Of a DNA stretch of 64,000 bases, positions 1 to 64,000 are shown piece by piece. Source of the DNA: an uncultured Cohaesibacter sp. (lineage in GTDB: Bacteria > Pseudomonadota > Alphaproteobacteria > Rhizobiales > Cohaesibacteraceae). Made by a program: the position numbers and the translations under genes. The notes beneath the pieces were generated by a model. The model made no database searches, was not told the origin of the DNA, and saw only the letters and a program-made list of their open reading frames with translations. How positions within the stretch are numbered: the first letter of the stretch is position 1; each line of letters begins with the position of its first letter. The stretch covers positions 2,554,501-2,618,500 of the forward strand of contig NZ_OY821667.1 in assembly GCF_963682185.1 (NCBI RefSeq), written 5' to 3'.

Positions 1-728
1 GGTTTACCATAGGATGGTGCTTCAGAAACGCGCACATTGCGTGGGATAATCGTCTCATAAACTTTATCCCCCATATGCTCACGCACATCTTCAACCACCT
101 GATTGGACAGATTATTCCGACTATCATACATGGTCATCACAATACCATGGATAGAAAGTTCAGGGTTCAGGGCACCTTTGACCTGATTCACAGTCTGAAT
201 GAGCTGGGTCAAACCTTCAAGCGCGAAAAACTCGCATTGCAGCGGAACAAGAATGGAATGCGCTGCCGCCATCGCATTGATGGTCAAAAGGTTTAGAGAC
301 GGAGGACAATCGATCAACACATAGGTGAAGCGCTTTTCCTCTGGAATTTCATCACCCATTTTTCCGTGCGTTTCGATGGCCTTGCGCAAACGGAAAGCGC
401 GATCCTTATCACCCGAAATTTCTTGTTCAAGCCCAAGAAGATCCATTGTCGAAGCCGCAACAGACAGACGCGGCACGGCAGTCGGGATGGCAGCTTCCAT
501 CAGCGTTGCTTCATTGAGAAGCAATTCCGCGGTAGAAACCTGACGCGCCTTACGATCAATGCCCAATCCGGTACTGGCGTTGCCCTGAGGATCGACATCC
601 ACGATGAGAACCGTTTCTCCAATCGCCGCCAAAGCGGTACCCAAATTGATTGCAGTTGTTGTTTTCCCTACGCCGCCCTTCTGATTAGCAAGAGTCAGAA
701 CGCGGGGAGATTCAGGTAGTGAACTCAT
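1..728 (-). CDS. parA: Chromosome-partitioning ATPase ParA (partial, C-terminus outside window)
   Basis: The reverse strand from 728 reads as a ParA/Soj ATPase and runs off the left edge after about 242 codons. The deviant Walker A (KGGVGKT, residues 17-23) follows a short N-terminus, and the DVDPQGN and DCPP motifs of the family can be read further on. ParA forms ATP-dependent gradients that move ParB-parS complexes during origin segregation. It lies 28 bp downstream of rsmG on the same strand, in the classic mnmG-rsmG-parA-parB order, so parB is expected just beyond position 1. The parS-like sites in this window are its expected partner sites. The start is the first ATG before the conserved N-terminus. 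Confidence 0.95.
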   Translation of the reverse strand, partial: MSSLPESPRVLTLANQKGGVGKTTTAINLGTALAAIGETVLIVDVDPQGNASTGLGIDRKARQVSTAELLLNEATLMEAAIPTAVPRLSVAASTMDLLGLEQEISGDKDRAFRLRKAIETHGKMGDEIPEEKRFTYVLIDCPPSLNLLTINAMAAAHSILVPLQCEFFALEGLTQLIQTVNQVKGALNPELSIHGIVMTMYDSRNNLSNQVVEDVREHMGDKVYETIIPRNVRVSEAPSYGK

Positions 729-756
729 AAAGTGGCCTCACTTCGCATTTGTTTCA

Positions 757-1404
757 CTATGCGTTTTTGGGTGATAAGCGGCGCAGAATAACGATCCGCG
801 CTTCGGGATCCGTTCTGCTCACTTGTTGTACCAGATCTATATTCCAGCTAACACTGGCCTCTCGCAATTCTCGATCAAAGTCCCGACCTTTGTGGAAAAC
901 ACCCACACAAGTTTCACAAATGTGGGGATGAACAAAAGAACAGAGTTTATCGAGAGAAGCGAGGGCTCGAGCACTAAAGGCATCCACCGGACCGGACCAA
1001 TCTTTCAACACCGATTCGATCCTGTCTCCATGCACAACAACATTGAGCCCCAACTCGCGAGCAACTGTCTTGAGAAACGCACCTTTCCGGCCATTGCTTT
1101 CGATCATATGGACCGAGTAATCCTCACCCGTATCATCCAGCAGAATAGCAGTCACCAGCCCCGGAAATCCGGCGCCAGACCCAAGATCAATCCAGTGGCG
1201 AGCTTGCGGATAAGCCGCATAGATCTGCACGCTGTCCGCTATGTGGCGCACCCAGATTTCATCAAGGGTTTTCGGAGCTACAAGATTCTGCGCTGGCTGC
1301 CACTTACGCACCAGAGCCTCGTAGCGTCCCAGCTTTTCCAGTGATTCACGTGAAACCGGAAGCATTGAATTGATCAACTCAATGCCACGTTCCTTAGCGT
1401 CCAT
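757..1404 (-). CDS. rsmG: 16S rRNA (guanine-527-N7)-methyltransferase RsmG
   Basis: A 215-residue protein matching RsmG/GidB in length and motifs. The SAM-binding loop DLGSGAGFPG lies at about residues 73-82, preceded by RHIADS at 53-58. The family methylates N7 of G527 in 16S rRNA in the cytoplasm. It sits between mnmG and parA on the same strand, 76 bp after mnmG. A parS-like site (1342-1357) lies inside the coding sequence. The ATG start has a GGAAAG-type ribosome site a few bases upstream. Confidence 0.96.
   Translation of the reverse strand: MDAKERGIELINSMLPVSRESLEKLGRYEALVRKWQPAQNLVAPKTLDEIWVRHIADSVQIYAAYPQARHWIDLGSGAGFPGLVTAILLDDTGEDYSVHMIESNGRKGAFLKTVARELGLNVVVHGDRIESVLKDWSGPVDAFSARALASLDKLCSFVHPHICETCVGVFHKGRDFDRELREASVSWNIDLVQQVSRTDPEARIVILRRLSPKNA
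1342..1357. promoter_or_regulatory. parS-like ParB binding site inside rsmG
   Basis: The 16-mer TGATTCACGTGAAACC matches the parS consensus (TGTTTCACGTGAAACA) at 14 of 16 positions and keeps the CACGTG core with GAAAC on the right. It lies within the 5' part of rsmG. Confidence 0.75.
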
Positions 1405-1480
1405 ATGATCTTTCCATTCCCTTCAAACCGTCTGTAGGAGCGCAGCACCCTGCCCGCCTGAAAGCCGGTATCTATCAATA

Positions 1481-3325
1481 TTACATACGCTTGCTATGTG
1501 CCAAAACAAGCGTCAAAGCCGCTGGCGTCATTCCATCGATACGCGAGGCCTGCCCAAGAGTCTGCGGACGGACATGATTAAGCTTCTGCTTTAATTCGTT
1601 GGACAGTCCGTTGATATCTTCAAAGACAAGACTAGATGGAATCACCAAGGCCTCATCCTTCTTGAAGGTCTCGATATCATCAGTCTGCTTTTTCATATAG
1701 ACCTGATAGAGCGCTTCGATCTCAAGCTGCTTGCGCACCTTGGGCGAAAAATTCCCAAATTCGGACCACACTTCGGTCAAGCGATCGAGGGTTAAATCCG
1801 GATAAGCCAGAAGCTCATAGGCTGTGCGGCGCTGACCGTCCTTGTTGATTTTAAGACCCACCCGTTCCGCTTCATTTGGCGTCAAACTCTTTTCCTGGGC
1901 CAGAGCTGTAATGGCCCGAAGCTCTTCCTTCTTCTGCCCGAAAGCCTTACGCCGCTCTTCGCCGATCAGACCCCATCCATCAGCCTTATCCGTCAAGCGC
2001 TGATCAGCATTGTCCGCGCGCAGAGAAAGACGATATTCCGCCCGCGAGGTAAACATCCGATAGGGTTCCATCACACCGCGTGTAATCAGGTCATCAATCA
2101 TCACACCGATATAGGCATCGGATCGTCCGAGAACCACACCATCCTGATCGCCACATTGACGCGCTGCATTCATGCCAGCAATCAAACCTTGAGCTCCTGC
2201 CTCTTCATAGCCGGTCGTCCCATTAATCTGACCTGCCAGATACAAGCCGGATACCCTCTTGGTTTCAAGCGTCGCCTTTAGCTCGGTCGGGTCAATATAG
2301 TCATATTCAATCGCGTAGCCATATTGCTTGATCTCGACATTCTCAAGTCCCGGGATAGACCGGATATAGGCATCCTGAACATCTTCCGGCAGCGAGGTCG
2401 AAATACCATTGGGATAGATCGTATCAACATCAAGTCCTTCAGGTTCAAGAAACACCTGATGCCCATCCCTATCACCAAAGCGATTGATTTTATCTTCGAT
2501 AGACGGACAATAGCGCGGCCCTACCCCTTCGATTTTACCCGAATACATCGCGGACTTATGGATATTCTCACGAATGATCTGGTGTGTTTTCGGCACGGTA
2601 CGGGTCACATGACAATCAATCTGCGGTGTCGTGATAGCATTCGTCAGGTAGGAAAAGGCGACAGGTTCATCATCCCCTGGCTGTGTACCAAGCGAGGAAT
2701 AATCAATTGTGTTGCCATTCAAGCGCGCCGGGGTCCCTGTCTTCAGCCGCCCCAATCGGAAATTCTCTGACATCAAACGCAAAGACAAATCATTGGCTGC
2801 CGGATCACCCATCCGACCAGCGGAAAAGCTCTTTTGCCCGATATGAATAAGTCCGCGCAGAAAGGTGCCTGTCGTCAAAACGACCGCACCGCAGGCTATT
2901 TCCTTACCGTCAGACAAGGTCACACTGGTCACGCGCCCCTCATCGATAGACATATCGGCAACTTCCCCATCGACAATAATAAGATTGGGAATGTCCGCCA
3001 GAAGCGCTTGCACCGCATTTCGATAGAGCTTGCGATCTTCCTGCGCACGCGGCCCCTGAACTGCAGGTCCCTTACGCCGATTGAGCAGACGAAACTGGAT
3101 CCCGCCTTTATCCGCAGCAAGCCCCATAACCCCGCCCAGAGCATCAATCTCACGAACGAGGTGACCCTTACCCAATCCGCCGATTGCCGGATTACAAGAC
3201 ATTACACCGATTGTCTGTCGACTATGGGTTACCAACGCAACCGTCGCACCAACACGCGCAGCGGCTGCTGCAGCTTCAGCACCTGCATGACCACCACCAA
3301 CAACCACTACATCAACTCGGTTCAT
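1481..3325 (-). CDS. mnmG: tRNA uridine-5-carboxymethylaminomethyl synthase subunit MnmG
   Basis: A 614-residue FAD protein of the MnmG/GidA family. The N-terminal dinucleotide fold carries [10 protein letters not shown] (about residues 10-19), followed by the family block [18 protein letters not shown] (44-61) and [11 protein letters not shown]. With MnmE it installs the cmnm5 group on wobble U34 of tRNAs. Its partner mnmE lies directly upstream on the same strand, separated by the parS cluster, and rsmG follows. Length is normal and no disruption is seen. The start [12 protein letters not shown] is typical. Confidence 0.97.
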
Positions 3326-3485
3326 CCATATCCTCTTATGTCTTCAGCCAACATCGGACAGAGCATTATCATCGGCGCGAGCCCGAACGCCAAGAAGACC
3401 TTCCCTAAAGCGTTAACTCGCAGACCCCCAATTCTTCAGAACTTGTTTACATCTCACATGATAGCCTGAATCGGGTCGAAATTCA

Positions 3486-3630
3486 GGATTCACGTGAAAC
3501 ACGTCAAACCCGCAGATTTTCGCTATATAGCACGGATTCACGTGAAACTATTGGGATAAATTCCTCGTTTGATGATTCACGTGAAACAGAGTCAATCCTG
3601 AAATTAAAAAACTATGTTTCACGTGAAACG
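3486..3630. promoter_or_regulatory. Cluster of four parS-like sites between mnmG and mnmE
   Basis: Four 16-mers with a CACGTG core lie in this 310-bp gap (3326-3635): 3486-3501 GGATTCACGTGAAACA, 3534-3549 GGATTCACGTGAAACT, 3573-3588 TGATTCACGTGAAACA, 3615-3630 TGTTTCACGTGAAACG. The last two differ from the parS consensus by one base each. The last overlaps the approach to the mnmE stop codon. ParB nucleates here and spreads. I see no other element in the gap except the presumed mnmG promoter. Confidence 0.92.
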
Positions 3631-3635
3631 ATCCA

Positions 3636-4979
3636 CTATTTACCCACACAGAACTGTGAAAAAATTACACCGAGCATTTCCTCGACATCAATTCTTCCAG
3701 TGATCTTCCCCAGCTCATCCCCAGCCTGACGCAAGAATTCTGATCGAATTTCTATAGGCGACTCTGTATAGATAAGGGAATTATTAACATTATCCACACA
3801 GGAAAGCAGATATTTTCTGTGACGCTCACGGGTTATAAGCACATCTTCAGCCCCATCAAACAGGGATTCTATTTGTTTCACAAACGAATCGTAAAAGAAA
3901 TCCATCCCTTTGCCTGTTTTAACCGAGGCTGAAAAGACCATTTCCTTATCATCGCCTTTACCATTGGCATGAAACGGATCCGAATCGATTCGATCCTGTT
4001 TGTTAAACAGAACCATTCGTCGTGCGTGACTGCTCAGCTCCACCCGTTCCTCAGGATGAGTACCGTCCACAACTTCAATCAACAGATCCGCATTCTCGCT
4101 TTTTTCCAAAGCGCGACGTATCCCTTCCCGCTCGACGACATTGTCTGACTCTCTCAATCCAGCCGTATCAATCATCGTCACCGGATAGCCTTCGATATCC
4201 AGATGCAGTTCCAAAAGGTCACGTGTCGTGCCGGCTTCTTCAGTCACGATGGCCACATCCCGTTTGGCAAACCAATTGAGCAAGGACGACTTTCCCGCAT
4301 TGGGATGACCGGCAAGTACGACGGTCAATCCGTTGCGCAAGCGCTCCCCATGATCGGCCTTGGAAAGGTGGCGTTCGATATCAGCCTTCAACTCTTTCAG
4401 CTTTGGCCAGATTACATCGGAAATCGCGCCCGGAATATCTTCTTCATCAGAAAAATCCAGCTCTGCTTCAATCATGCTCCGTGCCTGAAGCAAGATCTCT
4501 CGCCAGCCATCAATGACACTCTTATGGGCTCCGCTCGCCTGACGGATTGCCTGTTTGCGCTGATTTTCCGTTTCGGCCTGAATGAGATCGGCCAAGCCCT
4601 CAACAGCTGTCAGATCATATTTCCCGTTCTCAAACGCCCGCCGTGTGAACTCCCCTGCTTCGGCCAGACGACAAGTTTCGAACCGACCCAGAATTTCAAG
4701 CATGGCCTTAACCACTGCCCGCCCGCCATGAAGATGAAACTCGACGGCTTCTTCACCAGTGAAGGATTTGGTGTCGGGAAAAACGATGACCAGTGCCTGG
4801 TCAATGATATCACCGCTATCGGGATCGGACAGATAACGCAAGGCTGCAAAACGCGGTTTGGGTTCCTTGTCGATCAGCTTGTTCATGACAAACCGCGCCT
4901 TGGGGCCGGACAAACGAATCACGGCAACACCAGCCGGAACCGCTCCGCTGGAAAGGGCAAAAATGGTATCTTGCGTCAT
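3636..4979 (-). CDS. mnmE: tRNA modification GTPase MnmE
   Basis: A 447-residue protein with the MnmE layout: an N-terminal tetrahydrofolate-binding domain, a helical domain interrupted by a G domain, and a C-terminal FCVGK tail (443-447) matching the C-[VI]-GK motif with the reactive Cys. G-domain motifs are GHPNAGKSS (224-232), DTAGLR (271-276) and NKQD (326-329). It works with MnmG on tRNA wobble uridine. It lies between rho and mnmG on the same strand. The four parS-like sites begin 6 bp beyond its stop. Confidence 0.97.
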   Translation of the reverse strand: MTQDTIFALSSGAVPAGVAVIRLSGPKARFVMNKLIDKEPKPRFAALRYLSDPDSGDIIDQALVIVFPDTKSFTGEEAVEFHLHGGRAVVKAMLEILGRFETCRLAEAGEFTRRAFENGKYDLTAVEGLADLIQAETENQRKQAIRQASGAHKSVIDGWREILLQARSMIEAELDFSDEEDIPGAISDVIWPKLKELKADIERHLSKADHGERLRNGLTVVLAGHPNAGKSSLLNWFAKRDVAIVTEEAGTTRDLLELHLDIEGYPVTMIDTAGLRESDNVVEREGIRRALEKSENADLLIEVVDGTHPEERVELSSHARRMVLFNKQDRIDSDPFHANGKGDDKEMVFSASVKTGKGMDFFYDSFVKQIESLFDGAEDVLITRERHRKYLLSCVDNVNNSLIYTESPIEIRSEFLRQAGDELGKITGRIDVEEMLGVIFSQFCVGK

Positions 4980-5211
4980 GAGATCAATCCCTGCGCCCCA
5001 AAAGCTGTGGGTCGCATGCTGTGCATTTGCAATGTTGATTGTTTCAGAACCGAATCCATCTGCATCAACCGGCCTGCCAAAAGGTCAGATCTACGCCAGT
5101 TATGCCGACCCGACCATCAGGCTGACAATCTGGTTATCCCATCGATTTCGCGGAAGATCCGAATATATCAAGAGCAGGTTTCTGGTGATCCAGAAGAGGA
5201 GATCACAAAAT

Positions 5212-5243
5212 GAAAGCCGCCCAACGACTGTCAGACGGCTTTC
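5212..5243 (-). terminator. Probable rho transcript terminator
   Basis: GAAAGCCG (5212-5219) pairs with CGGCTTTC (5236-5243) across a 16-base loop. On the minus strand the stem is followed by ATTTTGTG. It lies about 50 bp downstream of rho. The rest of the 316-bp gap 4980-5295 shows no gene that I can support. Confidence 0.55.
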
Positions 5244-5295
5244 TAATCTTTTACATGCGATTGGGCAAGCCCAATTTACAAGCGGATGCAGGACA

Positions 5296-6561
5296 TCAGG
5301 TATTCATATTGTCGAAGAATTCCGCATTGTCCTTTGTTGCACGCAATTTATCGAGCAGGAACTCGATGGCATCAACGTTGCTCATGGCACCAAGAATACG
5401 ACGCAGAACAAAGACCTTCTGCAGATCTTTCCTGTCGACCATAAGCTCTTCCTTACGGGTACCCGATTTGAGGATATCCATGGCAGGGAAGATACGCTTG
5501 TCGGAAACCTTGCGATCAAGAACGATTTCGGCGTTACCCGTGCCCTTGAATTCTTCGAAGATAACCTCGTCCATGCGACTACCCGTATCAATCAGGGCGG
5601 TGGCGATGATCGTTAGCGATCCACCTTCCTCGATATTACGGGCTGCACCAAAGAAGCGCTTCGGACGCTGCAACGCGTTGGCATCCACACCACCGGTCAA
5701 AACTTTACCGGAAGACGGAATAACCGTGTTGTAGGCACGCCCAAGACGCGTAATGGAATCGAGCAGAATAACCACATCACGGCCGTGTTCGACCAGACGC
5801 TTGGCCTTTTCGATCACCATTTCGGCAACCTGCACGTGACGGGAAGCTGGCTCATCAAACGTGGATGAGACTACTTCACCATTCACCGTCCGTTTCATGT
5901 CAGTCACCTCCTCGGGGCGCTCGTCAATGAGCAGCACGATAAGGCAACTGTCCGGATGGTTGGCAGTGATCGACTTGGCGATATTCTGCAACAGAACCGT
6001 TTTACCGGTACGCGGTGGCGCAACGATCAAGGCACGCTGTCCCTTGCCGAGCGGCGCAACCAGATCGATCACTCGACTGGACATGTCCTTCCCGGTTGGA
6101 TCAGTCGCCTCAAGTTTGAAGCGTTCATCAGGATGCAACGGCGTCAGGTTATCGAAATGAACCTTGTGACGCGCCTTGTCCGGATCTTCAAAGTTGACAG
6201 TATTCACCTTCAGAAGGGCAAAATAGCGTTCGCCTTCCTTCGGGCTGCGAATATGTCCTTCCACCGTATCCCCCGTACGCAAGGAAAAGCGCCGGATCTG
6301 GGAAGGTGAAATGTAGATGTCGTCCGGGCCAGGCAAATAGTTTGCATCTGGCGACCGCAGAAAACCGAAACCGTCCTGTAGTACCTCGACGACACCTTCG
6401 CCGATGATATCAGTTTCTTGTTCTGCAAGCTGTTTGAGGATCGCAAAAAGCAGCTCCTGCTTTCGCAGCGTACTGGCATTTTCGACCTCGAGCTCTTCAG
6501 CAAAATTCAGTAGCTCTGTCGGAGATTTTTTTTTGAGTTCTTTTAGTTTCATTTCGCGCAT
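5296..6561 (-). CDS. rho: Transcription termination factor Rho
   Basis: The start chosen is the ATG at 6561 (MREMKLKEL), giving 421 residues, the usual rhizobial length. An in-frame extension to 6618 is hydrophobic and unlike Rho. The order is an N-terminal Rho_N helix bundle, an OB-fold RNA-binding domain (FGFLRS, about 65-70), and a RecA-like ATPase with APPRTGKT (about 181-188). Rho is the hexameric RNA helicase that ends transcription. A hairpin terminator follows. The 266-bp leader to hemJ has no clear gene. Confidence 0.97.
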
Positions 6562-6827
6562 AGCGAAACTCTCATATAAGGGATAAGCAACCAAGGGAAA
6601 AAGGTAGGAAGAAAACAAGGCACTGTTGTTTGTTATTGTGCCTCGCTAGAACCTTGGAAAACAAAGGAAAGAAAGCGTCTCCAAGGTATTCATCGTTAGA
6701 AACGATTTCGCGGAACATAGCTGCTTCGCATAGACTGGGCAAGCCCTGTGATACAAAAATATGTCGCAAGACCAGATGAAAGGGCCAAATTGAGACGAAT
6801 TGCTAGTCTCAAACCCCGAATTTGCCG

Positions 6828-7280
6828 TCAGTAAAAGGGTTTAACAACAGCAAGAATGACAATTGCCACCATCAACAGTGTGGGAACTTCGTTGAAATAA
6901 CGATAGTAGACATGGTCCTTGCGATTTTCATCAGCAGCAAAGACACGCACATAGCGTGCACACACCATATGGTAAGCGGTCATCAGGCTTACAAGAAGAA
7001 ACTTGATGTGCAGCCAAATGGCATCAGCAGTCCAAATGCCATGACCAAAGGCCAGCCACAAACCGAAAATCCAAGATGCAATCAGCGAAGGGTTCATGAT
7101 GCCCTTCAACAATTTGCGTTCCATGACCTTGAATATTTCAGATTTCTCGGACCCGACCTCAGACATTGCATGATAGACGAACAATCGCGGCAAATAGAAA
7201 ATCCCTGCCATCCATGTGATGACAGAGATGATATGCAGGGCCTTTGTCCACTCATAGGGAAGAAATTCCAGAAAATCCAT
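6828..7280 (-). CDS. hemJ: Protoporphyrinogen IX oxidase HemJ-type membrane protein
   Basis: About 150 residues with four hydrophobic segments. The opening FLPYEWTKALHIISVITWMAGIFYLPR region, with its conserved His and Arg, is the HemJ (UPF0093) pattern. HemJ oxidises protoporphyrinogen IX in the inner membrane, the penultimate step of haem synthesis in bacteria without HemG/HemY. It sits 57 bp downstream of hemE on the same strand, which fits the role. The ATG at 7280 (MDFLEF) has GAGGAC upstream and is preferred over the TTG at 7292. Confidence 0.93.
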   Translation of the reverse strand: MDFLEFLPYEWTKALHIISVITWMAGIFYLPRLFVYHAMSEVGSEKSEIFKVMERKLLKGIMNPSLIASWIFGLWLAFGHGIWTADAIWLHIKFLLVSLMTAYHMVCARYVRVFAADENRKDHVYYRYFNEVPTLLMVAIVILAVVKPFY

Positions 7281-7337
7281 TTCAGTCCTCAATTCACTTG
7301 AACAAAAGCCCGGTCATTTGCTCGTTCAAAACCACGC

Positions 7338-8369
7338 TTAGCCCCTATAGGAACGCACGCGCTGAATCAGTCGATGAACCAGATCGATATTGCCTTGCGG
7401 GGAGATACCATGACCCAGATTGAAAATAAAAGATCCATTGCTCCAGGACGCCATGATCCGGTCAATGGATTCATCCAGATGTCGTTCGTCAGACATCAAC
7501 AAGGTCGGATCCAGATTGCCCTGCAAAGCTACCTTCGGCTGCAAGACATCCCGCGCCCAGTCCAGTGGTACGGTCCAGTCCAACCCGATGGCATTTACGC
7601 CTGTGGCCTCAACAAAATCGACGAGCCGCACACCCGCCCCTTTTGGAAAACCGATAATCTTTGCGTCCGGAATTTGAGCGCGGACACCTGCCACGATTCT
7701 GGCGATGGGATCACGAGAAGCCGAAAGATAGAGCGCATCATCCAGCACACCTGCCCAGCTATCAAAAATCTGCACCGCATCGGCGCCTGATTGCAGCTGT
7801 TTGACCAGATAAAGAATAGACGCTTCGACCAGCACATCGATCAGGGCATGAAAAGCCTCTGGATGCTTGCGTGCAAACAAACGGGCGGGCGCCTGATCCG
7901 GCGTGCCATGCCCTGCGATCATATAGGTGGCAACGGTCCAGGGAGCACCACAAAATCCAAGAAAGGTGGTTTCCCCCGGTAGCCCTTCCCGAATCTTTCC
8001 AATTGCTTCGAAAACCGGTTTAAGATTCTCCAGAACGATCGAAGGATCAAGATCCTTGATTTCTTCAGGAGAGATCGGATCGAGCTGCGGTCCTTCCCCT
8101 TGAACAAACCTTACCGAACGCCCAAGTGCATCAGGAATCACGAGAATATCGGAAAACAGGATCGCTGCATCAAAGCCAAATCGACGAATGGGCTGAAGAG
8201 TTACTTCGCAAGCCAAATCAGGATTGTAGCAAAGGGAGAGAAAGCTTCCTGCCTCTGCCCTGGTGGCACGATATTCAGGAAGATACCTTCCCGCTTGCCT
8301 CATCAACCAGATCGGAGGAACTTTCTCAGTCTGGCCATTGAGCACGTTCATCAAGCGTCGATTGTTCAC
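7338..8369 (-). CDS. hemE: Uroporphyrinogen decarboxylase HemE
   Basis: A 343-residue protein with the HemE signature WLMRQAGRYLPEYR near residues 21-34 and a second block GFCGAPWTVATYM. It decarboxylates uroporphyrinogen III to coproporphyrinogen III in the cytosol. The start is a GTG at 8369 (MNNRRLMNVL) with GGAGA eight bases upstream; an ATG six codons later is possible. It is the last leftward gene before the proposed replication origin, an arrangement known from Caulobacter and Sinorhizobium. Confidence 0.97.
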   Translation of the reverse strand: MNNRRLMNVLNGQTEKVPPIWLMRQAGRYLPEYRATRAEAGSFLSLCYNPDLACEVTLQPIRRFGFDAAILFSDILVIPDALGRSVRFVQGEGPQLDPISPEEIKDLDPSIVLENLKPVFEAIGKIREGLPGETTFLGFCGAPWTVATYMIAGHGTPDQAPARLFARKHPEAFHALIDVLVEASILYLVKQLQSGADAVQIFDSWAGVLDDALYLSASRDPIARIVAGVRAQIPDAKIIGFPKGAGVRLVDFVEATGVNAIGLDWTVPLDWARDVLQPKVALQGNLDPTLLMSDERHLDESIDRIMASWSNGSFIFNLGHGISPQGNIDLVHRLIQRVRSYRG

Positions 8370-8581
8370 GAATTTTGTCTCCCCGTTTGCAGTCCGAATT
8401 GAGCACGATTCCCAACAAACTTCCTAATAAAATATTTAAGTTTTAGATTCTGTTTCTTCTTTTAGACCGTGGATTGTGGGAGTTATTTTTGGCCCACATA
8501 TTGCCCACAATGACTCTTGAACAACTGTGATTCAACAGTCGTTACCTTCTAGTAACTTTTAGGGACCAATGGGGACAAGTC

Positions 8582-8590
8582 TTATCGACA
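8582..8590 (+). promoter_or_regulatory. DnaA box candidate
   Basis: TTATCGACA differs from the strong DnaA box TTATCCACA by one base and lies in the hemE-maf gap. Confidence 0.6.
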
Positions 8591-8673
8591 GGCAGATTTC
8601 TGCGGAGTCTTCTGTGGCCAAATCTGGGGGTTATCTGGAGACAGAAATTGAGCAAAGTTTAACAAAGTGTGTA

Positions 8674-8688
8674 TTAACTGTTTGTTAA
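8674..8688. promoter_or_regulatory. CtrA box 1 in oriC
   Basis: TTAA CTGTTTG TTAA, an exact TTAA-N7-TTAA motif followed by C, the consensus for the cell-cycle regulator CtrA. Confidence 0.7.
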
Positions 8689-8741
8689 CTTCAGTAAACA
8701 GAGTGTTAATAAAACAGGCGTTGCTCAACTCAGCTTGGGGA

Positions 8742-8756
8742 TTAATAAATGGTTAA
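8742..8756. promoter_or_regulatory. CtrA box 2 in oriC
   Basis: TTAA TAAATGG TTAA followed by C: a second exact TTAA-N7-TTAA, 68 bp from the first. Confidence 0.7.
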
Positions 8757-8846
8757 CGGGCATGAAAAGCCAAGCTCGGGAAAAACGGCTTGATTATCCC
8801 CTGTTGCCCACACCCCCTGTTGAAGAATCGATTGTTGAAGCCGGTC

Positions 8847-8861
8847 TTAACCCTCTATTAA
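8847..8861. promoter_or_regulatory. CtrA box 3 in oriC
   Basis: TTAA CCCTCTA TTAA: a third exact TTAA-N7-TTAA, 105 bp from the second. It has A G rather than C after the second half-site on the plus strand. Confidence 0.65.
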
Positions 8862-9007
8862 GACAGTCTCATGACGGAAATTGCTGTTTTCCGGCCTTTT
8901 CAGCCTGTGTAAATCGTGACAGAGGGGAAAGATCCACAACAGCCGTTTTGTTTGACGCCTGCTTGCTCTAAAACTCGGATCATCTTCTCAACGGTTGGAC
9001 CTTTTTC

Positions 9008-9604
9008 ATGATTCCATTGATTCTAGCTTCCAAAAGTCAGGCTCGGGCACAGCTCTTGTCCAATGCCGGCCTTTCATTTGAGACATCGGTTGCGCAAATT
9101 GATGAGCGCGCCGCCGAACAGCCTCTATTGGCAGCAGGGGCTTCTCCTGCCGATATAGCAACCCTGCTTGCTCAGGTGAAAGCGACCGAGGTGTCCGTTC
9201 GCAATCCCGGTGCGCTGGTCATCGGAGCCGATCAGACATTGGGCTTTGGGGATAAACGCTTCAACAAACCAGAAGATGACGCTGCCGCGCGCCGCCAACT
9301 GCTGGAATTGGCCGGTCAGAGCCATCAGCTGAACTCAGCTGTGTCTTGTGCAAAAGATGGGGAAATCCTCTGGAGCCATGTTTCGACAGCCACCCTCACC
9401 ATGCGGCCATTGAGCCCGGAAGAGATCGGGCGCTATATGGCGCGCGTTGGCGATCAGGTGCGCTCCAGTGTCGGCTGTTACCAGTTGGAAGGGCTTGGCG
9501 TGCAATTGTTTGAAAAGATTGATGGCGACTATTTCACCATCCTCGGATTGCCCCTCCTCCCATTGCTCGGCTATTTGCGTGACCATCAGGGACTGGATTT
9601 CTAA
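9008..9604 (+). CDS. maf: Maf-like nucleotide pyrophosphatase
   Basis: A 198-residue Maf/HAM1-fold protein. The N-terminal [12 protein letters not shown] is a variant of the usual LAS-S-RR-LL loop, and GADQTL stands in the GAD motif. The family hydrolyses non-canonical or modified nucleoside triphosphates to monophosphates. It is the first rightward gene after oriC and the head of maf-aroE-coaE-dnaQ, an order conserved across alphaproteobacteria. It ends 2 bp before aroE, so translation is probably coupled. Confidence 0.9.
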
Positions 9605-9606
9605 TC

Positions 9607-10485
9607 ATGACCAAGACCAATTCATCCATTGCTCCCTCCTCCAGTGCGCCCAAGGCCTTTGTCATTGGCTGGCCCATTGAACAATCCAAATCACCGGTCA
9701 TTCATGGTCATTGGCTTAAAAAATTCGGCTTTGCCGGCTCTTATGAGAAGATCGCCGTCGAGCCGGACGCATTGGGCAGCTTTATTGCAGAGATGAAAGA
9801 CAAGGGATTTGCCGGTGGCAATGTGACAATCCCGCACAAACAGGCGGTTCTGGCCTTTGCTGATGTGATTCATCCTGCGGCCAAAAGACTTCACGCTGCA
9901 AATACCCTTTGGTTTGAGGATGGGAAGCTCCATGCTGACAATACCGATGGCTATGGCTTTCTGGCCAATCTTGATCAGCTACAGCCTGGTTGGGATAGCA
10001 AAAAGGGCGGCCATGCAATGGTATTGGGCGCCGGAGGCGCAGCACGACCCATCATCAATGGCTTGATAGAGCGTGGCTTTTCGACCGTTACGATAGCGAA
10101 TCGAACAAAAGAAAAAGCAGAGGTGCTCGTAAAGCTCTTCACGGAGCTTGGATATGACGATCATTTGCAGTGCATCGAATGGGACAGGCGGTCTGAGCAG
10201 CTTTGTGATATCGACCTGCTTGTGAACACCTCAAGCCTGGGCATGATCGGTCAGCCACCTCTAGAAATTTCCCTTGCCGCTCTGCCCGCCTCTGCATTGG
10301 TGACTGATATTGTCTATAATCCCCTTGAAACGGATCTGTTGCGGCAGGCAAGAATGAGAGGCAATCTGGTCGTTGATGGGCTGGGCATGTTGCTGCATCA
10401 GGCAGCCCCGGGCTTTGAACACTGGTTTGGCAAGCGACCCACAGTAACCGAAGCCTTGCGCGACGAGGTGCTGGCGCAGCTTTAG
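9607..10485 (+). CDS. aroE: Shikimate dehydrogenase AroE
   Basis: A 292-residue NADP-dependent dehydrogenase reducing 3-dehydroshikimate to shikimate in aromatic amino acid synthesis. Visible motifs are the substrate-binding SKSPVIHG near the N-terminus, NVTIPHK with the catalytic Lys, NTDGYGF with the catalytic Asp, and the nucleotide-binding GAGGAARP. The start ATG is 2 bp after the maf stop and coaE follows 9 bp after its end, so this is one operon. Length is slightly above the usual because of a short Ser-rich N-terminus. Confidence 0.96.
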   Translation: MTKTNSSIAPSSSAPKAFVIGWPIEQSKSPVIHGHWLKKFGFAGSYEKIAVEPDALGSFIAEMKDKGFAGGNVTIPHKQAVLAFADVIHPAAKRLHAANTLWFEDGKLHADNTDGYGFLANLDQLQPGWDSKKGGHAMVLGAGGAARPIINGLIERGFSTVTIANRTKEKAEVLVKLFTELGYDDHLQCIEWDRRSEQLCDIDLLVNTSSLGMIGQPPLEISLAALPASALVTDIVYNPLETDLLRQARMRGNLVVDGLGMLLHQAAPGFEHWFGKRPTVTEALRDEVLAQL

Positions 10486-10494
10486 GAGAGGCAT

Positions 10495-11097
10495 ATGATC
10501 AAGATCGGCCTTACGGGCTCCATTGGCATGGGCAAAAGCACCACAGGACAGATGTTTGTGCAGCGTGGCTGTCCGCTTCACGATGCTGATGCCGTAGTTC
10601 ATGAGCTTTATCATGGTGAGGCGGTGCCATTGATTGAAGCGGAGTTCCCCGGAACGACTGGGCCTCTGGGGGTCGATCGCGCGGTGCTTTCTCAAAAGGT
10701 AATCGGCAATCCGGAAGCCATGCGTCGGCTGGAAAGCATCATTCACCCGCTGGTGCGGGCCGAGGAACGAAAATTCTTCGAGAAAGCACAATTGGATAAG
10801 GCCGACATCGTTGTTCTGGATATCCCCCTTCTTTATGAGACCGATGCACAGGATCGTGTGGACGTCGTCGTTGTCGTCTCGGCCGAGGAGAGCATTCAGC
10901 GGACACGGGTGCTTGAGCGTCCGGGCATGACAGCCGAAAAGTTCGAGGCCATCAAGGCCAAGCAGATGCCCGATGCAGAAAAACGCCGTCGCGCAGATTA
11001 TGTTATCGACACTGGCAAGGGGCTGGAAACTGCTGCCCGGCAGGTTGAAGCAATTCTGGATGATGTCAGAAGCCGCTTTGCACAAACGGGCGAATAG
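10495..11097 (+). CDS. coaE: Dephospho-CoA kinase CoaE
   Basis: A 200-residue P-loop kinase with GSIGMGKST at residues 8-16 and the DAD block typical of CoaE. It phosphorylates the 3'-hydroxyl of dephospho-CoA, the last step of CoA synthesis. A GGAGAGGC ribosome site precedes the ATG. It lies between aroE and dnaQ in the same operon. Another CoA-pathway gene, coaA, is in this window at 23 kb. Confidence 0.96.
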   Translation: MIKIGLTGSIGMGKSTTGQMFVQRGCPLHDADAVVHELYHGEAVPLIEAEFPGTTGPLGVDRAVLSQKVIGNPEAMRRLESIIHPLVRAEERKFFEKAQLDKADIVVLDIPLLYETDAQDRVDVVVVVSAEESIQRTRVLERPGMTAEKFEAIKAKQMPDAEKRRRADYVIDTGKGLETAARQVEAILDDVRSRFAQTGE

Positions 11098-11139
11098 ATC
11101 ATAGTCTGCAAAGTGATTTGATTTGGAAGAGAGTTTGAA

Positions 11140-11895
11140 ATGGCGCTAAGGGAAATTGTATTCGATACGGAAACGACCGGCCTTGATGTCATGACTGGCG
11201 ACAGGATCGTGGAAATTGGCTGCGTTGAACTCATCAACCATTTGCCGACCGAGAATAACTTCCACGTTTATATCAATCCCGAACGCGATATGCCCGAAGA
11301 GGCCTTCCGGGTGCATGGTCTTTCAGAAGAATTTCTCTCGGATAAACCGAAATTTGCTGAAATCGCCAAGGATTTTCACGACTTTATCAAAGACACCGTT
11401 TTGATCGCCCACAATGCCAGCTTCGACGTGAAATTTCTCAATTGGGAACTGGATAAAGCCGGTTTTCCCAAGATCAAGGATGATCTTGTCATCGATACGT
11501 TGGCCATGGCGCGTCAAAAATTCCCTGCTGGCCCCAACAATCTCGATGTGCTCTGCAGCCGCTTCGGTATTGATAACTCCAAGCGAACCTTGCACGGCGC
11601 CTTGCTCGATAGTGAGATATTGGCCGATGTCTATCTGGAATTGATTGGTGGCCGCCAGACCAGCTTCATGCTGTCCAATGACCAGCAGAATGATTCCGAT
11701 GGCGAGGATTGGGACGCGACACGCGTGCGCAAACCTGCCAAGGCACGTCCCTCTCCGCTGCCTGCAAGGCTTACGGAAGAGGAAATTTCAGCACATCGAG
11801 TTTTTCTTGGAGAGCTAAAAGGCGAGACAATCTGGTCACACTATATGCCACCGGAACCTAGTGAAAACGCAGATCAGGACCAAACTGAGGCATAA
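11140..11895 (+). CDS. dnaQ: DNA polymerase III epsilon subunit DnaQ
   Basis: A 251-residue DEDDh 3'-5' exonuclease that proofreads for the replicative polymerase. Exo I is FDTETTG (D9, E11), Exo II HNASFD (from 91), Exo III HGALLDSEILAD (H152, D157). A likely clamp-binding motif QTSFML sits at 173-178, at the end of the exonuclease domain as in E. coli epsilon, and is followed by a charged linker and a C-terminal segment for the alpha subunit. It ends the maf-aroE-coaE-dnaQ operon. A parS-like site and a terminator follow. Confidence 0.96.
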   Translation: MALREIVFDTETTGLDVMTGDRIVEIGCVELINHLPTENNFHVYINPERDMPEEAFRVHGLSEEFLSDKPKFAEIAKDFHDFIKDTVLIAHNASFDVKFLNWELDKAGFPKIKDDLVIDTLAMARQKFPAGPNNLDVLCSRFGIDNSKRTLHGALLDSEILADVYLELIGGRQTSFMLSNDQQNDSDGEDWDATRVRKPAKARPSPLPARLTEEEISAHRVFLGELKGETIWSHYMPPEPSENADQDQTEA

Positions 11896-11911
11896 GCCCT
11901 GCCTGAAGCAC

Positions 11912-11927
11912 GGATTCACGTGAAACG
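11912..11927. promoter_or_regulatory. parS-like site downstream of dnaQ
   Basis: GGATTCACGTGAAACG, 13 of 16 matches to the parS consensus with an intact CACGTG core. It is the only site on the right side of the proposed oriC. Confidence 0.75.
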
Positions 11928-11959
11928 AATTCATAATTTTATCAAATGATGCAACAAAA

Positions 11960-11986
11960 AAGCCGACCGGACAAACCGGTCGGCTT
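11960..11986. terminator. Bidirectional terminator between dnaQ and secB
   Basis: An 11-bp perfect stem (11960-11970 with 11976-11986, core AGCCGACCGG) with a five-base loop, an A-tract on the left and TTTTGTATTTT on the right. It serves convergent dnaQ and secB. Confidence 0.9.
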
Positions 11987-12011
11987 TTGTATTTTAACAG
12001 TTCAGAGCAGC

Positions 12012-12509
12012 TTACTGGGTAGGCTGGTCCTTCTGCTGCTGTGCAGCCATTTCCATCATGCGCTGACGGTAAAGCTGAGCAAAATCGATCGGATCCACGT
12101 TCAGCGGTGGGAAACCGCCACGTGCAGTCGCATCAGAAATGATCTGACGTGCAAACGGGAACAGCATGCGTGGGCATTCGATCATGATGAACGGATGCAG
12201 CTGATCCTGCGGAACGTTGGAAATGGAGAAAATACCGGCATAGAGCAGCTCGACGTTGAACATGGTTGTTTCGTCGCTGGTCGCGGTGGCGTTCAATGTC
12301 AGCTCGGCTTCGAATTCAGTTTCCGACAGTGGCGTTGCATTGACGTTGATCTGAACGTTAATCTCAGGCGCTTTCTCGCGAGGACGCAGAGAATCTGGAG
12401 CGTTTGGATTTTCGAAGGACATATCCTTGATATATTGGGCTAGAATTCTCAGGCCTGGCAGTTTGAGTTCACCGCCTTCAGCTGCGCCATTTTCTTGTGC
12501 GTCGCTCAT
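12012..12509 (-). CDS. secB: Protein-export chaperone SecB
   Basis: A 165-residue protein matching SecB through the central block, including NAPDSLRP, EINVQINVNATPLSE and the FEAELTLNATA strand, and the PPLNVDPIDFAQLY region near the C-terminus. SecB is a cytosolic tetramer that holds preproteins unfolded for SecA. The first ~20 residues are acidic and variable, as usual. An AGGAAAC ribosome site precedes the ATG. In rhizobia secB sits close to dnaQ, fxsA and the Tim44-like gene, as here. Confidence 0.95.
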   Translation of the reverse strand: MSDAQENGAAEGGELKLPGLRILAQYIKDMSFENPNAPDSLRPREKAPEINVQINVNATPLSETEFEAELTLNATATSDETTMFNVELLYAGIFSISNVPQDQLHPFIMIECPRMLFPFARQIISDATARGGFPPLNVDPIDFAQLYRQRMMEMAAQQQKDQPTQ

Positions 12510-12811
12510 AAAACTGTTTCCTAATTTATTGGTTGAACAAATTTGGATCCCAAATGGATCGCCTGAACACCCAGCGCCAGAATTACTGTCGAGATCAGGC
12601 TTTGATCACCTGATCGCCTCCCATAGCTTACCCAGGCGCTTCAGCAGGGTCCGAAATGATAATCCTCTTGTCTAAGAACCGCTGTAGCATGATGAACCGG
12701 TTGAAACAAGGTAAAGGCCAGATTAGCCAATCCATTTGCCAGCTTTGCCCAAAATATGTGAAGCAATTTCATGAGATCGTCATCTATTCGGGCGCGCAAC
12801 AGCCGGTGACC
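12510..12811. other. Gene-free gap between secB and fxsA
   Basis: About 300 bp upstream of secB and downstream of fxsA, both leftward. I see no ORF, RNA or clear hairpin terminator; it presumably holds the secB promoter. Confidence 0.5.
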
Positions 12812-13390
12812 CTAGTTTTTATTCCAGGGTGAGTTGCCGTCTTTTTTGCTTTCAATGGCATCGCGGTCTTTTACTTCTCCGAACTGATCCTCATCCAGAT
12901 CAATGATGTCATCATTATCTGGGCGAGTATTGTTTTCTCTGTTCGGCGCGTCATAACTCTGGTAGCTGTAACTTTCATAATAGGTGGAGCCGTTACCGAA
13001 AGACTGCCCCTGCATGCCAGCGATCGTGACGCGGGATTTGAAAAAGTGGAATATACCATCGCGGATGCCGGGAACCAGAAGCAAGAAGCCGATAGTGTCT
13101 GTTACAAAGCCCGGCGTAAGCAACAAAAGGCCTGCTGCCAGCAACATAACTCCATGGGCCATTTCCTTGCCGGGAATCTTGCCCTGATTCATTTGCTGTT
13201 GAGCCTGCCCGACCAGAGCAAAGCCTTGATGCCGCAATAGAATGGTGCCAATCACCGCGGTGAGCAAAATGCCGAGCAGGGTGTTGAGAACGCCAATTTG
13301 TCCACCCACAATGATGAACACGCCAATTTCCAAGATCGGCACTGCCAGCAGCAGAAAGGGAAGGAATGGAAAGAGCGATTTGTGCCTCAC
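12812..13390 (-). CDS. fxsA: FxsA-family inner-membrane protein
   Basis: A 192-residue protein with three or four hydrophobic segments in the first ~110 residues (FLPFLLLAVPILEIGVFIIVGG, then LLGILLTAVIGTILL and LLLLTPGFVTDTIGFLLLVPG) and a polar, acidic cytosolic tail. This is the FxsA layout. FxsA overproduction relieves phage T7 exclusion in E. coli; its normal job is unclear. The start is a GTG at 13390 with GGAGAA upstream. It is divergent from the Tim44-like gene. Confidence 0.9.
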   Translation of the reverse strand: MRHKSLFPFLPFLLLAVPILEIGVFIIVGGQIGVLNTLLGILLTAVIGTILLRHQGFALVGQAQQQMNQGKIPGKEMAHGVMLLAAGLLLLTPGFVTDTIGFLLLVPGIRDGIFHFFKSRVTIAGMQGQSFGNGSTYYESYSYQSYDAPNRENNTRPDNDDIIDLDEDQFGEVKDRDAIESKKDGNSPWNKN

Positions 13391-13536
13391 TTAAGCGTTC
13401 TCCTCAAAAGTCTGTGTTTTTTATGCTCCTTTCGTTATCCATTATGGATTTGCAAGGAGCCCTCCCCTAAATATAGAAAGAAAAGTGAAAGTTTCAGTGC
13501 TTTTTTGCAAAAATCAACTTGGTCAAGGCGAGCTAT

Positions 13537-14268
13537 ATGTCCCAATTCCTCGGTTTCGATTTAACTTCAGTCGTTTTCCTCATTATCGCTGTCGTCTTGT
13601 TTTGGCGATTAAAGGATGTTTTAGGTACGAGAACAGGCAACGAAGCCGATCCTTTTGATCCCTTTTCAGACCATGAAAGCCGGGAAGAGAAAAAGGCACC
13701 GCATGCCGATGATACCGGCGACAACGTAATTGCCCTGCCTGAGCGTGTGGACAACGAGCGGGAATCCACTGAAGAGAAGAGCAAGCGGATCGAGAAGATC
13801 GCACCTGAAGGCTCTTCGCTCAACGCGGCGCTTTCCCAGCTGATGGTGATGGATCGTAATTTTGATCCCGATACCTTCCTTTCCGGTGCCCGCACAGCTT
13901 ATGAGATGATTGTCACAGCTTATGCACAAGGCGATCGGAAAACGCTCAAGCAGCTTTTGGCTGCCGATGTATTTGCGGGTTTCTCTGCCGCGTTGGATGA
14001 ACGGGAAGCCAACAAGCTGCGCGTTGATTTCACCTTTATCGGCATCAACAAGTCATCCATCGTGGAAGCCGAAGTGGCTGGCAATGAGGCCCAGATCACA
14101 GTGCGGTTCGTCTCCTCCATCACCTCCTGCACCAAGGACGAGATTGGGCATGTGATCGAGGGGGACCCGAACGCAGTGGAAGATGTTACAGATATCTGGA
14201 CTTTCAGCCGCGATGTCACCAGCCGCAACCCGAACTGGAAACTGATCGGTACCGAATCGGCCCAATAA
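13537..14268 (+). CDS. Tim44/TimA-family protein with N-terminal membrane anchor
   Basis: The ATG at 13537 (MSQFLGFDLTS) gives 243 residues. One N-terminal membrane segment (VVFLIIAVVLFWRL) is followed by an acidic low-complexity linker and a C-terminal Tim44-like domain of the NTF2-type fold (from about residue 90). Bacterial members (TimA) are inner-membrane relatives of mitochondrial Tim44; the role in bacteria is not settled. It lies between divergent fxsA and mltA, the usual rhizobial setting. A TTG 18 bases upstream is a less likely start. Confidence 0.88.
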   Translation: MSQFLGFDLTSVVFLIIAVVLFWRLKDVLGTRTGNEADPFDPFSDHESREEKKAPHADDTGDNVIALPERVDNERESTEEKSKRIEKIAPEGSSLNAALSQLMVMDRNFDPDTFLSGARTAYEMIVTAYAQGDRKTLKQLLAADVFAGFSAALDEREANKLRVDFTFIGINKSSIVEAEVAGNEAQITVRFVSSITSCTKDEIGHVIEGDPNAVEDVTDIWTFSRDVTSRNPNWKLIGTESAQ

Positions 14269-14319
14269 ATCCGGCCTTTCTTGCAGGCGATGCAGAAAGA
14301 TCCAAAGGAGTAACGTGCA

Positions 14320-15435
14320 ATGGCAGGGCCCGAAAATATCTCCTTTTCAGACCTTGCCGGATGGCGAGACCATGATCACAAGGCGGCTTTTGCCGCCTTT
14401 TGTCATGCTGCCGGTTATCTGTTGAAGAGCCCGCCAACAACAAGGGAGGGCAGTGCACGGGCCCAAGACCTTCTGGCTGTCTGCGAGCAGGCGCTCCTTT
14501 TTCATGAAACCGTTGATCAGGCGCCAGACAACACACAAGCTCGCCGTTTTTTTGAAACCCACTTTCATCCCGAGGCAATCGCTGGATCGGGTCTGTTGAC
14601 CGGCTATTTCCAGCCGGTGTTTGAAGGGCGCCTCGAGCCGGATGAATGCTTCCGCTTTCCCCTGCATAAAAGACCTGATGATCTGGTTCCCCTTTCTGAG
14701 GATCAGGCCTTAAAAGCCGGGTTCACCGCAGAGACCAGCTTTGCGCGCAAAGGCGCTGATGGCTATCAGTTCCATCACAGTCGTGCCGAGGTGATGGCCG
14801 GTGCGCTTGATGACAAGCATCTGGAACTGGTTTGGCTGAAAGATCCCTTCGAAGCCTATATCATCCATATTCAGGGCTCGGCGACCATCGATCTGGGCGG
14901 CGGACGGCGCATGCGCATCGCTTTTGATGGCAAATCCGGCCATCCCTATCGCTCTTTGGGCAAGTTGTTGATCGAACAGGGGGTCTTTACCACTGAGACG
15001 ATCACGATGGATGGATTGATCGATTATCTCAGGGCACGTGGTACCGACGGCCATCACTTTCTGGGTGAAAATCCATCCTACATCTTTTTCAAGGCCATTG
15101 AGGATCAAACACCCGAAGCACAAGCCTTCGGCCCTCGTGCGGCAGCCAGAGTGCCTCTTGTGCCCATGCGTAGCATGGCGGTTGATCGGCATTTGCACAC
15201 ATTTGGATTGCCATTTTGGCTGCAAACGACCTTGCCTGACGCGAGCGGAGAGGATAAACCCTTCAAGCAAATGGTATTTGCCCATGATACCGGGTCTGCA
15301 ATCAAGGGTGCAGCCCGCGGCGATCTGTTTGTCGGAACCGGAACCGAAGCGGGCGCATGCGCCGGAAAGCTTCAGCAAGAGACAACCTTTATCTGCCTGA
15401 TGCCTAACCGGCCAAAGCTGGCAGTTGATGAATGA
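14320..15435 (+). CDS. mltA: MltA-type lytic transglycosylase
   Basis: A 371-residue protein with the MltA domain: the GSGLLTGYFQPVFEG start, the LKDPFEAYIIHIQGSA block, and the C-terminal 3D region with catalytic Asp in FAHDTGSAIKGAARGD. MltA cleaves the glycan strands of peptidoglycan to 1,6-anhydromuramyl products. AAAGGAG precedes the ATG. Oddly, no signal peptide or lipobox is visible at this start, and an in-frame upstream ATG (14290) is closed by a stop. The Smr gene follows after 12 bp. Confidence 0.93.
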   Translation: MAGPENISFSDLAGWRDHDHKAAFAAFCHAAGYLLKSPPTTREGSARAQDLLAVCEQALLFHETVDQAPDNTQARRFFETHFHPEAIAGSGLLTGYFQPVFEGRLEPDECFRFPLHKRPDDLVPLSEDQALKAGFTAETSFARKGADGYQFHHSRAEVMAGALDDKHLELVWLKDPFEAYIIHIQGSATIDLGGGRRMRIAFDGKSGHPYRSLGKLLIEQGVFTTETITMDGLIDYLRARGTDGHHFLGENPSYIFFKAIEDQTPEAQAFGPRAAARVPLVPMRSMAVDRHLHTFGLPFWLQTTLPDASGEDKPFKQMVFAHDTGSAIKGAARGDLFVGTGTEAGACAGKLQQETTFICLMPNRPKLAVDE

Positions 15436-15447
15436 GAGGAGGAAACA

Positions 15448-16071
15448 ATGGCTCGTAAACCTCCCCTCAGTCGCAAGGATATCAAGCTCTGGCAGAAAGT
15501 CGCCAAAACGGTGGAGCCGCTTGAAGGCCGCTCTGCAGAGCTGAAGGCGCTGATCGAGACAATTGATACACAAAGCCTGATGGACCCCGGCAATCAGCCT
15601 GATGCGACCCATCCGGTGCAGCGCCGGGCCAGCGATGCTGAATTGAATGCCCTCAAGGAAGCCGGTATACGCGGCAAGGCAACCTCGAAATCCAAAACGA
15701 CTTTGCCTCTGGCAGGGATAGACCGGAAAGAAAAGAAGCGCATTGTGCGTGGCCAGATGGCCATTGATGCGCGGCTAGATCTGCATGGTATGACCCAGCG
15801 CGAAGCTCACACAGCCTTGTTTGGCTTCCTTAAGAGCGCTCACCAGCAGAACCACAAGCATGTGCTTGTCATCACCGGCAAGGGCAGCCGGGGCGAGCGG
15901 GAAACCTACGCCATAGGCCAGGAAAAAGGTGTGTTGCGGCGGGTCGTGCCAAAATGGCTGTCCGAGCCTGATGTCCGCAGCATCATTGTGGGTTTCGAAG
16001 AGGCCCACCCGTCTCTTGGCGGAGCGGGTGCCTTGCATATAAGATTGAGACGGCGTAACAAAATCCGCTAG
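15448..16071 (+). CDS. Smr-domain protein
   Basis: A 207-residue protein. The N-terminal half is basic and low in complexity; the C-terminal half is an Smr (MutS2-related) domain with LDLHGMTQREAH at about residues 110-121, then VLVITGKGS and the ending GGAGALHIRLRRR. Smr domains are often nicking nucleases or RNA-binding modules. In rhizobia this gene regularly follows mltA, as here, with GAGGAGG just before the ATG. Substrate is unknown. Confidence 0.88.
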   Translation: MARKPPLSRKDIKLWQKVAKTVEPLEGRSAELKALIETIDTQSLMDPGNQPDATHPVQRRASDAELNALKEAGIRGKATSKSKTTLPLAGIDRKEKKRIVRGQMAIDARLDLHGMTQREAHTALFGFLKSAHQQNHKHVLVITGKGSRGERETYAIGQEKGVLRRVVPKWLSEPDVRSIIVGFEEAHPSLGGAGALHIRLRRRNKIR

Positions 16072-16119
16072 AGTGGGCCCCAAGTTTTTCTTATTCTATC
16101 AGATACAAGGATCTGAGCC

Positions 16120-16521
16120 ATGACTCCCTTTGGTGCAAAATTGCGGCGTATGCGTAAAGAGCGCAAGCTGACGCTTAAGGAAATGGCCGATCGGCTGGAT
16201 GTCTCAAGCGCCTATCTGTCGGCTCTTGAGCATGGCAAAAGAGGCAAGCCCACCTGGTTCCTCATCCAGCGTATCATCGCCTATTTCAACGTAATTTGGG
16301 ATGAAGCCGAAGAATTGCAGCGGTTGGCAGAAATTTCGGATCCGAATCCAACCATCCGTACCGCCGGCCTTGATCCCCGCGCTACCGAGCTTGCCAACCT
16401 GCTGGCAGATCGTATCGACCAGATTTCAAAAGAAAGCCTTGAGGCGTTGATCTTACAGGTCCGATCTGCCTCATCGCGCGGGCGCGGTATGGGAACACCC
16501 GATTTCAGGGATCAAACCTGA
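16120..16521 (+). CDS. XRE-family helix-turn-helix regulator
   Basis: A 133-residue protein with an N-terminal HTH_3 domain (LRRMRKERKLTLKEMADRLD ... SSAYLSALEHGKRG, about residues 7-48). The C-terminal part predicts helices and carries no known sensor domain. It follows the Smr gene in the same direction by 48 bp. It is short for a two-domain repressor. Regulon unknown. Confidence 0.85.
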   Translation: MTPFGAKLRRMRKERKLTLKEMADRLDVSSAYLSALEHGKRGKPTWFLIQRIIAYFNVIWDEAEELQRLAEISDPNPTIRTAGLDPRATELANLLADRIDQISKESLEALILQVRSASSRGRGMGTPDFRDQT

Positions 16522-16565
16522 CCATAAGAAATAATTATGGTGTGGACGGTATCAGAGACGGTATG

Positions 16566-16600
16566 AAAAAGGGCATTCCGAGGTGCGGAATGCCCTTTTT
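16566..16600. terminator. Bidirectional terminator between XRE gene and hslU
   Basis: AAAAAGGGCATTCCG (16566-16580) pairs perfectly with CGGAATGCCCTTTTT (16586-16600) across a 5-base loop. It serves the converging XRE gene and hslU. Confidence 0.93.
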
Positions 16601-16631
16601 ATTGGGTGCCACAATGAAGCAGGAAAGCCAA

Positions 16632-17939
16632 CTACAGGATATAGCGGCTGAGGTCGGTATTCTTGGCCAGTTCACCCACATTCTTGCGTACAAAGTCGCC
16701 GGTGATTTCGATGGTATCGCCACCGCGATCCGGAGCTTCGAATGAGATGTCTTCGAGGATCTTTTCCATCACGGTCTGCAAGCGACGCGCCCCGATATTT
16801 TCCACGGTGCTGTTTAGCTCCACGGCAATATCGGCAATGGTGTCGATGGCATCATCACTAAAGGTAAGGGTCACTTCTTCGGTGGCCATCAATGCCGAAT
16901 ATTGCTTGGGCAAATTGGCTTCCGTGTCGATGAGAATGGCCTTGAAGTCTTCTCTTGTCAGCGCTCGCAGCTCAACCCGGATCGGCAAGCGGCCCTGAAG
17001 CTCCGGCAGCAAATCCGATGGTTTGGACACATGGAAGGCCCCCGAAGCGATGAAAAGGATGTGGTCGGTTTTCACTGGACCATATTTGGTGGTAACCGTT
17101 GTCCCCTCGATCAGCGGCAGCAAATCGCGCTGTACGCCTTCGCGGGAGACATCAGCGCCCCCCTTGCCTTCTCGTGCGCAGATCTTGTCGATCTCGTCAA
17201 GAAAAACAATACCGCTATTTTCTACCAATGATACCGCTTCCGAAATGATTTTATCCTCGTCCAGAAGTTTGTCGGATTCCTCAGTGATCAGCAGCTCGTA
17301 GGAGTCTTTTACATGAATCTTGCGCTGCTTGGTGCGCCCGCCGAAGGCTTTGCCAAACATGTCGGACAAGTTCATCACACCCATAGAGCCTCCCGGCATG
17401 CCGGGAATCTCGAAGGAAGACATCGGTGAGGAGGTATCTTTCACCTCGATCTCGATTTCCTTTTCATCCAGCAGCCCATCGCGCAGCTTCTTGCGGAAAC
17501 TGTCTCGCGTGGCAGAGCCGGCGCCCGGACCAACCAGAGCGTCCAGCACGCGCTCTTCGGCGGCACCGTGAGCCTTGGCCTGCACATCCTTGCGTCTCTT
17601 TTCCCGCGTCAGCGCAATGCCGCTTTCAATAAGGTCGCGCACGATCTGGTCCACGTCGCGGCCGACATAGCCGACCTCGGTGAATTTGGTTGCCTCGATC
17701 TTGATGAAAGGCGCATTGGCCAGCTTGGCCAAACGACGGGAAATTTCGGTCTTGCCAACACCGGTCGGCCCGATCATGAGGATATTTTTCGGCAGGACCT
17801 CTTCTCTGAGGTCGTCATCCAATTGTTGCCGCCGCCAGCGGTTCCGAAGCGCAATCGCCACGGCACGCTTGGCGTCTTTCTGCCCTACGATGAAGCGATC
17901 CAGCTCGGAAACAATTTCGCGAGGGGAAAAATTGGTCAT
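16632..17939 (-). CDS. hslU: ATP-dependent protease ATPase subunit HslU
   Basis: The ATG at 17939 ([14 protein letters not shown]) gives 435 residues, the normal length; a longer in-frame start at 18017 adds 26 unlike residues. Motifs are [21 protein letters not shown], Walker [10 protein letters not shown], and Walker B with FLDEIDKI. The I domain lies between. HslU unfolds substrates for the HslV peptidase. It lies 119 bp downstream of hslV on the same strand. Confidence 0.97.
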
Positions 17940-18058
17940 ACTTGTATCTCCTGAAGGCTTCTGACTGATGTCAGACCTTGATGGTCTTGCTGGGGCTGGA
18001 AGGCGCTTTTGGGGCAAAGGCCCCGATAGTCACACCAGCCTATGGCAAGAGGGATGCC

Positions 18059-18631
18059 TTATTGGCTGGCATCCAGTATTTCGACGGTCAGATTGTCATT
18101 GGTGTAGATGCAGATTTCAGCCGCGATGGCCATTGCCTTGCGGGCGATTGCTTCGGCATCCATATCGGTATCCATAAGCGCGCGGGCAGCGGCGAGGGCA
18201 TAGTTGCCGCCCGATCCGATGGCGGTAACGCCGTTTTCCGGCTCAAGAACATCGCCCGTACCGGTGAGCACAAGGGAAACATCCTTGTCGGCCACGATCA
18301 TCATGGCTTCCAGACGACGCAGATAACGGTCGGTGCGCCAATCCTTGGCCATGTCCACACAGGCGCGCGTCAATTGATCGGGATATTGCTCAAGCTTTCC
18401 TTCGAGGCGCTCGAACAGCGTGAAGGCATCTGCAGTGGCTCCTGCGAAGCCCGAAATCACATTGCCTTTGCCCAAGGGGCGCACCTTGCGCGCATTGCCC
18501 TTGATCACGGTCTGTCCAAGGCTTACCTGTCCGTCGCCTGCGACAACAACCTTGCCGCCCTTGCGAACGGTCAGGATGGTGGTTCCGCGCCAGCCGGGAA
18601 AAGCCGAATTGTTAGAAGACTGTTCTGTCAT
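18059..18631 (-). CDS. hslV: ATP-dependent protease peptidase subunit HslV
   Basis: A 190-residue proteasome-like peptidase. A 16-residue propeptide precedes the mature sequence [10 protein letters not shown], so the catalytic nucleophile is Thr17 after cleavage at Gly16. [11 protein letters not shown] follows. HslV forms a double hexamer capped by HslU and degrades misfolded proteins. It is divergent from hisB, and hslU follows on the same strand. Confidence 0.97.
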
Positions 18632-18987
18632 GAATGAATTAATCCATCATCTTGCCCGTTTGTACCGGGCCGTGTGGGTAGGCGGAACAAGCTTGCTTGA
18701 GCCGCATGTGTTTAATCAGATGTAAGCATCACTGTGCGATTTTCAATCTCGCTTTGATTGAAAGCCGAATGCAAGGCCTTTGCATTCATTTGTGCCATTT
18801 AGGGCAGCTTTCGTTGGTATTCCGTCAACAAAGGGATTAAAACCACAAATATCGCCGCTTCCCAGTTGCATTTTGGACGCTACGCGCTATGGATTTGTCA
18901 ACTGCGCCCTGATACATATCGATAGCCTTTTACATAACGGTGGCCTTTTCAATAACGCTGGAATGAACCAAACGAAGGAATGCCTTC
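18632..18987. other. Divergent hslV/hisB intergenic region
   Basis: About 356 bp between divergent hslV and hisB. It must hold both promoters, but I find no convincing -35/-10 pair, repeat or RNA structure. The only ORFs are short and without family resemblance. Confidence 0.5.
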
Positions 18988-19581
18988 ATGCGCACAGCAT
19001 CGATCACTCGTAAAACCAACGAAACCGACATCTCCCTTTCCATCAATCTGGATGGAACAGGCTCCTATACCATTGATACAGGCGTCGGCTTTCTGGACCA
19101 TATGATCGATCAATTGTCGCGCCATTCCCTGATTGATATGGAAATCAAGGCCAAAGGTGATTTGCATATCGATGCCCATCATACGGCAGAAGATATCGGC
19201 ATCGCCCTCGGGCAGGCCTTCAAACAGGCGCTCGGCGACAAAAAGGGTATTGCACGCTATGCGGACGTTCATCTGCCGATGGATGAAGTGATGACCCGCG
19301 CTGCGGTGGATGTGTCTGGCCGTCCCTTCTTTGTCTGGGATGTGACCTTCAGTCGAGACAAAGTGGGTGATTTCGACACTGAGCTGTTTGAAGAATTCTT
19401 CCATGCCTTTGCCCAGAATGCCGGTATTACGCTGCATATCGCCAATCTTTACGGCACCAACAATCATCATATTGCGGAAAGCTGCTTCAAGGCTGTTGCG
19501 CGGGTGTTGCGCATGGCAGTGGAAGTGGATCCACGTCAGGCAGATCGGGTTCCTTCAACCAAGGGAACATTGAATGGATAA
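18988..19581 (+). CDS. hisB: Imidazoleglycerol-phosphate dehydratase HisB
   Basis: A 197-residue monofunctional IGP dehydratase, the sixth step of histidine synthesis. Metal-binding blocks are [24 protein letters not shown] and, in the second half, [12 protein letters not shown]; the two halves are a duplicated fold. There is no HolPase domain, unlike the enterobacterial enzyme. AAGGAATG precedes the ATG. It heads the hisB-DUF2628-hisH-hisA-hisF-hisE group. Confidence 0.97.
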
Positions 19582-19650
19582 ATCCTGCAGGTCTGAGGTG
19601 ATCTGTTCGGATAAGTCCTGCAAGGCAGGCCCTCTCACATAGGCAAGGCT

Positions 19651-20190
19651 ATGGCTTCCTACACGATCTATGAAAAACCGGGGATTTCTGTCGATCAGAC
19701 AGTCGAAAGCGCGGTTATAATTAAGAACCATTATTCAACGCTGGCCTTTTTTCTGCCGGTGCTGTGGATGCTGTTCAAGCGTTTATGGTGGGTTCTGCTC
19801 GGCTATTGCCTGTTCATGATTCCCCTTTGGTCGCTCTATGACACCCTGCCCTTATGGTCCGAGATGCTGATCAGCCTGATCATCAGTGTCTGGATCAGTG
19901 TTGAGGCCCCCAATCTGATTGGCTGGCAGCTTGAGAGAAAGGGTTATCAGGAAGTCGTGACCCTTTATGCGGAAGACCAAGAGCATTGCGAGCAGCGCTA
20001 TATTGCCTTCCGCCTTGAAGCTGCAGACAGAGCCGACAAAAAAGAAACCCCGACCCACACGCAGGCATCGCGGTCGGTGAATGATAAGGGATTGAAGCGT
20101 TTTGCAACGGCTGAACCGACCGGTAAGATATCAAATGGTCCGGTTCTTGGCCTGTTTCCAACGCCCAATTCCTCCCAGGAGACGAAATAA
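19651..20190 (+). CDS. DUF2628 membrane protein inside the his cluster
   Basis: A 179-residue protein with two or three hydrophobic segments ([32 protein letters not shown], and [13 protein letters not shown]) and a polar C-terminal tail, the DUF2628 pattern. Function is unknown. Its stop overlaps the hisH start by one base, so it is translated with the histidine genes, a position it also holds in other rhizobia. A direct role in histidine synthesis is not shown. Confidence 0.85.
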
Positions 20191-20840
20191 TGCGCATAGC
20201 AATCATTGACTACGGCTCGGGCAATTTATGCTCGGCAGCCAAGGCATTTGAGCGAGCTGCCAGAGAGAGCGGCTTTCAGGCTGAGGTGCTGGTGACATCG
20301 CATCCCGAAGATGTGCGCTCTGCGGATCATATCGTGTTGCCTGGCGTTGGCGCCTATGCCGACTGTCGGGCGGGGCTTGATGCGGTTGATGGCATGGTCG
20401 AAGCGCTCAACGAAGCGGTGATCAAGGGGGGAAAGCCCTTTCTTGGCATTTGCGTGGGGTTGCAGCTGTTGGCCAGCCGCGGGCTGGAATATCAAATCAC
20501 TGAAGGTTTGGGGTGGATTCCGGGCGATGTGGTGTCGCTGGAGCCTTCCGATCCGAGCCTCAAGATTCCGCATATGGGCTGGAACACCGTGGAACTGGTG
20601 AAGGACCATCCCGTCTGGGCGGGCATTCCCACCGGTCCTGATGGCTTGCATGCCTATTTCGTGCATTCCTATCACCTGAAGGCAGCCAATCCCGCGCATG
20701 TTCTGGCCACTGCCGATTATGCCGAAACGGTTACTGCCTGCGTTGGGCGCGACAATATCATCGGAACCCAGTTCCACCCGGAAAAGAGCCAGAAACTCGG
20801 CCTTTCCCTGATTTCCAACTTCCTCAAATGGAGGCCGTAA
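20190..20840 (+). CDS. hisH: Imidazole glycerol phosphate synthase glutaminase subunit HisH
   Basis: A 216-residue class I glutamine amidotransferase. The nucleophile Cys lies in [10 protein letters not shown] and the His-Glu pair in TQFHPEKSQ. It supplies ammonia to HisF through a shared tunnel. Start overlaps the DUF2628 stop by one base; its stop directly abuts the hisA ATG. Confidence 0.97.
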
Positions 20841-21593
20841 ATGATCATTTTTCCCGCTATCGATCTGAAGGATGGTCAGTGCGTACGTCTCAAATTGGGC
20901 GATATGGATCAGGCCACGGTTTTCAACAATGATCCAGGCGATCAGGCGCGTCAGTTTCAGGATCAAGGCTTTGAATGGCTTCATGTGGTGGATTTGAACG
21001 GCGCCTTTGCTGGCAAATCGGAAAACACCGCAGCCGTTGACAGCATCCTCAAAAATACCACCAACCCGGTGCAGTTGGGGGGCGGCATTCGTGACTTGAA
21101 GGGCATCGAGCATTGGCTTGAAAAAGGCATCACGCGTGTGATTCTGGGTACCGTTGCCGTGCGTGACCCGCAGTTGGTCAAAGAGGCCTGCAAAGCATTT
21201 CCGGGGCGTATCGCCGTGGGGATTGATGCCAAGGGTGGCAAGGTTGCTGTTGAAGGTTGGGCCGAAACTTCTGAGCTGACCACGGTTGATTTGGCCAAAC
21301 AGTTCGAGGATGCCGGTGTTGCCGCTATTATCTACACCGATATTGATCGCGATGGCATCCTGAAAGGGCTCAACATCCCATCGACGCTGGAATTGGCCAA
21401 TGCAACCTCCATTCCGGTCATCGCATCGGGCGGCCTGGCATCCATCGAAGATGTCAAACGCCTGTTGCAGCCTGATTGCGCCATTCTGGAAGGTGCGATC
21501 ACAGGGCGTGCCTTGTATGATGGACGCCTTGATCCGAACGAGGCCCTTGGCTTGATTGCCGCTGCCAAAGCTGCTGGAGAGAAAGAATGCTGA
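20841..21593 (+). CDS. hisA: ProFAR isomerase HisA
   Basis: A 250-residue TIM barrel. [15 protein letters not shown] (Asp8) at the N-terminus and [11 protein letters not shown] in the second half carry the two catalytic Asp residues. It isomerises ProFAR to PRFAR, the substrate of HisHF. It starts directly after the hisH stop and overlaps hisF by 7 bp. Confidence 0.97.
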
Positions 21594-22369
21594 AAGCCCG
21601 TGTCATTCCCTGCCTTGATGTCAAGGACGGCCGTGTCGTCAAGGGCGTCAATTTCGTTGATCTGAAGGATGCAGGCGATCCGGTGGAAAGCGCCAAGGCC
21701 TATGATGCCGCCGGTGCCGACGAGCTTTGTTTCCTCGATATCACCGCCAGTCACGAAAATCGCGGCACCATTCTTGATGTGGTCCGCCGCACCGCCGAAG
21801 AATGCTTCATGCCGGTGACTGTCGGTGGCGGTATCCGTACGACGGACAATATCCGCGATCTGTTAAAGGCAGGCGCGGACAAGGTGTCGATCAACACCGC
21901 TGCAGTGCTGCGTCGTGAATTCATCAAGGAAGCCTCGGAGAAATTCGGCGCACAATGCATTGTGGCCTCCGTGGATGCCAAGCGTGTCTCCAAGGAAGGT
22001 GAGCCCCTTAAATGGGAGATCTTCACCCATGGTGGCCGTACGCCAACCGGTATCGATGCCATTGAATATGCGCAGGAAGTGGTTGATCTCGGGGCTGGCG
22101 AAATCCTGCTCACTTCTATGGATCGGGATGGTACCAAGATTGGTTTCGATATCGATCTGACCCGCAAGATTGCCGATATGCTGACGGTTCCGGTGATTGC
22201 GTCTGGCGGTGTCGGCACGCTTGATCATCTGGTTGAAGGCGTGCGCGATGGCCATGCCACGGCTGTTCTAGCCGCCTCCATTTTCCATTTTGGCGAATAT
22301 TCCATTCAGGAAGCCAAGGACTATATGGTCAAGGCAGGCATCCCCATGCGGATGGACCTCAACAAATAG
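21587..22369 (+). CDS. hisF: Imidazole glycerol phosphate synthase cyclase subunit HisF
   Basis: A 260-residue TIM barrel related to HisA. Catalytic Asp residues lie in [15 protein letters not shown] (about residue 11) and ASVDAKRV (about 130). With HisH it makes IGP and AICAR. The AGAAAG before its ATG is inside the hisA end, with a 7-bp overlap. Confidence 0.97.
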
Positions 22370-22411
22370 GCCCGGCCATCAATCCGGGTCTGATGCCCGG
22401 AAACTAATAAA

Positions 22412-22446
22412 AAGGCTTGCCTCCCCGAGAGGCGAGCTTTCCTTTG
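22412..22446 (+). terminator. Hairpin between hisF and hisE
   Basis: GCTTGCCTC (22415-22423) pairs with GAGGCGAGC (22429-22437) with one G-U, followed by TTTCCTTT. A second hairpin, CCGGG with CCCGG (22384-22400), stands just before it. This may be a partial terminator that lowers hisE output. Confidence 0.55.
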
Positions 22447-22465
22447 CAGGAAAGGGACATACCCC

Positions 22466-22789
22466 GTGACACAATTCTCGCTCACTGATCTTGAAGCCAT
22501 CATCGACAAACGCGCCGGATCGGAAGACAAGAAATCCTACACCCGCAAGCTGATCGGCAAGGGCGTTGGCAAATGCGCCCAGAAGATGGGTGAGGAAGCC
22601 GTGGAAGCCGTGATCGCCGCCGTTGAGGGAGACAAACAGGAGCTGACCTCAGAGACAGCTGACCTGCTCTACCATCTCCTGGTGGTGCTGAAGATCTCCA
22701 ATGTGCCACTTTCTGATGTTATGGATGAATTGGCGAGCCGTACCGGCCAGACGGGTCTTGAGGAGAAAGCATCGCGTCCGGCGGACTAA
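22466..22789 (+). CDS. hisE: Phosphoribosyl-ATP diphosphatase HisE
   Basis: A 107-residue all-alpha NTP pyrophosphohydrolase. [13 protein letters not shown] and [11 protein letters not shown] carry the Glu/Asp metal ligands. It removes pyrophosphate from PR-ATP, the second step of the pathway. The start is GTG. No HisI domain is fused. It is 96 bp after hisF, beyond a hairpin, and coaA follows after 228 bp in the same direction. Confidence 0.95.
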
Positions 22790-23017
22790 AGTCTACTGGA
22801 ATGAGCCTTTTTGCGGGTTCGCAGATGCAAAAAAGCCTGTAGAGATTGAGCTTGATCAAGCCGTTGGCAAGATTCACTCGCTAGGGTGCGCGCGCTTGCC
22901 CCGCGCAGTTTTCCGGTATCGGAGCAAAACACCAGTAAGCGTGTGCAGGATCGGGCTAAAGGAGCGTGCAACTCGAAATCGACAGCCAGTCGATCAAAAA
23001 GGCTCCGAGGATTTACA

Positions 23018-23971
23018 ATGAAGCAAACGGTAGACCGGCAACTGTCCCCATACAGGGTTTTTTCCAGCGACGAATGGGCGACATTGCGCGCCGATACGCC
23101 CCTCACCCTGACACGTTCCGACCTTGAGAAAATCAAGAGTCTGAATGATCCGATTTCCCTTCAGGAAGTCGAGGAAATCTACCTGCCGCTGTCCAGACTG
23201 CTTAGCTATTATGTTGAGTTTGCCAAGGGCCTGAACAACGCGACACAGCATTTCCTTGGGACCAATGAACCCAAGACCCCCTTTATCATCGGCATTGCCG
23301 GTTCGGTTTCGGTGGGCAAGTCGACCACAGCGCGTCTGCTTCAGACGCTGCTCAGCCGCTGGCCTGCAAGCCCGAAGGTGGATCTGGTAACGACTGACGG
23401 CTTTTTGCTGCCCAACGCAGTGCTGGAAGCCGAAGGCCTGATGCGTCGCAAGGGCTTTCCCGAAAGCTATGACCGCACAGCCCTGATCGAATTCCTGACC
23501 GACATCAAGGCGGGCAAACGCAATGTGCGTGCTCCGGTCTATTCCCACTTCTATTATGATGTGATGTCGACCGAGGCCCAGATCGTTGATCAACCCGACA
23601 TCCTGATCCTTGAAGGGCTGAATGTGCTGCAGACCAGCATTTTGCCCACTGACGCCAAGGATATACCCTTCGTCTCTGACTTTTTCGATTTCTCGGTCTA
23701 TATCGATGCGGATGAAGACATGCTGCACCAGTGGTATCTGGATCGATTCTTGCGCTTGCGCGAGACCGCCTTTCGGGATCCCGGTTCCTATTTCCACCGT
23801 TACTCCCTGATTGAGGAAGAAGAGGCGCTCCAGATTGCCAAGGATTTGTGGCGCTCGATCAACCTGGTGAACCTGCGTGAAAATATCTTCCCCACCCGCC
23901 CTCGTGCCGATCTTGTGTTGCGCAAGGAAGATGGCCACGCGATCACCACAGTCATGCTCAGAAAGCTCTGA
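23018..23971 (+). CDS. coaA: Type I pantothenate kinase CoaA
   Basis: The ATG at 23018 ([15 protein letters not shown]) gives 317 residues, normal for the prokaryotic type I enzyme; a longer in-frame start at 22886 adds unlike basic residues. P-loop [23 protein letters not shown] and the RKGFPESYD block are all present. It phosphorylates pantothenate, the first and regulated step of CoA synthesis. It follows hisE as in other rhizobia. A strong terminator comes next. Confidence 0.97.
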
Positions 23972-24000
23972 GCAGCAGGGTTCAGGCAATGGATAAAAGA

Positions 24001-24026
24001 AAAGGCAGCCTCAAGAGCTGCCTTTT
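24001..24026 (+). terminator. Terminator after coaA
   Basis: AAAGGCAGC pairs with GCTGCCTTT across CTCAAGA, followed by T residues; A-rich on the left, so it may also work for the converging kinase gene. Confidence 0.9.
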
Positions 24027-24082
24027 TCATGGAAATCTCGTCTTTTCACCTGCTTAGAAAGCGGCGATTACAGCCCTTGGCT

Positions 24083-25081
24083 TTAAAGCAATCGCGCCTG
24101 ATCAGCCGCCTGTTTCAGGTCATGTTCTGGCCTTGGGCCGACATGTTGAATAACTTCCGAAGCACAGAAATTCCCCAGCAAGGCACATTTCTCAAGGCTC
24201 ATTTCCTGAGACAGGCCATAAAGGAAGCCCGAGGCATATAGATCGCCGGCTCCTGTGGTATCCACCAGCTCACGAATGGCACAGGCCGGTGCATGGTGGG
24301 TCTGATTGCCAGAAATGGCAACCGAACCTTCAGATCCCAGCGTGACGGCTGACAGCGTGGTATCGCGGCGCAGCGCATTGAGCGCGGTTGCCCGGTCTGC
24401 CGTTTGATAAAGCGCCTTGGCTTCGGATTCATTGGCGAAAACAATATCAACCTGACCGGTCTGCATCAGCTCGAGGAATTCCTCACGGAAGCGATCAACG
24501 CAGAAACTGTCTGACAGAGTGATGGAAACCTTCCGACCAGCTGCATGGGCAACCTTGGCTGCCTTCCGGAAGGCATTCTTGGCGTTTTCCTTGTCCCACA
24601 AATAGCCTTCCATATAGAGGATGCCGGAGTCCTGAACCACTTGTTCGTCGATATCCTGCTCGGTCAGCTCGCTGCAAGCACCCAGATAGGTGTTCATGGT
24701 GCGCTCGCCATCGGGCGAAATGAGCACCATGCAGCGCGCGGTGGGATTGCCGCCGACCAGAGGCTTGGTGTCAAAATGCGCACCCAGCGAACGCATGTCA
24801 TGGCCAAAGATTTCGCCGAGCTGATCATCGGCCACCTTGCCGAAATAGGCAGCCTTGCCACCAAGGCTGGTCAGACCGAAAACCGTATTGCCTGCACTGC
24901 CGCCCGAAGACTCGATACCGGCACCCATTTTGGCATAGAGATATTCGGCGCGTTCGGTATCGATCAGATTCATGGAGCCTTTGTGCAGTTCTTCGGCAAC
25001 CAGAAAGTCATCTTCAACGCGGGCAAGCACATCAACGATGGCGTTGCCGATCCCCAGAACATCAAAACGTGGTGCAGTCAT
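24083..25081 (-). CDS. PfkB-family sugar kinase, probably adenosine kinase
   Basis: A 332-residue ribokinase-fold enzyme. FDVLGIGNAIVDVLA at the N-terminus, SGGSAGNTVFGLTSLGG for substrate binding and DTTGAGDLYASGF with the catalytic Asp near the C-terminus are all visible. Rhizobial proteins of this type are adenosine kinases, making AMP from adenosine; sugar kinase activity cannot be excluded. It converges with coaA across the terminator and is divergent from the CysZ-like gene. Confidence 0.85.
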   Translation of the reverse strand: MTAPRFDVLGIGNAIVDVLARVEDDFLVAEELHKGSMNLIDTERAEYLYAKMGAGIESSGGSAGNTVFGLTSLGGKAAYFGKVADDQLGEIFGHDMRSLGAHFDTKPLVGGNPTARCMVLISPDGERTMNTYLGACSELTEQDIDEQVVQDSGILYMEGYLWDKENAKNAFRKAAKVAHAAGRKVSITLSDSFCVDRFREEFLELMQTGQVDIVFANESEAKALYQTADRATALNALRRDTTLSAVTLGSEGSVAISGNQTHHAPACAIRELVDTTGAGDLYASGFLYGLSQEMSLEKCALLGNFCASEVIQHVGPRPEHDLKQAADQARLL

Positions 25082-25307
25082 CTCTTACTCCCGCCATGGT
25101 CTTTTACGGTTACACAAGCGGGCTGTGACCCACTGGTGCTGTCCGAAAAAGCTGGCGTATTCCTGATTGGTAAAAAGCTGGACGCAGTATAGGAAGACAA
25201 AGCGTCATGGCAACCGGCAAATCGGCCGAATTCCCCTTGCACAAGCGCTTATGCCCGCCTATGTGAAGCAGGAAACTGCACAAAACCCTTTTAAAGAGAA
25301 CCCAATC

Positions 25308-26006
25308 ATGTTGTCTCCGGCCATTCTGGCGCTCAATCAGCTTTTCTCCAAACCCTTCCGCTCGGTACTCTGGAAGATGTTGGGCATCACCCTTCTGTTG
25401 CTGCTTCTGGTCGGCATCGGCATGCAAGCGGGTCTGGAATATCTCTTGAGCATGGAATCTTTCCTGCCTGGTTGGGCGGAAACAGGAGCCAGCATTCTGG
25501 CGGGCCTTGGGCTGTTTTTCGGGCTTGGCTTTCTCATCATCCCCGTATCGGCCGTCGTCGCGGGGCTCTATCTTGATGAGGTCAGCTATATCGTTGAGAG
25601 CACTTACTATCCCCATGAAGCCCATGGTCGGGACTTGCCGATGATTGATGCCATCGTGCAGACGATCCGCTTCCTCGGGGTCGTGATTGGCGTCAACCTG
25701 TTGGTGCTGATCCTCATCCCGTTTCTCGGGCTCGGGGTGCCTCTATTCTTCGTTGCCAACGGCTATTTGCTTGGGAGGGAATATTTCGAGCAGGCGGCCC
25801 TGCGCTTTCGCTCTCGTGAGCAAGTCAAGGAGCTGCGTTCTCGCCACGGGGCGAAGATCTTCTTGTCGGGCCTGCTGATTTCACTGTTTGTTGTGGTGCC
25901 CTTCCTCAACCTTCTGACACCTCTGTTTGCGACCGCCTTCATGGTGCATGTCCACAAATGGGTGTCAGGCTCGAAACCCTCACGCATTGAAAGCCCGACT
26001 ACTTGA
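25308..26006 (+). CDS. EI24/CysZ-family membrane protein
   Basis: The ATG at 25308 (MLSPAILALNQLFSKPFRS) gives 232 residues with four to six hydrophobic segments and the EI24/CysZ pattern, including PLFFVANGYLLGREYFEQAALRF. CysZ proteins transport sulfate in enterobacteria; rhizobial members are annotated only by similarity. A longer reading frame from 25167 adds 47 polar residues and is unlikely. It is divergent from the adenosine kinase gene with 226 bp between them. Confidence 0.8.
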   Translation: MLSPAILALNQLFSKPFRSVLWKMLGITLLLLLLVGIGMQAGLEYLLSMESFLPGWAETGASILAGLGLFFGLGFLIIPVSAVVAGLYLDEVSYIVESTYYPHEAHGRDLPMIDAIVQTIRFLGVVIGVNLLVLILIPFLGLGVPLFFVANGYLLGREYFEQAALRFRSREQVKELRSRHGAKIFLSGLLISLFVVVPFLNLLTPLFATAFMVHVHKWVSGSKPSRIESPTT

Positions 26007-26010
26007 GCCG

Positions 26011-26667
26011 CTAATCCCGAAAGAGAATCCTAATGTGCTTCACGGTGCTTTGGGCAAGCTTTGAGTAGAGTTGCACAAAGTAGCCAACCAGCAAGGCAGC
26101 GATTATTGTGCCTTCTCGTATGCCGACCAGCTTATGGATCAGTAGGAAAGAGCTCAGAATTCCGATTAGGACCATTGAGCTGTCGAACCCGATTTTTGTT
26201 TTGCCAAAATTTTTCTCGAAGGTGTTTGCGATAGCAAGGATTAGCCCATCGCCAGGGATATAGGTTACATGCATGGTAACCACCAGATAGATCCCGAAAG
26301 ACATGATAAGGCAACTGGCGAGAAAGTAGGCTATCTGAGATGGATAGCTGACAGGATTGATGTCCTGCACCAAATAGAGCGAAAAGTCGATGAAATAGCC
26401 CAGAATGCTGACGGCCAAAACCTGCGTGAGCTGAAAGGGAGGAAATTTCCGACCTAAAATCAGGATTTGCATCAGTAGAAAAATGCAGTTCATGGCAATG
26501 GTCAGCTGGCCAAGGCTGAGAGGAAGATACTGGCTGTAAACGAATGGGATACAGGAGATAGGCGTGACACCCAGATCCGCTTTTACGGACAGGGATATGC
26601 CCAAAGCCATCAAGAAAAGGCCTATGATGAACAATGGCACATTCTGAAAATTGATCTTGTTATGCAT
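26011..26667 (-). CDS. YczE/YyaS/YitT-family membrane protein
   Basis: A 218-residue protein with five or six membrane segments. The opening FIIGLFLMALGISLSVKADLGVTPISC and the later HVTYIPGDGLILAIANTF match the YczE-like integral membrane family (DUF6198). Transport substrate unknown. It overlaps the upstream MarR gene by 8 bp, so the two are one operon behind the double palindrome at 27138-27176. Export of a small toxic molecule sensed by the MarR protein is a reasonable but unproven idea. Confidence 0.8.
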   Translation of the reverse strand: MHNKINFQNVPLFIIGLFLMALGISLSVKADLGVTPISCIPFVYSQYLPLSLGQLTIAMNCIFLLMQILILGRKFPPFQLTQVLAVSILGYFIDFSLYLVQDINPVSYPSQIAYFLASCLIMSFGIYLVVTMHVTYIPGDGLILAIANTFEKNFGKTKIGFDSSMVLIGILSSFLLIHKLVGIREGTIIAALLVGYFVQLYSKLAQSTVKHIRILFRD

Positions 26668-27121
26668 TCAAGTTCTTCTTTTTCTTATTGCGCATGTTAT
26701 CGATCATTCGATCGAGCTGGCTTGAGAATTGCTCTCTTTCTTCCTCACTGAACCCATCAAACAGAGTGTCTATCTGCTGTTGCAAAATCGTGAGAATGTC
26801 TGCCTGAAGTGCGATACTTTTTTGGGTTGGGTTGATGAGTTTGCAACGCTTGTCTTTGGGATCGTCTTCGCGAATAATCAAACCATTCTTTTCCAATATC
26901 TGCATTGCCCGAGTCGTTGCCGCGCGATCGATAGATAAGGCTTGGGTTATTTCTTCCTGAATAACTGTCCCTCTACTTAGAATTTCCATTAGAAAGGGAA
27001 AGCTCCCTTGCATAATTCCCATCTGGCTCAAAGGCGCGCTAAGGCGATTGAGATTAAGGCGATGCAGTATGGAAATTTTGCGAATTGGAGAGCCGCGTTC
27101 GAAATCGTCAATGGAAGTCAT
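26660..27121 (-). CDS. MarR-family regulator
   Basis: A 153-residue winged-helix protein. The recognition region (EEITQALSIDRAATTRAMQILEKNGLIIRE, about 57-86) and wing (DDPKDKRCKLINPT) are typical MarR. The C-terminal helix for dimer formation ends in KKKKN. It heads an operon with the YczE-like protein (8-bp overlap). Two identical TTGACATGTCAA palindromes lie 18-55 bp upstream of its ATG, so it very likely represses itself and its partner. Confidence 0.9.
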   Translation of the reverse strand: MTSIDDFERGSPIRKISILHRLNLNRLSAPLSQMGIMQGSFPFLMEILSRGTVIQEEITQALSIDRAATTRAMQILEKNGLIIREDDPKDKRCKLINPTQKSIALQADILTILQQQIDTLFDGFSEEEREQFSSQLDRMIDNMRNKKKKNLNA

Positions 27122-27137
27122 GGAAAAGCCCTAGATT

Positions 27138-27176
27138 GTTGACATGTCAATAATCTTATTTTGTTGACATGTCAAC
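27138..27176. promoter_or_regulatory. Double palindromic operator of the MarR operon
   Basis: TTGACATGTCAA occurs exactly twice (27139-27150 and 27164-27175), a perfect 12-bp palindrome; the right copy extends to 14 bp (GTTGACATGTCAAC). Centres are 25 bp apart. They lie just upstream of the MarR start, where the promoter must be. Confidence 0.85.
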
Positions 27177-27290
27177 TAAATCCGTAACTTCAAATAGACA
27201 CACAGCCATGAGTTCCTCGCAAAAACCGGAACTCAAATGATATCTTTTGATCAAAATTAAAGGCGACCAATGCCAAAAGGCATTTCAGCT

Positions 27291-28121
27291 TCAAGCGCCG
27301 AATTCTCCGGTTTTGTCGGGTGTGCTTTGCTTATTTTCGTAAGAATCCAGTTCCACAATGGGCGCGGGCACTGAATAGGTCTTTTCCTTGTAGCGGCAGA
27401 GATCGGCAACAATACATTTCTGGCAATCGGGCTTGCGCGCCTTGCAGACATAACGTCCGTGCAGGATGAGCCAGTGATGGGAATGACGCACATAGGGCTC
27501 AGGGATTACATGTTCGAGCGCTATTTCCACCTCTTCCACGGTCTTGCCCGGTGCCAGCTCCAGTCGGTTGGAAAGGCGGAAGATGTGAGTGTCGACGGCA
27601 ATGGTCGGCTGGCCGAAAAAGATATTGAGCACCACATTGGCGGTCTTGCGACCAACACCGGGAAGACTGACCAACGCATCCCGATCTGCGGGAACTTCGC
27701 CACCAAATTCATCAATCAGCTTCTGGCTGAGCAGAATGACATTCTTGGCCTTGTTGCGATAAAGCCCGATGGTCTTGATGTAGCTTTCCACGGCTTCCTG
27801 CCCCAGAGCCACCATCTTCTCGGGTGTGTCAGCCACAGCGAACAGCGGGCCTGTGGCCTTGTTGACGCCCACGTCGGTGGCTTGAGCGGAGAGAACCACA
27901 GCCACCAGCAGCGTATAGGCACTGGAATAATCCAATTCACCGCGCGGATTGGGCCGTTGCTTTGAAAAGCGGGCAAACAGCTCCTCGATATCCTCTTTGG
28001 GCATCTTGCTCCATTTGCGCCGACGCACGGGCTTTTTTGCTTTCGCGCTTGCTGCTCGGGTCTTTTTTGGCTTGCCTTTGGAAGCGGCGGTTTCTTTTTC
28101 GCTCACAATGGTCCCCTTCAT
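27291..28121 (-). CDS. nth: Endonuclease III (DNA glycosylase/AP lyase) Nth
   Basis: About 276 residues. The HhH motif LPGVGRKTANV carries the catalytic Lys and VDTHIFR the catalytic Asp. The C-terminal 4Fe-4S cluster is C-x6-C-x2-C-x5-C (CKARKPDCQKC then C). It removes oxidised pyrimidines from DNA. A Lys/Arg/Ala-rich N-terminal tail of about 40 residues precedes the core. The start is uncertain: ATG at 28121, or a GTG six codons later after AAGGGG. Confidence 0.93.
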   Translation of the reverse strand: MKGTIVSEKETAASKGKPKKTRAASAKAKKPVRRRKWSKMPKEDIEELFARFSKQRPNPRGELDYSSAYTLLVAVVLSAQATDVGVNKATGPLFAVADTPEKMVALGQEAVESYIKTIGLYRNKAKNVILLSQKLIDEFGGEVPADRDALVSLPGVGRKTANVVLNIFFGQPTIAVDTHIFRLSNRLELAPGKTVEEVEIALEHVIPEPYVRHSHHWLILHGRYVCKARKPDCQKCIVADLCRYKEKTYSVPAPIVELDSYENKQSTPDKTGEFGA

Positions 28122-28280
28122 GCTCAATTCCGGCAGTCAGTCCCCTGCCCTTGCGTCTTCTTCTGTCTTTATCCGATTCTTCATGCCGGCTGACAAGAGA
28201 CAAGTGCAAAGCAAGTTTCGGGTGGTTGAAACCGCCTGCACCGAGTAGCATCCTTGGAAATGCGATTTCGGGATGACATC

Positions 28281-29225
28281 ATGACGCCAAAAGTAAAACC
28301 GCTCATACATTTGCCACTGGACGGCGATTGCCCCATCGTGACCGATGTCCAGACGAGCAAGGAAGACAAGCAGGAAGCCTTGCGGGATTATGACACCATT
28401 CGCCGCTCGATCGAGTATCTGACGGACCATTGGCGCGAACAACCCAGTCTCGAACGCCTGTCTGATCATATCGGCCTGTCACCCCATCATCTGCAGCGGC
28501 TGTTTACCCGCTGGACCGGAGGGCTTTCACCCAAGGGCTTCATTCAGGCCGTGACCTTGGATAATGCCAAGAAAATTCTAGATCAGTCCGCATCCGTAAT
28601 GGAAGCCTCCTTCGAGGTCGGATTGTCCGGATCATCCCGCCTGCATGATCTGTTTGTCACGCATGAAGCGATCACCCCGGGCGCCTACAAGGCCAAGGGC
28701 GAGGGGCTCACCATTCTGTTTGGCTTCCACCCAAGCCCCTTTGGCAAGGCTCTGGTGATGGTTACGGACCATGGTCTGGCCGGCCTTGCCTTCGCCGATA
28801 AGGGCGATGAGCAGGCCGCGCTTTCAGACATGTATAGCCGTTGGCCACGGGCCAACTATTTGCAGGATGACGAGGCAACGCGCCCCTTTGCCACCCACAT
28901 CTTCAACCCTCACGCATGGCAGCAGGAGCAACCTCTGCGCATCACCCTGATTGGAACCGATTTCGAAGTGCGGGTCTGGGAGATGTTGCTCAAGATTCCC
29001 TTGGGCAACATGACGACCTATTCCACCATTGCACGCCATATGGGCAAGCCCAAGGCCGCCCGGGCGGTGGGCTCTGCGGTTGGTCGCAACCCGATTTCCT
29101 TTGTCGTGCCCTGCCATCGTGTGGTGGGCAAAGGGGGTTCCATCTGCGGCTATCACTGGGGCCTCACGCGCAAGCGGGCAATCCTTGGCTGGGAACAGGG
29201 CCATTTGGGTGGCAATGATACTTAG
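28281..29225 (+). CDS. AraC-type HTH / O6-methylguanine-DNA methyltransferase fusion (Ada-like, no AdaA domain)
   Basis: About 314 residues. An N-terminal AraC HTH (IEYLTDHWREQPSLERLSDH... LSPHHLQRLF) is fused to an Ogt-type domain with FEVRVWEMLLKIP, TTYSTIAR and the active-site PCHRV (Cys278). It repairs O6-methylguanine by taking the methyl onto that Cys. The Cys-rich zinc domain that senses methylphosphotriesters in E. coli Ada is missing. Starts at 28260 (ATG) and 28254 (TTG) are also open. Divergent from nth. Confidence 0.9.
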   Translation: MTPKVKPLIHLPLDGDCPIVTDVQTSKEDKQEALRDYDTIRRSIEYLTDHWREQPSLERLSDHIGLSPHHLQRLFTRWTGGLSPKGFIQAVTLDNAKKILDQSASVMEASFEVGLSGSSRLHDLFVTHEAITPGAYKAKGEGLTILFGFHPSPFGKALVMVTDHGLAGLAFADKGDEQAALSDMYSRWPRANYLQDDEATRPFATHIFNPHAWQQEQPLRITLIGTDFEVRVWEMLLKIPLGNMTTYSTIARHMGKPKAARAVGSAVGRNPISFVVPCHRVVGKGGSICGYHWGLTRKRAILGWEQGHLGGNDT

Positions 29226-29267
29226 GCGCGAATGCCCTGCGCGATCGATATCCGGTGTTCAGACAAA

Positions 29268-29294
29268 AAAAGGGTGGCCAAAGCCACCCTTTTC
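29268..29294. terminator. Bidirectional terminator between AraC-Ogt gene and gpmA
   Basis: AAGGGTGGC (29270-29278) pairs with GCCACCCTT (29283-29291); A-tract on the left and TTTTC on the right. The two genes converge here. Confidence 0.88.
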
Positions 29295-29316
29295 ACTATT
29301 CAGCATAACGCTTTGA

Positions 29317-29934
29317 TTAGCCAAGGATTTCTTTGGAAGCAATCGTGGTGTCAGCGTTGAATTTGTAGATGATAGGAACACCGGTGCCCAGGTTGACTTC
29401 GAGAATTTCTTCTCTGCTCAGGCGGTCCAGAACCATCACGATGGAGCGCAGGGAGTTACCATGTGCTGCACAAAGAACAGACTTGCCAGCCATGACCTGT
29501 GGCAGAATGTCGGTGATGAAGTAAGGCAGCGTGCGGGCTGCGGTGTCTTTCAGGCTTTCGCCACCCGGAGGAGGAACGTCGTAAGAACGGCGCCAGATAT
29601 GCACCTGCTCTTCGCCCCATTTCTTGCGAGCGTCGTCTTTGTTGAGGCCAGACAGATCGCCATAATCGCGTTCGTTGAGGGCCAGATCGCGGTAGGTCGT
29701 CAGGTCAGACTGACCAACGCCATCAAGGATATGCTGGCAGGTTTTCTGGGCGCGCTGCAGGTCGGAAGTGAAAGCAACGTCGAATTTCATGCCCATATCG
29801 TTGAGCTTCTTGCCAGCAGCAATCGCTTCAGCGGTGCCCTGTTCGGTCAGGTCGGGGTCTTTCCAGCCGGTGAAAAGGTTTTTCAGATTCCAATCGCTCT
29901 GGCCATGACGTGCCAGCACTAGTGTCCGTTCCAT
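29317..29934 (-). CDS. gpmA: 2,3-bisphosphoglycerate-dependent phosphoglycerate mutase GpmA
   Basis: The ATG at 29934 follows AAGGAG and gives 205 residues. [20 protein letters not shown] holds the phospho-accepting His, [15 protein letters not shown] the second block, and AAHGNSLRS the second His. It interconverts 3- and 2-phosphoglycerate in glycolysis. A GTG three codons upstream is also open. dapB lies 165 bp upstream on the same strand. Confidence 0.95.
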
Positions 29935-30098
29935 CGGATTCACTCCTTAACTGCAAATTGAAGCGCTTTTCTGTTGGTCTGAGCCGCAGACCGATCAGGA
30001 AAGCGCTGTGTTACATTGGTTTGCAGCATTCCTCACAGGATTGTTGCGTGAGAATTGCTCTCTTTGCGGTTTAAATCTTCGCCATGTGGCGTATCTGT

Positions 30099-30911
30099 TC
30101 AATTCAGTCCCAGAACATCCATCATGGAGTAATAGCCAACGGGTTTGTCTTTTGCCCAGGATGCAGCCTTCACGGCACCACGGGCAAAAATGGAGCGATC
30201 CTGGGCCTTATGCGTGAGCTCGATGCGCTCGCCTTCCCCTGCCAGGATCACACTATGCTCGCCAATCACCGAACCGCCCCGCAAGGTAGCAAACCCGATG
30301 CTACCCCGTTCCCGGGCACCGGTCATGCCTTCGCGAGACATCACGGCATTGGCGTGCAAATCGATGCCGCGCCCCTGCGCAGCAGCTTCACCAAGCAGAA
30401 GAGCCGTGCCGGAAGGCGCGTCAACCTTGTGCTTGTGATGCATTTCAAGAATTTCAATGTCGAAATCAGCGTCAAGCGCCTTGGTGGCCTGCTCGATCAG
30501 TTTTGAGAGCAGATTGACCCCGAGGCTCATATTGCCAGAGCGAACCATGGTGGCGCCGCTTTCAGCAATACCCTTCAGCTCGGCTTCTTCTTCAGGTGTG
30601 AAACCGGTGGTGCCGATAATATGGATCTTGCTCTTGGCAGCTGTAATACGGGCAAAAGCGAGGCTCGCCTGTGGTGCGGTGAAATCAATGACACCGTCCG
30701 CTGCGTCCAGCGCTGCGTCCAGATCGCTGGTTACCGGAATATCAAGAGGCTGAAGGCCTGCCAATGTGCCAGCGTCCATGCCGATGCATTCGGCCCCTTC
30801 CCGTTCCACGGCTCCTGCAACGCATACTCCCTGCTGTTCGGAAATAGCCGTAATGAGCGCACGGCCCATCCGTCCCTGTGCACCTACTACAACAAGCCGT
30901 AAGTCGGTCAT
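30099..30911 (-). CDS. dapB: 4-hydroxy-tetrahydrodipicolinate reductase DapB
   Basis: A 270-residue NAD(P)H enzyme of lysine and diaminopimelate synthesis. The cofactor motif GAQGRMGRALI lies near residue 9, and the catalytic EMHHKHKVDAPSGTAL block near residues 150-165. It reduces HTPA to tetrahydrodipicolinate in the cytosol. The 270-bp gap upstream holds a 16-bp perfect palindrome (31124-31139) of unknown meaning. Confidence 0.97.
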   Translation of the reverse strand: MTDLRLVVVGAQGRMGRALITAISEQQGVCVAGAVEREGAECIGMDAGTLAGLQPLDIPVTSDLDAALDAADGVIDFTAPQASLAFARITAAKSKIHIIGTTGFTPEEEAELKGIAESGATMVRSGNMSLGVNLLSKLIEQATKALDADFDIEILEMHHKHKVDAPSGTALLLGEAAAQGRGIDLHANAVMSREGMTGARERGSIGFATLRGGSVIGEHSVILAGEGERIELTHKAQDRSIFARGAVKAASWAKDKPVGYYSMMDVLGLN

Positions 30912-31181
30912 AACGCAGTCCTTTGCGATTGCAAGAAAAACACGTTTGTTCTACGCATAAGGGAGCATCAAGGCAAGAACTGATTTTCAAACAGGCGGCG
31001 GAATTTGGGCTAGGTTTGGGCAAAAACCCTCCGCCCATGACGGACTCTATGCGGCAGGATGGAACCCTGTTTTGCTCCTTTAAAAAGAGGACCAAGCCAT
31101 TCACTCGGTGAGAGATGTGGCTGTTCTCTTTTAAGAGAATCCCCCGTCAAATCCCCGAAGGTCTAAAGACGGGACACAAGC

Positions 31182-31745
31182 TCACTGTCGCGCCAAATTA
31201 ATATGCATGATGCAGCGCGTCTCAACATTGGCACCCGCATCAATTTCCTTTTGCAGGATGGTCTTGAGATCGGAATGTGCCCTTGCAGCGGGGAGAATGG
31301 AAAATCCAGCCGAGCGATAGAAAGGGCCATTCCAGCCGATGTCCGAGTAGGTCGTTAGCGTGACACACGGAAAGCCCTTCTCGCGCGCATAAGTCAACAC
31401 ATGTTCAAGAAGCGATCGCCCAATTCCCCGACCCTGATCCTTTTTATGGACAGACAGCTCATACAGATGCAGCCCCTCGTCTAACGGAGCCGCAACGGCA
31501 AATCCCGCTTTGACCATGCGTGGCTGATCTTGGGTCGCCTCGTTATCTGCCTCTATCTCAGCAACAAAAACGGGATGCTTGTTGGCAAAATGCGTCTCAT
31601 AGGTCTGAGCGGAAAGTGGCGGTGCGAGCGCCAACTCCGAATAGGGTGTCTTGTGAAAAAGAGAGGCTGCAGCCACTTCAATGGCCTGAAGGTCCGGTAT
31701 GTCTGCCGCCAGAGCATACCGGATGGCTGGGAGCTTTCTACACAT
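31182..31745 (-). CDS. GNAT-family N-acetyltransferase
   Basis: A 187-residue acetyltransferase. The acetyl-CoA loop is in VHKKDQGRGIGRSLLEHVL (R-x2-G-x-G/A), followed by TLTTYSDIGWNGPFYRSAGF. Substrate is unknown. It lies 11 bp after pyrF on the same strand and may be co-transcribed. Confidence 0.85.
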   Translation of the reverse strand: MCRKLPAIRYALAADIPDLQAIEVAAASLFHKTPYSELALAPPLSAQTYETHFANKHPVFVAEIEADNEATQDQPRMVKAGFAVAAPLDEGLHLYELSVHKKDQGRGIGRSLLEHVLTYAREKGFPCVTLTTYSDIGWNGPFYRSAGFSILPAARAHSDLKTILQKEIDAGANVETRCIMHINLARQ

Positions 31746-31756
31746 GCCCTATCGGA

Positions 31757-32467
31757 TCAAGCGCGTTCAGAAAGTGCCGCCTCAATGTCAGCGACGATGC
31801 CGAGCGCCATGTCCTTGCGCTTTTCTGCTTCCAGAATCGGCCGTCCGACCACCAGATAGTCTGCCCCGGCTGCAATGGCCTTTTTCGGGGTCATGACGCG
31901 TTTCTGATCGCCTGCATCAGTGCCTGCAGGGCGAATGCCCGGCGTGACGATGGCCATGTCCGGCCCGACGATGGAACGCATGGCATCAGCTTCCTGAGCA
32001 GAGCAGACAATGCCATCCATACCGGCAGCCCGGGCATCGGCGGCCCTTTTCGCAACCAGCTCGCCAGCCGTGAAACGATAGCCCGCTTCTTCAAGATCTG
32101 CATCATCCATGGATGTAAGCACCGTAACGCCCAGCAGGTTGAGTCCGCTTTCCCCCCTGCCGGCCACTGCGGACCGCATCGCCTTGGGATAGGCGTGAAT
32201 GGTCAGGAACTTGGCGCCGAGCGTTGAAATGGACACAACACCCTTCTCGACGGTGTTGTCTATATCCAGCAGCTTGAGATCCATGAAGACATCCTTGCCC
32301 TCGCTGATCAATTCGCGAGCAAGATCAAATCCACCCGCATATCCAAGCTGATAGCCGATCTTGTAGAAAGAAACGCTATCACCAAGATCCGCAATGATGG
32401 TGCGTGCATCTTCGACGCTGGGGACATCAAGCGGGACAATGAGGCGGTCACGAGGAGAAAGAGACAT
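31757..32467 (-). CDS. pyrF: Orotidine 5'-phosphate decarboxylase PyrF
   Basis: A 236-residue TIM barrel. [11 protein letters not shown] at the N-terminus and [11 protein letters not shown] carry the Asp-Lys-Asp-x3 catalytic network; TPGIRPAG and VVGRPI bind the phosphate. It makes UMP from OMP. An AAAAGGAAC ribosome site precedes the ATG. In rhizobia pyrF lies near dnaJ and pmtA, as here. Confidence 0.96.
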
Positions 32468-32578
32468 CGGCGGCTGTTCCTTTTGGTTGCTCGAGCTAAG
32501 TCAAATTGGCAAAGGCTTATCACTTCACCTCGCAAGGGTCCAGCTTCTCATGCGGTCTTTTTGCGCGCGCCTTTGCTG

Positions 32579-33163
32579 TCAAACCCACTCCAGCGGTTTC
32601 TTGCGTTGAGCCATGTAAATCAGATTGCGCGCGCAGGCGCTCAGGAACATGGCATTCCTGTCATCCTTCAGGTTGCCTTTCTCATCGAAGGCTTCATGGG
32701 CAGCGCCGATACTGACCTGTTCGGGAATGGTCAATGCGCCCAAAGCCGTCAGAATATCGCGCAGATGGGCCAGAGAGCGCATGCCCCCCAGTTTCCCAGG
32801 CGACGCAGCACCGATGGCATAAACAGGTTTGGTAAAGGGATTTTGCTCTTTTGCAGGCACACGTGAGAGCCAATCCAGCGTATTTTTCATCAAGGGTGGC
32901 ACAGAGCCATTATGCTCCGGGCTCGCCAAAAAAACGCCATCATGTGAAGCAATCAGCTTGGCCAGCTTGATTGCATTTTCCGGCAGGCCTTTTTCTGCTT
33001 CGTCTTCGACATCAAAAAGGGGAAGAGGATAGTCGACAAGAGAAAGATAAGTGACATCCATCTCCATCAGGCTGAGTTCCTTGGCCATGGCCCCTGCAAG
33101 GGACTGGTTGAAGCTGCCCGAACGGGTGGAACCGGCAAAGCAAAGAAGACGGATTTGCTGCAT
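32579..33163 (-). CDS. NADPH-dependent FMN reductase-family protein
   Basis: A 194-residue flavodoxin-like protein. CFAGSTRSGSFNQSL (about residues 8-22) binds FMN phosphate, and SPEHNGSVPPLMKNTLDWLSR is the family signature. It likely reduces quinones, azo compounds or FMN using NAD(P)H. It lies between pyrF and a GNAT gene; the electron acceptor is not evident. Confidence 0.88.
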   Translation of the reverse strand: MQQIRLLCFAGSTRSGSFNQSLAGAMAKELSLMEMDVTYLSLVDYPLPLFDVEDEAEKGLPENAIKLAKLIASHDGVFLASPEHNGSVPPLMKNTLDWLSRVPAKEQNPFTKPVYAIGAASPGKLGGMRSLAHLRDILTALGALTIPEQVSIGAAHEAFDEKGNLKDDRNAMFLSACARNLIYMAQRKKPLEWV

Positions 33164-33316
33164 GATGAAGCCTCTTGGTCATAGCAATTGCACTACTTTA
33201 AATGTCAATTTTCCATGTAAGGCTGATTGTGCGAAATTTGCAATCTCTCTTCTCAACAACATCAATTCATGCAAGATTTTTCATGAATGTGTATCACGGA
33301 TCGATAAGGAGCCATC

Positions 33317-33877
33317 ATGTTACCCACCTACGAAACGGAGCGGCTTATATTACGTGAACGCACGCTGGACGATCTGGATGCCTGTGTCGCCATGGATCTG
33401 GACCCCGAGGTCGTCAAATATATCCGCCCGACACCACCAGAACCGGAACATCGGATCTTCATGCGGGAGAGCATTTCTCGTGACTATGGAGCCGGTTTGG
33501 GTTTCTGGAGCATTTTCGAAAAGGCAGCAGACAACACAAGGGGCGATTTTATCGGCTGGATTCTGCTCGTGCCTTTGGCCGGAGAAGGCCCCGAGGTGGA
33601 AATTGGCTACCGCTTTGTGCAGCGGGCCTGGGGAAAGGGCTATGCAACAGAAGTGGCCACAGTCATCCGGGATTACGCTTTTCAAAAGGCCGGTCTTGAT
33701 GCGATTTGCGGTGTGACTGATCCTGATAATGCGGCCAGTCAGCATGTGTTGCAGAAAATCGGTCTAAGCCGCAAGGGCGATCGATTCGCCTATGGCGAAG
33801 TCCTTCCCTTCTTTCTTCTCACAAGAGAAAACTGGATAGCCAGAGATGTGAAGCGCGAGACGCACGGCCAAGTCTAG
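33317..33877 (+). CDS. RimJ/RimL-type GNAT acetyltransferase
   Basis: A 186-residue protein of the acetyltransf_3 type: LPTYETERLILRERTLDDLDA at the start and GYRFVQRAWGKGYATE with the acetyl-CoA loop. AAGGAG precedes the ATG. Substrate could be a ribosomal or other N-terminus, or a small amine. It converges with pmtA, and the two stop codons share the bases CTAG at 33874-33877. Confidence 0.88.
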   Translation: MLPTYETERLILRERTLDDLDACVAMDLDPEVVKYIRPTPPEPEHRIFMRESISRDYGAGLGFWSIFEKAADNTRGDFIGWILLVPLAGEGPEVEIGYRFVQRAWGKGYATEVATVIRDYAFQKAGLDAICGVTDPDNAASQHVLQKIGLSRKGDRFAYGEVLPFFLLTRENWIARDVKRETHGQV

Positions 33878-34506
33878 TTGACAGGGCGTCGATAAACCCA
33901 GACCCGGGCGGGCGGCAGATTGCCCAGAATCCAGCTGCTCGTCTCGATGGTAAAATTCCCTTCCCTTTCGGGCACTGGAGGCACCAGAGCATAGGAAAAC
34001 TGAATGAAGGGGGCTCCCGGTTTCAGAGCATCAAGACAAAGGGAAATCAAACGCTTGCGCATGGCCTTGGGCTTTGTGAAGAGCGGCAGGCTGGAAACCA
34101 CGGCTGAAAGGGGTGCATCTATATTCTGTTGCCGGATGGCATCAAAATCATAAGCATCACCCTGAATCACGTTGACGCCAGCAAAGCGATCGCGCAGCAT
34201 GGAGACAAATTCGCTCGAATATTCAACCGCCAGAATATTGGTGGGATCAACACCATGTTCCAGGACTGCATTGGTAACCACGCCGGTTCCGGGTCCCAGT
34301 TCCAGAACCAGTCCGGACTGATCCAGTGGAACATAGGAAGCCATTTTGCGTGCGAGCGCGGGGCTAGACGGGGCAACAGCACCGATTTGAAGCGGATCGT
34401 CGAACCATCGTCTCAAAAAGCGGATTTCGTCCGGAATATGGGCTTTCAACGCGTGATTTCGCAATTGCTTGAGCATGGGATCCCCAAAAACAAAGCCATC
34501 AATCAT
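33874..34506 (-). CDS. pmtA: Phospholipid N-methyltransferase PmtA-type
   Basis: The ATG at 34506 follows AAGGGA and gives 210 residues; an in-frame extension upstream is unrelated and hydrophobic. VLELGPGTGVVTNAVLEHG is the SAM loop (about residues 68-86). The start ...DEIRFLRRWFDDPLQIGAVAPSSPALARKMA is characteristic of rhizobial PmtA, which methylates phosphatidylethanolamine to phosphatidylcholine at the membrane. Location next to dnaJ supports this; a KsgA-like rRNA activity is less likely. Confidence 0.85.
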   Translation of the reverse strand: MIDGFVFGDPMLKQLRNHALKAHIPDEIRFLRRWFDDPLQIGAVAPSSPALARKMASYVPLDQSGLVLELGPGTGVVTNAVLEHGVDPTNILAVEYSSEFVSMLRDRFAGVNVIQGDAYDFDAIRQQNIDAPLSAVVSSLPLFTKPKAMRKRLISLCLDALKPGAPFIQFSYALVPPVPEREGNFTIETSSWILGNLPPARVWVYRRPVN

Positions 34507-34677
34507 ATTCCCTTGAGAAGCCCTATGCAGGCTTTGAATAGTTGATGGTTCGTGGCAATAAATGACCTCTATTATGCATGTAAGAGCAATTTGTGTCAGG
34601 CAAAAGGCCTTAACCAAATATGATAATGATAATAGTGCAGTATCAGCGATGATAAGGGGAAAAGCCAGATACAAAAA

Positions 34678-34706
34678 AGGAGACACCCTCAAAAAGGGTA
34701 TCTCCT
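34678..34706 (-). terminator. Terminator after dnaJ
   Basis: AGGAGACACCC pairs with GGGTATCTCCT with one mismatch across TCAAAAA; on the minus strand it is followed by TTTTTTG. Confidence 0.85.
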
Positions 34707-34730
34707 GAATTTTGACAGGATAGGCAAGAG

Positions 34731-35855
34731 CTATTCACTGATGCGCTCGATGAAATCCTTCACCTTCGCGAAAAAGCCTGTACTGTCAGGATGATTATCA
34801 TCATTGGTAAGGGAATCAAATTCCTGAATCAGCTCTCTCTGGCGCTTTGTCAGCTTGCGCGGTGTTTCCACTTCGACCTGAATATACATGTCGCCATATT
34901 GCTGGCTGCGCAACACCGGCATACCCTTGCCGCGCAGGCGGAATTGCTTGCCGCTCTGCGTGCCTTCAGGCACCCTCACACGTGTTTTGCCGCCATCAAC
35001 GGTGGGAACTTCAAACTGCCCACCCAGAATGGCTGTTGTGATGGAAATTGGCACACGGCAGAAAATGTCCGCGCCATCCCGCTGGAACAGGTCATGCGGC
35101 TTCTGCGTAAGGAAGATATAAAGATCGCCTGGAGGGCCGCCACGCACACCGGCCTCCCCTTCGCCTGACAGGCGAATACGGGTGCCATCTTCGATACCGG
35201 CTGGAATATTAACGGACAGATTGCGATTTTCGGTTGTCCGGCCTACACCACCGCAAACATCACAGGGATCATCGATAATTTCACCGCGTCCGTGACAGGT
35301 GGGACAGGTCCGCTCGACCGTGAAAAAGCCCTGCGTCGCACGTACCTTGCCCATACCGCCACATGTGGGGCATGGCTTGGGAGACGTTCCCGGCTTGGCG
35401 CCGCTCCCTGAACAGGCCGTACAGGTGACCGAGGTTGGCACTTCGATCTCTGCGGTCTTGCCATGGAAAGCCTCTTCAAGGGTGATTTCCATATTGTAGC
35501 GCAGATCGGCTCCGCGCTCGCGACCACGAGACCGCCTGCCGCCGCCCATCATGTCTCCGAAAATATCTTCGAAGATATCGGACATCGAAGATCCGAAATC
35601 GGATCCGAATCCCTGACCCATCCCGCCCTGTTCAAAGGCAGCATGTCCATAGCGATCATAAGCGGCGCGCTTTTCGGGATCCTTCAGGATCTCGTAGGCT
35701 TCATTCACTTCCTTGAAACGGGATTCGGCATCAGGGTTGTCTGGATTGCGGTCAGGGTGAAACTGCATCGCTTTCTTGCGGAAAGCGCTTTTCAATTCTT
35801 TGTCGCCAGCCCCGCGGGAGACCCCGAGCGTTTCATAAAAATCGGCTTTAGACAT
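34731..35855 (-). CDS. dnaJ: Chaperone DnaJ (Hsp40)
   Basis: A 374-residue type I Hsp40. The N-terminal J domain has HPD in [11 protein letters not shown], then a Gly/Phe-rich stretch with [12 protein letters not shown], four CxxCxGxG zinc motifs (from CTACSGSG to CDVCGGVG) and the substrate-binding C-terminus. It delivers clients to DnaK and triggers ATP hydrolysis. dnaK lies 81 bp upstream on the same strand, separated by a hairpin. Confidence 0.98.
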
Positions 35856-35879
35856 ATTTGCTCATCCACCTTTACCAAA

Positions 35880-35906
35880 AAGTCGACGCCAGTGAGGCGC
35901 CGACTT
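35880..35906 (-). terminator. Intercistronic terminator between dnaK and dnaJ
   Basis: On the minus strand AAGTCGGCGCC and GGCGTCGACTT form an 11-bp stem with one mismatch, a short loop, and a TTTTTGG tail. It probably lets only part of the transcripts continue into dnaJ. Confidence 0.75.
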
Positions 35907-35936
35907 CATTTGGTTCTACTTGTTCATGAAGTCCGC

Positions 35937-37856
35937 TCAGGATTTTTTGGAATCGTCGTCTTGAACTTCTTCGAAGTCTGCGTCGACAATGTCGTCATCC
36001 TTAGCCGCATCGGCAGCAGCGTCAGCTGCAGCGCGTGCTTCTTCATCAGACTGCTGTGCCGAATACATTGCTTCACCCAGTTTCATGGATGCTTGCGTCA
36101 TGGCTTCGGTCTTGGCCTTGATGGCTTCCAGATCATCGCCTTCAAGAGCCGTTTTCAGCTCTGCAATAGCAGCTTCAATGGCAGATTTGTCTGCTTCGGA
36201 AACCTTGTCGCCAAAGTCGGCGAGAGATTTCTCACCGGAATGAACAAGGGCTTCACCCTGGTTCTTGGCTTCAACCAGTTCCTTGCGGATCTTATCGGCT
36301 TCAGCGTTGGCTTCAGCATCCTTGACCATCTGTTCGATGTCTGCATCAGACAGGCCACCAGAAGCGCGGATAGAAATTTTCTGTTCCTTGCCGGTGCCCT
36401 TATCAAGAGCGGACACATTCACGATGCCGTTGGCGTCGATGTCGAAGGTCACTTCAATCTGCGGAACACCGCGTGGCGCCGGTGGGATACCAACCAGATC
36501 GAACTGGCCAAGCGCCTTGTTGTCGGCAGCCATCTCACGTTCACCCTGGAAGACGCGGATCGTTACGGCGTTCTGATTGTCGTCAGCCGTAGAGAAGACC
36601 TGGCTCTTCTTGGTCGGGATCGTGGTGTTGCGGTCGATGAGGCGAGTGAACACACCGCCCAGGGTTTCGATACCAAGGGACAGCGGGGTCACGTCGAGCA
36701 GCAGCACGTCTTTGACATCGCCCTGCAGCACGCCAGCCTGAATGGCAGCACCCATGGCAACCACTTCATCCGGGTTCACACCCTTGTGCGGCTCTTTGCC
36801 GAAGAACTGTTTAACGGCAGCCTGAACCTTCGGCATACGGGTCATACCACCAACCAGAACGACTTCGTCGATCTCGGAAGCGGAAAGACCAGCGTCTTTC
36901 AGTGCGGATTCACAAGGCTTGATGGTGCGTTTGATCAGATCGTCAACCAGCGCTTCAAATTTCGCACGGGTCAGCTTCAGAGCCAGATGTTTCGGGCCGG
37001 AAGCGTCTGCCGTGATGTAAGGCAGGTTGATTTCGGTCTGGGTCGAGGAAGAAAGCTCGATCTTGGCTTTTTCGGCAGCTTCCTTGAGGCGCTGCAGAGC
37101 CAGATTGTCTTTCTTGAGGTCGATGCCGCTTTCTTTCTTGAACTCTTCAACCAGATAGTCGACCAGACGCATGTCGAAGTCTTCACCACCAAGGAAGGTA
37201 TCACCGTTGGTGGATTTTACTTCAAACACGCCATCGCCGATTTCAAGAACGGACACGTCGAAGGTACCACCACCAAGGTCATAAACCGCGATGGTCTTGC
37301 CGTCATTCTTGTCCAGACCATAGGCCAGAGCAGCAGCAGTCGGCTCGTTGATGATACGAAGGACTTCCATACCGGCGATCTTGCCAGCGTCCTTGGTAGC
37401 CTGACGCTGGGCGTCGTTAAAGTAAGCAGGAACCGTGATGACGGCCTGAGTTACAGGCTCACCGAGATAATCTTCTGCGGTTTCCTTCATTTTCTGAAGG
37501 ATCATGGCGGAGACCTGTGAAGGAGAGTATTTTTCACCCTCGACTTCTACCCATGCATCGCCATTGTCGCCTTTGACAATCTTGAACGGAACCAGATCCT
37601 TGTCTTTGCTAACTGCCGGATCTTCATAGCGACGGCCAATAAGACGCTTGACCGCGAACAGGGTGTTCAGCGGGTTGGTCACAGCCTGACGCTTGGCCGG
37701 CTGACCAGCAAGGCGTTCGCCATCGTCGGTGAAGGCGATCATGGAAGGTGTGGTACGTGCACCTTCGGCGTTTTCGATGACTTTCGGTTCTTTGCCATCC
37801 ATAATGGATACGCACGAGTTTGTGGTACCCAAGTCAATACCAATGACTTTGCTCAT
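35937..37856 (-). CDS. dnaK: Chaperone DnaK (Hsp70)
   Basis: The ATG at 37856 ([16 protein letters not shown]) gives 639 residues, typical of rhizobia; an in-frame GTG/ATG 10 codons upstream is less likely. The phosphate loops [22 protein letters not shown] and [13 protein letters not shown] define the ATPase domain, followed by the [14 protein letters not shown] linker region and substrate domain. The acidic tail ends EEVQDDD. A housekeeping-type promoter lies about 125 bp upstream. Confidence 0.98.
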
Positions 37857-37980
37857 TCTCTCTTCTCCTTTCGGCAGGCCGGTCAAACCCTTTAAAAGCG
37901 GTTATAAGCGCCGATAATTCGGCCCAGCCCCCATGAAGATGCGCATTTGATGCGCGGGTTGGGTTTTACATTCATGGCAC

Positions 37981-38009
37981 ATATAGGAGCCGTTTACGCG
38001 GACTGCAAG
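37981..38009 (-). promoter_or_regulatory. Probable dnaK promoter
   Basis: On the minus strand CTTGCA (38009-38004), a 17-bp spacer and CTATAT (37986-37981) match the alphaproteobacterial vegetative consensus CTTGAC-N17-CTATAT with one change in -35. It points at dnaK. Confidence 0.65.
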
Positions 38010-38446
38010 GCGCAAATCCAGCATCTTTGAATGCATTTGCGACGTTTTTTGAAATTGGCACCCCTCATATAAGAGTGAAGCGAGAAAATAAAGAGGGTCA
38101 GGCAGGTTAAGGGCAGGTTAAAGCAAAAAATTCCCCACATCTGTGAAGGTTATTCAGAAAAGCGCGTCCAATCGGAGCAATGGGATGAATTCGGCGCCCA
38201 TTCTGCCTTGGCGGCTATTGAGATAGGCTGGAAGGAAGCAACATTTATCCCGATTTCTGGCATGGGCAAAAAATGGCCACGCGCATATGATATGTGGTGC
38301 ATTGGATAATTCAGCTGAGGGATGGTCCCGGTCTGTCATATGGATGCATGCATAGGGCGAATCACGGCAAACAGAACCTCCCCGCTGGCTTATGGGTTCG
38401 CAGATTGAAAAAGCTGATCGTAAAAAGGAAAGGAGCGCACCAAACC
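38010..38446. other. Gap upstream of alkB
   Basis: Between the dnaK promoter and alkB. No CIRCE element or other recognisable structure is seen. An in-frame upstream extension of alkB is open from 38294 but lacks family resemblance. Confidence 0.5.
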
Positions 38447-39052
38447 ATGCAATATCTGTCCGGATATCTTGATGAAGCCGCCCAGCAGGCCCTTGTTGCA
38501 GAAATTCGGGCTCTCGTGGCCAAAGCACCTCTTTTCACGCCCACCATGCCGCGCTGGGGACGTCCCTTTTCCGTTCGCATGAGCAATTGCGGCCCGCTGG
38601 GCTGGGTGTCGGACAAATCCGGCTATCGCTATCAAGCCACCCATCCGGTCTCCGCAGAGCCATGGCCGCCCATCCCGCAGAGTCTGTTGGATTTGTGGGA
38701 TGTGACCACCGGCTACCCGCTGCCGCCGGAAGCCTGTCTCATCAACTATTATCATCCCGATGCCAAGATGGGTCTTCATGTCGATAATGATGAAGAGGAT
38801 TTCGATGCACCCATCCTGTCGGTCTCGCTGGGCGATGATGCGCGTTTTCGTCTCGGTGGCAGGGAACGAAAAGACTCAACAAAGAGTTATATCCTCAAGT
38901 CAGGAGATATTTTCATTCTCGATGAGGAGGATCGGCTCGCCTATCACGGTATTGACCGGATTTATCCGGGCACATCGATGCTGCTCAAGGAAGCCGGAAG
39001 GATCAACCTGACCATGCGACGGGTGACGCGCGACTGCGCTAAGGGGCGCTGA
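38447..39052 (+). CDS. alkB: DNA oxidative demethylase AlkB
   Basis: The ATG at 38447 follows AAAGGAG and gives 201 residues. Iron ligands are His111 and Asp113 (GLHVDND) and His167 (AYHGID); RINLTMR (Arg185, Arg191) binds 2-oxoglutarate and substrate. The PEACLINYYHPDAKMGLHVD block is an AlkB signature. It oxidises 1-methyladenine and 3-methylcytosine back to normal bases. It stands alone, divergent from dnaK. Confidence 0.95.
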   Translation: MQYLSGYLDEAAQQALVAEIRALVAKAPLFTPTMPRWGRPFSVRMSNCGPLGWVSDKSGYRYQATHPVSAEPWPPIPQSLLDLWDVTTGYPLPPEACLINYYHPDAKMGLHVDNDEEDFDAPILSVSLGDDARFRLGGRERKDSTKSYILKSGDIFILDEEDRLAYHGIDRIYPGTSMLLKEAGRINLTMRRVTRDCAKGR

Positions 39053-39171
39053 CGTCACACCCGCGTTATATGACCTGTCTACCTTATGTGGCTGGTTTGG
39101 CTTCAGAAATGATGCTATCTGTTAGGGAATGTTTTTTTGCGCGCCTTTCAAGGCCAACCGTCAGGCAGGTT

Positions 39172-39966
39172 ATGTCCTTCGTTATTTTTACTGATCTCGA
39201 TGGAACCTTGCTGGATCATGCCAGCTATTCTTACGCTCCGGCCAAACCGGCGCTGGCGCTGCTGCACAAACATGACATTCCGCTCATTCTGGCCTCCAGC
39301 AAAACCGCTTTTGAAATCGCCCCCCTGCGTGATGAGCTGGGCTTTGCCCATTGTCCGGCAATTGTCGAGAATGGGGCTGGCCTGTTGCCTGCACACGCTG
39401 ATCCGGAAAGCCTTGCCGGGGCGCAAAGTGACTATAAGCGCATCCGCACGATACTGGACGCAATGCCAGCTGATTTGCGAGCTCTTTTCACCGGCTTTGG
39501 GGATTGGAGCGTCGAAGAAATCGCGCAGAATACCGGTCTGCCAAAAGACAATGCGGCCCTAGCGGCCCGTCGGCTTTTCTCAGAACCGGGTCTATTTTCA
39601 GGCAACGCGCACCAGAAGCAGCGCTTTGAAAGCTATATTGAAGAAAGAGGTCTTAGGGCGCGACAGGGCGGGCGCTATTACACCCTCTCTTTTGGCGCCA
39701 CCAAGGCCGACCAGATGCGGGGCATCTTAAAGCAGCAATCCTTGGCCGCACCGCCGGTCACATCGATTGCGCTGGGCGATGCCGCAAATGATATTGAAAT
39801 GCTGGAAACAGCCGATTTCGGCGTCATCATCAACAATCCCGAAGGCAAGCCATTACCGCCGCTCTCGGGAGAAGATGAAGGCCGAATCATGCGTACTGAC
39901 AATCCCGGCCCAACCGGCTGGAACAAGGCAATATTGAATCATATTGGCGGACCGGCGACGGCCTGA
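39172..39966 (+). CDS. HAD-IIB phosphatase of the mannosyl-3-phosphoglycerate phosphatase type
   Basis: The ATG at 39172 (MSFVIFTDLDGTLLD, nucleophile Asp8, acid Asp10) gives 264 residues. ASSKT is motif II, GATKADQMRGIL holds the motif III Lys, and GDAANDIEMLETAD is motif IV. The cap is of the Cof/MPGP class. Such enzymes remove phosphate from mannosyl- or glucosyl-3-phosphoglycerate. The next gene is a GT81-like transferase 27 bp on, which supports a glucosylglycerate pathway. Confidence 0.78.
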   Translation: MSFVIFTDLDGTLLDHASYSYAPAKPALALLHKHDIPLILASSKTAFEIAPLRDELGFAHCPAIVENGAGLLPAHADPESLAGAQSDYKRIRTILDAMPADLRALFTGFGDWSVEEIAQNTGLPKDNAALAARRLFSEPGLFSGNAHQKQRFESYIEERGLRARQGGRYYTLSFGATKADQMRGILKQQSLAAPPVTSIALGDAANDIEMLETADFGVIINNPEGKPLPPLSGEDEGRIMRTDNPGPTGWNKAILNHIGGPATA

Positions 39967-39993
39967 CAAAGAAAAATAGAAACGGAGTGTCAT

Positions 39994-41220
39994 ATGGGCG
40001 ATTTTCATCAGAATGGCAAAGTGGCGACCCTGCACCATTTTCCAACCGCATCGGCGGAAAATATGGAGCGGATTCTGGAGACCTACGCCCAGAACAGGAA
40101 AATCACGCTGATCCTGCCCTCTTTGTTTTCAGAGCTGGAACAGCCCGCCCTCTCCAACATCCTTGATGAACTGAGCAAGGCCAAATTCATCAATCAGATC
40201 GTGATCGGGCTGGACCGCGCCGATGAAGAGCAATATCGCCACGCCAAGCAATATTTTGCACGCCTGCCGCAAGATCATGTCGTGTTGTGGAATGATGGGC
40301 CACGGCTGAAGGCCATTGATGAGCGTTTGCAGACCCTTGGTCTTTCCCCTTCCGAGCCGGGCAAGGGGCGCAATGTCTGGTATTGCATGGGCTATGTGCT
40401 TTCGGCCAAGAATAGCGATGTGGTAGCCCTGCATGATTGCGATATCGTGACCTACAACAAGGAGATGCTGGCGCGTCTGGTCTATCCGGTGGCGAACCCC
40501 AATTTCTCCTATCAATTCTGCAAGGGCTTCTATCCGCGCATCGCAGACGGCAAGCTCAACGGTCGCGTTACCCGCCTTTTCATCACGCCGCTGCTGCTCG
40601 CCCTGCGTAAATTGATCGGCAACAACGAATATCTGGAATATCTGCAGGCTTTCCGTTATCCGCTGGCTGGAGAATTCGCCATGCGCACCTATATGCTGCC
40701 GGATATGCGCATCCCATCGGACTGGGGGCTGGAAATCGGCGTTCTCTCGGAGGTACACCGGAATTTCTCCTCCAAGGCCGTCTGTCAGGTAGAGATCGCC
40801 GATATTTATGACCATAAGCATCAGCCGCTTTCGGAAGAAGATGCCACCACAGGCCTGTCGCGCATGTCGACCGACATCGCCAAGGCGCTTTATCGCAAGC
40901 TGGCCATTGATGGCATTATTTTCTCAAGCGAATTCTTCCGCACCCTCAAGGCGACCTATCTGCGCCTGTCGCTGGACATGGTCGAGACCTATTACAATGA
41001 TGCCATGATGAATGGGCTTCATACGGACAGGCATATGGAAGAGCGCAGCTGCGAGCTGTTTGCTGCCAATATCGTTGAAGCGGGGTCCGCCTATATGGAC
41101 AACCCGATGGAAGTGCCCTTCATTCCCAACTGGAGCCGCGTCAGCGCCGCAGATTATGATCTGCTGCTCGATTTCTACAATGCGGTGAAGCAGGATAATG
41201 AAGAATATGGTGTTGCCTGA
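39994..41220 (+). CDS. GT81-like glycosyltransferase, probable glucosyl-3-phosphoglycerate synthase
   Basis: A 408-residue GT-A-fold transferase. Metal-binding HDCDIV (Asp148, Asp150) and the middle RYPLAGEFAMRTYML...PSDWGLEIGVLSEV block, as well as the ending VPFIPNWSRV, resemble the GpgS/MGS families. It likely joins glucose (or mannose) from a nucleotide sugar to 3-phosphoglycerate. The neighbour upstream is the matching type of phosphatase and the next gene overlaps by one base, so the three form an operon. The sugar donor cannot be read from sequence. Confidence 0.65.
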   Translation: MGDFHQNGKVATLHHFPTASAENMERILETYAQNRKITLILPSLFSELEQPALSNILDELSKAKFINQIVIGLDRADEEQYRHAKQYFARLPQDHVVLWNDGPRLKAIDERLQTLGLSPSEPGKGRNVWYCMGYVLSAKNSDVVALHDCDIVTYNKEMLARLVYPVANPNFSYQFCKGFYPRIADGKLNGRVTRLFITPLLLALRKLIGNNEYLEYLQAFRYPLAGEFAMRTYMLPDMRIPSDWGLEIGVLSEVHRNFSSKAVCQVEIADIYDHKHQPLSEEDATTGLSRMSTDIAKALYRKLAIDGIIFSSEFFRTLKATYLRLSLDMVETYYNDAMMNGLHTDRHMEERSCELFAANIVEAGSAYMDNPMEVPFIPNWSRVSAADYDLLLDFYNAVKQDNEEYGVA

Positions 41221-42167
41221 TGCAATCGCGCGATCATGAAGAAGGCTCTTCCATGCAAAGTGAAAAACAATCAGGCCATATCGCCGCTTTTCTGAATACC
41301 GGAAGTGGCACCTTCCAGATGCTGGAAATAGGCCATGTGCGCGGCATGCTTGAAAGGGCGTTCGGTGACGCAGGCTATGAGCTGACCATCTATACCGGCG
41401 GCGGAGCCGACCTGATAAGCCAGATGAAAGAGCATAGCCAGTCGGACGATTTTGATATCCTGTTGGCTGGCGGAGGCGATGGCACGGTGTCCGCTGCGGC
41501 AGAAACTGCTTGGCGCAACAACAAGACTCTTGCCGTGCTACCTGGCGGTACGATGAATCTTTATGCCCGCGCGCTCAGCATCCCACTGGATGTGGAGCTT
41601 GCAATTGATGCGCTTTCCAGCGGCAAAAAGAAAGACGCCGATATTGCGACAGCCAATGGCGACCCCTTTGTGCATCAGTTTTCGGTGGGCCTGCATCCAA
41701 GAATGATCCGGAAAAGAAACAATCTTGATTATCAGTCGCGCATTACCAAGATGCTGGCCAGTACGCGCGCCTTTTGGGAAACAATTTCCCATATGCCGAC
41801 CTGCGGCGTGACCATTGATCTGGATGGCAAAAGAGAAGAACGCCAGCTCAGCGCCCTATCGGTGTCGAACAACCTGTTCGGCTCGACCGCCCCGCCCTAT
41901 GCGGAAAGGCTGGATGGTGGCGAACTGGGTGTCTATATGGCAGGGCAGCTCACATGGCAAAGAGCATTGATACTGGGGACAGATCTTCTGATCGGTCAGA
42001 CACCGAACAATCCTGATCTGGAAATACACTCGGCCAAATGTGTCAAGCTGACCGTGCATGAAAAGCCTGAAGGCTCTCAATGTGTGCGTGACGGAGAGCT
42101 TTACGACCTGCCCGACGAAATCACCATCGAGCTGCACGCCAAGGAGCTGTCGGTTCTGGTGCCGTGA
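41220..42167 (+). CDS. Diacylglycerol/lipid kinase-family protein
   Basis: Up to 315 residues; the alternative ATG at 41253 (MQSEKQSGHIAAF) gives 304. GGGDGT at residues 84-89 is the DAGK catalytic signature, and LPGGTMNLYARALSIP follows. The family phosphorylates diacylglycerol, sphingoid bases or similar lipids. The start overlaps the glycosyltransferase stop as TGATG, so translation is coupled. A glycolipid connection would be one explanation. Confidence 0.8.
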   Translation: MQSRDHEEGSSMQSEKQSGHIAAFLNTGSGTFQMLEIGHVRGMLERAFGDAGYELTIYTGGGADLISQMKEHSQSDDFDILLAGGGDGTVSAAAETAWRNNKTLAVLPGGTMNLYARALSIPLDVELAIDALSSGKKKDADIATANGDPFVHQFSVGLHPRMIRKRNNLDYQSRITKMLASTRAFWETISHMPTCGVTIDLDGKREERQLSALSVSNNLFGSTAPPYAERLDGGELGVYMAGQLTWQRALILGTDLLIGQTPNNPDLEIHSAKCVKLTVHEKPEGSQCVRDGELYDLPDEITIELHAKELSVLVP

Positions 42168-42247
42168 AGTTATTGTCACCTCTAGGCTAGGGTATTTACG
42201 GGACATCTCTGGGCTGCAAACGCTTCTTTGATGCAGTGGATTGGCCT

Positions 42248-42697
42248 CTATCCCCTATCCTTGACACTTTCCATCACCACGAAGGTGGAGGTGTGTGAGA
42301 CATAGGGAAGAGCCGAGATCTTCTCGCCCAGCACCTTGCGGTAGTTGCTCATATCGCGGGTGCGGATCTTCAAAAGATAATCGAAATTGGATGCAATCAT
42401 ATGGCATTGCTCGATTTCGCGGATATGGCGCGTGGCTTCGTTGAAGGCATTCAGAGCTTCCGAACGGGTGTCGCTTAGGGACACCTGCACAAAGGCGATA
42501 TGACCCTCGCCGAGCTTCTCCGGGTCGAGAATGGCGCCATAGCCGCGGATGAAGCCGCCCTCCTCCAGCCGACGCATGCGAATCTGGCAGGGCGTCTTGG
42601 ATAATCCGACCTTTTTTGCAAGCTCGGTGATGGTGATGCGCCCATTCTCTGCGAGTATGGTGAGGATGTTTCGGTCGAACCTATCCAATTTGTCCAT
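42248..42697 (-). CDS. putR: Lrp/AsnC-family regulator, probable PutR
   Basis: A 149-residue protein with an N-terminal HTH (ITITELAKKVGLSKTPCQIRMRRLEEGGFI, about 21-50) and a C-terminal RAM ligand domain. It is divergent from putA with 193 bp between them. In alphaproteobacteria, Lrp-type PutR in this position activates putA in response to proline, so that is the likely role; the symbol rests on context. Confidence 0.85.
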   Translation of the reverse strand: MDKLDRFDRNILTILAENGRITITELAKKVGLSKTPCQIRMRRLEEGGFIRGYGAILDPEKLGEGHIAFVQVSLSDTRSEALNAFNEATRHIREIEQCHMIASNFDYLLKIRTRDMSNYRKVLGEKISALPYVSHTSTFVVMESVKDRG

Positions 42698-42926
42698 ATA
42701 TTGTTTCTTTCATAGTGAAAGCGGAAAATATGTCGAAAAATTTCGGTCATATATCCTAAATGTACCTGAATATTGGTCACTCTGACTAGAGCTTTTTCGC
42801 TATCCTTGTAGACATAATAAACGACAATCACACATCCCTTCGGTTTTTAAGATCTCAAACATAACTGCATCAAAAGCAGGTTGGATCGCTATGCCAAAAC
42901 CGGAGCCCTACTTCCAGGAGTGCCCA

Positions 42927-45900
42927 ATGGATCAACAGTCTTTCGACACGCATCGCGATCTGGACGCCCGCCTCTCAGAGCTGCGTCAGGTTATTCGCGA
43001 ACATTATCTGGCAGACGAAGCAAGCAACGTTCGTCGCCTGATCGAAGAAGCTCATATGGATGAACGCATGAGCCTGCGCATTTCCCAGCGCGCGGCCGAT
43101 CTCATCCGCACCATCCGTACCACCACCAAGCCCTCCATGATGGAGAATTTCCTCGCGGAATATGGCCTGTCCACCCGCGAAGGTGTGGCGCTGATGTGCC
43201 TGTCCGAAGCGCTGCTGCGCGTGCCGGACGCTGAAACCATCGATGCCTTGATCTCCGACAAGATCACCCCGAGTGAATGGGGCCAGCATCTGGGCAAGTC
43301 CACCTCTTCTCTGATCAATACATCCACCTGGGGGCTGATGCTGACCGGCAACATCCTCAAGGAGAAAGATGAAGAAGGTCTCGCCGCTTCCATGCGCTCC
43401 ATGGTCAAGCGCCTCGGTGAACCGGTGATCCGCACCGCCGTTGGGCAGGCCATGAAAGAGCTGGGTCGTCAGTTCGTGCTGGGTACCACCATCGAGAAAG
43501 CCATTCAGCGCGGCAAGCATTACGAAACCAAGGGCTTCACCTATTCCTATGACATGCTGGGCGAGGCGGCCCGCACCGAAGCAGACGGCATCAAATATCA
43601 TCTGGCCTATTCCAAGGCGATCGCCACGCTGGCCCCTTACTGCAAGTCAAAATCGGTTCACAAGAATCCGGGCCTGTCTGTGAAGCTTTCTGCGCTGCAT
43701 CCGCGCTATGAAGAAGGCAAGAAAGAGCGCGTCATGTCCGAGCTGGTCTCGCGTACCTTCGGTCTTGCCCTTCTGGCACGCTCCGCCAACATGAACTTTA
43801 CCATTGATGCCGAGGAAATGGATCGTCTTGATATTTCCCTCGATGTGATCGAAGCCGTGCTTTCCAATCCGGCCCTTGAAGGCTGGGATGGCTTTGGCGT
43901 GGTCGTGCAGGCCTTCGGTCACCGTGCAAGCTTCGTCATCGATTGGCTCTACATGCTTTCCAAGAAGCTGGATCGCAAGATTACGGTGCGTCTGGTGAAG
44001 GGCGCTTATTGGGATAGCGAAATCAAGCGGGCGCAGGTTATGGGGCTGGAAGGCTTCCCGGTCTTCACCCGTAAGGCCAACTCCGATGTCTCCTACCTGT
44101 CCAATGCCCGTCGCCTGCTGGATATGACCGATCATATCTATCCGCAGTTTGCCTCTCACAACGCCCATACCGCGACAGCCGTCATGGAAATGGCCATTTC
44201 GGCCCGCGTGGGCAAAGGCTCCTATGAGCTTCAGCGCCTGCATGGCATGGGCGATGCGTTGCATGACACGCTGGTCAAACAGGAAAAAGTCGCCTGCCGC
44301 ATCTATGCGCCGGTGGGGGCTCACTCTGACCTGCTGGCCTATCTGGTCCGTCGCTTGTTGGAAAATGGTTCCAACTCTTCCTTCGTCAACCAGATTGTCG
44401 ATACCCATATCAGACCGGAGGAAATTGCAGGTGACCCATTTGCCAAGGTGCGTGAGCTGGGCGATGCCATCGAAAACCCGTTCCTGACCAAGCCGAAGGA
44501 TATTTTCAAAGGCGTGCGTCGCAACTCCAAAGGCTGGGACCACACCGATCCGCTTTCCATTGAGGCAATTGACGAGAAGCGTGGCAAGTTCAAATCCCAT
44601 CTGTGGGAGGCAACGCCGCTGATCGCCGGGCACAAATCCAAGGAAGACCCCTCCCCGGTCTACAATCCGGCTGATCGTAGCGAACAGATCGGCACAGTGG
44701 TCAAGGCTTCCGAGGCAGATGTTGAAAAAGCTCTGGCAGCCAGCGAGAAAGGCTTTGCTGTCTGGGCAGCCAAACCGGTGGCCGAACGCTCTGCCATTCT
44801 GACCAAGGTTGCCGAGCTTTATGAAGACAACGCAGAGGAACTGTTTGCCATTGCTGCCCGTGAGGCCGGCAAGGTGATGACCGATGCCATTGGCGAAGTC
44901 AGAGAAGCGGTCGACTTTGCGCATTATTATGCCGCTGAGGCCGAAAGGCTCGAAAAGGAAGCCAAGGACGGACGCACCGCGCGTGGCACAATCGCCTGTA
45001 TTTCGCCATGGAACTTCCCGCTGGCCATCTTCACCGGCCAGATTCTCGCCGCCCTTGCTGCTGGTAACGCCGTCATCGCCAAACCGGCAGGCCCGACTGG
45101 CATTATGGCCTTCCGTGCGGTTCAGCTGATGCATGAAGCCGGTGTGCCCAAAGGCGCCATACAGCTGCTGCCCGGCAGCGGCTCGGTGGTTGGCACGCCC
45201 ATCACCTCTGATCCGCGTATTGCTGGCGTCTGCTTTACCGGCTCCACCGGAACAGCGCAGACCATCAACCGCGCCATGGCGGCAAGCCTTGACCCAAGCG
45301 CGCCGCTGATTGCGGAAACAGGCGGCCTCAACGCCATGATCGTTGACTCCACCGCCCTGCCCGAGCAAGCGGTGAAAGACATCGTTTCGTCCTCGTTCCA
45401 ATCTGCAGGGCAGCGGTGTTCTGCTCTGCGCATGCTGTATGTGCAGGAAGATATCTATGATCATCTGATGGAAATGCTCAAGGGGGCCACGGATGAGCTT
45501 TCCCTTGGCAATCCGTGGGACTGGTCAACTGATGTTGGTCCGGTCATTGATGAAGCTGCAAAAGCGGGCATCGATAACCATTGCGACAAGATGCGCGCCA
45601 AGGGCCGCTTGATCAAGCAGCTCTCCACCCCGAAAGAAGGTGTTTTCTGCGCGCCGACCATCATCGAACTGAACGGCATTGAAGAGCTGGAAGAAGAAAT
45701 CTTCGGTCCGGTTCTGCATGTAGCCAAATTCAAGGCAGGCAAGCTGAATGACGTGATTGCGGCCATCAACGCCAAGGGCTTCGGCCTTACTTTCGGTCTG
45801 CATACCCGTATGGATAATCGGGTGCAGGAAGTGATCGATCAGATCAAGGTCGGCAACGCTTATGTCAACCGCAACCAGATCGGTGCCGTTGTGGCCTCGC

Positions 45901-46631
45901 AGCCCTTCGGTGGCGAAGGCTTGTCCGGCACTGGACCGAAAGCCGGTGGACCAAACTATGTGGAACGCTTCTACATGCCCTTCAAGCATGAGGAGCCAGC
46001 CGCACCGGAAGGCGATTCGGCTTCGGTCACGGAAATCCAGTATGCCATCCACGAGCTGCGCGCCGACAAGGCCAAACGCAAGAAATGGGCCGAGAAGGAC
46101 TATCGCTTCGCGGCGTTGAAGAGTGCCTACAATCTGCCGGTCTCGTTCGATGTGTTCCTGCAGCGCGATATGAGCCCGCGGGACATGTCCGGGCCGACCG
46201 GTGAATCCAACCGCCTCACCTTTGCGCCGCGTGGCGTTGTGATGGTGGTCGGGGCAACCGAGCGCATGGCTCTGCTGCAGGCTGTGGCAGCTCTGGTTGC
46301 TGGCAACGCTGTCATTCTTGTTGGCAAGGGTGCAAAAGCCATGGCCGCCAAGCTGGCCGAGAGTGGCGCGCCGGTTGCTGGCTTTGACGGTGTGCTCGCC
46401 GCCGACGCCATCGCCAAGTTCGAGGGCATCGATGCCATTGCCTATATGGCTGATAATGAGACCCTGCGCACTGTCCGTGTGGCAATGGCCAAAAGGGATG
46501 GCGCTTTGACACCTCTGATCACGGAAGCCAACCCCTTCCGCTTTGCATTGGAGCGTCATGTCTGCGTGGACACCACGGCAGCTGGCGGCAACGCAACCCT
46601 GCTGGCAGCGGCTGAAGGAGAGGCCAATTAA
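42927..46631 (+). CDS. putA: Bifunctional proline dehydrogenase / P5C dehydrogenase PutA
   Basis: The ATG at 42927 follows CAGGAG and gives 1234 residues (an ATG at 42891 is also open). The N-terminal half is the FAD proline dehydrogenase barrel; the middle is an aldehyde dehydrogenase with catalytic Cys831 (SAGQRCSALRM) and EEIFGPVLH. The C-terminal ~200 residues form an extra ALDH-like domain, as in long PutA. There is no N-terminal ribbon-helix-helix DNA-binding domain. It oxidises proline to glutamate. Confidence 0.97.
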   Translation: MDQQSFDTHRDLDARLSELRQVIREHYLADEASNVRRLIEEAHMDERMSLRISQRAADLIRTIRTTTKPSMMENFLAEYGLSTREGVALMCLSEALLRVPDAETIDALISDKITPSEWGQHLGKSTSSLINTSTWGLMLTGNILKEKDEEGLAASMRSMVKRLGEPVIRTAVGQAMKELGRQFVLGTTIEKAIQRGKHYETKGFTYSYDMLGEAARTEADGIKYHLAYSKAIATLAPYCKSKSVHKNPGLSVKLSALHPRYEEGKKERVMSELVSRTFGLALLARSANMNFTIDAEEMDRLDISLDVIEAVLSNPALEGWDGFGVVVQAFGHRASFVIDWLYMLSKKLDRKITVRLVKGAYWDSEIKRAQVMGLEGFPVFTRKANSDVSYLSNARRLLDMTDHIYPQFASHNAHTATAVMEMAISARVGKGSYELQRLHGMGDALHDTLVKQEKVACRIYAPVGAHSDLLAYLVRRLLENGSNSSFVNQIVDTHIRPEEIAGDPFAKVRELGDAIENPFLTKPKDIFKGVRRNSKGWDHTDPLSIEAIDEKRGKFKSHLWEATPLIAGHKSKEDPSPVYNPADRSEQIGTVVKASEADVEKALAASEKGFAVWAAKPVAERSAILTKVAELYEDNAEELFAIAAREAGKVMTDAIGEVREAVDFAHYYAAEAERLEKEAKDGRTARGTIACISPWNFPLAIFTGQILAALAAGNAVIAKPAGPTGIMAFRAVQLMHEAGVPKGAIQLLPGSGSVVGTPITSDPRIAGVCFTGSTGTAQTINRAMAASLDPSAPLIAETGGLNAMIVDSTALPEQAVKDIVSSSFQSAGQRCSALRMLYVQEDIYDHLMEMLKGATDELSLGNPWDWSTDVGPVIDEAAKAGIDNHCDKMRAKGRLIKQLSTPKEGVFCAPTIIELNGIEELEEEIFGPVLHVAKFKAGKLNDVIAAINAKGFGLTFGLHTRMDNRVQEVIDQIKVGNAYVNRNQIGAVVASQPFGGEGLSGTGPKAGGPNYVERFYMPFKHEEPAAPEGDSASVTEIQYAIHELRADKAKRKKWAEKDYRFAALKSAYNLPVSFDVFLQRDMSPRDMSGPTGESNRLTFAPRGVVMVVGATERMALLQAVAALVAGNAVILVGKGAKAMAAKLAESGAPVAGFDGVLAADAIAKFEGIDAIAYMADNETLRTVRVAMAKRDGALTPLITEANPFRFALERHVCVDTTAAGGNATLLAAAEGEAN

Positions 46632-46661
46632 TCAAGAATAATAGGTAGTCTTACAGTCCTG

Positions 46662-46699
46662 GAAGCCCCGGAAGCGCATTGCTTTCGGGGTTCTTTTTT
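46662..46699 (+). terminator. Terminator after putA
   Basis: GAAGCCCCGGAAGC pairs with GCTTTCGGGGTTC with one small mismatch, followed by TTTTTT. Confidence 0.9.
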
Positions 46700-46872
46700 G
46701 CTTTCTGGCGTCCAGTGATGGCACCTGTGCCCTGAAAAATGCTGTAGCCGTGAGTCGGAAAAAACCGGTTTCGTCTTGGGGCGGACTATTCCCCGCTTGA
46801 GAAATCTGCCATGTCCTGTAAAACAGGAAGCAGACAAGTTCTCAACACAAGCGCTGCAGTGCGAGGCCTATC

Positions 46873-47778
46873 GTGCAAAGAAAACTCCCTCCTTTCAGTG
46901 CCCTCAAGGCGTTTGAAGCGGCCGCAAGAAACGGGTCTTTTGCACGCGCTGCAGCAGAGCTGAATGTCACCGCCACCGCTGTGAGCCAACATGTCAAAGG
47001 CCTTGAAAACTGGCTCGGGGAAGCCCTGTTTGTTCGTCATGCCAATGGCGTTGAGTTGAGCGAAAGGGCCAAAGCGCTTGTGCCCGAGGCGTCTCGCCTG
47101 CTCGATGAAATCGCCACGCTCTTGCCTCCGGCGCAGGAAGAAAATAATTCCGTATCCGTAACGATATCGGCTCCCAGAGCCTTTGCGGACGGATGGCTCG
47201 GGCCGCGTCTGGCAGATTTTCAGAATGACAATCCCGGCATTACCGTGTTTTTGGACGCGGAAGACAAGCAAAGCCATCCTGAACGCAATGTGACGGCCGA
47301 TCTGATGATCTCGCGTATGCCGGCGACAAATGACAGCCTCTTGTCCGAATTGTTATTTGAAGATCGCATCATGCCAGTTTGCACCGAGCAATATCGCGAC
47401 CTCATGGGGCTGGATCATGCAGAGGGCTGGAAGTCCGTCACCCTTTTGCATGATGCACTTTGGGAAAAGGATTGGCCCTTCTGGGGTACGCAACAGCCTG
47501 ATGTGAGATTGGATTGGCTTGCAGGCCCTCGCTATCCCAATCATTGGCTGCTTCTGGAGGCAGCAAGACAAGGGCGCGGGGTCGCCATGGCTCATATGGA
47601 TCTGGCCGCAGACTCCCTGATGGAGCGATCGCTTGTATCGCTGGCGCCGCAACCCGTCGAAACAGGGGACAGCTACTTCCTCACAAGACGACGGGGCCAT
47701 CGCTCACCGGCGGCCATTCAACTGCGCGCCTGGCTTCTGGGCTGTATGCGTGAAAGCCCAAATACAAGTTCCCGATGA
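46873..47778 (+). CDS. LysR-family regulator, GcvA-like
   Basis: A 301-residue LysR protein. The winged HTH (LKAFEAAARNGSFARAAAELNVTATAVSQHVKGLENWLGE) is of the GcvA/AmpR subgroup and is followed by the substrate-binding domain. The start is GTG at 46873. No gene is divergent nearby; putA lies upstream in the same direction. Target and ligand unknown. Confidence 0.88.
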   Translation: MQRKLPPFSALKAFEAAARNGSFARAAAELNVTATAVSQHVKGLENWLGEALFVRHANGVELSERAKALVPEASRLLDEIATLLPPAQEENNSVSVTISAPRAFADGWLGPRLADFQNDNPGITVFLDAEDKQSHPERNVTADLMISRMPATNDSLLSELLFEDRIMPVCTEQYRDLMGLDHAEGWKSVTLLHDALWEKDWPFWGTQQPDVRLDWLAGPRYPNHWLLLEAARQGRGVAMAHMDLAADSLMERSLVSLAPQPVETGDSYFLTRRRGHRSPAAIQLRAWLLGCMRESPNTSSR

Positions 47779-47881
47779 GCTCAGGCGAGGACAAAGTAAC
47801 TCTTCAAGTAGGGCGCTGAAACCAGCACGCATCCAAGCGCGTGTTATATTGGCGCTTGCTGTAGCCTTCAAATAATGGATT

Positions 47882-47998
47882 TGAAAAAGAAAAGGAGACT
47901 CACGGCGGAGCCTCCTTGAGAATGTGATCCATGGACGTAGCACCAGCAGAGGAACGTCGAGGGGAGGAGAGAGACGCACTGGCAAGCCCGAACCACAA
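47882..47998 (-). ncRNA. Candidate small RNA with anti-Shine-Dalgarno loop
   Basis: On the minus strand of the 569-bp gap 47779-48347 lies a strong hairpin (AAGGAG-GCTC / GAGT-CTCCTT, 47892-47917) followed by TTTCTTTTTC. No gene upstream on that strand explains it. About 55 bases before it, a short stem (GCGTC/GACGT) closes a loop TCTCTCCTCCCCTC, complementary to ribosome-binding sites. A weak -10 (TTATTATAA) stands at 48001-48009. Predicted length is about 115 nt. This resembles rhizobial sRNAs with anti-SD loops; no homology search was possible. Confidence 0.45.
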
Positions 47999-48259
47999 GG
48001 TTATAATAAGTCTAGACGGCCCGCTTTGGACCAACTTTGATCAATGTCATATTTGACGAGCAAAGGGCTATGGGCATATGCGACGAAACAGCGCACCTGG
48101 GTAATTTTGCAAAGACTTTGGTCTTAAAGATCTGACGCTTACGTTAAGGTAATAGGACTTTCGGCGAATGAGAATTAAGCAAGAAGGCATATTGCTGATC
48201 TTAAAAGGCCGGACAATTCAAAATGATAAAGCACGCTGTGGTTCTTTATAGGACAAATG

Positions 48260-48288
48260 AAAACACCCGGAGGGTGTCCGGGTGTTTT
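48260..48288. terminator. Terminator after grpE
   Basis: AAAACACCCGG pairs perfectly with CCGGGTGTTTT across AGGGTGT, 60 bp beyond the grpE stop. Confidence 0.85.
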
Positions 48289-48347
48289 GAAATTTCGAAT
48301 GCATATCTTCTACTTACGTTAAGGGAAGGTGGCGTAGCGGCGCCGCG

Positions 48348-48983
48348 TTAGACGCTCTTGTCGACGCCATCTACATCATCGGCAGGCTGTGCGGGGAACT
48401 TCGGTCCACCCTTGGCAACACCAACCATCGCAGGACGCAGAACGCGGGTTCCGATAACGTAACCGGACTGCACGACCTGAATAACCGAATTGTTCGGAAC
48501 ATCCGGGTTGGGTACTTCAAACATGGCCTGATGATAATTCGGGTCGAATTTCTCTCCTTCCGGGTTCAGCTTCTTGACGCCGTGCTTTTCCAGCGTCTTG
48601 AGCATTTCCCGTTCGGTCATCTCGGTGCCTTCCAGCAGAGCTTTCAAAGCGCCATCAGCGTTGGCCCGTTCTTCTTCGGGAATGGCTTCCAGACCACGAC
48701 GCAGATTGTCAGCCACCGCCAGCATGTCACGTGCAAAGCTGGTAACGGAAAACTGCTTGGCATCGCGGATTTCCTTTTCAGTACGGCGACGCAGATTCTC
48801 CATTTCCGCCACAGTGCGCAGCAGCTGGTCTTTCATCTCGGAAGCTTCTTTTTCCATCTCCTGGATGCGCAGCTCGGCAGCTTCCAAGGGATTGAGATAA
48901 GTCTCCTCTTGGGAAACCTCTTCAGCCGGAGCCTCGGCAAGCGGGTCTACGACAGCTTCAGGATTACGGGTTTCGTCAGACAT
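48348..48983 (-). CDS. grpE: Nucleotide exchange factor GrpE
   Basis: A 211-residue protein. An acidic N-terminus leads into a long coiled coil ([33 protein letters not shown]) and the C-terminal beta domain with [22 protein letters not shown]...[18 protein letters not shown]. It releases ADP from DnaK. hrcA lies 163 bp upstream on the same strand. Confidence 0.97.
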
Positions 48984-49146
48984 CTACTAGCCTCTATTTT
49001 GATTGCGTGCCCAAAATGGCAGGCAGCGTGCATCCACTGCCCGGGCATGAGTTTGAACCGGATATCGAGCTTTCTGATCAAAAAATCAAGAGCTCAGGGC
49101 CAAAGAGTTGAATAAAGCGGCCCAATTGTTCAGATTGTGGAACCAA

Positions 49147-50256
49147 TCAGTCGCTTTCAAATCGTCTTTTCGGATCTGTCAGCATGCTGCTCAGCACCCG
49201 TGCGGTATAATCGACCATGGGCACGATGCGCGCATAATTGAGCCGGGTCGGACCAATAACGCCCAGCACGCCGACGATCTTCTGGTTGCCATCGCGGTAG
49301 GGAGAAACAATGACCGATGAGCCCGAAAGCGAAAAGAGCTGGTTTTCCGAACCGATATAGATTCGAACGCCGTCGCCCTGTTCGGCCAGTTCCAGAAGTT
49401 GAACGAAATCCTTCTTGGATTCCAGATCGTCAAACAGATGGCGGATGCGTTCAAGATCTTCCTGCGCCGTAACATTTTCCAAAAGGTTGGAGCGTCCGCG
49501 AATGATCAGGCTTTGGGGCTGGTCCTCGCTGGCCCCGGCCCATGTTGCGACCCCGGATTCCACCAGCTTTGCGGTGAGATCATCCAATTCAGCCTGTAGC
49601 TCCACATGATGAGCTTCGATTTCCTTTTGCGCTTCAGACAGGGTCTTGCCCCGAATATGGGCGTTGAGAAAATTGCTCGCCTCTGTGAGCGCCGAGGCAG
49701 GCAGCCCCTTGGGCAGGGTCATAAGGCGGTTTTCCACCTTGTCATCCTCATCCACGAGAACAACCAGCGCCTTGGTAGCTTCCAGCCGTACAAATTCCAC
49801 ATGCTTGAGGCGCTGATCCTGCTTGTTGGCCAGAACGAGCCCCGCGCCGGAAGATAGGCCGGAGAGCATCTGGCTCGCCTGCGTCAACAGGCTCTCGAAA
49901 CCGGCGTCAGGCTGATGGGACGACGTCATCTGCCGCTTGATGGCATTGCGCTCGTCGTTCGACAGGTCGCCAAATTCCATCATGGCATCGACGAAAAAGC
50001 GCAGCCCCATTTCTGTGGGCAAGCGGCCGGCACTGGTGTGGGGCGAATAGATCAGCCCCAATTGCTCCAGATCGGACATCACATTGCGCACCGACGCTGG
50101 CGACAGCGAAATGGGCAAGGCGCGGGAAATGTTGCGCGATCCCACAGGATCACCGGTCGAAAGATAGGATTCCACGATGGTGCGGAAAATATCCTTTACC
50201 CTGTCATCCATTCCGACCAATGGCGGTATCTGGTTCAGACGATCTCGTTCAAACAT
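49147..50256 (-). CDS. hrcA: Heat-inducible transcription repressor HrcA
   Basis: The start at 50256 ([13 protein letters not shown]) gives 369 residues, close to other rhizobial HrcA; ATG at 50208 is possible. The HTH region has [46 protein letters not shown], then the HrcA core with [26 protein letters not shown]. HrcA represses chaperone operons by binding CIRCE; I saw no CIRCE in this window, so its target (often groESL) is elsewhere. Divergent from rph. Confidence 0.95.
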
Positions 50257-50434
50257 TTCTATATCCGTGTTCAAGCAGCCCGGAAGCAGCCGAATTGACA
50301 ATTGGCACCACAAAGCGGTTGGGCAACTGTTCCATTTATGCCCCAAAAGCAGGAAAAGCTGCAAGCGCCCCTTGTCACCTGCTGCTGACGCTTTTAAGAA
50401 GCTTGAGGAAACGCCACAAGGGCGTTCGCACAAA

Positions 50435-50463
50435 TTGGAACATGCATAGCATAACGATATATA
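50435..50463 (+). promoter_or_regulatory. Probable rph promoter
   Basis: TTGGAA (50435-50440), exactly 17 bp, then TATATA (50458-50463), 95 bp before the rph ATG. It lies in the 301-bp divergent gap with hrcA; on the other strand CTTGAA (50479-50474) may belong to the hrcA promoter. Confidence 0.6.
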
Positions 50464-50557
50464 GGTGCGAATATTCAAGGGAAAACTGTCTATGACAGCA
50501 ATCTGCCCCGAGCGCCCACTATTTTAACATCACAAGAAAGCAAGGCAGGAGAGCATA

Positions 50558-51283
50558 ATGCGCCCTTCCAAACGGAATCCCGACCAGAAACGCGTCGTCA
50601 CCATGACACGCAACGTCTCCAAACACGCGGAGGGCTCTTGCCTGATCAAATGCGGCGATACCCATGTATTGTGCATCGCCAGCCTTGAAGAGCGCATTCC
50701 GCCCTGGCTGCGCGGACAGAATCGCGGTTGGGTCACCGCTGAATATGGCATGCTGCCGCGCGCCACTGGCGATCGTATGCGCCGCGAGGCACAGGCTGGC
50801 AAACAGTCTGGCCGCACGCAGGAAATCCAGCGCCTGATTGGTCGTTCCCTGCGCGCCGTTGTTGATCTGGAAGCGCTCGGCGAGCGGCAGATCACCATCG
50901 ACTGTGATGTGCTTCAGGCAGACGGCGGCACCCGCACCGCCTCTATCACCGGTGCATGGGTAGCGCTGAATGACTGCATCGAATGGATGCGGGCCCGTGG
51001 CATGATCGCTGCTGACACGAAGGTTCTCAAAGATCAGGTCGCCGCCATTTCTTGCGGTATCTATAACGGCACGCCGGTGCTCGATCTGGATTATCTGGAA
51101 GATTCCGATGCAGAAACCGATTCCAACTTTGTCATGACCGGCAAGGGCGGCATCGTGGAAATCCAGGGCACCGCCGAAGGAGAACCATTCTCCGAAGACG
51201 AATTCGCCCAGCTGATGGCGCTTGCCAAAAAGGGTATCGGCGAGCTGGTTACCCAGCAGCTTGAAGCCCAGCCTCAGGACTAG
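50558..51283 (+). CDS. rph: Ribonuclease PH
   Basis: A 241-residue phosphorolytic 3'-5' exoribonuclease. [39 protein letters not shown] at the start and [14 protein letters not shown] with the phosphate-binding Arg are characteristic. It trims the 3' ends of tRNA precursors. GGAGAGC precedes the ATG. It heads rph-rdgB-hemW and is divergent from hrcA, an arrangement shared by many alphaproteobacteria. Confidence 0.97.
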
Positions 51284-51301
51284 TCTCAGGAGAAAAGACC
51301 C

Positions 51302-51943
51302 ATGGCAAATAGATTATCCGCTGACACCCCGCTTGTTGTGGCCAGCCATAACAAGGGCAAGATCCGCGAAATCAAGGATCTGCTTGGCCATTATGGCCTC
51401 AGCATCAAAACCGCGACCGAGCTGGATCTGGAAGAGCCTGAAGAAACCGGCACGACCTTTGAAGCCAATGCAGAACTCAAGGCCATGGCGGCTGCCAAGG
51501 CAACCGGCCTGCCTGCGTTGGCCGATGATTCCGGCTTTGCGGTTGATGCGCTTGATGGTGATCCGGGAATCTATTCAGCCCGTTGGGCTGGCCCTGACAG
51601 GGATTTTGCTCAAGCCATGCGCAATGTGGAAGAAAAGCTGCAGGCGCTTGGCGCAACCACGCCGGAAAAACGCGGCTGTCGCTTTGTCGCCGTGCTCTGC
51701 CTTGCCTGGCCAGACGGGGAAACCCATTTCTTCCGCGGCGAAGTGGAAGGACTGGCCGTTTGGCCGCCACGCGGTGAGAAGGGCTTTGGCTATGATCCGA
51801 TGTTCCAGCCCGAGGGCTTTGATATCACCTTTGGCGAAATGGAACCGGACCAGAAACATGGCTGGAAACCGGGGGAAGAGACGGCCTTGTCGCATCGCTC
51901 CCGCGCTTTCAAGCTTTTTGCCGATGCATGCCTTGAAGGGTAA
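51302..51943 (+). CDS. rdgB: XTP/dITP diphosphatase RdgB
   Basis: A 213-residue Ham1-fold protein: [18 protein letters not shown] at the start, [27 protein letters not shown] and [12 protein letters not shown] follow in family order. It hydrolyses dITP, dXTP and ITP to keep deaminated purines out of DNA. It lies 18 bp after rph in the same operon. Confidence 0.97.
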
Positions 51944-51967
51944 TTGCCCATGGTGACAGGTGAGCCT

Positions 51968-53164
51968 ATGTGCCCTGACAATCAACAACTCTCAAAGCCG
52001 GGACCAGACAATCCCGGCTTTGGCATTTATTTGCACTGGCCTTTTTGCAAGGCCAAATGCCCCTATTGCGACTTCAATTCCCATGTGCGCCATCAGCCTG
52101 TGGATCAGCAGCGCTTTGCTTCTGCCATAATTGCCGAGCTTGGTCTCTATGCCAGTCGCATCAAGGGGGCAGGGCGGAGCGCGCCTGTTACCTCAATCTT
52201 TTTCGGTGGCGGCACACCGTCTCTGATGCAGCCCGCCATCGTTGGCCAATTGCTTGATGCTGTCGCTGATCTATGGACCGTGGCGCCGGACGCCGAAATC
52301 ACACTGGAAGCCAACCCCACATCTGTGGAAGCGGAGCATTTCAGGGGCTATGCCAGTGCGGGGGTCAATCGCGTCTCGCTTGGGGTGCAGTCGCTCTATG
52401 ATGATCAATTGCGCTTTCTGGGCCGGATGCACAGCGCCGATGAGGCGAAGGTCGCCATCGAGCTGGCACAAAAGCATTTTGATCGCATGTCGTTCGATCT
52501 CATCTATGCCCGCCCGCATCAAACGCCAGAAGCATGGGCAAGGGAACTGGACGAGGCCATCGCATTGGCTGCCGATCATCTCTCGCTCTATCAGCTCACC
52601 ATTGAGCAGGACACGCCCTTCTTCGCGCTGTATCGCAATGGCAAATTCGAGCTGCCCGATGAAGACACCTCGGTGGCGCTTTATGAAATGACCCACGAGC
52701 GGCTGGAAATGCATGGCATGCCTGCCTATGAAATTTCCAACCATGCCCGTCCGGGCTATGAATCCCGCCATAATCTGACCTATTGGCGCTATGGCGACTA
52801 TGTCGGTGTTGGCGCCGGTGCCCATGGGCGGTTACAGCTGGCCAATGGCAGGCTCGCGACCAGCAATGAGCGCCACCCTGAAAGCTGGCTGAAGCGGGTC
52901 GAGCAACAGGGTACGGGGGCGATCGAAGAGGAAATCCTGACCCTTGAAGAGCAGAGCGATGAATTTCTCATCATGGGCTTGCGTGTCAAGGAAGGCATAG
53001 ACCTTGATCGCTATGAGAAACTGGCAGGCAGACAGCTTGATGCAGGGCGCATTGACGGTCTGGTCGGCGAGGGGCTGTTGGTGCGTAAGGGCAACCGCAT
53101 CCACGCCACCCGTAAAGGCTTTCTTGTGCTCAACGCATTGGTCGCCGATTTGGCCAGTGAATAA
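51968..53164 (+). CDS. hemW: HemW-type radical SAM protein (haem chaperone)
   Basis: The ATG at 51968 has AGGTGA upstream and gives 398 residues; in-frame starts at 51950 and 51944 also exist. The radical SAM cluster motif is CKAKCPYCDFNSH, in which CxxxCxxC plus an extra Cys-free tail match HemW/HemN-like proteins. FFGGGTPSLM follows. HemW binds haem and was long mistaken for coproporphyrinogen dehydrogenase. It follows rdgB in the operon. Confidence 0.92.
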   Translation: MCPDNQQLSKPGPDNPGFGIYLHWPFCKAKCPYCDFNSHVRHQPVDQQRFASAIIAELGLYASRIKGAGRSAPVTSIFFGGGTPSLMQPAIVGQLLDAVADLWTVAPDAEITLEANPTSVEAEHFRGYASAGVNRVSLGVQSLYDDQLRFLGRMHSADEAKVAIELAQKHFDRMSFDLIYARPHQTPEAWARELDEAIALAADHLSLYQLTIEQDTPFFALYRNGKFELPDEDTSVALYEMTHERLEMHGMPAYEISNHARPGYESRHNLTYWRYGDYVGVGAGAHGRLQLANGRLATSNERHPESWLKRVEQQGTGAIEEEILTLEEQSDEFLIMGLRVKEGIDLDRYEKLAGRQLDAGRIDGLVGEGLLVRKGNRIHATRKGFLVLNALVADLASE

Positions 53165-53222
53165 TCAAGAGCACCCCGCCTTTGGAAAGTGGCTATAAAA
53201 CGGGCCGCACAAAGAGCGCATG

Positions 53223-53251
53223 AAAAAAGGGAGCCATTTGGCTCCCTTTTT
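53223..53251. terminator. Bidirectional terminator between hemW and the LpoA-like gene
   Basis: AAAGGGAGCC pairs with GGCTCCCTTT across ATTT (53226-53249), with A and T tracts on the two sides. The genes converge here. Confidence 0.9.
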
Positions 53252-53278
53252 GAGTCTGTATCGATGAACAATGAATGC

Positions 53279-54553
53279 CTAGTTTGGTAGGCCTGCCGCC
53301 GACATGGGGGCTTGATCAATAATTCTGGCGTTGCCATCGGAAATTTCCATGATCGCAAGACTGCGCTGGGATGTGCCATCCGCGCGGAAGCGGAAGAAGC
53401 CATCACCAAAACCGATGAAGCCATTGGGATCGGTCAGGGTCTGCGGCGAGAAGCGACGCTCCCCGGACTGGGCTACCAGAGCCGCAGCGAGAATAACGCT
53501 GTCATAAGCCAGCGAAGCAACGCGCGGTGGCTGTGAACCGAACTGGGCGGCATAGCGATTGGCGAAGCTGTCAAACCCGATGGTGCGACCATCAAGATTG
53601 CGCAACACCTTTGGAGCTGCAGGATACCAGGCACCCGCCAACATTGGTTCACGCGCAATAGCTGGCTGATCCCACTGGCCGGAGCCAAGGAATGTAACGG
53701 ATTTGTTGCGAACACCCTGTCCGGCGAGAAGCTGGGTCGCAGAAACGGCCGCAGCGCCTTCGGGAATGAAGATCGTATCGATCTGGTCCTTCACCTTGGC
53801 AATCTGCTCGGCGGCATTCTGCAGGCCGAACGGATCAGGCTTGTTGCCCGATTTGTAGCTCTCGATGGTCATCACGCGCATGCCATGACGGGCTGCATTC
53901 TGACGCAAGGAAGCCTCTACGATATTTCCATAAGGTGTCTGGGGGACCATGGCAGCGATGCTGCGTTTCCCCTGAGACGCCGCATAGGAAATGATGCGCT
54001 CAACGTCATTCTCTGGCGTGAAGTTGATGAGATAGACACCCTGCGCCGCAGCGCCGGTATCCGTTGTGAAGGCAATCATCGGAACGCCAGCCGGTTTCAA
54101 TACCATGCCAGCGCGCTTGACTGCATCAGAGCGAAGCGGGCCGATGACCAGCTGAGCGCCTTCGGCCAGTGCGCGGCTGGCCTGTTGGGAGGCACCACTT
54201 GTGTTCTGGCCAACATCTTTCACGATGACTTGCAAATCAGCAGAGCTGTAATCCTGCAGCGCCATGGCGGCCGCATTTCGGAGTGCCTGTCCGGTTTGCC
54301 CGAAGACCCCTTGCGCAGAAGAGGGCGTCAGCAACGCCACGCGCACAGAGCCCGACCCGAGAACTTCGCCCGTGGGTTCGGCAATGGTCACTGGTTGGTT
54401 GGTCCCGGTTCCGAAGCCAGGCCCTGAGAGCGTCGTCGGATTACAGGCAGCGAGCAGGGAAGCAGCGCCGATCACGGCGCCGGAAACGGTGTGACGGATC
54501 AGCCTGTTCAGGAGCGGGCGAGCGTCAGGGGACGAGCGAAATAAACCTATCAA
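53279..54553 (-). CDS. Penicillin-binding protein activator, LpoA-like lipoprotein
   Basis: A 424-residue protein with a lipoprotein signal (LLAAC, Cys37) and a periplasmic-binding-protein fold of the LivJ/LppC type (RVALLTPSSAQGVFG..., VIGPLRSDAVKRAG). LpoA proteins activate PBP1a at the outer membrane. The start is TTG at 54553, fixed by GGAGG seven bases upstream and by the lipobox position. As in E. coli, it is next to and divergent from rsmI, with yraN after that. Confidence 0.85.
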   Translation of the reverse strand: MIGLFRSSPDARPLLNRLIRHTVSGAVIGAASLLAACNPTTLSGPGFGTGTNQPVTIAEPTGEVLGSGSVRVALLTPSSAQGVFGQTGQALRNAAAMALQDYSSADLQVIVKDVGQNTSGASQQASRALAEGAQLVIGPLRSDAVKRAGMVLKPAGVPMIAFTTDTGAAAQGVYLINFTPENDVERIISYAASQGKRSIAAMVPQTPYGNIVEASLRQNAARHGMRVMTIESYKSGNKPDPFGLQNAAEQIAKVKDQIDTIFIPEGAAAVSATQLLAGQGVRNKSVTFLGSGQWDQPAIAREPMLAGAWYPAAPKVLRNLDGRTIGFDSFANRYAAQFGSQPPRVASLAYDSVILAAALVAQSGERRFSPQTLTDPNGFIGFGDGFFRFRADGTSQRSLAIMEISDGNARIIDQAPMSAAGLPN

Positions 54554-54922
54554 TTTCTGGCCTCCAAATCAGACCACATGTCCGTATTGATTTGCATCGT
54601 TTGAATGGTGGAGCTGAATAGACCTATGGCAGCACATTAGAAGGAGCCCGTAAAGAGCTATCTATGCACGAATGCATCCCTCAAATCATCCCAACAACGC
54701 AGCGTGTTTGATTCCTTGATTTGTCAGAATTATGGTTTGATAACAAGCGCCTTGGGGAACGCACACAGAAAAGTGTGATATTTCAACAAAACTGTGGCCT
54801 ATTTGTCGCGAATCACCCCGGCTATTCACACGACAGGCGCGCCGTGGTGTGACATGATGAAATGCAGCAACAAAAGCTGTGAAACGCTGTGGCAGGGGTG
54901 AACATGCACCTCAAAGAGCGAA
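54554..54922. other. Divergent LpoA-like/rsmI intergenic region
   Basis: About 370 bp between divergent genes. It presumably carries both promoters; I see no convincing motif, RNA structure or repeat. Confidence 0.5.
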
Positions 54923-55936
54923 ATGAAAGCGCAAGAGATGACCGAAATAGACGAAACAGCCCATGCAGATGAACCTGATGGAGCATCGCTTTGCGCTCAT
55001 GACGACGGGGATGAAGCCACCGATGGCCATGCCCGCAGGGATTATATTCTGCTTGGCACCAAGCAACGGGCCCCTAGTCTTGCCTCAGCGCTCTACATCG
55101 TAGCTACCCCGATTGGCAATCTGAAAGATATGACGGTGCGCGCGCTGGAGGTTCTGGCCGGTTGCGACATCATCGCCTGCGAAGACACCCGCGTTTCGCG
55201 CAAGCTGCTAACCCACTATGGCATTCATACGCGCCTCATTACCTATCATGAGCATAATGCCGACAAACAGCGCCCCTATTTGCTCAATGCCCTTGCCGAG
55301 GGAAAGGCCGTGGCGCTGATTTCCGATGCGGGCACGCCGCTGCTTTCGGACCCTGGATACAAGCTCGTTGCCGATATGCTGGAAGCGGATCATGCTGTTG
55401 TGCCCATTCCCGGCGCCTCGGCCATGCTTTCCGCGTTGGTGGCCAGTGGCTTGCCCACGGATCAGATCCACTTCGCCGGTTTCCTGCCCCAGAAGGCAGG
55501 CGCCAGAAACCGCAAGCTGGCAGACCTCAAGGATATCCCCGGCACGCTGGTCTTTTATGAAAGCCCGCGTCGCCTCGGGGCTGTTCTGCCAGCCATGGCC
55601 GAGCATCTGGGCGCAGGGCGCGAAGTGGTCATCGCGCGGGAACTGACCAAGAAATTTGAGGATTTCCATCGCGGCTCGCTTGGGGCGCTGGCTGAGCATT
55701 ACGCCAGTGTTGATGCCCCCAAGGGGGAAGCCGTGGTTCTGCTTGGCCCGGCAGAGGAAGAAGCTCCCGATGAAGATGATATCGATGCGATGATCATCAA
55801 GGGCCTTGAAGAGGGCCAACATATCAAGGCGCTGTCCGGCGAGATTGCCCAGAAGGTCGGGGCCAAGAAGAATGATATCTACAAGCGCGCACTGGGCTTG
55901 AAAGATGCTTTGGGCAATGGTGGAGACAAGGCATAG
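54923..55936 (+). CDS. rsmI: 16S rRNA (cytidine-1402-2'-O)-methyltransferase RsmI
   Basis: A 337-residue SAM enzyme of the tetrapyrrole-methylase fold. LYIVATPIGNLKDMTVRALEVL begins the core near residue 57; CEDTRVSRKLLTHYGI, ALISDAGTPLLSDPG and FYESPRRL follow. It 2'-O-methylates C1402 of 16S rRNA. The first ~50 residues are an acidic, Asp/His-rich extension not part of the core. ATG at 54938 is an alternative. yraN begins 5 bp after the stop. Confidence 0.95.
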   Translation: MKAQEMTEIDETAHADEPDGASLCAHDDGDEATDGHARRDYILLGTKQRAPSLASALYIVATPIGNLKDMTVRALEVLAGCDIIACEDTRVSRKLLTHYGIHTRLITYHEHNADKQRPYLLNALAEGKAVALISDAGTPLLSDPGYKLVADMLEADHAVVPIPGASAMLSALVASGLPTDQIHFAGFLPQKAGARNRKLADLKDIPGTLVFYESPRRLGAVLPAMAEHLGAGREVVIARELTKKFEDFHRGSLGALAEHYASVDAPKGEAVVLLGPAEEEAPDEDDIDAMIIKGLEEGQHIKALSGEIAQKVGAKKNDIYKRALGLKDALGNGGDKA

Positions 55937-55940
55937 ACCG

Positions 55941-56369
55941 ATGGCAAGTTTGCAGCCTTCCAAACCCGCTTTGAGGCCCAAAAGAAAAGCCAGCAAGACC
56001 CAGCACCGCAAGGAAAGCTATGAGCGGGGTGTGCGTGTCGAGCGCTGGGCAGGCTGGATCATGCGGGTGAAGGGCTTTGAGATCATCAAGCGGCGCTACA
56101 AGGCGCAAGGGGGAGAGATCGATCTCATTTGCCGGAAGGACGACCTCATCGTCTTCCTCGAGGTCAAATATCGAGACTGTCTTGATGATGCCCTTTATGC
56201 CATCACTCCACGCAATCAGGGGCGGATTGTGGCGGCCGCCAGTCACTATATTGCAGAGTCCGAAGAGGAACCCGCCAGCAGCTATCGGTTTGACATCATG
56301 GCCTTTGCCAAGGGGGCAGGCCCTGCACCCCGCTGGACGCATCTGGAATCCGCATTCGAGGCCTTTTGA
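55941..56369 (+). CDS. YraN family protein (UPF0102, nuclease-like)
   Basis: The ATG at 55941 (MASLQPSKPAL) gives 142 residues. The core has GFEIIKRRYKAQGGEIDLICRKDDLIVFLEVKYR, in which E-I-D and E-V-K form a PD-(D/E)XK-type active site. Function unknown; some family members cleave branched DNA. It is 5 bp from rsmI, a conserved pair. The basic N-terminus is longer than usual. Confidence 0.9.
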   Translation: MASLQPSKPALRPKRKASKTQHRKESYERGVRVERWAGWIMRVKGFEIIKRRYKAQGGEIDLICRKDDLIVFLEVKYRDCLDDALYAITPRNQGRIVAAASHYIAESEEEPASSYRFDIMAFAKGAGPAPRWTHLESAFEAF

Positions 56370-56521
56370 GGGACGTCGGATCATAGCCGACTATTCTGGA
56401 TGGCGGCCCTGACAATCGGCACCTTGAAATATGCTTTCAAAGCGGACATATAGGAACTGACACTTTCTTCCGGACCAACGCTTCCGGACCATCCCGATAT
56501 TCTCAAGCCGGAGCATCCGTC

Positions 56522-57475
56522 ATGGCTCAGTCACGCACGCTTAAAGTCGCGTTTCAAATGGATCACATCAAGGGCATCAATATTGCAGGGGATTCCACCT
56601 TTGCCATGATGCTGGAAGCGCAAAAGCGCGGGCATGAAATCTTCCACTATACGGTCGATACAATGGCCATGGAAAATGGCGAGGTCTTTGCCTCGGTCGA
56701 GCCGGTTGAAGTGCGCGACGAAGCGGGTAGCCACTTCACTCTTGGAGATGCCGTGCGGACCAATCTGGCCGAGTTCGACGTCATTCACATGCGTCAGGAT
56801 CCACCGTTTGATCTCAACTATATTTCGGCCACCCACATGCTGGAGCGCATCCACCCAAAGACACTGGTGGTCAACGATCCGGCCAACGTGCGTAACGCGC
56901 CAGAGAAAATCTTCGTCACCCATTTTCCAGACCTGATGCCACCAACCATCATCACCCGTTCGGAAGATGAATTGCGTGCCTTCAAGGAAAAGCACGGCGA
57001 TATTGTCATGAAGCCGCTTTATGGCCATGGCGGTGCGGCGGTTTTCCGTCTAGGCAAGGAAGATCAGAATTTCGGCTCTCTGGTGGCGCTGTTCGGCGAC
57101 ATTTTCCGCGAGCCATGGGTTGCTCAGAAATTCCTGCCTGACGTGAAGGCTGGTGACAAGCGCATTCTGCTGGTCGATGGCGAGGCCGCTGGTGCGGTCA
57201 ACCGCATTCCTGCCGATGATGATCTGCGTTCCAACATGGTACGTGGCGGGGCTGCTGCCAAAACAGAGCTGACTGATCGCGAAAAGGAAATTTGCGAACG
57301 CATCGGGCCTGCGCTCAAGGAAATGGGCTTCATTCTGGTGGGGATTGATGTGATCGGTGGCTATCTCACCGAGATCAACGTGACGTCCCCGACGGGCATC
57401 CGCTCCATTCAGAAGCTTTCGGGCATTGACGTCGCGGCCATGGTCTGGGACGCAATCGAAGCCAAGCGCGCTTAA
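56522..57475 (+). CDS. gshB: Glutathione synthetase GshB
   Basis: A 317-residue ATP-grasp enzyme. [32 protein letters not shown] at the start, [15 protein letters not shown] and [17 protein letters not shown] near the end are typical of GshB. It joins gamma-glutamylcysteine and glycine. It follows rsmI-yraN after 152 bp, as in other alphaproteobacteria. A hairpin terminator follows directly. Confidence 0.97.
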
Positions 57476-57479
57476 AATG

Positions 57480-57503
57480 AAGGCTCCGGTTCTGGAGCCT
57501 TTT
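57480..57503 (+). terminator. Terminator after gshB
   Basis: AAGGCTCC (57480-57487) pairs with GGAGCCTT (57494-57501), followed by T residues. Confidence 0.88.
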
Positions 57504-57623
57504 TGACAAAGCTTGACCAGTTGCAAGACATATGTGTATCTACGAAGCAAGAGACCTGAATGGACCGCATTTGTCTTGCGTCTGGTGTGACCTGCCAGCC
57601 GCTATGCTTTGAATGAGGATAGC

Positions 57624-58817
57624 ATGTCCCGACTGGAAAAGTTGCGGGTGATGGCCCTATGCGTCTCAATGTCTGCGGGGGCTGCCCCCTTGGCTGTGGC
57701 GGAAGATTTGCAGAACTTGCCCGACGACAAGGCAACATTGGAGGGTCTCGGCGCAGCCCTGTTTTTTGACGAAAATCTTTCCAAGAATCGCAATCAGGCT
57801 TGTGCGACCTGTCATTCTCCGGATGTAGGCTTTGCCGATCCGCGCCCCAATGGCCTTGATGGATTGGCTGGGCGTGCGGCGTCGCTGGGCGATGATGATC
57901 GGTCGATCGGGGATCGTAACGCTCCGACGGCAAGCTACGCCACCTTCAGCCCGAAATTCCATTTTAATGAAGATGGCCTATATGTTGGTGGTCAGTTCCT
58001 TGATGGACGCGAGCCCGATCTGGAAGGGCAGGCGGGTGGACCGCCCCTTAATCCCATTGAAATGGGCATGCCGGACAAGGCCTCCGTTGTCGAACGCCTC
58101 AAGGAAAATGAGGAATATGTCAACGGCTTCAAGCTGCTCTATGGAAACGACATTTTCGAAGAGCCCGAGCGCGCCTATCGAGCGATGACCGAAGCCATCG
58201 CGGCTTTCGAGCGTACGGAATTCTTCAGCCCGTTTGATTCCAAATATGATCGATATTTGCGTGGAGAAGCCGAGTTTACCAATGAAGAGGAATTGGGGCG
58301 GACCTTGTTCTTTTCCCAGCAGTTTACCAACTGCAACCAGTGCCATCAGTTGCGTCCGCGCCCGGGCATGGAGAAGGAAACCTTCACCAACTACCAGTAT
58401 TTCAACATCGGTGTGCCTGCCCACAAAGCCTTGAGAGCGGCCAACGGCTCAAAGGCCGATTTTATCGATCACGGCCTTTTGGAAAACAATCCGCACGTGA
58501 CCGACAAGAAATGGGATGGCACCTACAAGACCAGCACATTGCGCAATGTAGCCGTGACAGGCCCCTACATGCATAACGGGGTGTTCAACGACCTTGAAAC
58601 GGTGATCCGCTTCTACAACAAGTATAATTCACGCGCCAAGAGCGCTTTGATCAACCCCGAAACCAATGAGCCATGGGGTGAACCGGAGGTGGTTGATACC
58701 ATCGATATGGAAAAGCTGACCGATGGTCCGGCACTGGATGAACGCCGCATCAAGGCTCTGGTTGCCTTCTTGAAAACGCTCACCGATCAGCGCTATGAAT
58801 ATCTATTGGAAGACTAG
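57624..58817 (+). CDS. Di-heme cytochrome c peroxidase / MauG-family protein
   Basis: The ATG at 57624 follows GAGGAT and gives 397 residues with a signal peptide ending near AVAED. Two haem motifs are CATCH (60-64) and CNQCH (237-241). GGQFLDGREPDLEGQAGGPPLNPIEMGM and TSTLRNVAVTGPYMHNGVF are family blocks. It acts in the periplasm on H2O2, or as a MauG-like oxidase. No mau genes are nearby, so peroxidase is more likely. Confidence 0.9.
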   Translation: MSRLEKLRVMALCVSMSAGAAPLAVAEDLQNLPDDKATLEGLGAALFFDENLSKNRNQACATCHSPDVGFADPRPNGLDGLAGRAASLGDDDRSIGDRNAPTASYATFSPKFHFNEDGLYVGGQFLDGREPDLEGQAGGPPLNPIEMGMPDKASVVERLKENEEYVNGFKLLYGNDIFEEPERAYRAMTEAIAAFERTEFFSPFDSKYDRYLRGEAEFTNEEELGRTLFFSQQFTNCNQCHQLRPRPGMEKETFTNYQYFNIGVPAHKALRAANGSKADFIDHGLLENNPHVTDKKWDGTYKTSTLRNVAVTGPYMHNGVFNDLETVIRFYNKYNSRAKSALINPETNEPWGEPEVVDTIDMEKLTDGPALDERRIKALVAFLKTLTDQRYEYLLED

Positions 58818-58942
58818 CCCCTTGATGTGTCCGGCTGTAGCTGACCAGTATCTGATCATCCTTTGAAGATCATGATCAACCGGAGACCTCCGCTCACCTT
58901 GTGAGGGAATGCACTTCAAGACAAGAGAAAGAGCCCAGGACC

Positions 58943-59443
58943 ATGTGTGCCGATCTCAAGAAGCCAACCTCTCCGGGTATCCGCATTGTCATCCCGCCGC
59001 TCATTTTTGTTTTGTGCGGTGGGGGCGCGCTGGCGCTGGAATGGTTTTATTTCTATTCTGTCGGCCCGCTTTCGGCTTTGGGGATCCCCATTCTAACGCT
59101 CGTTATCTGCGGTTTCCTGATTGGTTGGGCTGGTTTCGTCTTTATGGGATGGGGGTTTTTCAAGTTCAAGCTGGTTGGTACGACAACCAACCTGATTGAC
59201 CCGGCTTCGCAACTGGTGAGTAGCGGGGCGTTTCGCTTCAGTCGCAACCCCATGTATGTGGGTTTTGTGGTGATGCTGTTCGCAGGGATCATCCTGTTTG
59301 ACAGTATACCCTTCCTGATCGCTACACTCGTTATGTTCTTCTATCTGGATCGTTTCGTCATTCCCCGCGAGGAGGCCTATCTCCGGGCCGAATTTGGCCA
59401 GGCTTTCACAGACTATTGCGCCCGAACCCGCCGTTGGCTCTGA
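58943..59443 (+). CDS. ICMT-like isoprenylcysteine carboxyl methyltransferase-family membrane protein
   Basis: The ATG at 58943 follows AGGACC and gives 166 residues with four membrane segments. The C-terminal GAFRFSRNPMYVGFVVMLFAGI and the later RFVIPREEAYLRAEFGQAFTDYCARTRRWL are the PEMT/ICMT signature. Bacterial members methylate various lipids or metals; substrate here unknown. It lies between the peroxidase and ogt, convergent with ogt. Confidence 0.85.
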   Translation: MCADLKKPTSPGIRIVIPPLIFVLCGGGALALEWFYFYSVGPLSALGIPILTLVICGFLIGWAGFVFMGWGFFKFKLVGTTTNLIDPASQLVSSGAFRFSRNPMYVGFVVMLFAGIILFDSIPFLIATLVMFFYLDRFVIPREEAYLRAEFGQAFTDYCARTRRWL

Positions 59444-59464
59444 CCGGGCATCTGCCTAAAAAGG

Positions 59465-59992
59465 TCAGAAGGCGAAGCCAAGCTGTCCGGGGCTGCAAAT
59501 CTGCCCCGGGGTGATGCCCTCATGGGATAGCAGCCAGAGCTTCAAGTCTATGCCGCCTCCAAAACCTACCATGGAACCGTCTGCGCCAATAACCCGATGA
59601 CAGGGAATGATAATCGGTAAGGGATTGGCATGATTGGCCATGCCGACCGCTTGAGCCCCTTTTGGTTTGCCAACCCGCTTGGCGATTTCCCCATAGCTGA
59701 CAATCGAGCCATAGGGAATGGAGGAAAGGGCGCGCCAGACGGAGAGCTGGAACTGCGATCCCCTGAGCAGATAGGACACGGTGAAACGCTCCAGCTTCTT
59801 TTCGAAATAGGCGTCCAGCTCGCGCCGCGCATCAGCAAAGCTGTCAGGATTTTCACGCCATGCAGTATCGGCCGGGGTCGCTTCTCCGTCGACGGGAAAA
59901 GAGAGCGCGTGTAAACAGTCCTCCATTCCGCTGAGCAGAAGGGGACCAATCGGGCTCTCATGATAACAAAATTGGATCTCGTTTGCGTTCAC
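59465..59992 (-). CDS. ogt: Methylated-DNA-protein-cysteine methyltransferase Ogt
   Basis: About 175 residues from a GTG at 59992 with AGG upstream; TTG at 60007 is also open. GSQFQLSVWRALSSIPYGSIVSYGEIAKRVG leads to PCHRVIGADGSMVGFGGG, with the acceptor Cys131. It repairs O6-alkylguanine. It is the second Ogt-type protein in the window. It is divergent from the broken comM gene. Confidence 0.93.
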   Translation of the reverse strand: MNANEIQFCYHESPIGPLLLSGMEDCLHALSFPVDGEATPADTAWRENPDSFADARRELDAYFEKKLERFTVSYLLRGSQFQLSVWRALSSIPYGSIVSYGEIAKRVGKPKGAQAVGMANHANPLPIIIPCHRVIGADGSMVGFGGGIDLKLWLLSHEGITPGQICSPGQLGFAF

Positions 59993-60158
59993 TTCACGAC
60001 CTGCCAATTGGATAGAGTTGTGCGTCTGACCTCTCCTGTGTAGGGCAAAATTGTGTTCACATATTGTTCTTGAAGCACAACTTGAAACATCATATGGTTG
60101 TTAAAATTTCTTCATCACGCAGAAATGGTTTTGTTCTTTTCAATTTTTTGAGTTCACC

Positions 60159-60914
60159 ATGGTTTCCCATGTTCAAACGGTTTCCTTTCAGGGCATAGCC
60201 GCCACGCCCGTTGATGTTCAGGTGCATGTGGCTTCGGGTTTGCCAGCCTTTACCATTGTTGGCCTGCCCGACAAGGCTGTGGCGGAAAGTCGCGAGCGGG
60301 TGCGGGCCGCGCTTTCGGCCTCTGGCCTGTCGCTGCCGCCCAAACGCATCACCATCAATCTCGCTCCGGCGGATTTGCCCAAGGAAGGCAGCCATTTTGA
60401 TTTGCCCATCGCCCTTGGCCTGATGGCTGCCATCGGAGCGGTCCCGGCCGACAGTCTGGATGCCTATACGGTGCTGGGCGAGCTGGCGCTTGATGGCCGG
60501 TTGGCACCCGTTGTCGGGGTGCTGCCTGCGGCCATTGCAGCCAATGGCGAGGAGCGGGGCCTCATTTGCCCGTTTGATTGCGGGCCTGAAGCGGCATGGG
60601 CCGATCCGGATATGGATATCCTGGCCCCCGATAGCCTTATTTCGCTGGCCAATCATTTCAAGGGCAGTCAGGTCCTCTCGCGGCCCCATGCCTCGATCCG
60701 CGATCCCAATGCCTCCCTTATTGATCTGTCCGATATCAAGGGGCAGGAGGTGGCCAAGCGGGCGCTTGAGGTTACTGCGGCCGGTGGTCATAACATGCTC
60801 CCATTGTCAACAATAGACCTACAATCAACTGGCAGATCTCAGCGTGTTGGCTGGTTTATGCGGATCTGGTCCCTGAGGTTCTGGGCTTCGGTCTTTGCAT
60901 TCTCCAGCAAATAG
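60159..60914 (+). pseudogene. comM: comM (yifB), interrupted after residue 214
   Basis: The first 214 codons (60159-60800) are a normal ComM/YifB N-terminal domain from VQTVSFQGIAATPVDVQVHV to KGQEVAKRALEVTAAGGHNML. A ComM protein would continue with the GPPGSGKSMLA P-loop of its Mg-chelatase-type AAA domain, but the next 37 codons are unrelated and end at 60914. Intact ComM is about 500 residues and helps branch migration during natural transformation. The rest is not seen up to the window end, so an insertion (or large rearrangement) is likely. Confidence 0.88.
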
Positions 60915-61003
60915 ATCAGTATGGCAGCATTATCTCGGTCTGATTCTGTAAGCTCTGTAGCTTCTTCAATCAATGCAATAATCTTCTCGTAAGTCTGTCT
61001 CAT
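60839..61003 (-). CDS. Small ORF of unknown function in the island
   Basis: A 54-residue reading frame (MRQTYEKIIALIEEATEL...) predicted to be two amphipathic helices. It resembles no family that I recognise. Its start codon overlaps that of the SNase gene on the other strand (CATG at 61001-61004), which makes both being expressed from these starts doubtful. Could be a real small protein or a chance ORF. Confidence 0.35.
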   Translation of the reverse strand: MRQTYEKIIALIEEATELTESDRDNAAILIYLLENAKTEAQNLRDQIRINQPTR

Positions 61004-61409
61004 GAAATATGCTCTTCTCGCCTTGTTCCTCTTTACCAATGTAGCCGCCGCGCAATCCACGCCAGTCATGAAGAAATGCGGCTCCAACCGATACAACTGT
61101 GTTGTCGATGGGGACACCATTTGGCTCAAAGGGGTAAAGTACCGCATGAAAGACTACGACACACCAGAACCCCAAACAAATGTCTGTGGTGGCGACTTTG
61201 AGAAGCAGTTGGCGGCAAAGGCATCGAAGCGGCTGATCGAGCTACTCAATGGCAACGATTGGAAGATCGTCACCACAGGGAAGCAAGGGTACTACAAGCG
61301 CGAACTGGCCAGCATCATCATCAGCGGGGAAGACGTTGGTGACATCTTGATCCGTGAAAGGTTGGCCCGTCGGTGGCCCGATGGTGACGAGTGGTGGTGC
61401 AATAGATAA
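61002..61409 (+). CDS. Secreted SNase-like (thermonuclease-family) protein
   Basis: A 135-residue protein with a signal peptide (MKYALLALFLFTNVAAA) and an SNase fold: VVDGDTIWLKGVKYRMKDYDTPEPQ with the metal-binding Asp and Glu, and YKRELASIIISGEDVGDILIRERLARRW with the conserved Arg and GLAR-like ending. Cys residues at both ends may form disulfides. Phosphodiesterase action on DNA or RNA in the periplasm is likely. It lies inside the island interrupting comM. Confidence 0.85.
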   Translation: MKYALLALFLFTNVAAAQSTPVMKKCGSNRYNCVVDGDTIWLKGVKYRMKDYDTPEPQTNVCGGDFEKQLAAKASKRLIELLNGNDWKIVTTGKQGYYKRELASIIISGEDVGDILIRERLARRWPDGDEWWCNR

Positions 61410-61469
61410 GGAGGTCAACTAATTATTTCGGTTGTCTCGATAGCTCAATGATTTGTGGGTGGAAAGCAA

Positions 61470-62828
61470 ATGCCCTTTTTTAGTCGACGAAGAATACAGC
61501 TTATGTTGAATGAACTTTCTGATGTTGTTCCTCGCAATAAAATAACTGGATATATCAAGCAGTTGGAAAGTGGCAAGCAACAGTATGCAATTAGTACCGA
61601 GATGGAACTTGCTTTTTTATGGCTACTGAGTAAGTCCGGCCCCATAGATGTTGAACCTGCATGGTGGCCAACTTCTCGACTTCCCGATGTTTATACTGAG
61701 CACCTTATCCAAGGGAAGAAGATCTGTTTTGACATTACAACTGTAGAAGATAATTCACTGTCATATAAACAGAGAATGAATAATGCTGCTCAAATAATTG
61801 ATAATCTGGCTGGTGGCTTTAAGAGAAAAATTGGCAAGCATCTTAGGTATACATTTGCAGAGGAAAGTTCCTATTCTAACGGAAAATACAGAAGAATTGT
61901 AAGAGTTCCAGAAAAGTATGAACCTAGTGGAGAGGCTATCGAAAAACTTAAAAAATGGATATTATCAGATCATTATAAAATTTGTCCATTAATTTACACA
62001 GATGGTATACTTTTAGTAAAAATTTCTTGGATTGAAGATATAAGAAAAGGAGGACAGAAAACCTTTACTTCAAAGCCAGTGCAGGCATACTCTTTAGACG
62101 AAAATCCTCTTTATGCATCTCTTGTCGCGAAAAAAGACCAATTAAAAAATGCGCCAACGGGAGCTCATCGGGTAATTCTACTCGCAGATAGAGCATCATC
62201 ATTGTTGAATGATTTAGGGCGTTCAAGAGATCCAAGTGGTAGATCTGTATCCGCTCAGGAAATAATAAGTCACTTTATCCATCAAAATCATGGAGATGTC
62301 GATGCTGTTGTTTGTTTTGTTTCCCAAGATGAAGACCGAACTAGTGTATACAACAGAAACCGAGTGTGGAGAGGCTTTGTGTTTAGCGAAGAACCTTTCG
62401 CGAGCGAATTGATCGCTGCCTTTGATCAGTTGCTTACATATATGCCTAAACCATTAGTGGTGGGTTATCAGGTTAGGTCGTTGCACAGGCAAGGAGCGTT
62501 CAAGGCAAATTCGAGTTGGTGGTACAAGGGGTATAGCTTCAAGACGGGGGCATCAATTCCAATGGAAATAAGGTTTTCGGCAAGAGCGCTGTTAGATTTT
62601 TTAGCGGGTAGGCTCAGTGAAGAACGTTTCAGAGAGATTGTTGGAGCAAAGATAAATTTGCAGAGTGACAATGGATCGAAAGAAATTAACGTGTTCCTGA
62701 ACCAGTTGGAGCAGGGAAAGACAATCAACGAATTAGCCTTGGAAGAGAGGGATGTTGATGCGGAAGATGATCAGGTTGTCTTAACTTTTGCGGATGATCC
62801 TTCTGCCAGAAATTTTAAGATATCCTAG
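61470..62828 (+). CDS. AT-rich protein of unknown function in the comM island
   Basis: About 452 residues from the ATG at 61470; a GTG at 61455 is also open. I do not recognise the family. Around residues 65-90, SRLPDVYTEHLIQGKK-ICFDITTVED resembles the strand arrangement of PD-(D/E)XK nucleases, though the Lys is replaced by Thr, so this is weak. No membrane segment or P-loop is visible. Low GC and different codon use set it apart from the core genes, in line with horizontal transfer. It stands between the SNase gene and the recombinase. Confidence 0.75.
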   Translation: MPFFSRRRIQLMLNELSDVVPRNKITGYIKQLESGKQQYAISTEMELAFLWLLSKSGPIDVEPAWWPTSRLPDVYTEHLIQGKKICFDITTVEDNSLSYKQRMNNAAQIIDNLAGGFKRKIGKHLRYTFAEESSYSNGKYRRIVRVPEKYEPSGEAIEKLKKWILSDHYKICPLIYTDGILLVKISWIEDIRKGGQKTFTSKPVQAYSLDENPLYASLVAKKDQLKNAPTGAHRVILLADRASSLLNDLGRSRDPSGRSVSAQEIISHFIHQNHGDVDAVVCFVSQDEDRTSVYNRNRVWRGFVFSEEPFASELIAAFDQLLTYMPKPLVVGYQVRSLHRQGAFKANSSWWYKGYSFKTGASIPMEIRFSARALLDFLAGRLSEERFREIVGAKINLQSDNGSKEINVFLNQLEQGKTINELALEERDVDAEDDQVVLTFADDPSARNFKIS

Positions 62829-62960
62829 CCTCTTAACTAAAACACACTGATAGACACCGAGGCGCCTGAAAACAGACAGATAGCGCCTAACCTCTTTGCG
62901 CCCATCTCCTTGCCTCTCTCACTGCCTCCAAGATGTCCTCTTTGGGTATACCCCTGTAGG

Positions 62961-63052
62961 ACGTCCGATGAATGCTTGTGGACCGTCCTATTTGAGTCCT
63001 TTTCAAATTATCGGACAAACGATATTGATATGTCTAGACCCTATTCGGACAC
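62961..63052. repeat. res-like repeat region upstream of the serine recombinase
   Basis: Half-sites like the Tn3/gamma-delta resolvase consensus TGTCYGATA recur: CGTCCGATG (62962-62970), CGTCCTATT (62984-62992), TTATCGGACA (63008-63017, inverted), TGTCTAGA (63031-63038) and TATTCGGACA (63042-63051, inverted). The pair 62984-63017 spans 34 bp, the size of resolvase site II. The region ends 17 bp before the recombinase ATG, as res sites do. Confidence 0.5.
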
Positions 63053-63068
63053 TACGGGACAGGCATCA

Positions 63069-63617
63069 ATGAAGAAATATGGATATGCTCGCGTCAGCAC
63101 CACTGACCAAGATCTCACCGTGCAGAAAGAAGCTCTGGCACCATTCACTGACATGATCAGGGAGGAGAAGCAGTCCGGTACCAGCTTGAAGAACCGCTCT
63201 GAGCTTCGGACCATCCTTGATTTCATCCATGAGGGTGACGTTCTGGTGGTCACTCGGATTGACCGCTTGGCTCGTTCGGTGGCTGATCTGTCTGCTATCG
63301 TGAAGGAGCTGATGGACAAAGGGGCATCCCTTGAGGTGACCGAGCAGAACATCGACACCAACACAGCAACTGGCAAAGCCTTCCTCCAGATGCTTGGTGT
63401 GTTTGCCGAGTTCGAGACCAATATCAGGCGAGAGAGGCAGCTTGAAGGGATCGCCAAGGCCAAACAAGAAGGCAAATACAGGGGACGTAAGAAGAGCATC
63501 GACAGGGAAGCGGTCAAGAAGTTGCAGCAAGAAGGCAAAGGACCGGCTGCTATCGCCAAGGAGCTGGGTGTTGCTCGGTCCAGCGTCTACCGTCTCCTTG
63601 AAGAGCAGACAGGGTAA
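63069..63617 (+). CDS. Resolvase-family serine recombinase
   Basis: The ATG at 63069 (MKKYGYARVSTTDQ) gives 182 residues; a longer in-frame reading from 62910 is unlikely. Arg8 and the nucleophile Ser10, RIDRLARSVADL with two more Arg, and FAEFETNIRRERQ before the E-helix are the catalytic set. The C-terminal HTH (AIAKELGVARSSVYRLL) binds DNA. The family resolves cointegrates or inverts DNA. Res-like repeats precede it. Confidence 0.93.
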   Translation: MKKYGYARVSTTDQDLTVQKEALAPFTDMIREEKQSGTSLKNRSELRTILDFIHEGDVLVVTRIDRLARSVADLSAIVKELMDKGASLEVTEQNIDTNTATGKAFLQMLGVFAEFETNIRRERQLEGIAKAKQEGKYRGRKKSIDREAVKKLQQEGKGPAAIAKELGVARSSVYRLLEEQTG

Positions 63618-64000
63618 GGTACCCCCTCCCCCCTCATATGTACTAAACAGCCTTTGACCTTCCCTTCACGTCACCTCTCGAAAAACAGAGGTGGCAGCTT
63701 GGGGAATTGAAGGGGCTACCTTGGTGATGCTTCCTGCCGGTCTGTGTCAGTTCGGGGACCGGTACGGGGGTAGTCGCGCAAGCTGTTAATCCGATTGGTC
63801 GCTCAGAAAATTATGCCGAAAATTCTAAGGTGTCCTCCTCGGTCGCAACCACGGACCAACCCCAGTTTCTCATCAGGTCATCCCTTCAGCGCATCCAATG
63901 ACTGACACCGCAGGAGCAACAGTGGTGAGCCTAAGGACAGCAGGACTGAAGGGAGACCGGACTGGTTGCCGGTGTGTGGTCGCCACCTCAGCCGGAAAGG
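63618..64000. other. End region, no supported gene
   Basis: About 380 bp beyond the recombinase. One open frame begins at 63898 (MTDTAGATVVSLRTAG...) and runs off the window; it has no visible ribosome site and no family resemblance, so I do not call it. A small inverted repeat ACCTCT/AGAGGT (63674-63693) has no T-run. Confidence 0.4.

Follow-up and report, generated by a model that had tools for sequence, protein, structure and literature searches.

CtrA-type boxes in the putative chromosomal origin of a Cohaesibacter genome and in other Hyphomicrobiales

The gap between hemE and maf

The window, by which we mean the whole 64-kb stretch of DNA analysed here, contains a 638-bp intergenic gap (8370–9007) bordered on its left by hemE on the minus strand (7338–8369; PF01208, E = 3.5e-112) and on its right by maf on the plus strand (9008–9604; PF02545, E = 2.4e-44). 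The window belongs to a Cohaesibacter chromosome (Hyphomicrobiales): the encoded HemE shares 90% identity with its Cohaesibacter haloalkalitolerans counterpart and 82–84% with those of three other Cohaesibacter records, and the window's genome is grouped in one genus with what appear to be the genomes of these four. At 43% GC, the AT content of the gap exceeds that of most of the window. The sign of the GC skew flips within it, as it also does between the sampled arms of the chromosome: stretches sampled from 0–2.5 Mb have negative values (−0.05 to −0.11) and those from 2.5–4.0 Mb weakly positive ones (0.00 to 0.03), the skew to the right of the gap being weak as well, with an average of +0.012 over the rest of the window. 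The origins of Caulobacter and Rickettsia are also reported to lie beside hemE (PMC1914354). Given the match to the hemE-side location of known origins and the change in skew, we regard the hemE/maf gap as very probably oriC.

That the gap is bordered by maf follows from the lack of ppsR (COG1806). Searching the 20 Cohaesibacteraceae genomes (loci L096–L115) for PF03618, we observed no ppsR match genome-wide in 11 of them, the window's own included, while each of the remaining nine contains a single match, located across the origin gap from hemE.

Composition and short motifs vary along the gap. The highest AT content is found nearer hemE, away from the boxes described below (0.70–0.74 in 50-bp windows starting at 8400–8430); the stretch that carries boxes 1 and 1b (8640–8729) is also AT-rich, at 0.64–0.72 in 50-bp windows starting at 8640–8680. 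A block at 8465–8481, GACCGTGGATTGTGGGA, has a mean identity of 0.90 among 18 Cohaesibacter genomes and may be read as a weak DnaA site. The W-box-like hexamer TCCCCA occurs on the minus strand at 8570–8575, within the conserved block TGGGGACAAGTCT, and again on the minus strand at 8736–8741, immediately abutting box 2. The canonical DnaA box, TTATCCACA, has no match in the 638 bp, where we found weak DnaA-like matches only, and a one-mismatch match at 8582 is not conserved. Likewise, no exact IHF site is present in the gap, the matches being limited to ones with a single mismatch, some of which overlap box 1. Six GANTC (CcrM-type) sites are distributed between 8407 and 8829.

CtrA-type boxes and their conservation in Cohaesibacteraceae

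A sequence-only reading of this DNA had reported three exact copies of the CtrA motif TTAA-N7-TTAA within the putative oriC, and we confirm all three: box 1 (TTAACTGTTTGTTAA, 8674–8688), box 2 (TTAATAAATGGTTAA, 8742–8756) and box 3 (TTAACCCTCTATTAA, 8847–8861). Their number is far above chance. In 5000 dinucleotide shuffles of the gap the mean was 0.030 boxes, with two or more in 4 shuffles and three in none, and for the entire 64-kb window 100 such shuffles gave an expectation of 0.30 exact boxes (sd 0.56, largest 3). A fourth exact copy is present in the window at 38107–38121. The same reading had named a high genome-wide frequency of the motif as an observation that would speak against it; the frequency is in fact low, with 57 exact copies in the 5,391,032 bases of the chromosome, or roughly one in 95 kb. 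On the same chromosome we counted 108 copies of the reversed control, AATT-N7-AATT. Having checked all 57 sites, we found the origin gap to be the only place where three lie within 200 bp, pairs being present elsewhere. An equally tight triple arose in 0.56% of 20,000 simulations in which 57 sites were distributed over an assumed 12% of the genome.

From an alignment of the 20 Cohaesibacteraceae genomes, which include the window's own and 18 from the genus Cohaesibacter, we found that the gap carries one or more exact boxes in 19, with a total of 37 boxes versus a shuffle mean of 0.8. The individual boxes differ in their conservation. Box 1 is retained throughout, being exact in 15 of the 20 genomes and carrying one mismatch in the other five, and the expectation of conservation in relatives thus holds for this box; boxes 2 and 3 do not share it, as they are exact only in the closest nine and six genomes, respectively, box 3 with four different spacers. 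Nor are the three exact boxes the conserved unit. The unit consists instead of box 1 and an overlooked copy with one mismatch that follows it by 21 bp, which we call box 1b (TAAACAGAGTGTTAA, 8695–8709) and which is found with at most one mismatch in 18 of the 20 genomes, in three of them exactly. When 624 overlapping 15-bp windows were scored for the agreement of the 18 genus genomes with the window's own base, none scored higher than box 1b and only four scored higher than box 1, versus 215 for box 2 and 395 for box 3; because several of the 18 genomes are closely related, this ranking is descriptive and does not constitute an independent test. A further imperfect box with one mismatch (8648–8662) is weakly conserved, at rank 305 of the 624. 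The spacers of boxes 1 and 3 vary among species, and the TTAA halves are mostly kept, which speaks for selection on the half-sites. As judged from this alignment, the conserved core is boxes 1 and 1b, and boxes 2 and 3 are restricted to a subclade.

The motif elsewhere in the genome and across Hyphomicrobiales

The genome encodes a protein that is 81% identical over 227 residues to a Caulobacter CtrA. A CtrA match at E ≤ 1e-60 is present in 18 of the 20 Cohaesibacteraceae genomes; at this threshold none was found in G008 and G019, which are 90% and 87% complete. In the 600 bp upstream of ctrA (L233) there is no TTAA-N7-TTAA at one mismatch or fewer, and we observed there TTAACCAT and four GANTC sites within about 340 bp.

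For the regulon we considered 43 of the 57 exact sites, all outside the origin. Of these, 41 lie outside open reading frames of at least 150 residues, versus 11 of 15 sites of the AATT-N7-AATT control, and 13 either cover the start of a Pfam-supported gene of flagellar, pilus or chemotaxis type or precede such a gene by no more than 450 bp; the corresponding count for the control is 0 of 15, judged by eye rather than by a Pfam scan. The genes concerned encode FliE (whose start the site covers), FlgI (with FliX on the other side), flagellin, FlgE, FliF (two sites), a second flagellin (two sites), a TadE/G-like protein, RcpC/CpaB, a CheB-CheR hybrid kinase, an MCP and a HAMP sensor, the gene for the last being cut by the end of the stretch. 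A FlgB-like protein was recognised by eye and has no Pfam match. Other sites precede genes for an RpoD region 1.1 protein, a sigma-54 response regulator and a MotA/TolQ/ExbB protein; the CtrA of Brucella abortus is reported to bind its rpoD promoter (PMC2877005). These observations support the view that in this genome TTAA-N7-TTAA is a mark of genes of flagellar, pilus and chemotaxis type, as would be expected of CtrA sites. In two places, before a fliF and before a flagellin gene, exact boxes are paired at distances of 23 and 20 bp (G000:C1:1634442-1634479 and 3305275-3305309) and resemble the 21-bp pair of the origin.

HemE was found in 195 of 199 genomes of the order, 187 of which are outside Cohaesibacteraceae. 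Our order sample comprises 102 of these 187, with entries skipped to spread the families, and it leans to higher HemE similarity because it was chosen among the matches listed. In 96 of the 102 genomes ppsR or maf adjoins hemE, which made them usable. An exact box is present in the gap of 39 of the 96, giving 44 boxes where 100 shuffles gave a mean of 1.1 and a maximum of 5, and no exact box occurs in the 43,200 bases of the next gene in this sample. The genomes that contain a box belong to 16 of the 36 other families; drawing one genome per family, we obtained a box in 7–15 of 36 (mean 11.2). Exact matching undercounts imperfect boxes here and in all our other comparison sets. A 21-bp pair as a general feature outside Cohaesibacteraceae was rejected, as a pair with this spacing is present in three order genomes and one with 11-bp spacing in three as well. 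Outside the order, we took 67 of the 156 class genomes with HemE, of which 60 were usable, and found an exact box in five (50 shuffles: mean 0.58, max 2); this excess is small, and we therefore do not extend the wide spread to the class. The seven unusable genomes have no box in the 400 bp upstream of hemE.

A candidate CtrA-controlled origin and its relation to known systems

We consider it probable that the hemE/maf gap serves as the origin of the chromosome and is bound directly by CtrA, which would repress initiation there as it does in Caulobacter. Phosphorylated CtrA would occupy box 1 (starting at 8674) and box 1b (starting at 8695), which are separated by two helical turns and lie in AT-rich sequence of the origin, and the lineage-specific boxes 2 and 3 may reinforce this occupancy. 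Located beside weak DnaA-like sites, CtrA could then block the opening of the origin by DnaA up to the point of its own dephosphorylation or degradation, and initiation of replication would thereby be tied to the cell cycle, again as in Caulobacter. Since the 21-bp spacing is not general, the helical-phase idea draws only on the genus. The presence of the boxes, their excess over chance, their conservation and spacing specificity, the CtrA gene and the CtrA-like regulon are all results read from sequence, and it is from these that we infer CtrA binding, the exclusion of DnaA, repression and its timing. For Caulobacter, the simplest mechanism put forward is that CtrA sterically excludes DnaA, whose low-affinity sites lie near those of CtrA (PMC4468827). 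Comparable elements are seen in the window, where the boxes occupy AT-rich sequence and are accompanied by weak DnaA-like matches and by TCCCCA hexamers, one of them adjoining box 2.

Several observations count against CtrA control. Weakening all five CtrA sites of the Caulobacter origin is reported to have perturbed replication only mildly in laboratory culture (PMC4468827), and Ori-Finder reports two CtrA-type sites in the origin of Yersinia pestis, in which CtrA is absent (PMC10225481). To these must be added the reports on Sinorhizobium meliloti and B. abortus discussed below, the lack of a canonical DnaA box or exact IHF site in the gap, the position of the AT peak near hemE, the restriction of boxes 2 and 3 to a subclade, and the two family genomes that gave no CtrA match.

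The boxes might instead be CtrA sites for transcription of a neighbour (hemE, maf or, in relatives, ppsR), their location in an origin being incidental. We regard this as unlikely, although it is the most probable of the alternatives. In its favour, boxes are found at gene starts elsewhere in this genome, and a few genomes from other families have a box at only 19–103 bp from the next gene. Moreover, five of the six genomes of family f26 (L140, L146, L166, L175, L177) have an exact box that begins 51–63 bp from hemE and looks more like a hemE promoter site. The boxes of the window, however, are located 304–477 bp from hemE and 146–319 bp from maf, and the window's clade, which is without ppsR, has nevertheless retained boxes 1 and 1b. 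Across the order sample, 30 of the 96 genomes have a box at least 120 bp from hemE and at least 100 bp from the next gene, and thus away from both.

Less probable still is that the boxes are bound by another TTAA-preferring factor, such as IHF or a MucR-like protein, or reflect a structural need of an AT-rich unwinding region, as could be suggested by the AT-rich surroundings of boxes 1 and 1b and by the IHF-like one-mismatch matches that overlap box 1. Against this stands the specificity of the spacing: in the 96 order gaps a spacer of N7 gives 44 boxes, whereas each of N2–N6 and N8–N15 gives four or fewer, and AATT-N7-AATT occurs twice. The presence of the same motif at flagellar and pilus genes in this genome also argues for CtrA rather than for such a factor. 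A chance cluster, which the composition of the gap and the restriction of box 3 to six of 20 genomes might bring to mind, appears very improbable to us, since three boxes arose in no shuffle of the gap and the conservation of boxes 1 and 1b extends across the genus.

The predicted CtrA-controlled origin of Cohaesibacter is like Cori of Caulobacter crescentus in being a gap beside hemE with several TTAA-N7-TTAA boxes and weak DnaA-like matches near them; Cori is reported to contain five CtrA sites (PMC1914354) together with G-boxes and W-boxes (PMC4468827). It differs in being bordered by maf, with ppsR missing, and in having a 21-bp-spaced pair as its core. It is also like the hemE-bordered origins of Rickettsia and Wolbachia, for which CtrA boxes have been predicted, although these belong to other orders and their box numbers range from none to seven (PMC1914354), and like that of Hyphomonas neptunium, where a CtrA ChIP-seq site lies beside the origin (PMC7200025). 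Unlike Cori and the Hyphomonas site, the one described here is predicted from its sequence. H. neptunium is counted with the Caulobacterales and not with the Hyphomicrobiales (PMC8116508).

S. meliloti and B. abortus belong to the same order as the window (Rhizobiales, equivalent to Hyphomicrobiales) and differ from it in this respect. The origin of S. meliloti is reported to be without a CtrA motif and not bound (PMC4433202), and any effect of CtrA on replication in that species is described as indirect, with the pathway unknown (PMC4433202); CtrA of B. abortus is reported not to bind its origin (PMC2877005). The sequence-only reading held that direct CtrA control of origins is not the rule in Hyphomicrobiales; the statement agrees with the reports on these two model species, but the box is common in our sample of the order. 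According to a 2015 review, CtrA sites in origins had not been seen beyond Caulobacter and possibly Rickettsia, a statement already qualified by the predictions for Wolbachia and its relatives (PMC1914354) and by the Hyphomonas ChIP data (PMC7200025). The available portions of PMC8116508 and PMC6473078 contain nothing on CtrA sites in Hyphomicrobiales origins, and we found no literature report of CtrA boxes in an origin of this order in a search of mostly openly available papers, so that an earlier report may exist. The CtrA-type boxes of this origin are real and conserved and, as far as could be seen, new for Hyphomicrobiales.

We hypothesize that many Hyphomicrobiales have their chromosomal origin under direct CtrA control, in Cohaesibacteraceae and in the 16 of 36 other families with a box, and that the models Sinorhizobium and Brucella represent lineages without it; we hold the arguments for and against this to be evenly balanced. 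Either loss in Sinorhizobium and Brucella or gain elsewhere is possible, and other orders rarely show the box (5 of 60). If the hypothesis is true, origin control by CtrA would extend to Hyphomicrobiales, its patchy distribution would become a testable evolutionary question, and the order would in either case provide numerous natural examples of an origin checkpoint gained or lost. Of more interest, in our opinion, is the wider, sequence-based claim that origins of Hyphomicrobiales often carry such predicted boxes and that those of its models lack them.

Among 76 named loci, most of them assigned by their titles to Rhizobiaceae in a broad sense and overlapping the order sample by at least one genome (L061/G198), 73 were usable, of which seven contain an exact box (eight boxes, shuffle mean 0.9). 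We found no clear trace of degraded boxes in these loci, where one-mismatch copies number 25 versus a mean of 15.6 and a maximum of 26 in 10 shuffles. Neither ppsR nor maf was found beside hemE in the Nitrobacter and Afipia loci (L064, L065) or in five of six examined members of family f33, which have large genomes (L128, L132, L133, L141, L142), and the borders of the origin may therefore differ in these lineages. A record titled Bacillus subtilis SK6B4 (L053, JAHREI010000001.1) contains a hemE 59% identical to that of the window, with ppsR adjoining it as in Hyphomicrobiales, and is probably mislabelled or contaminated.
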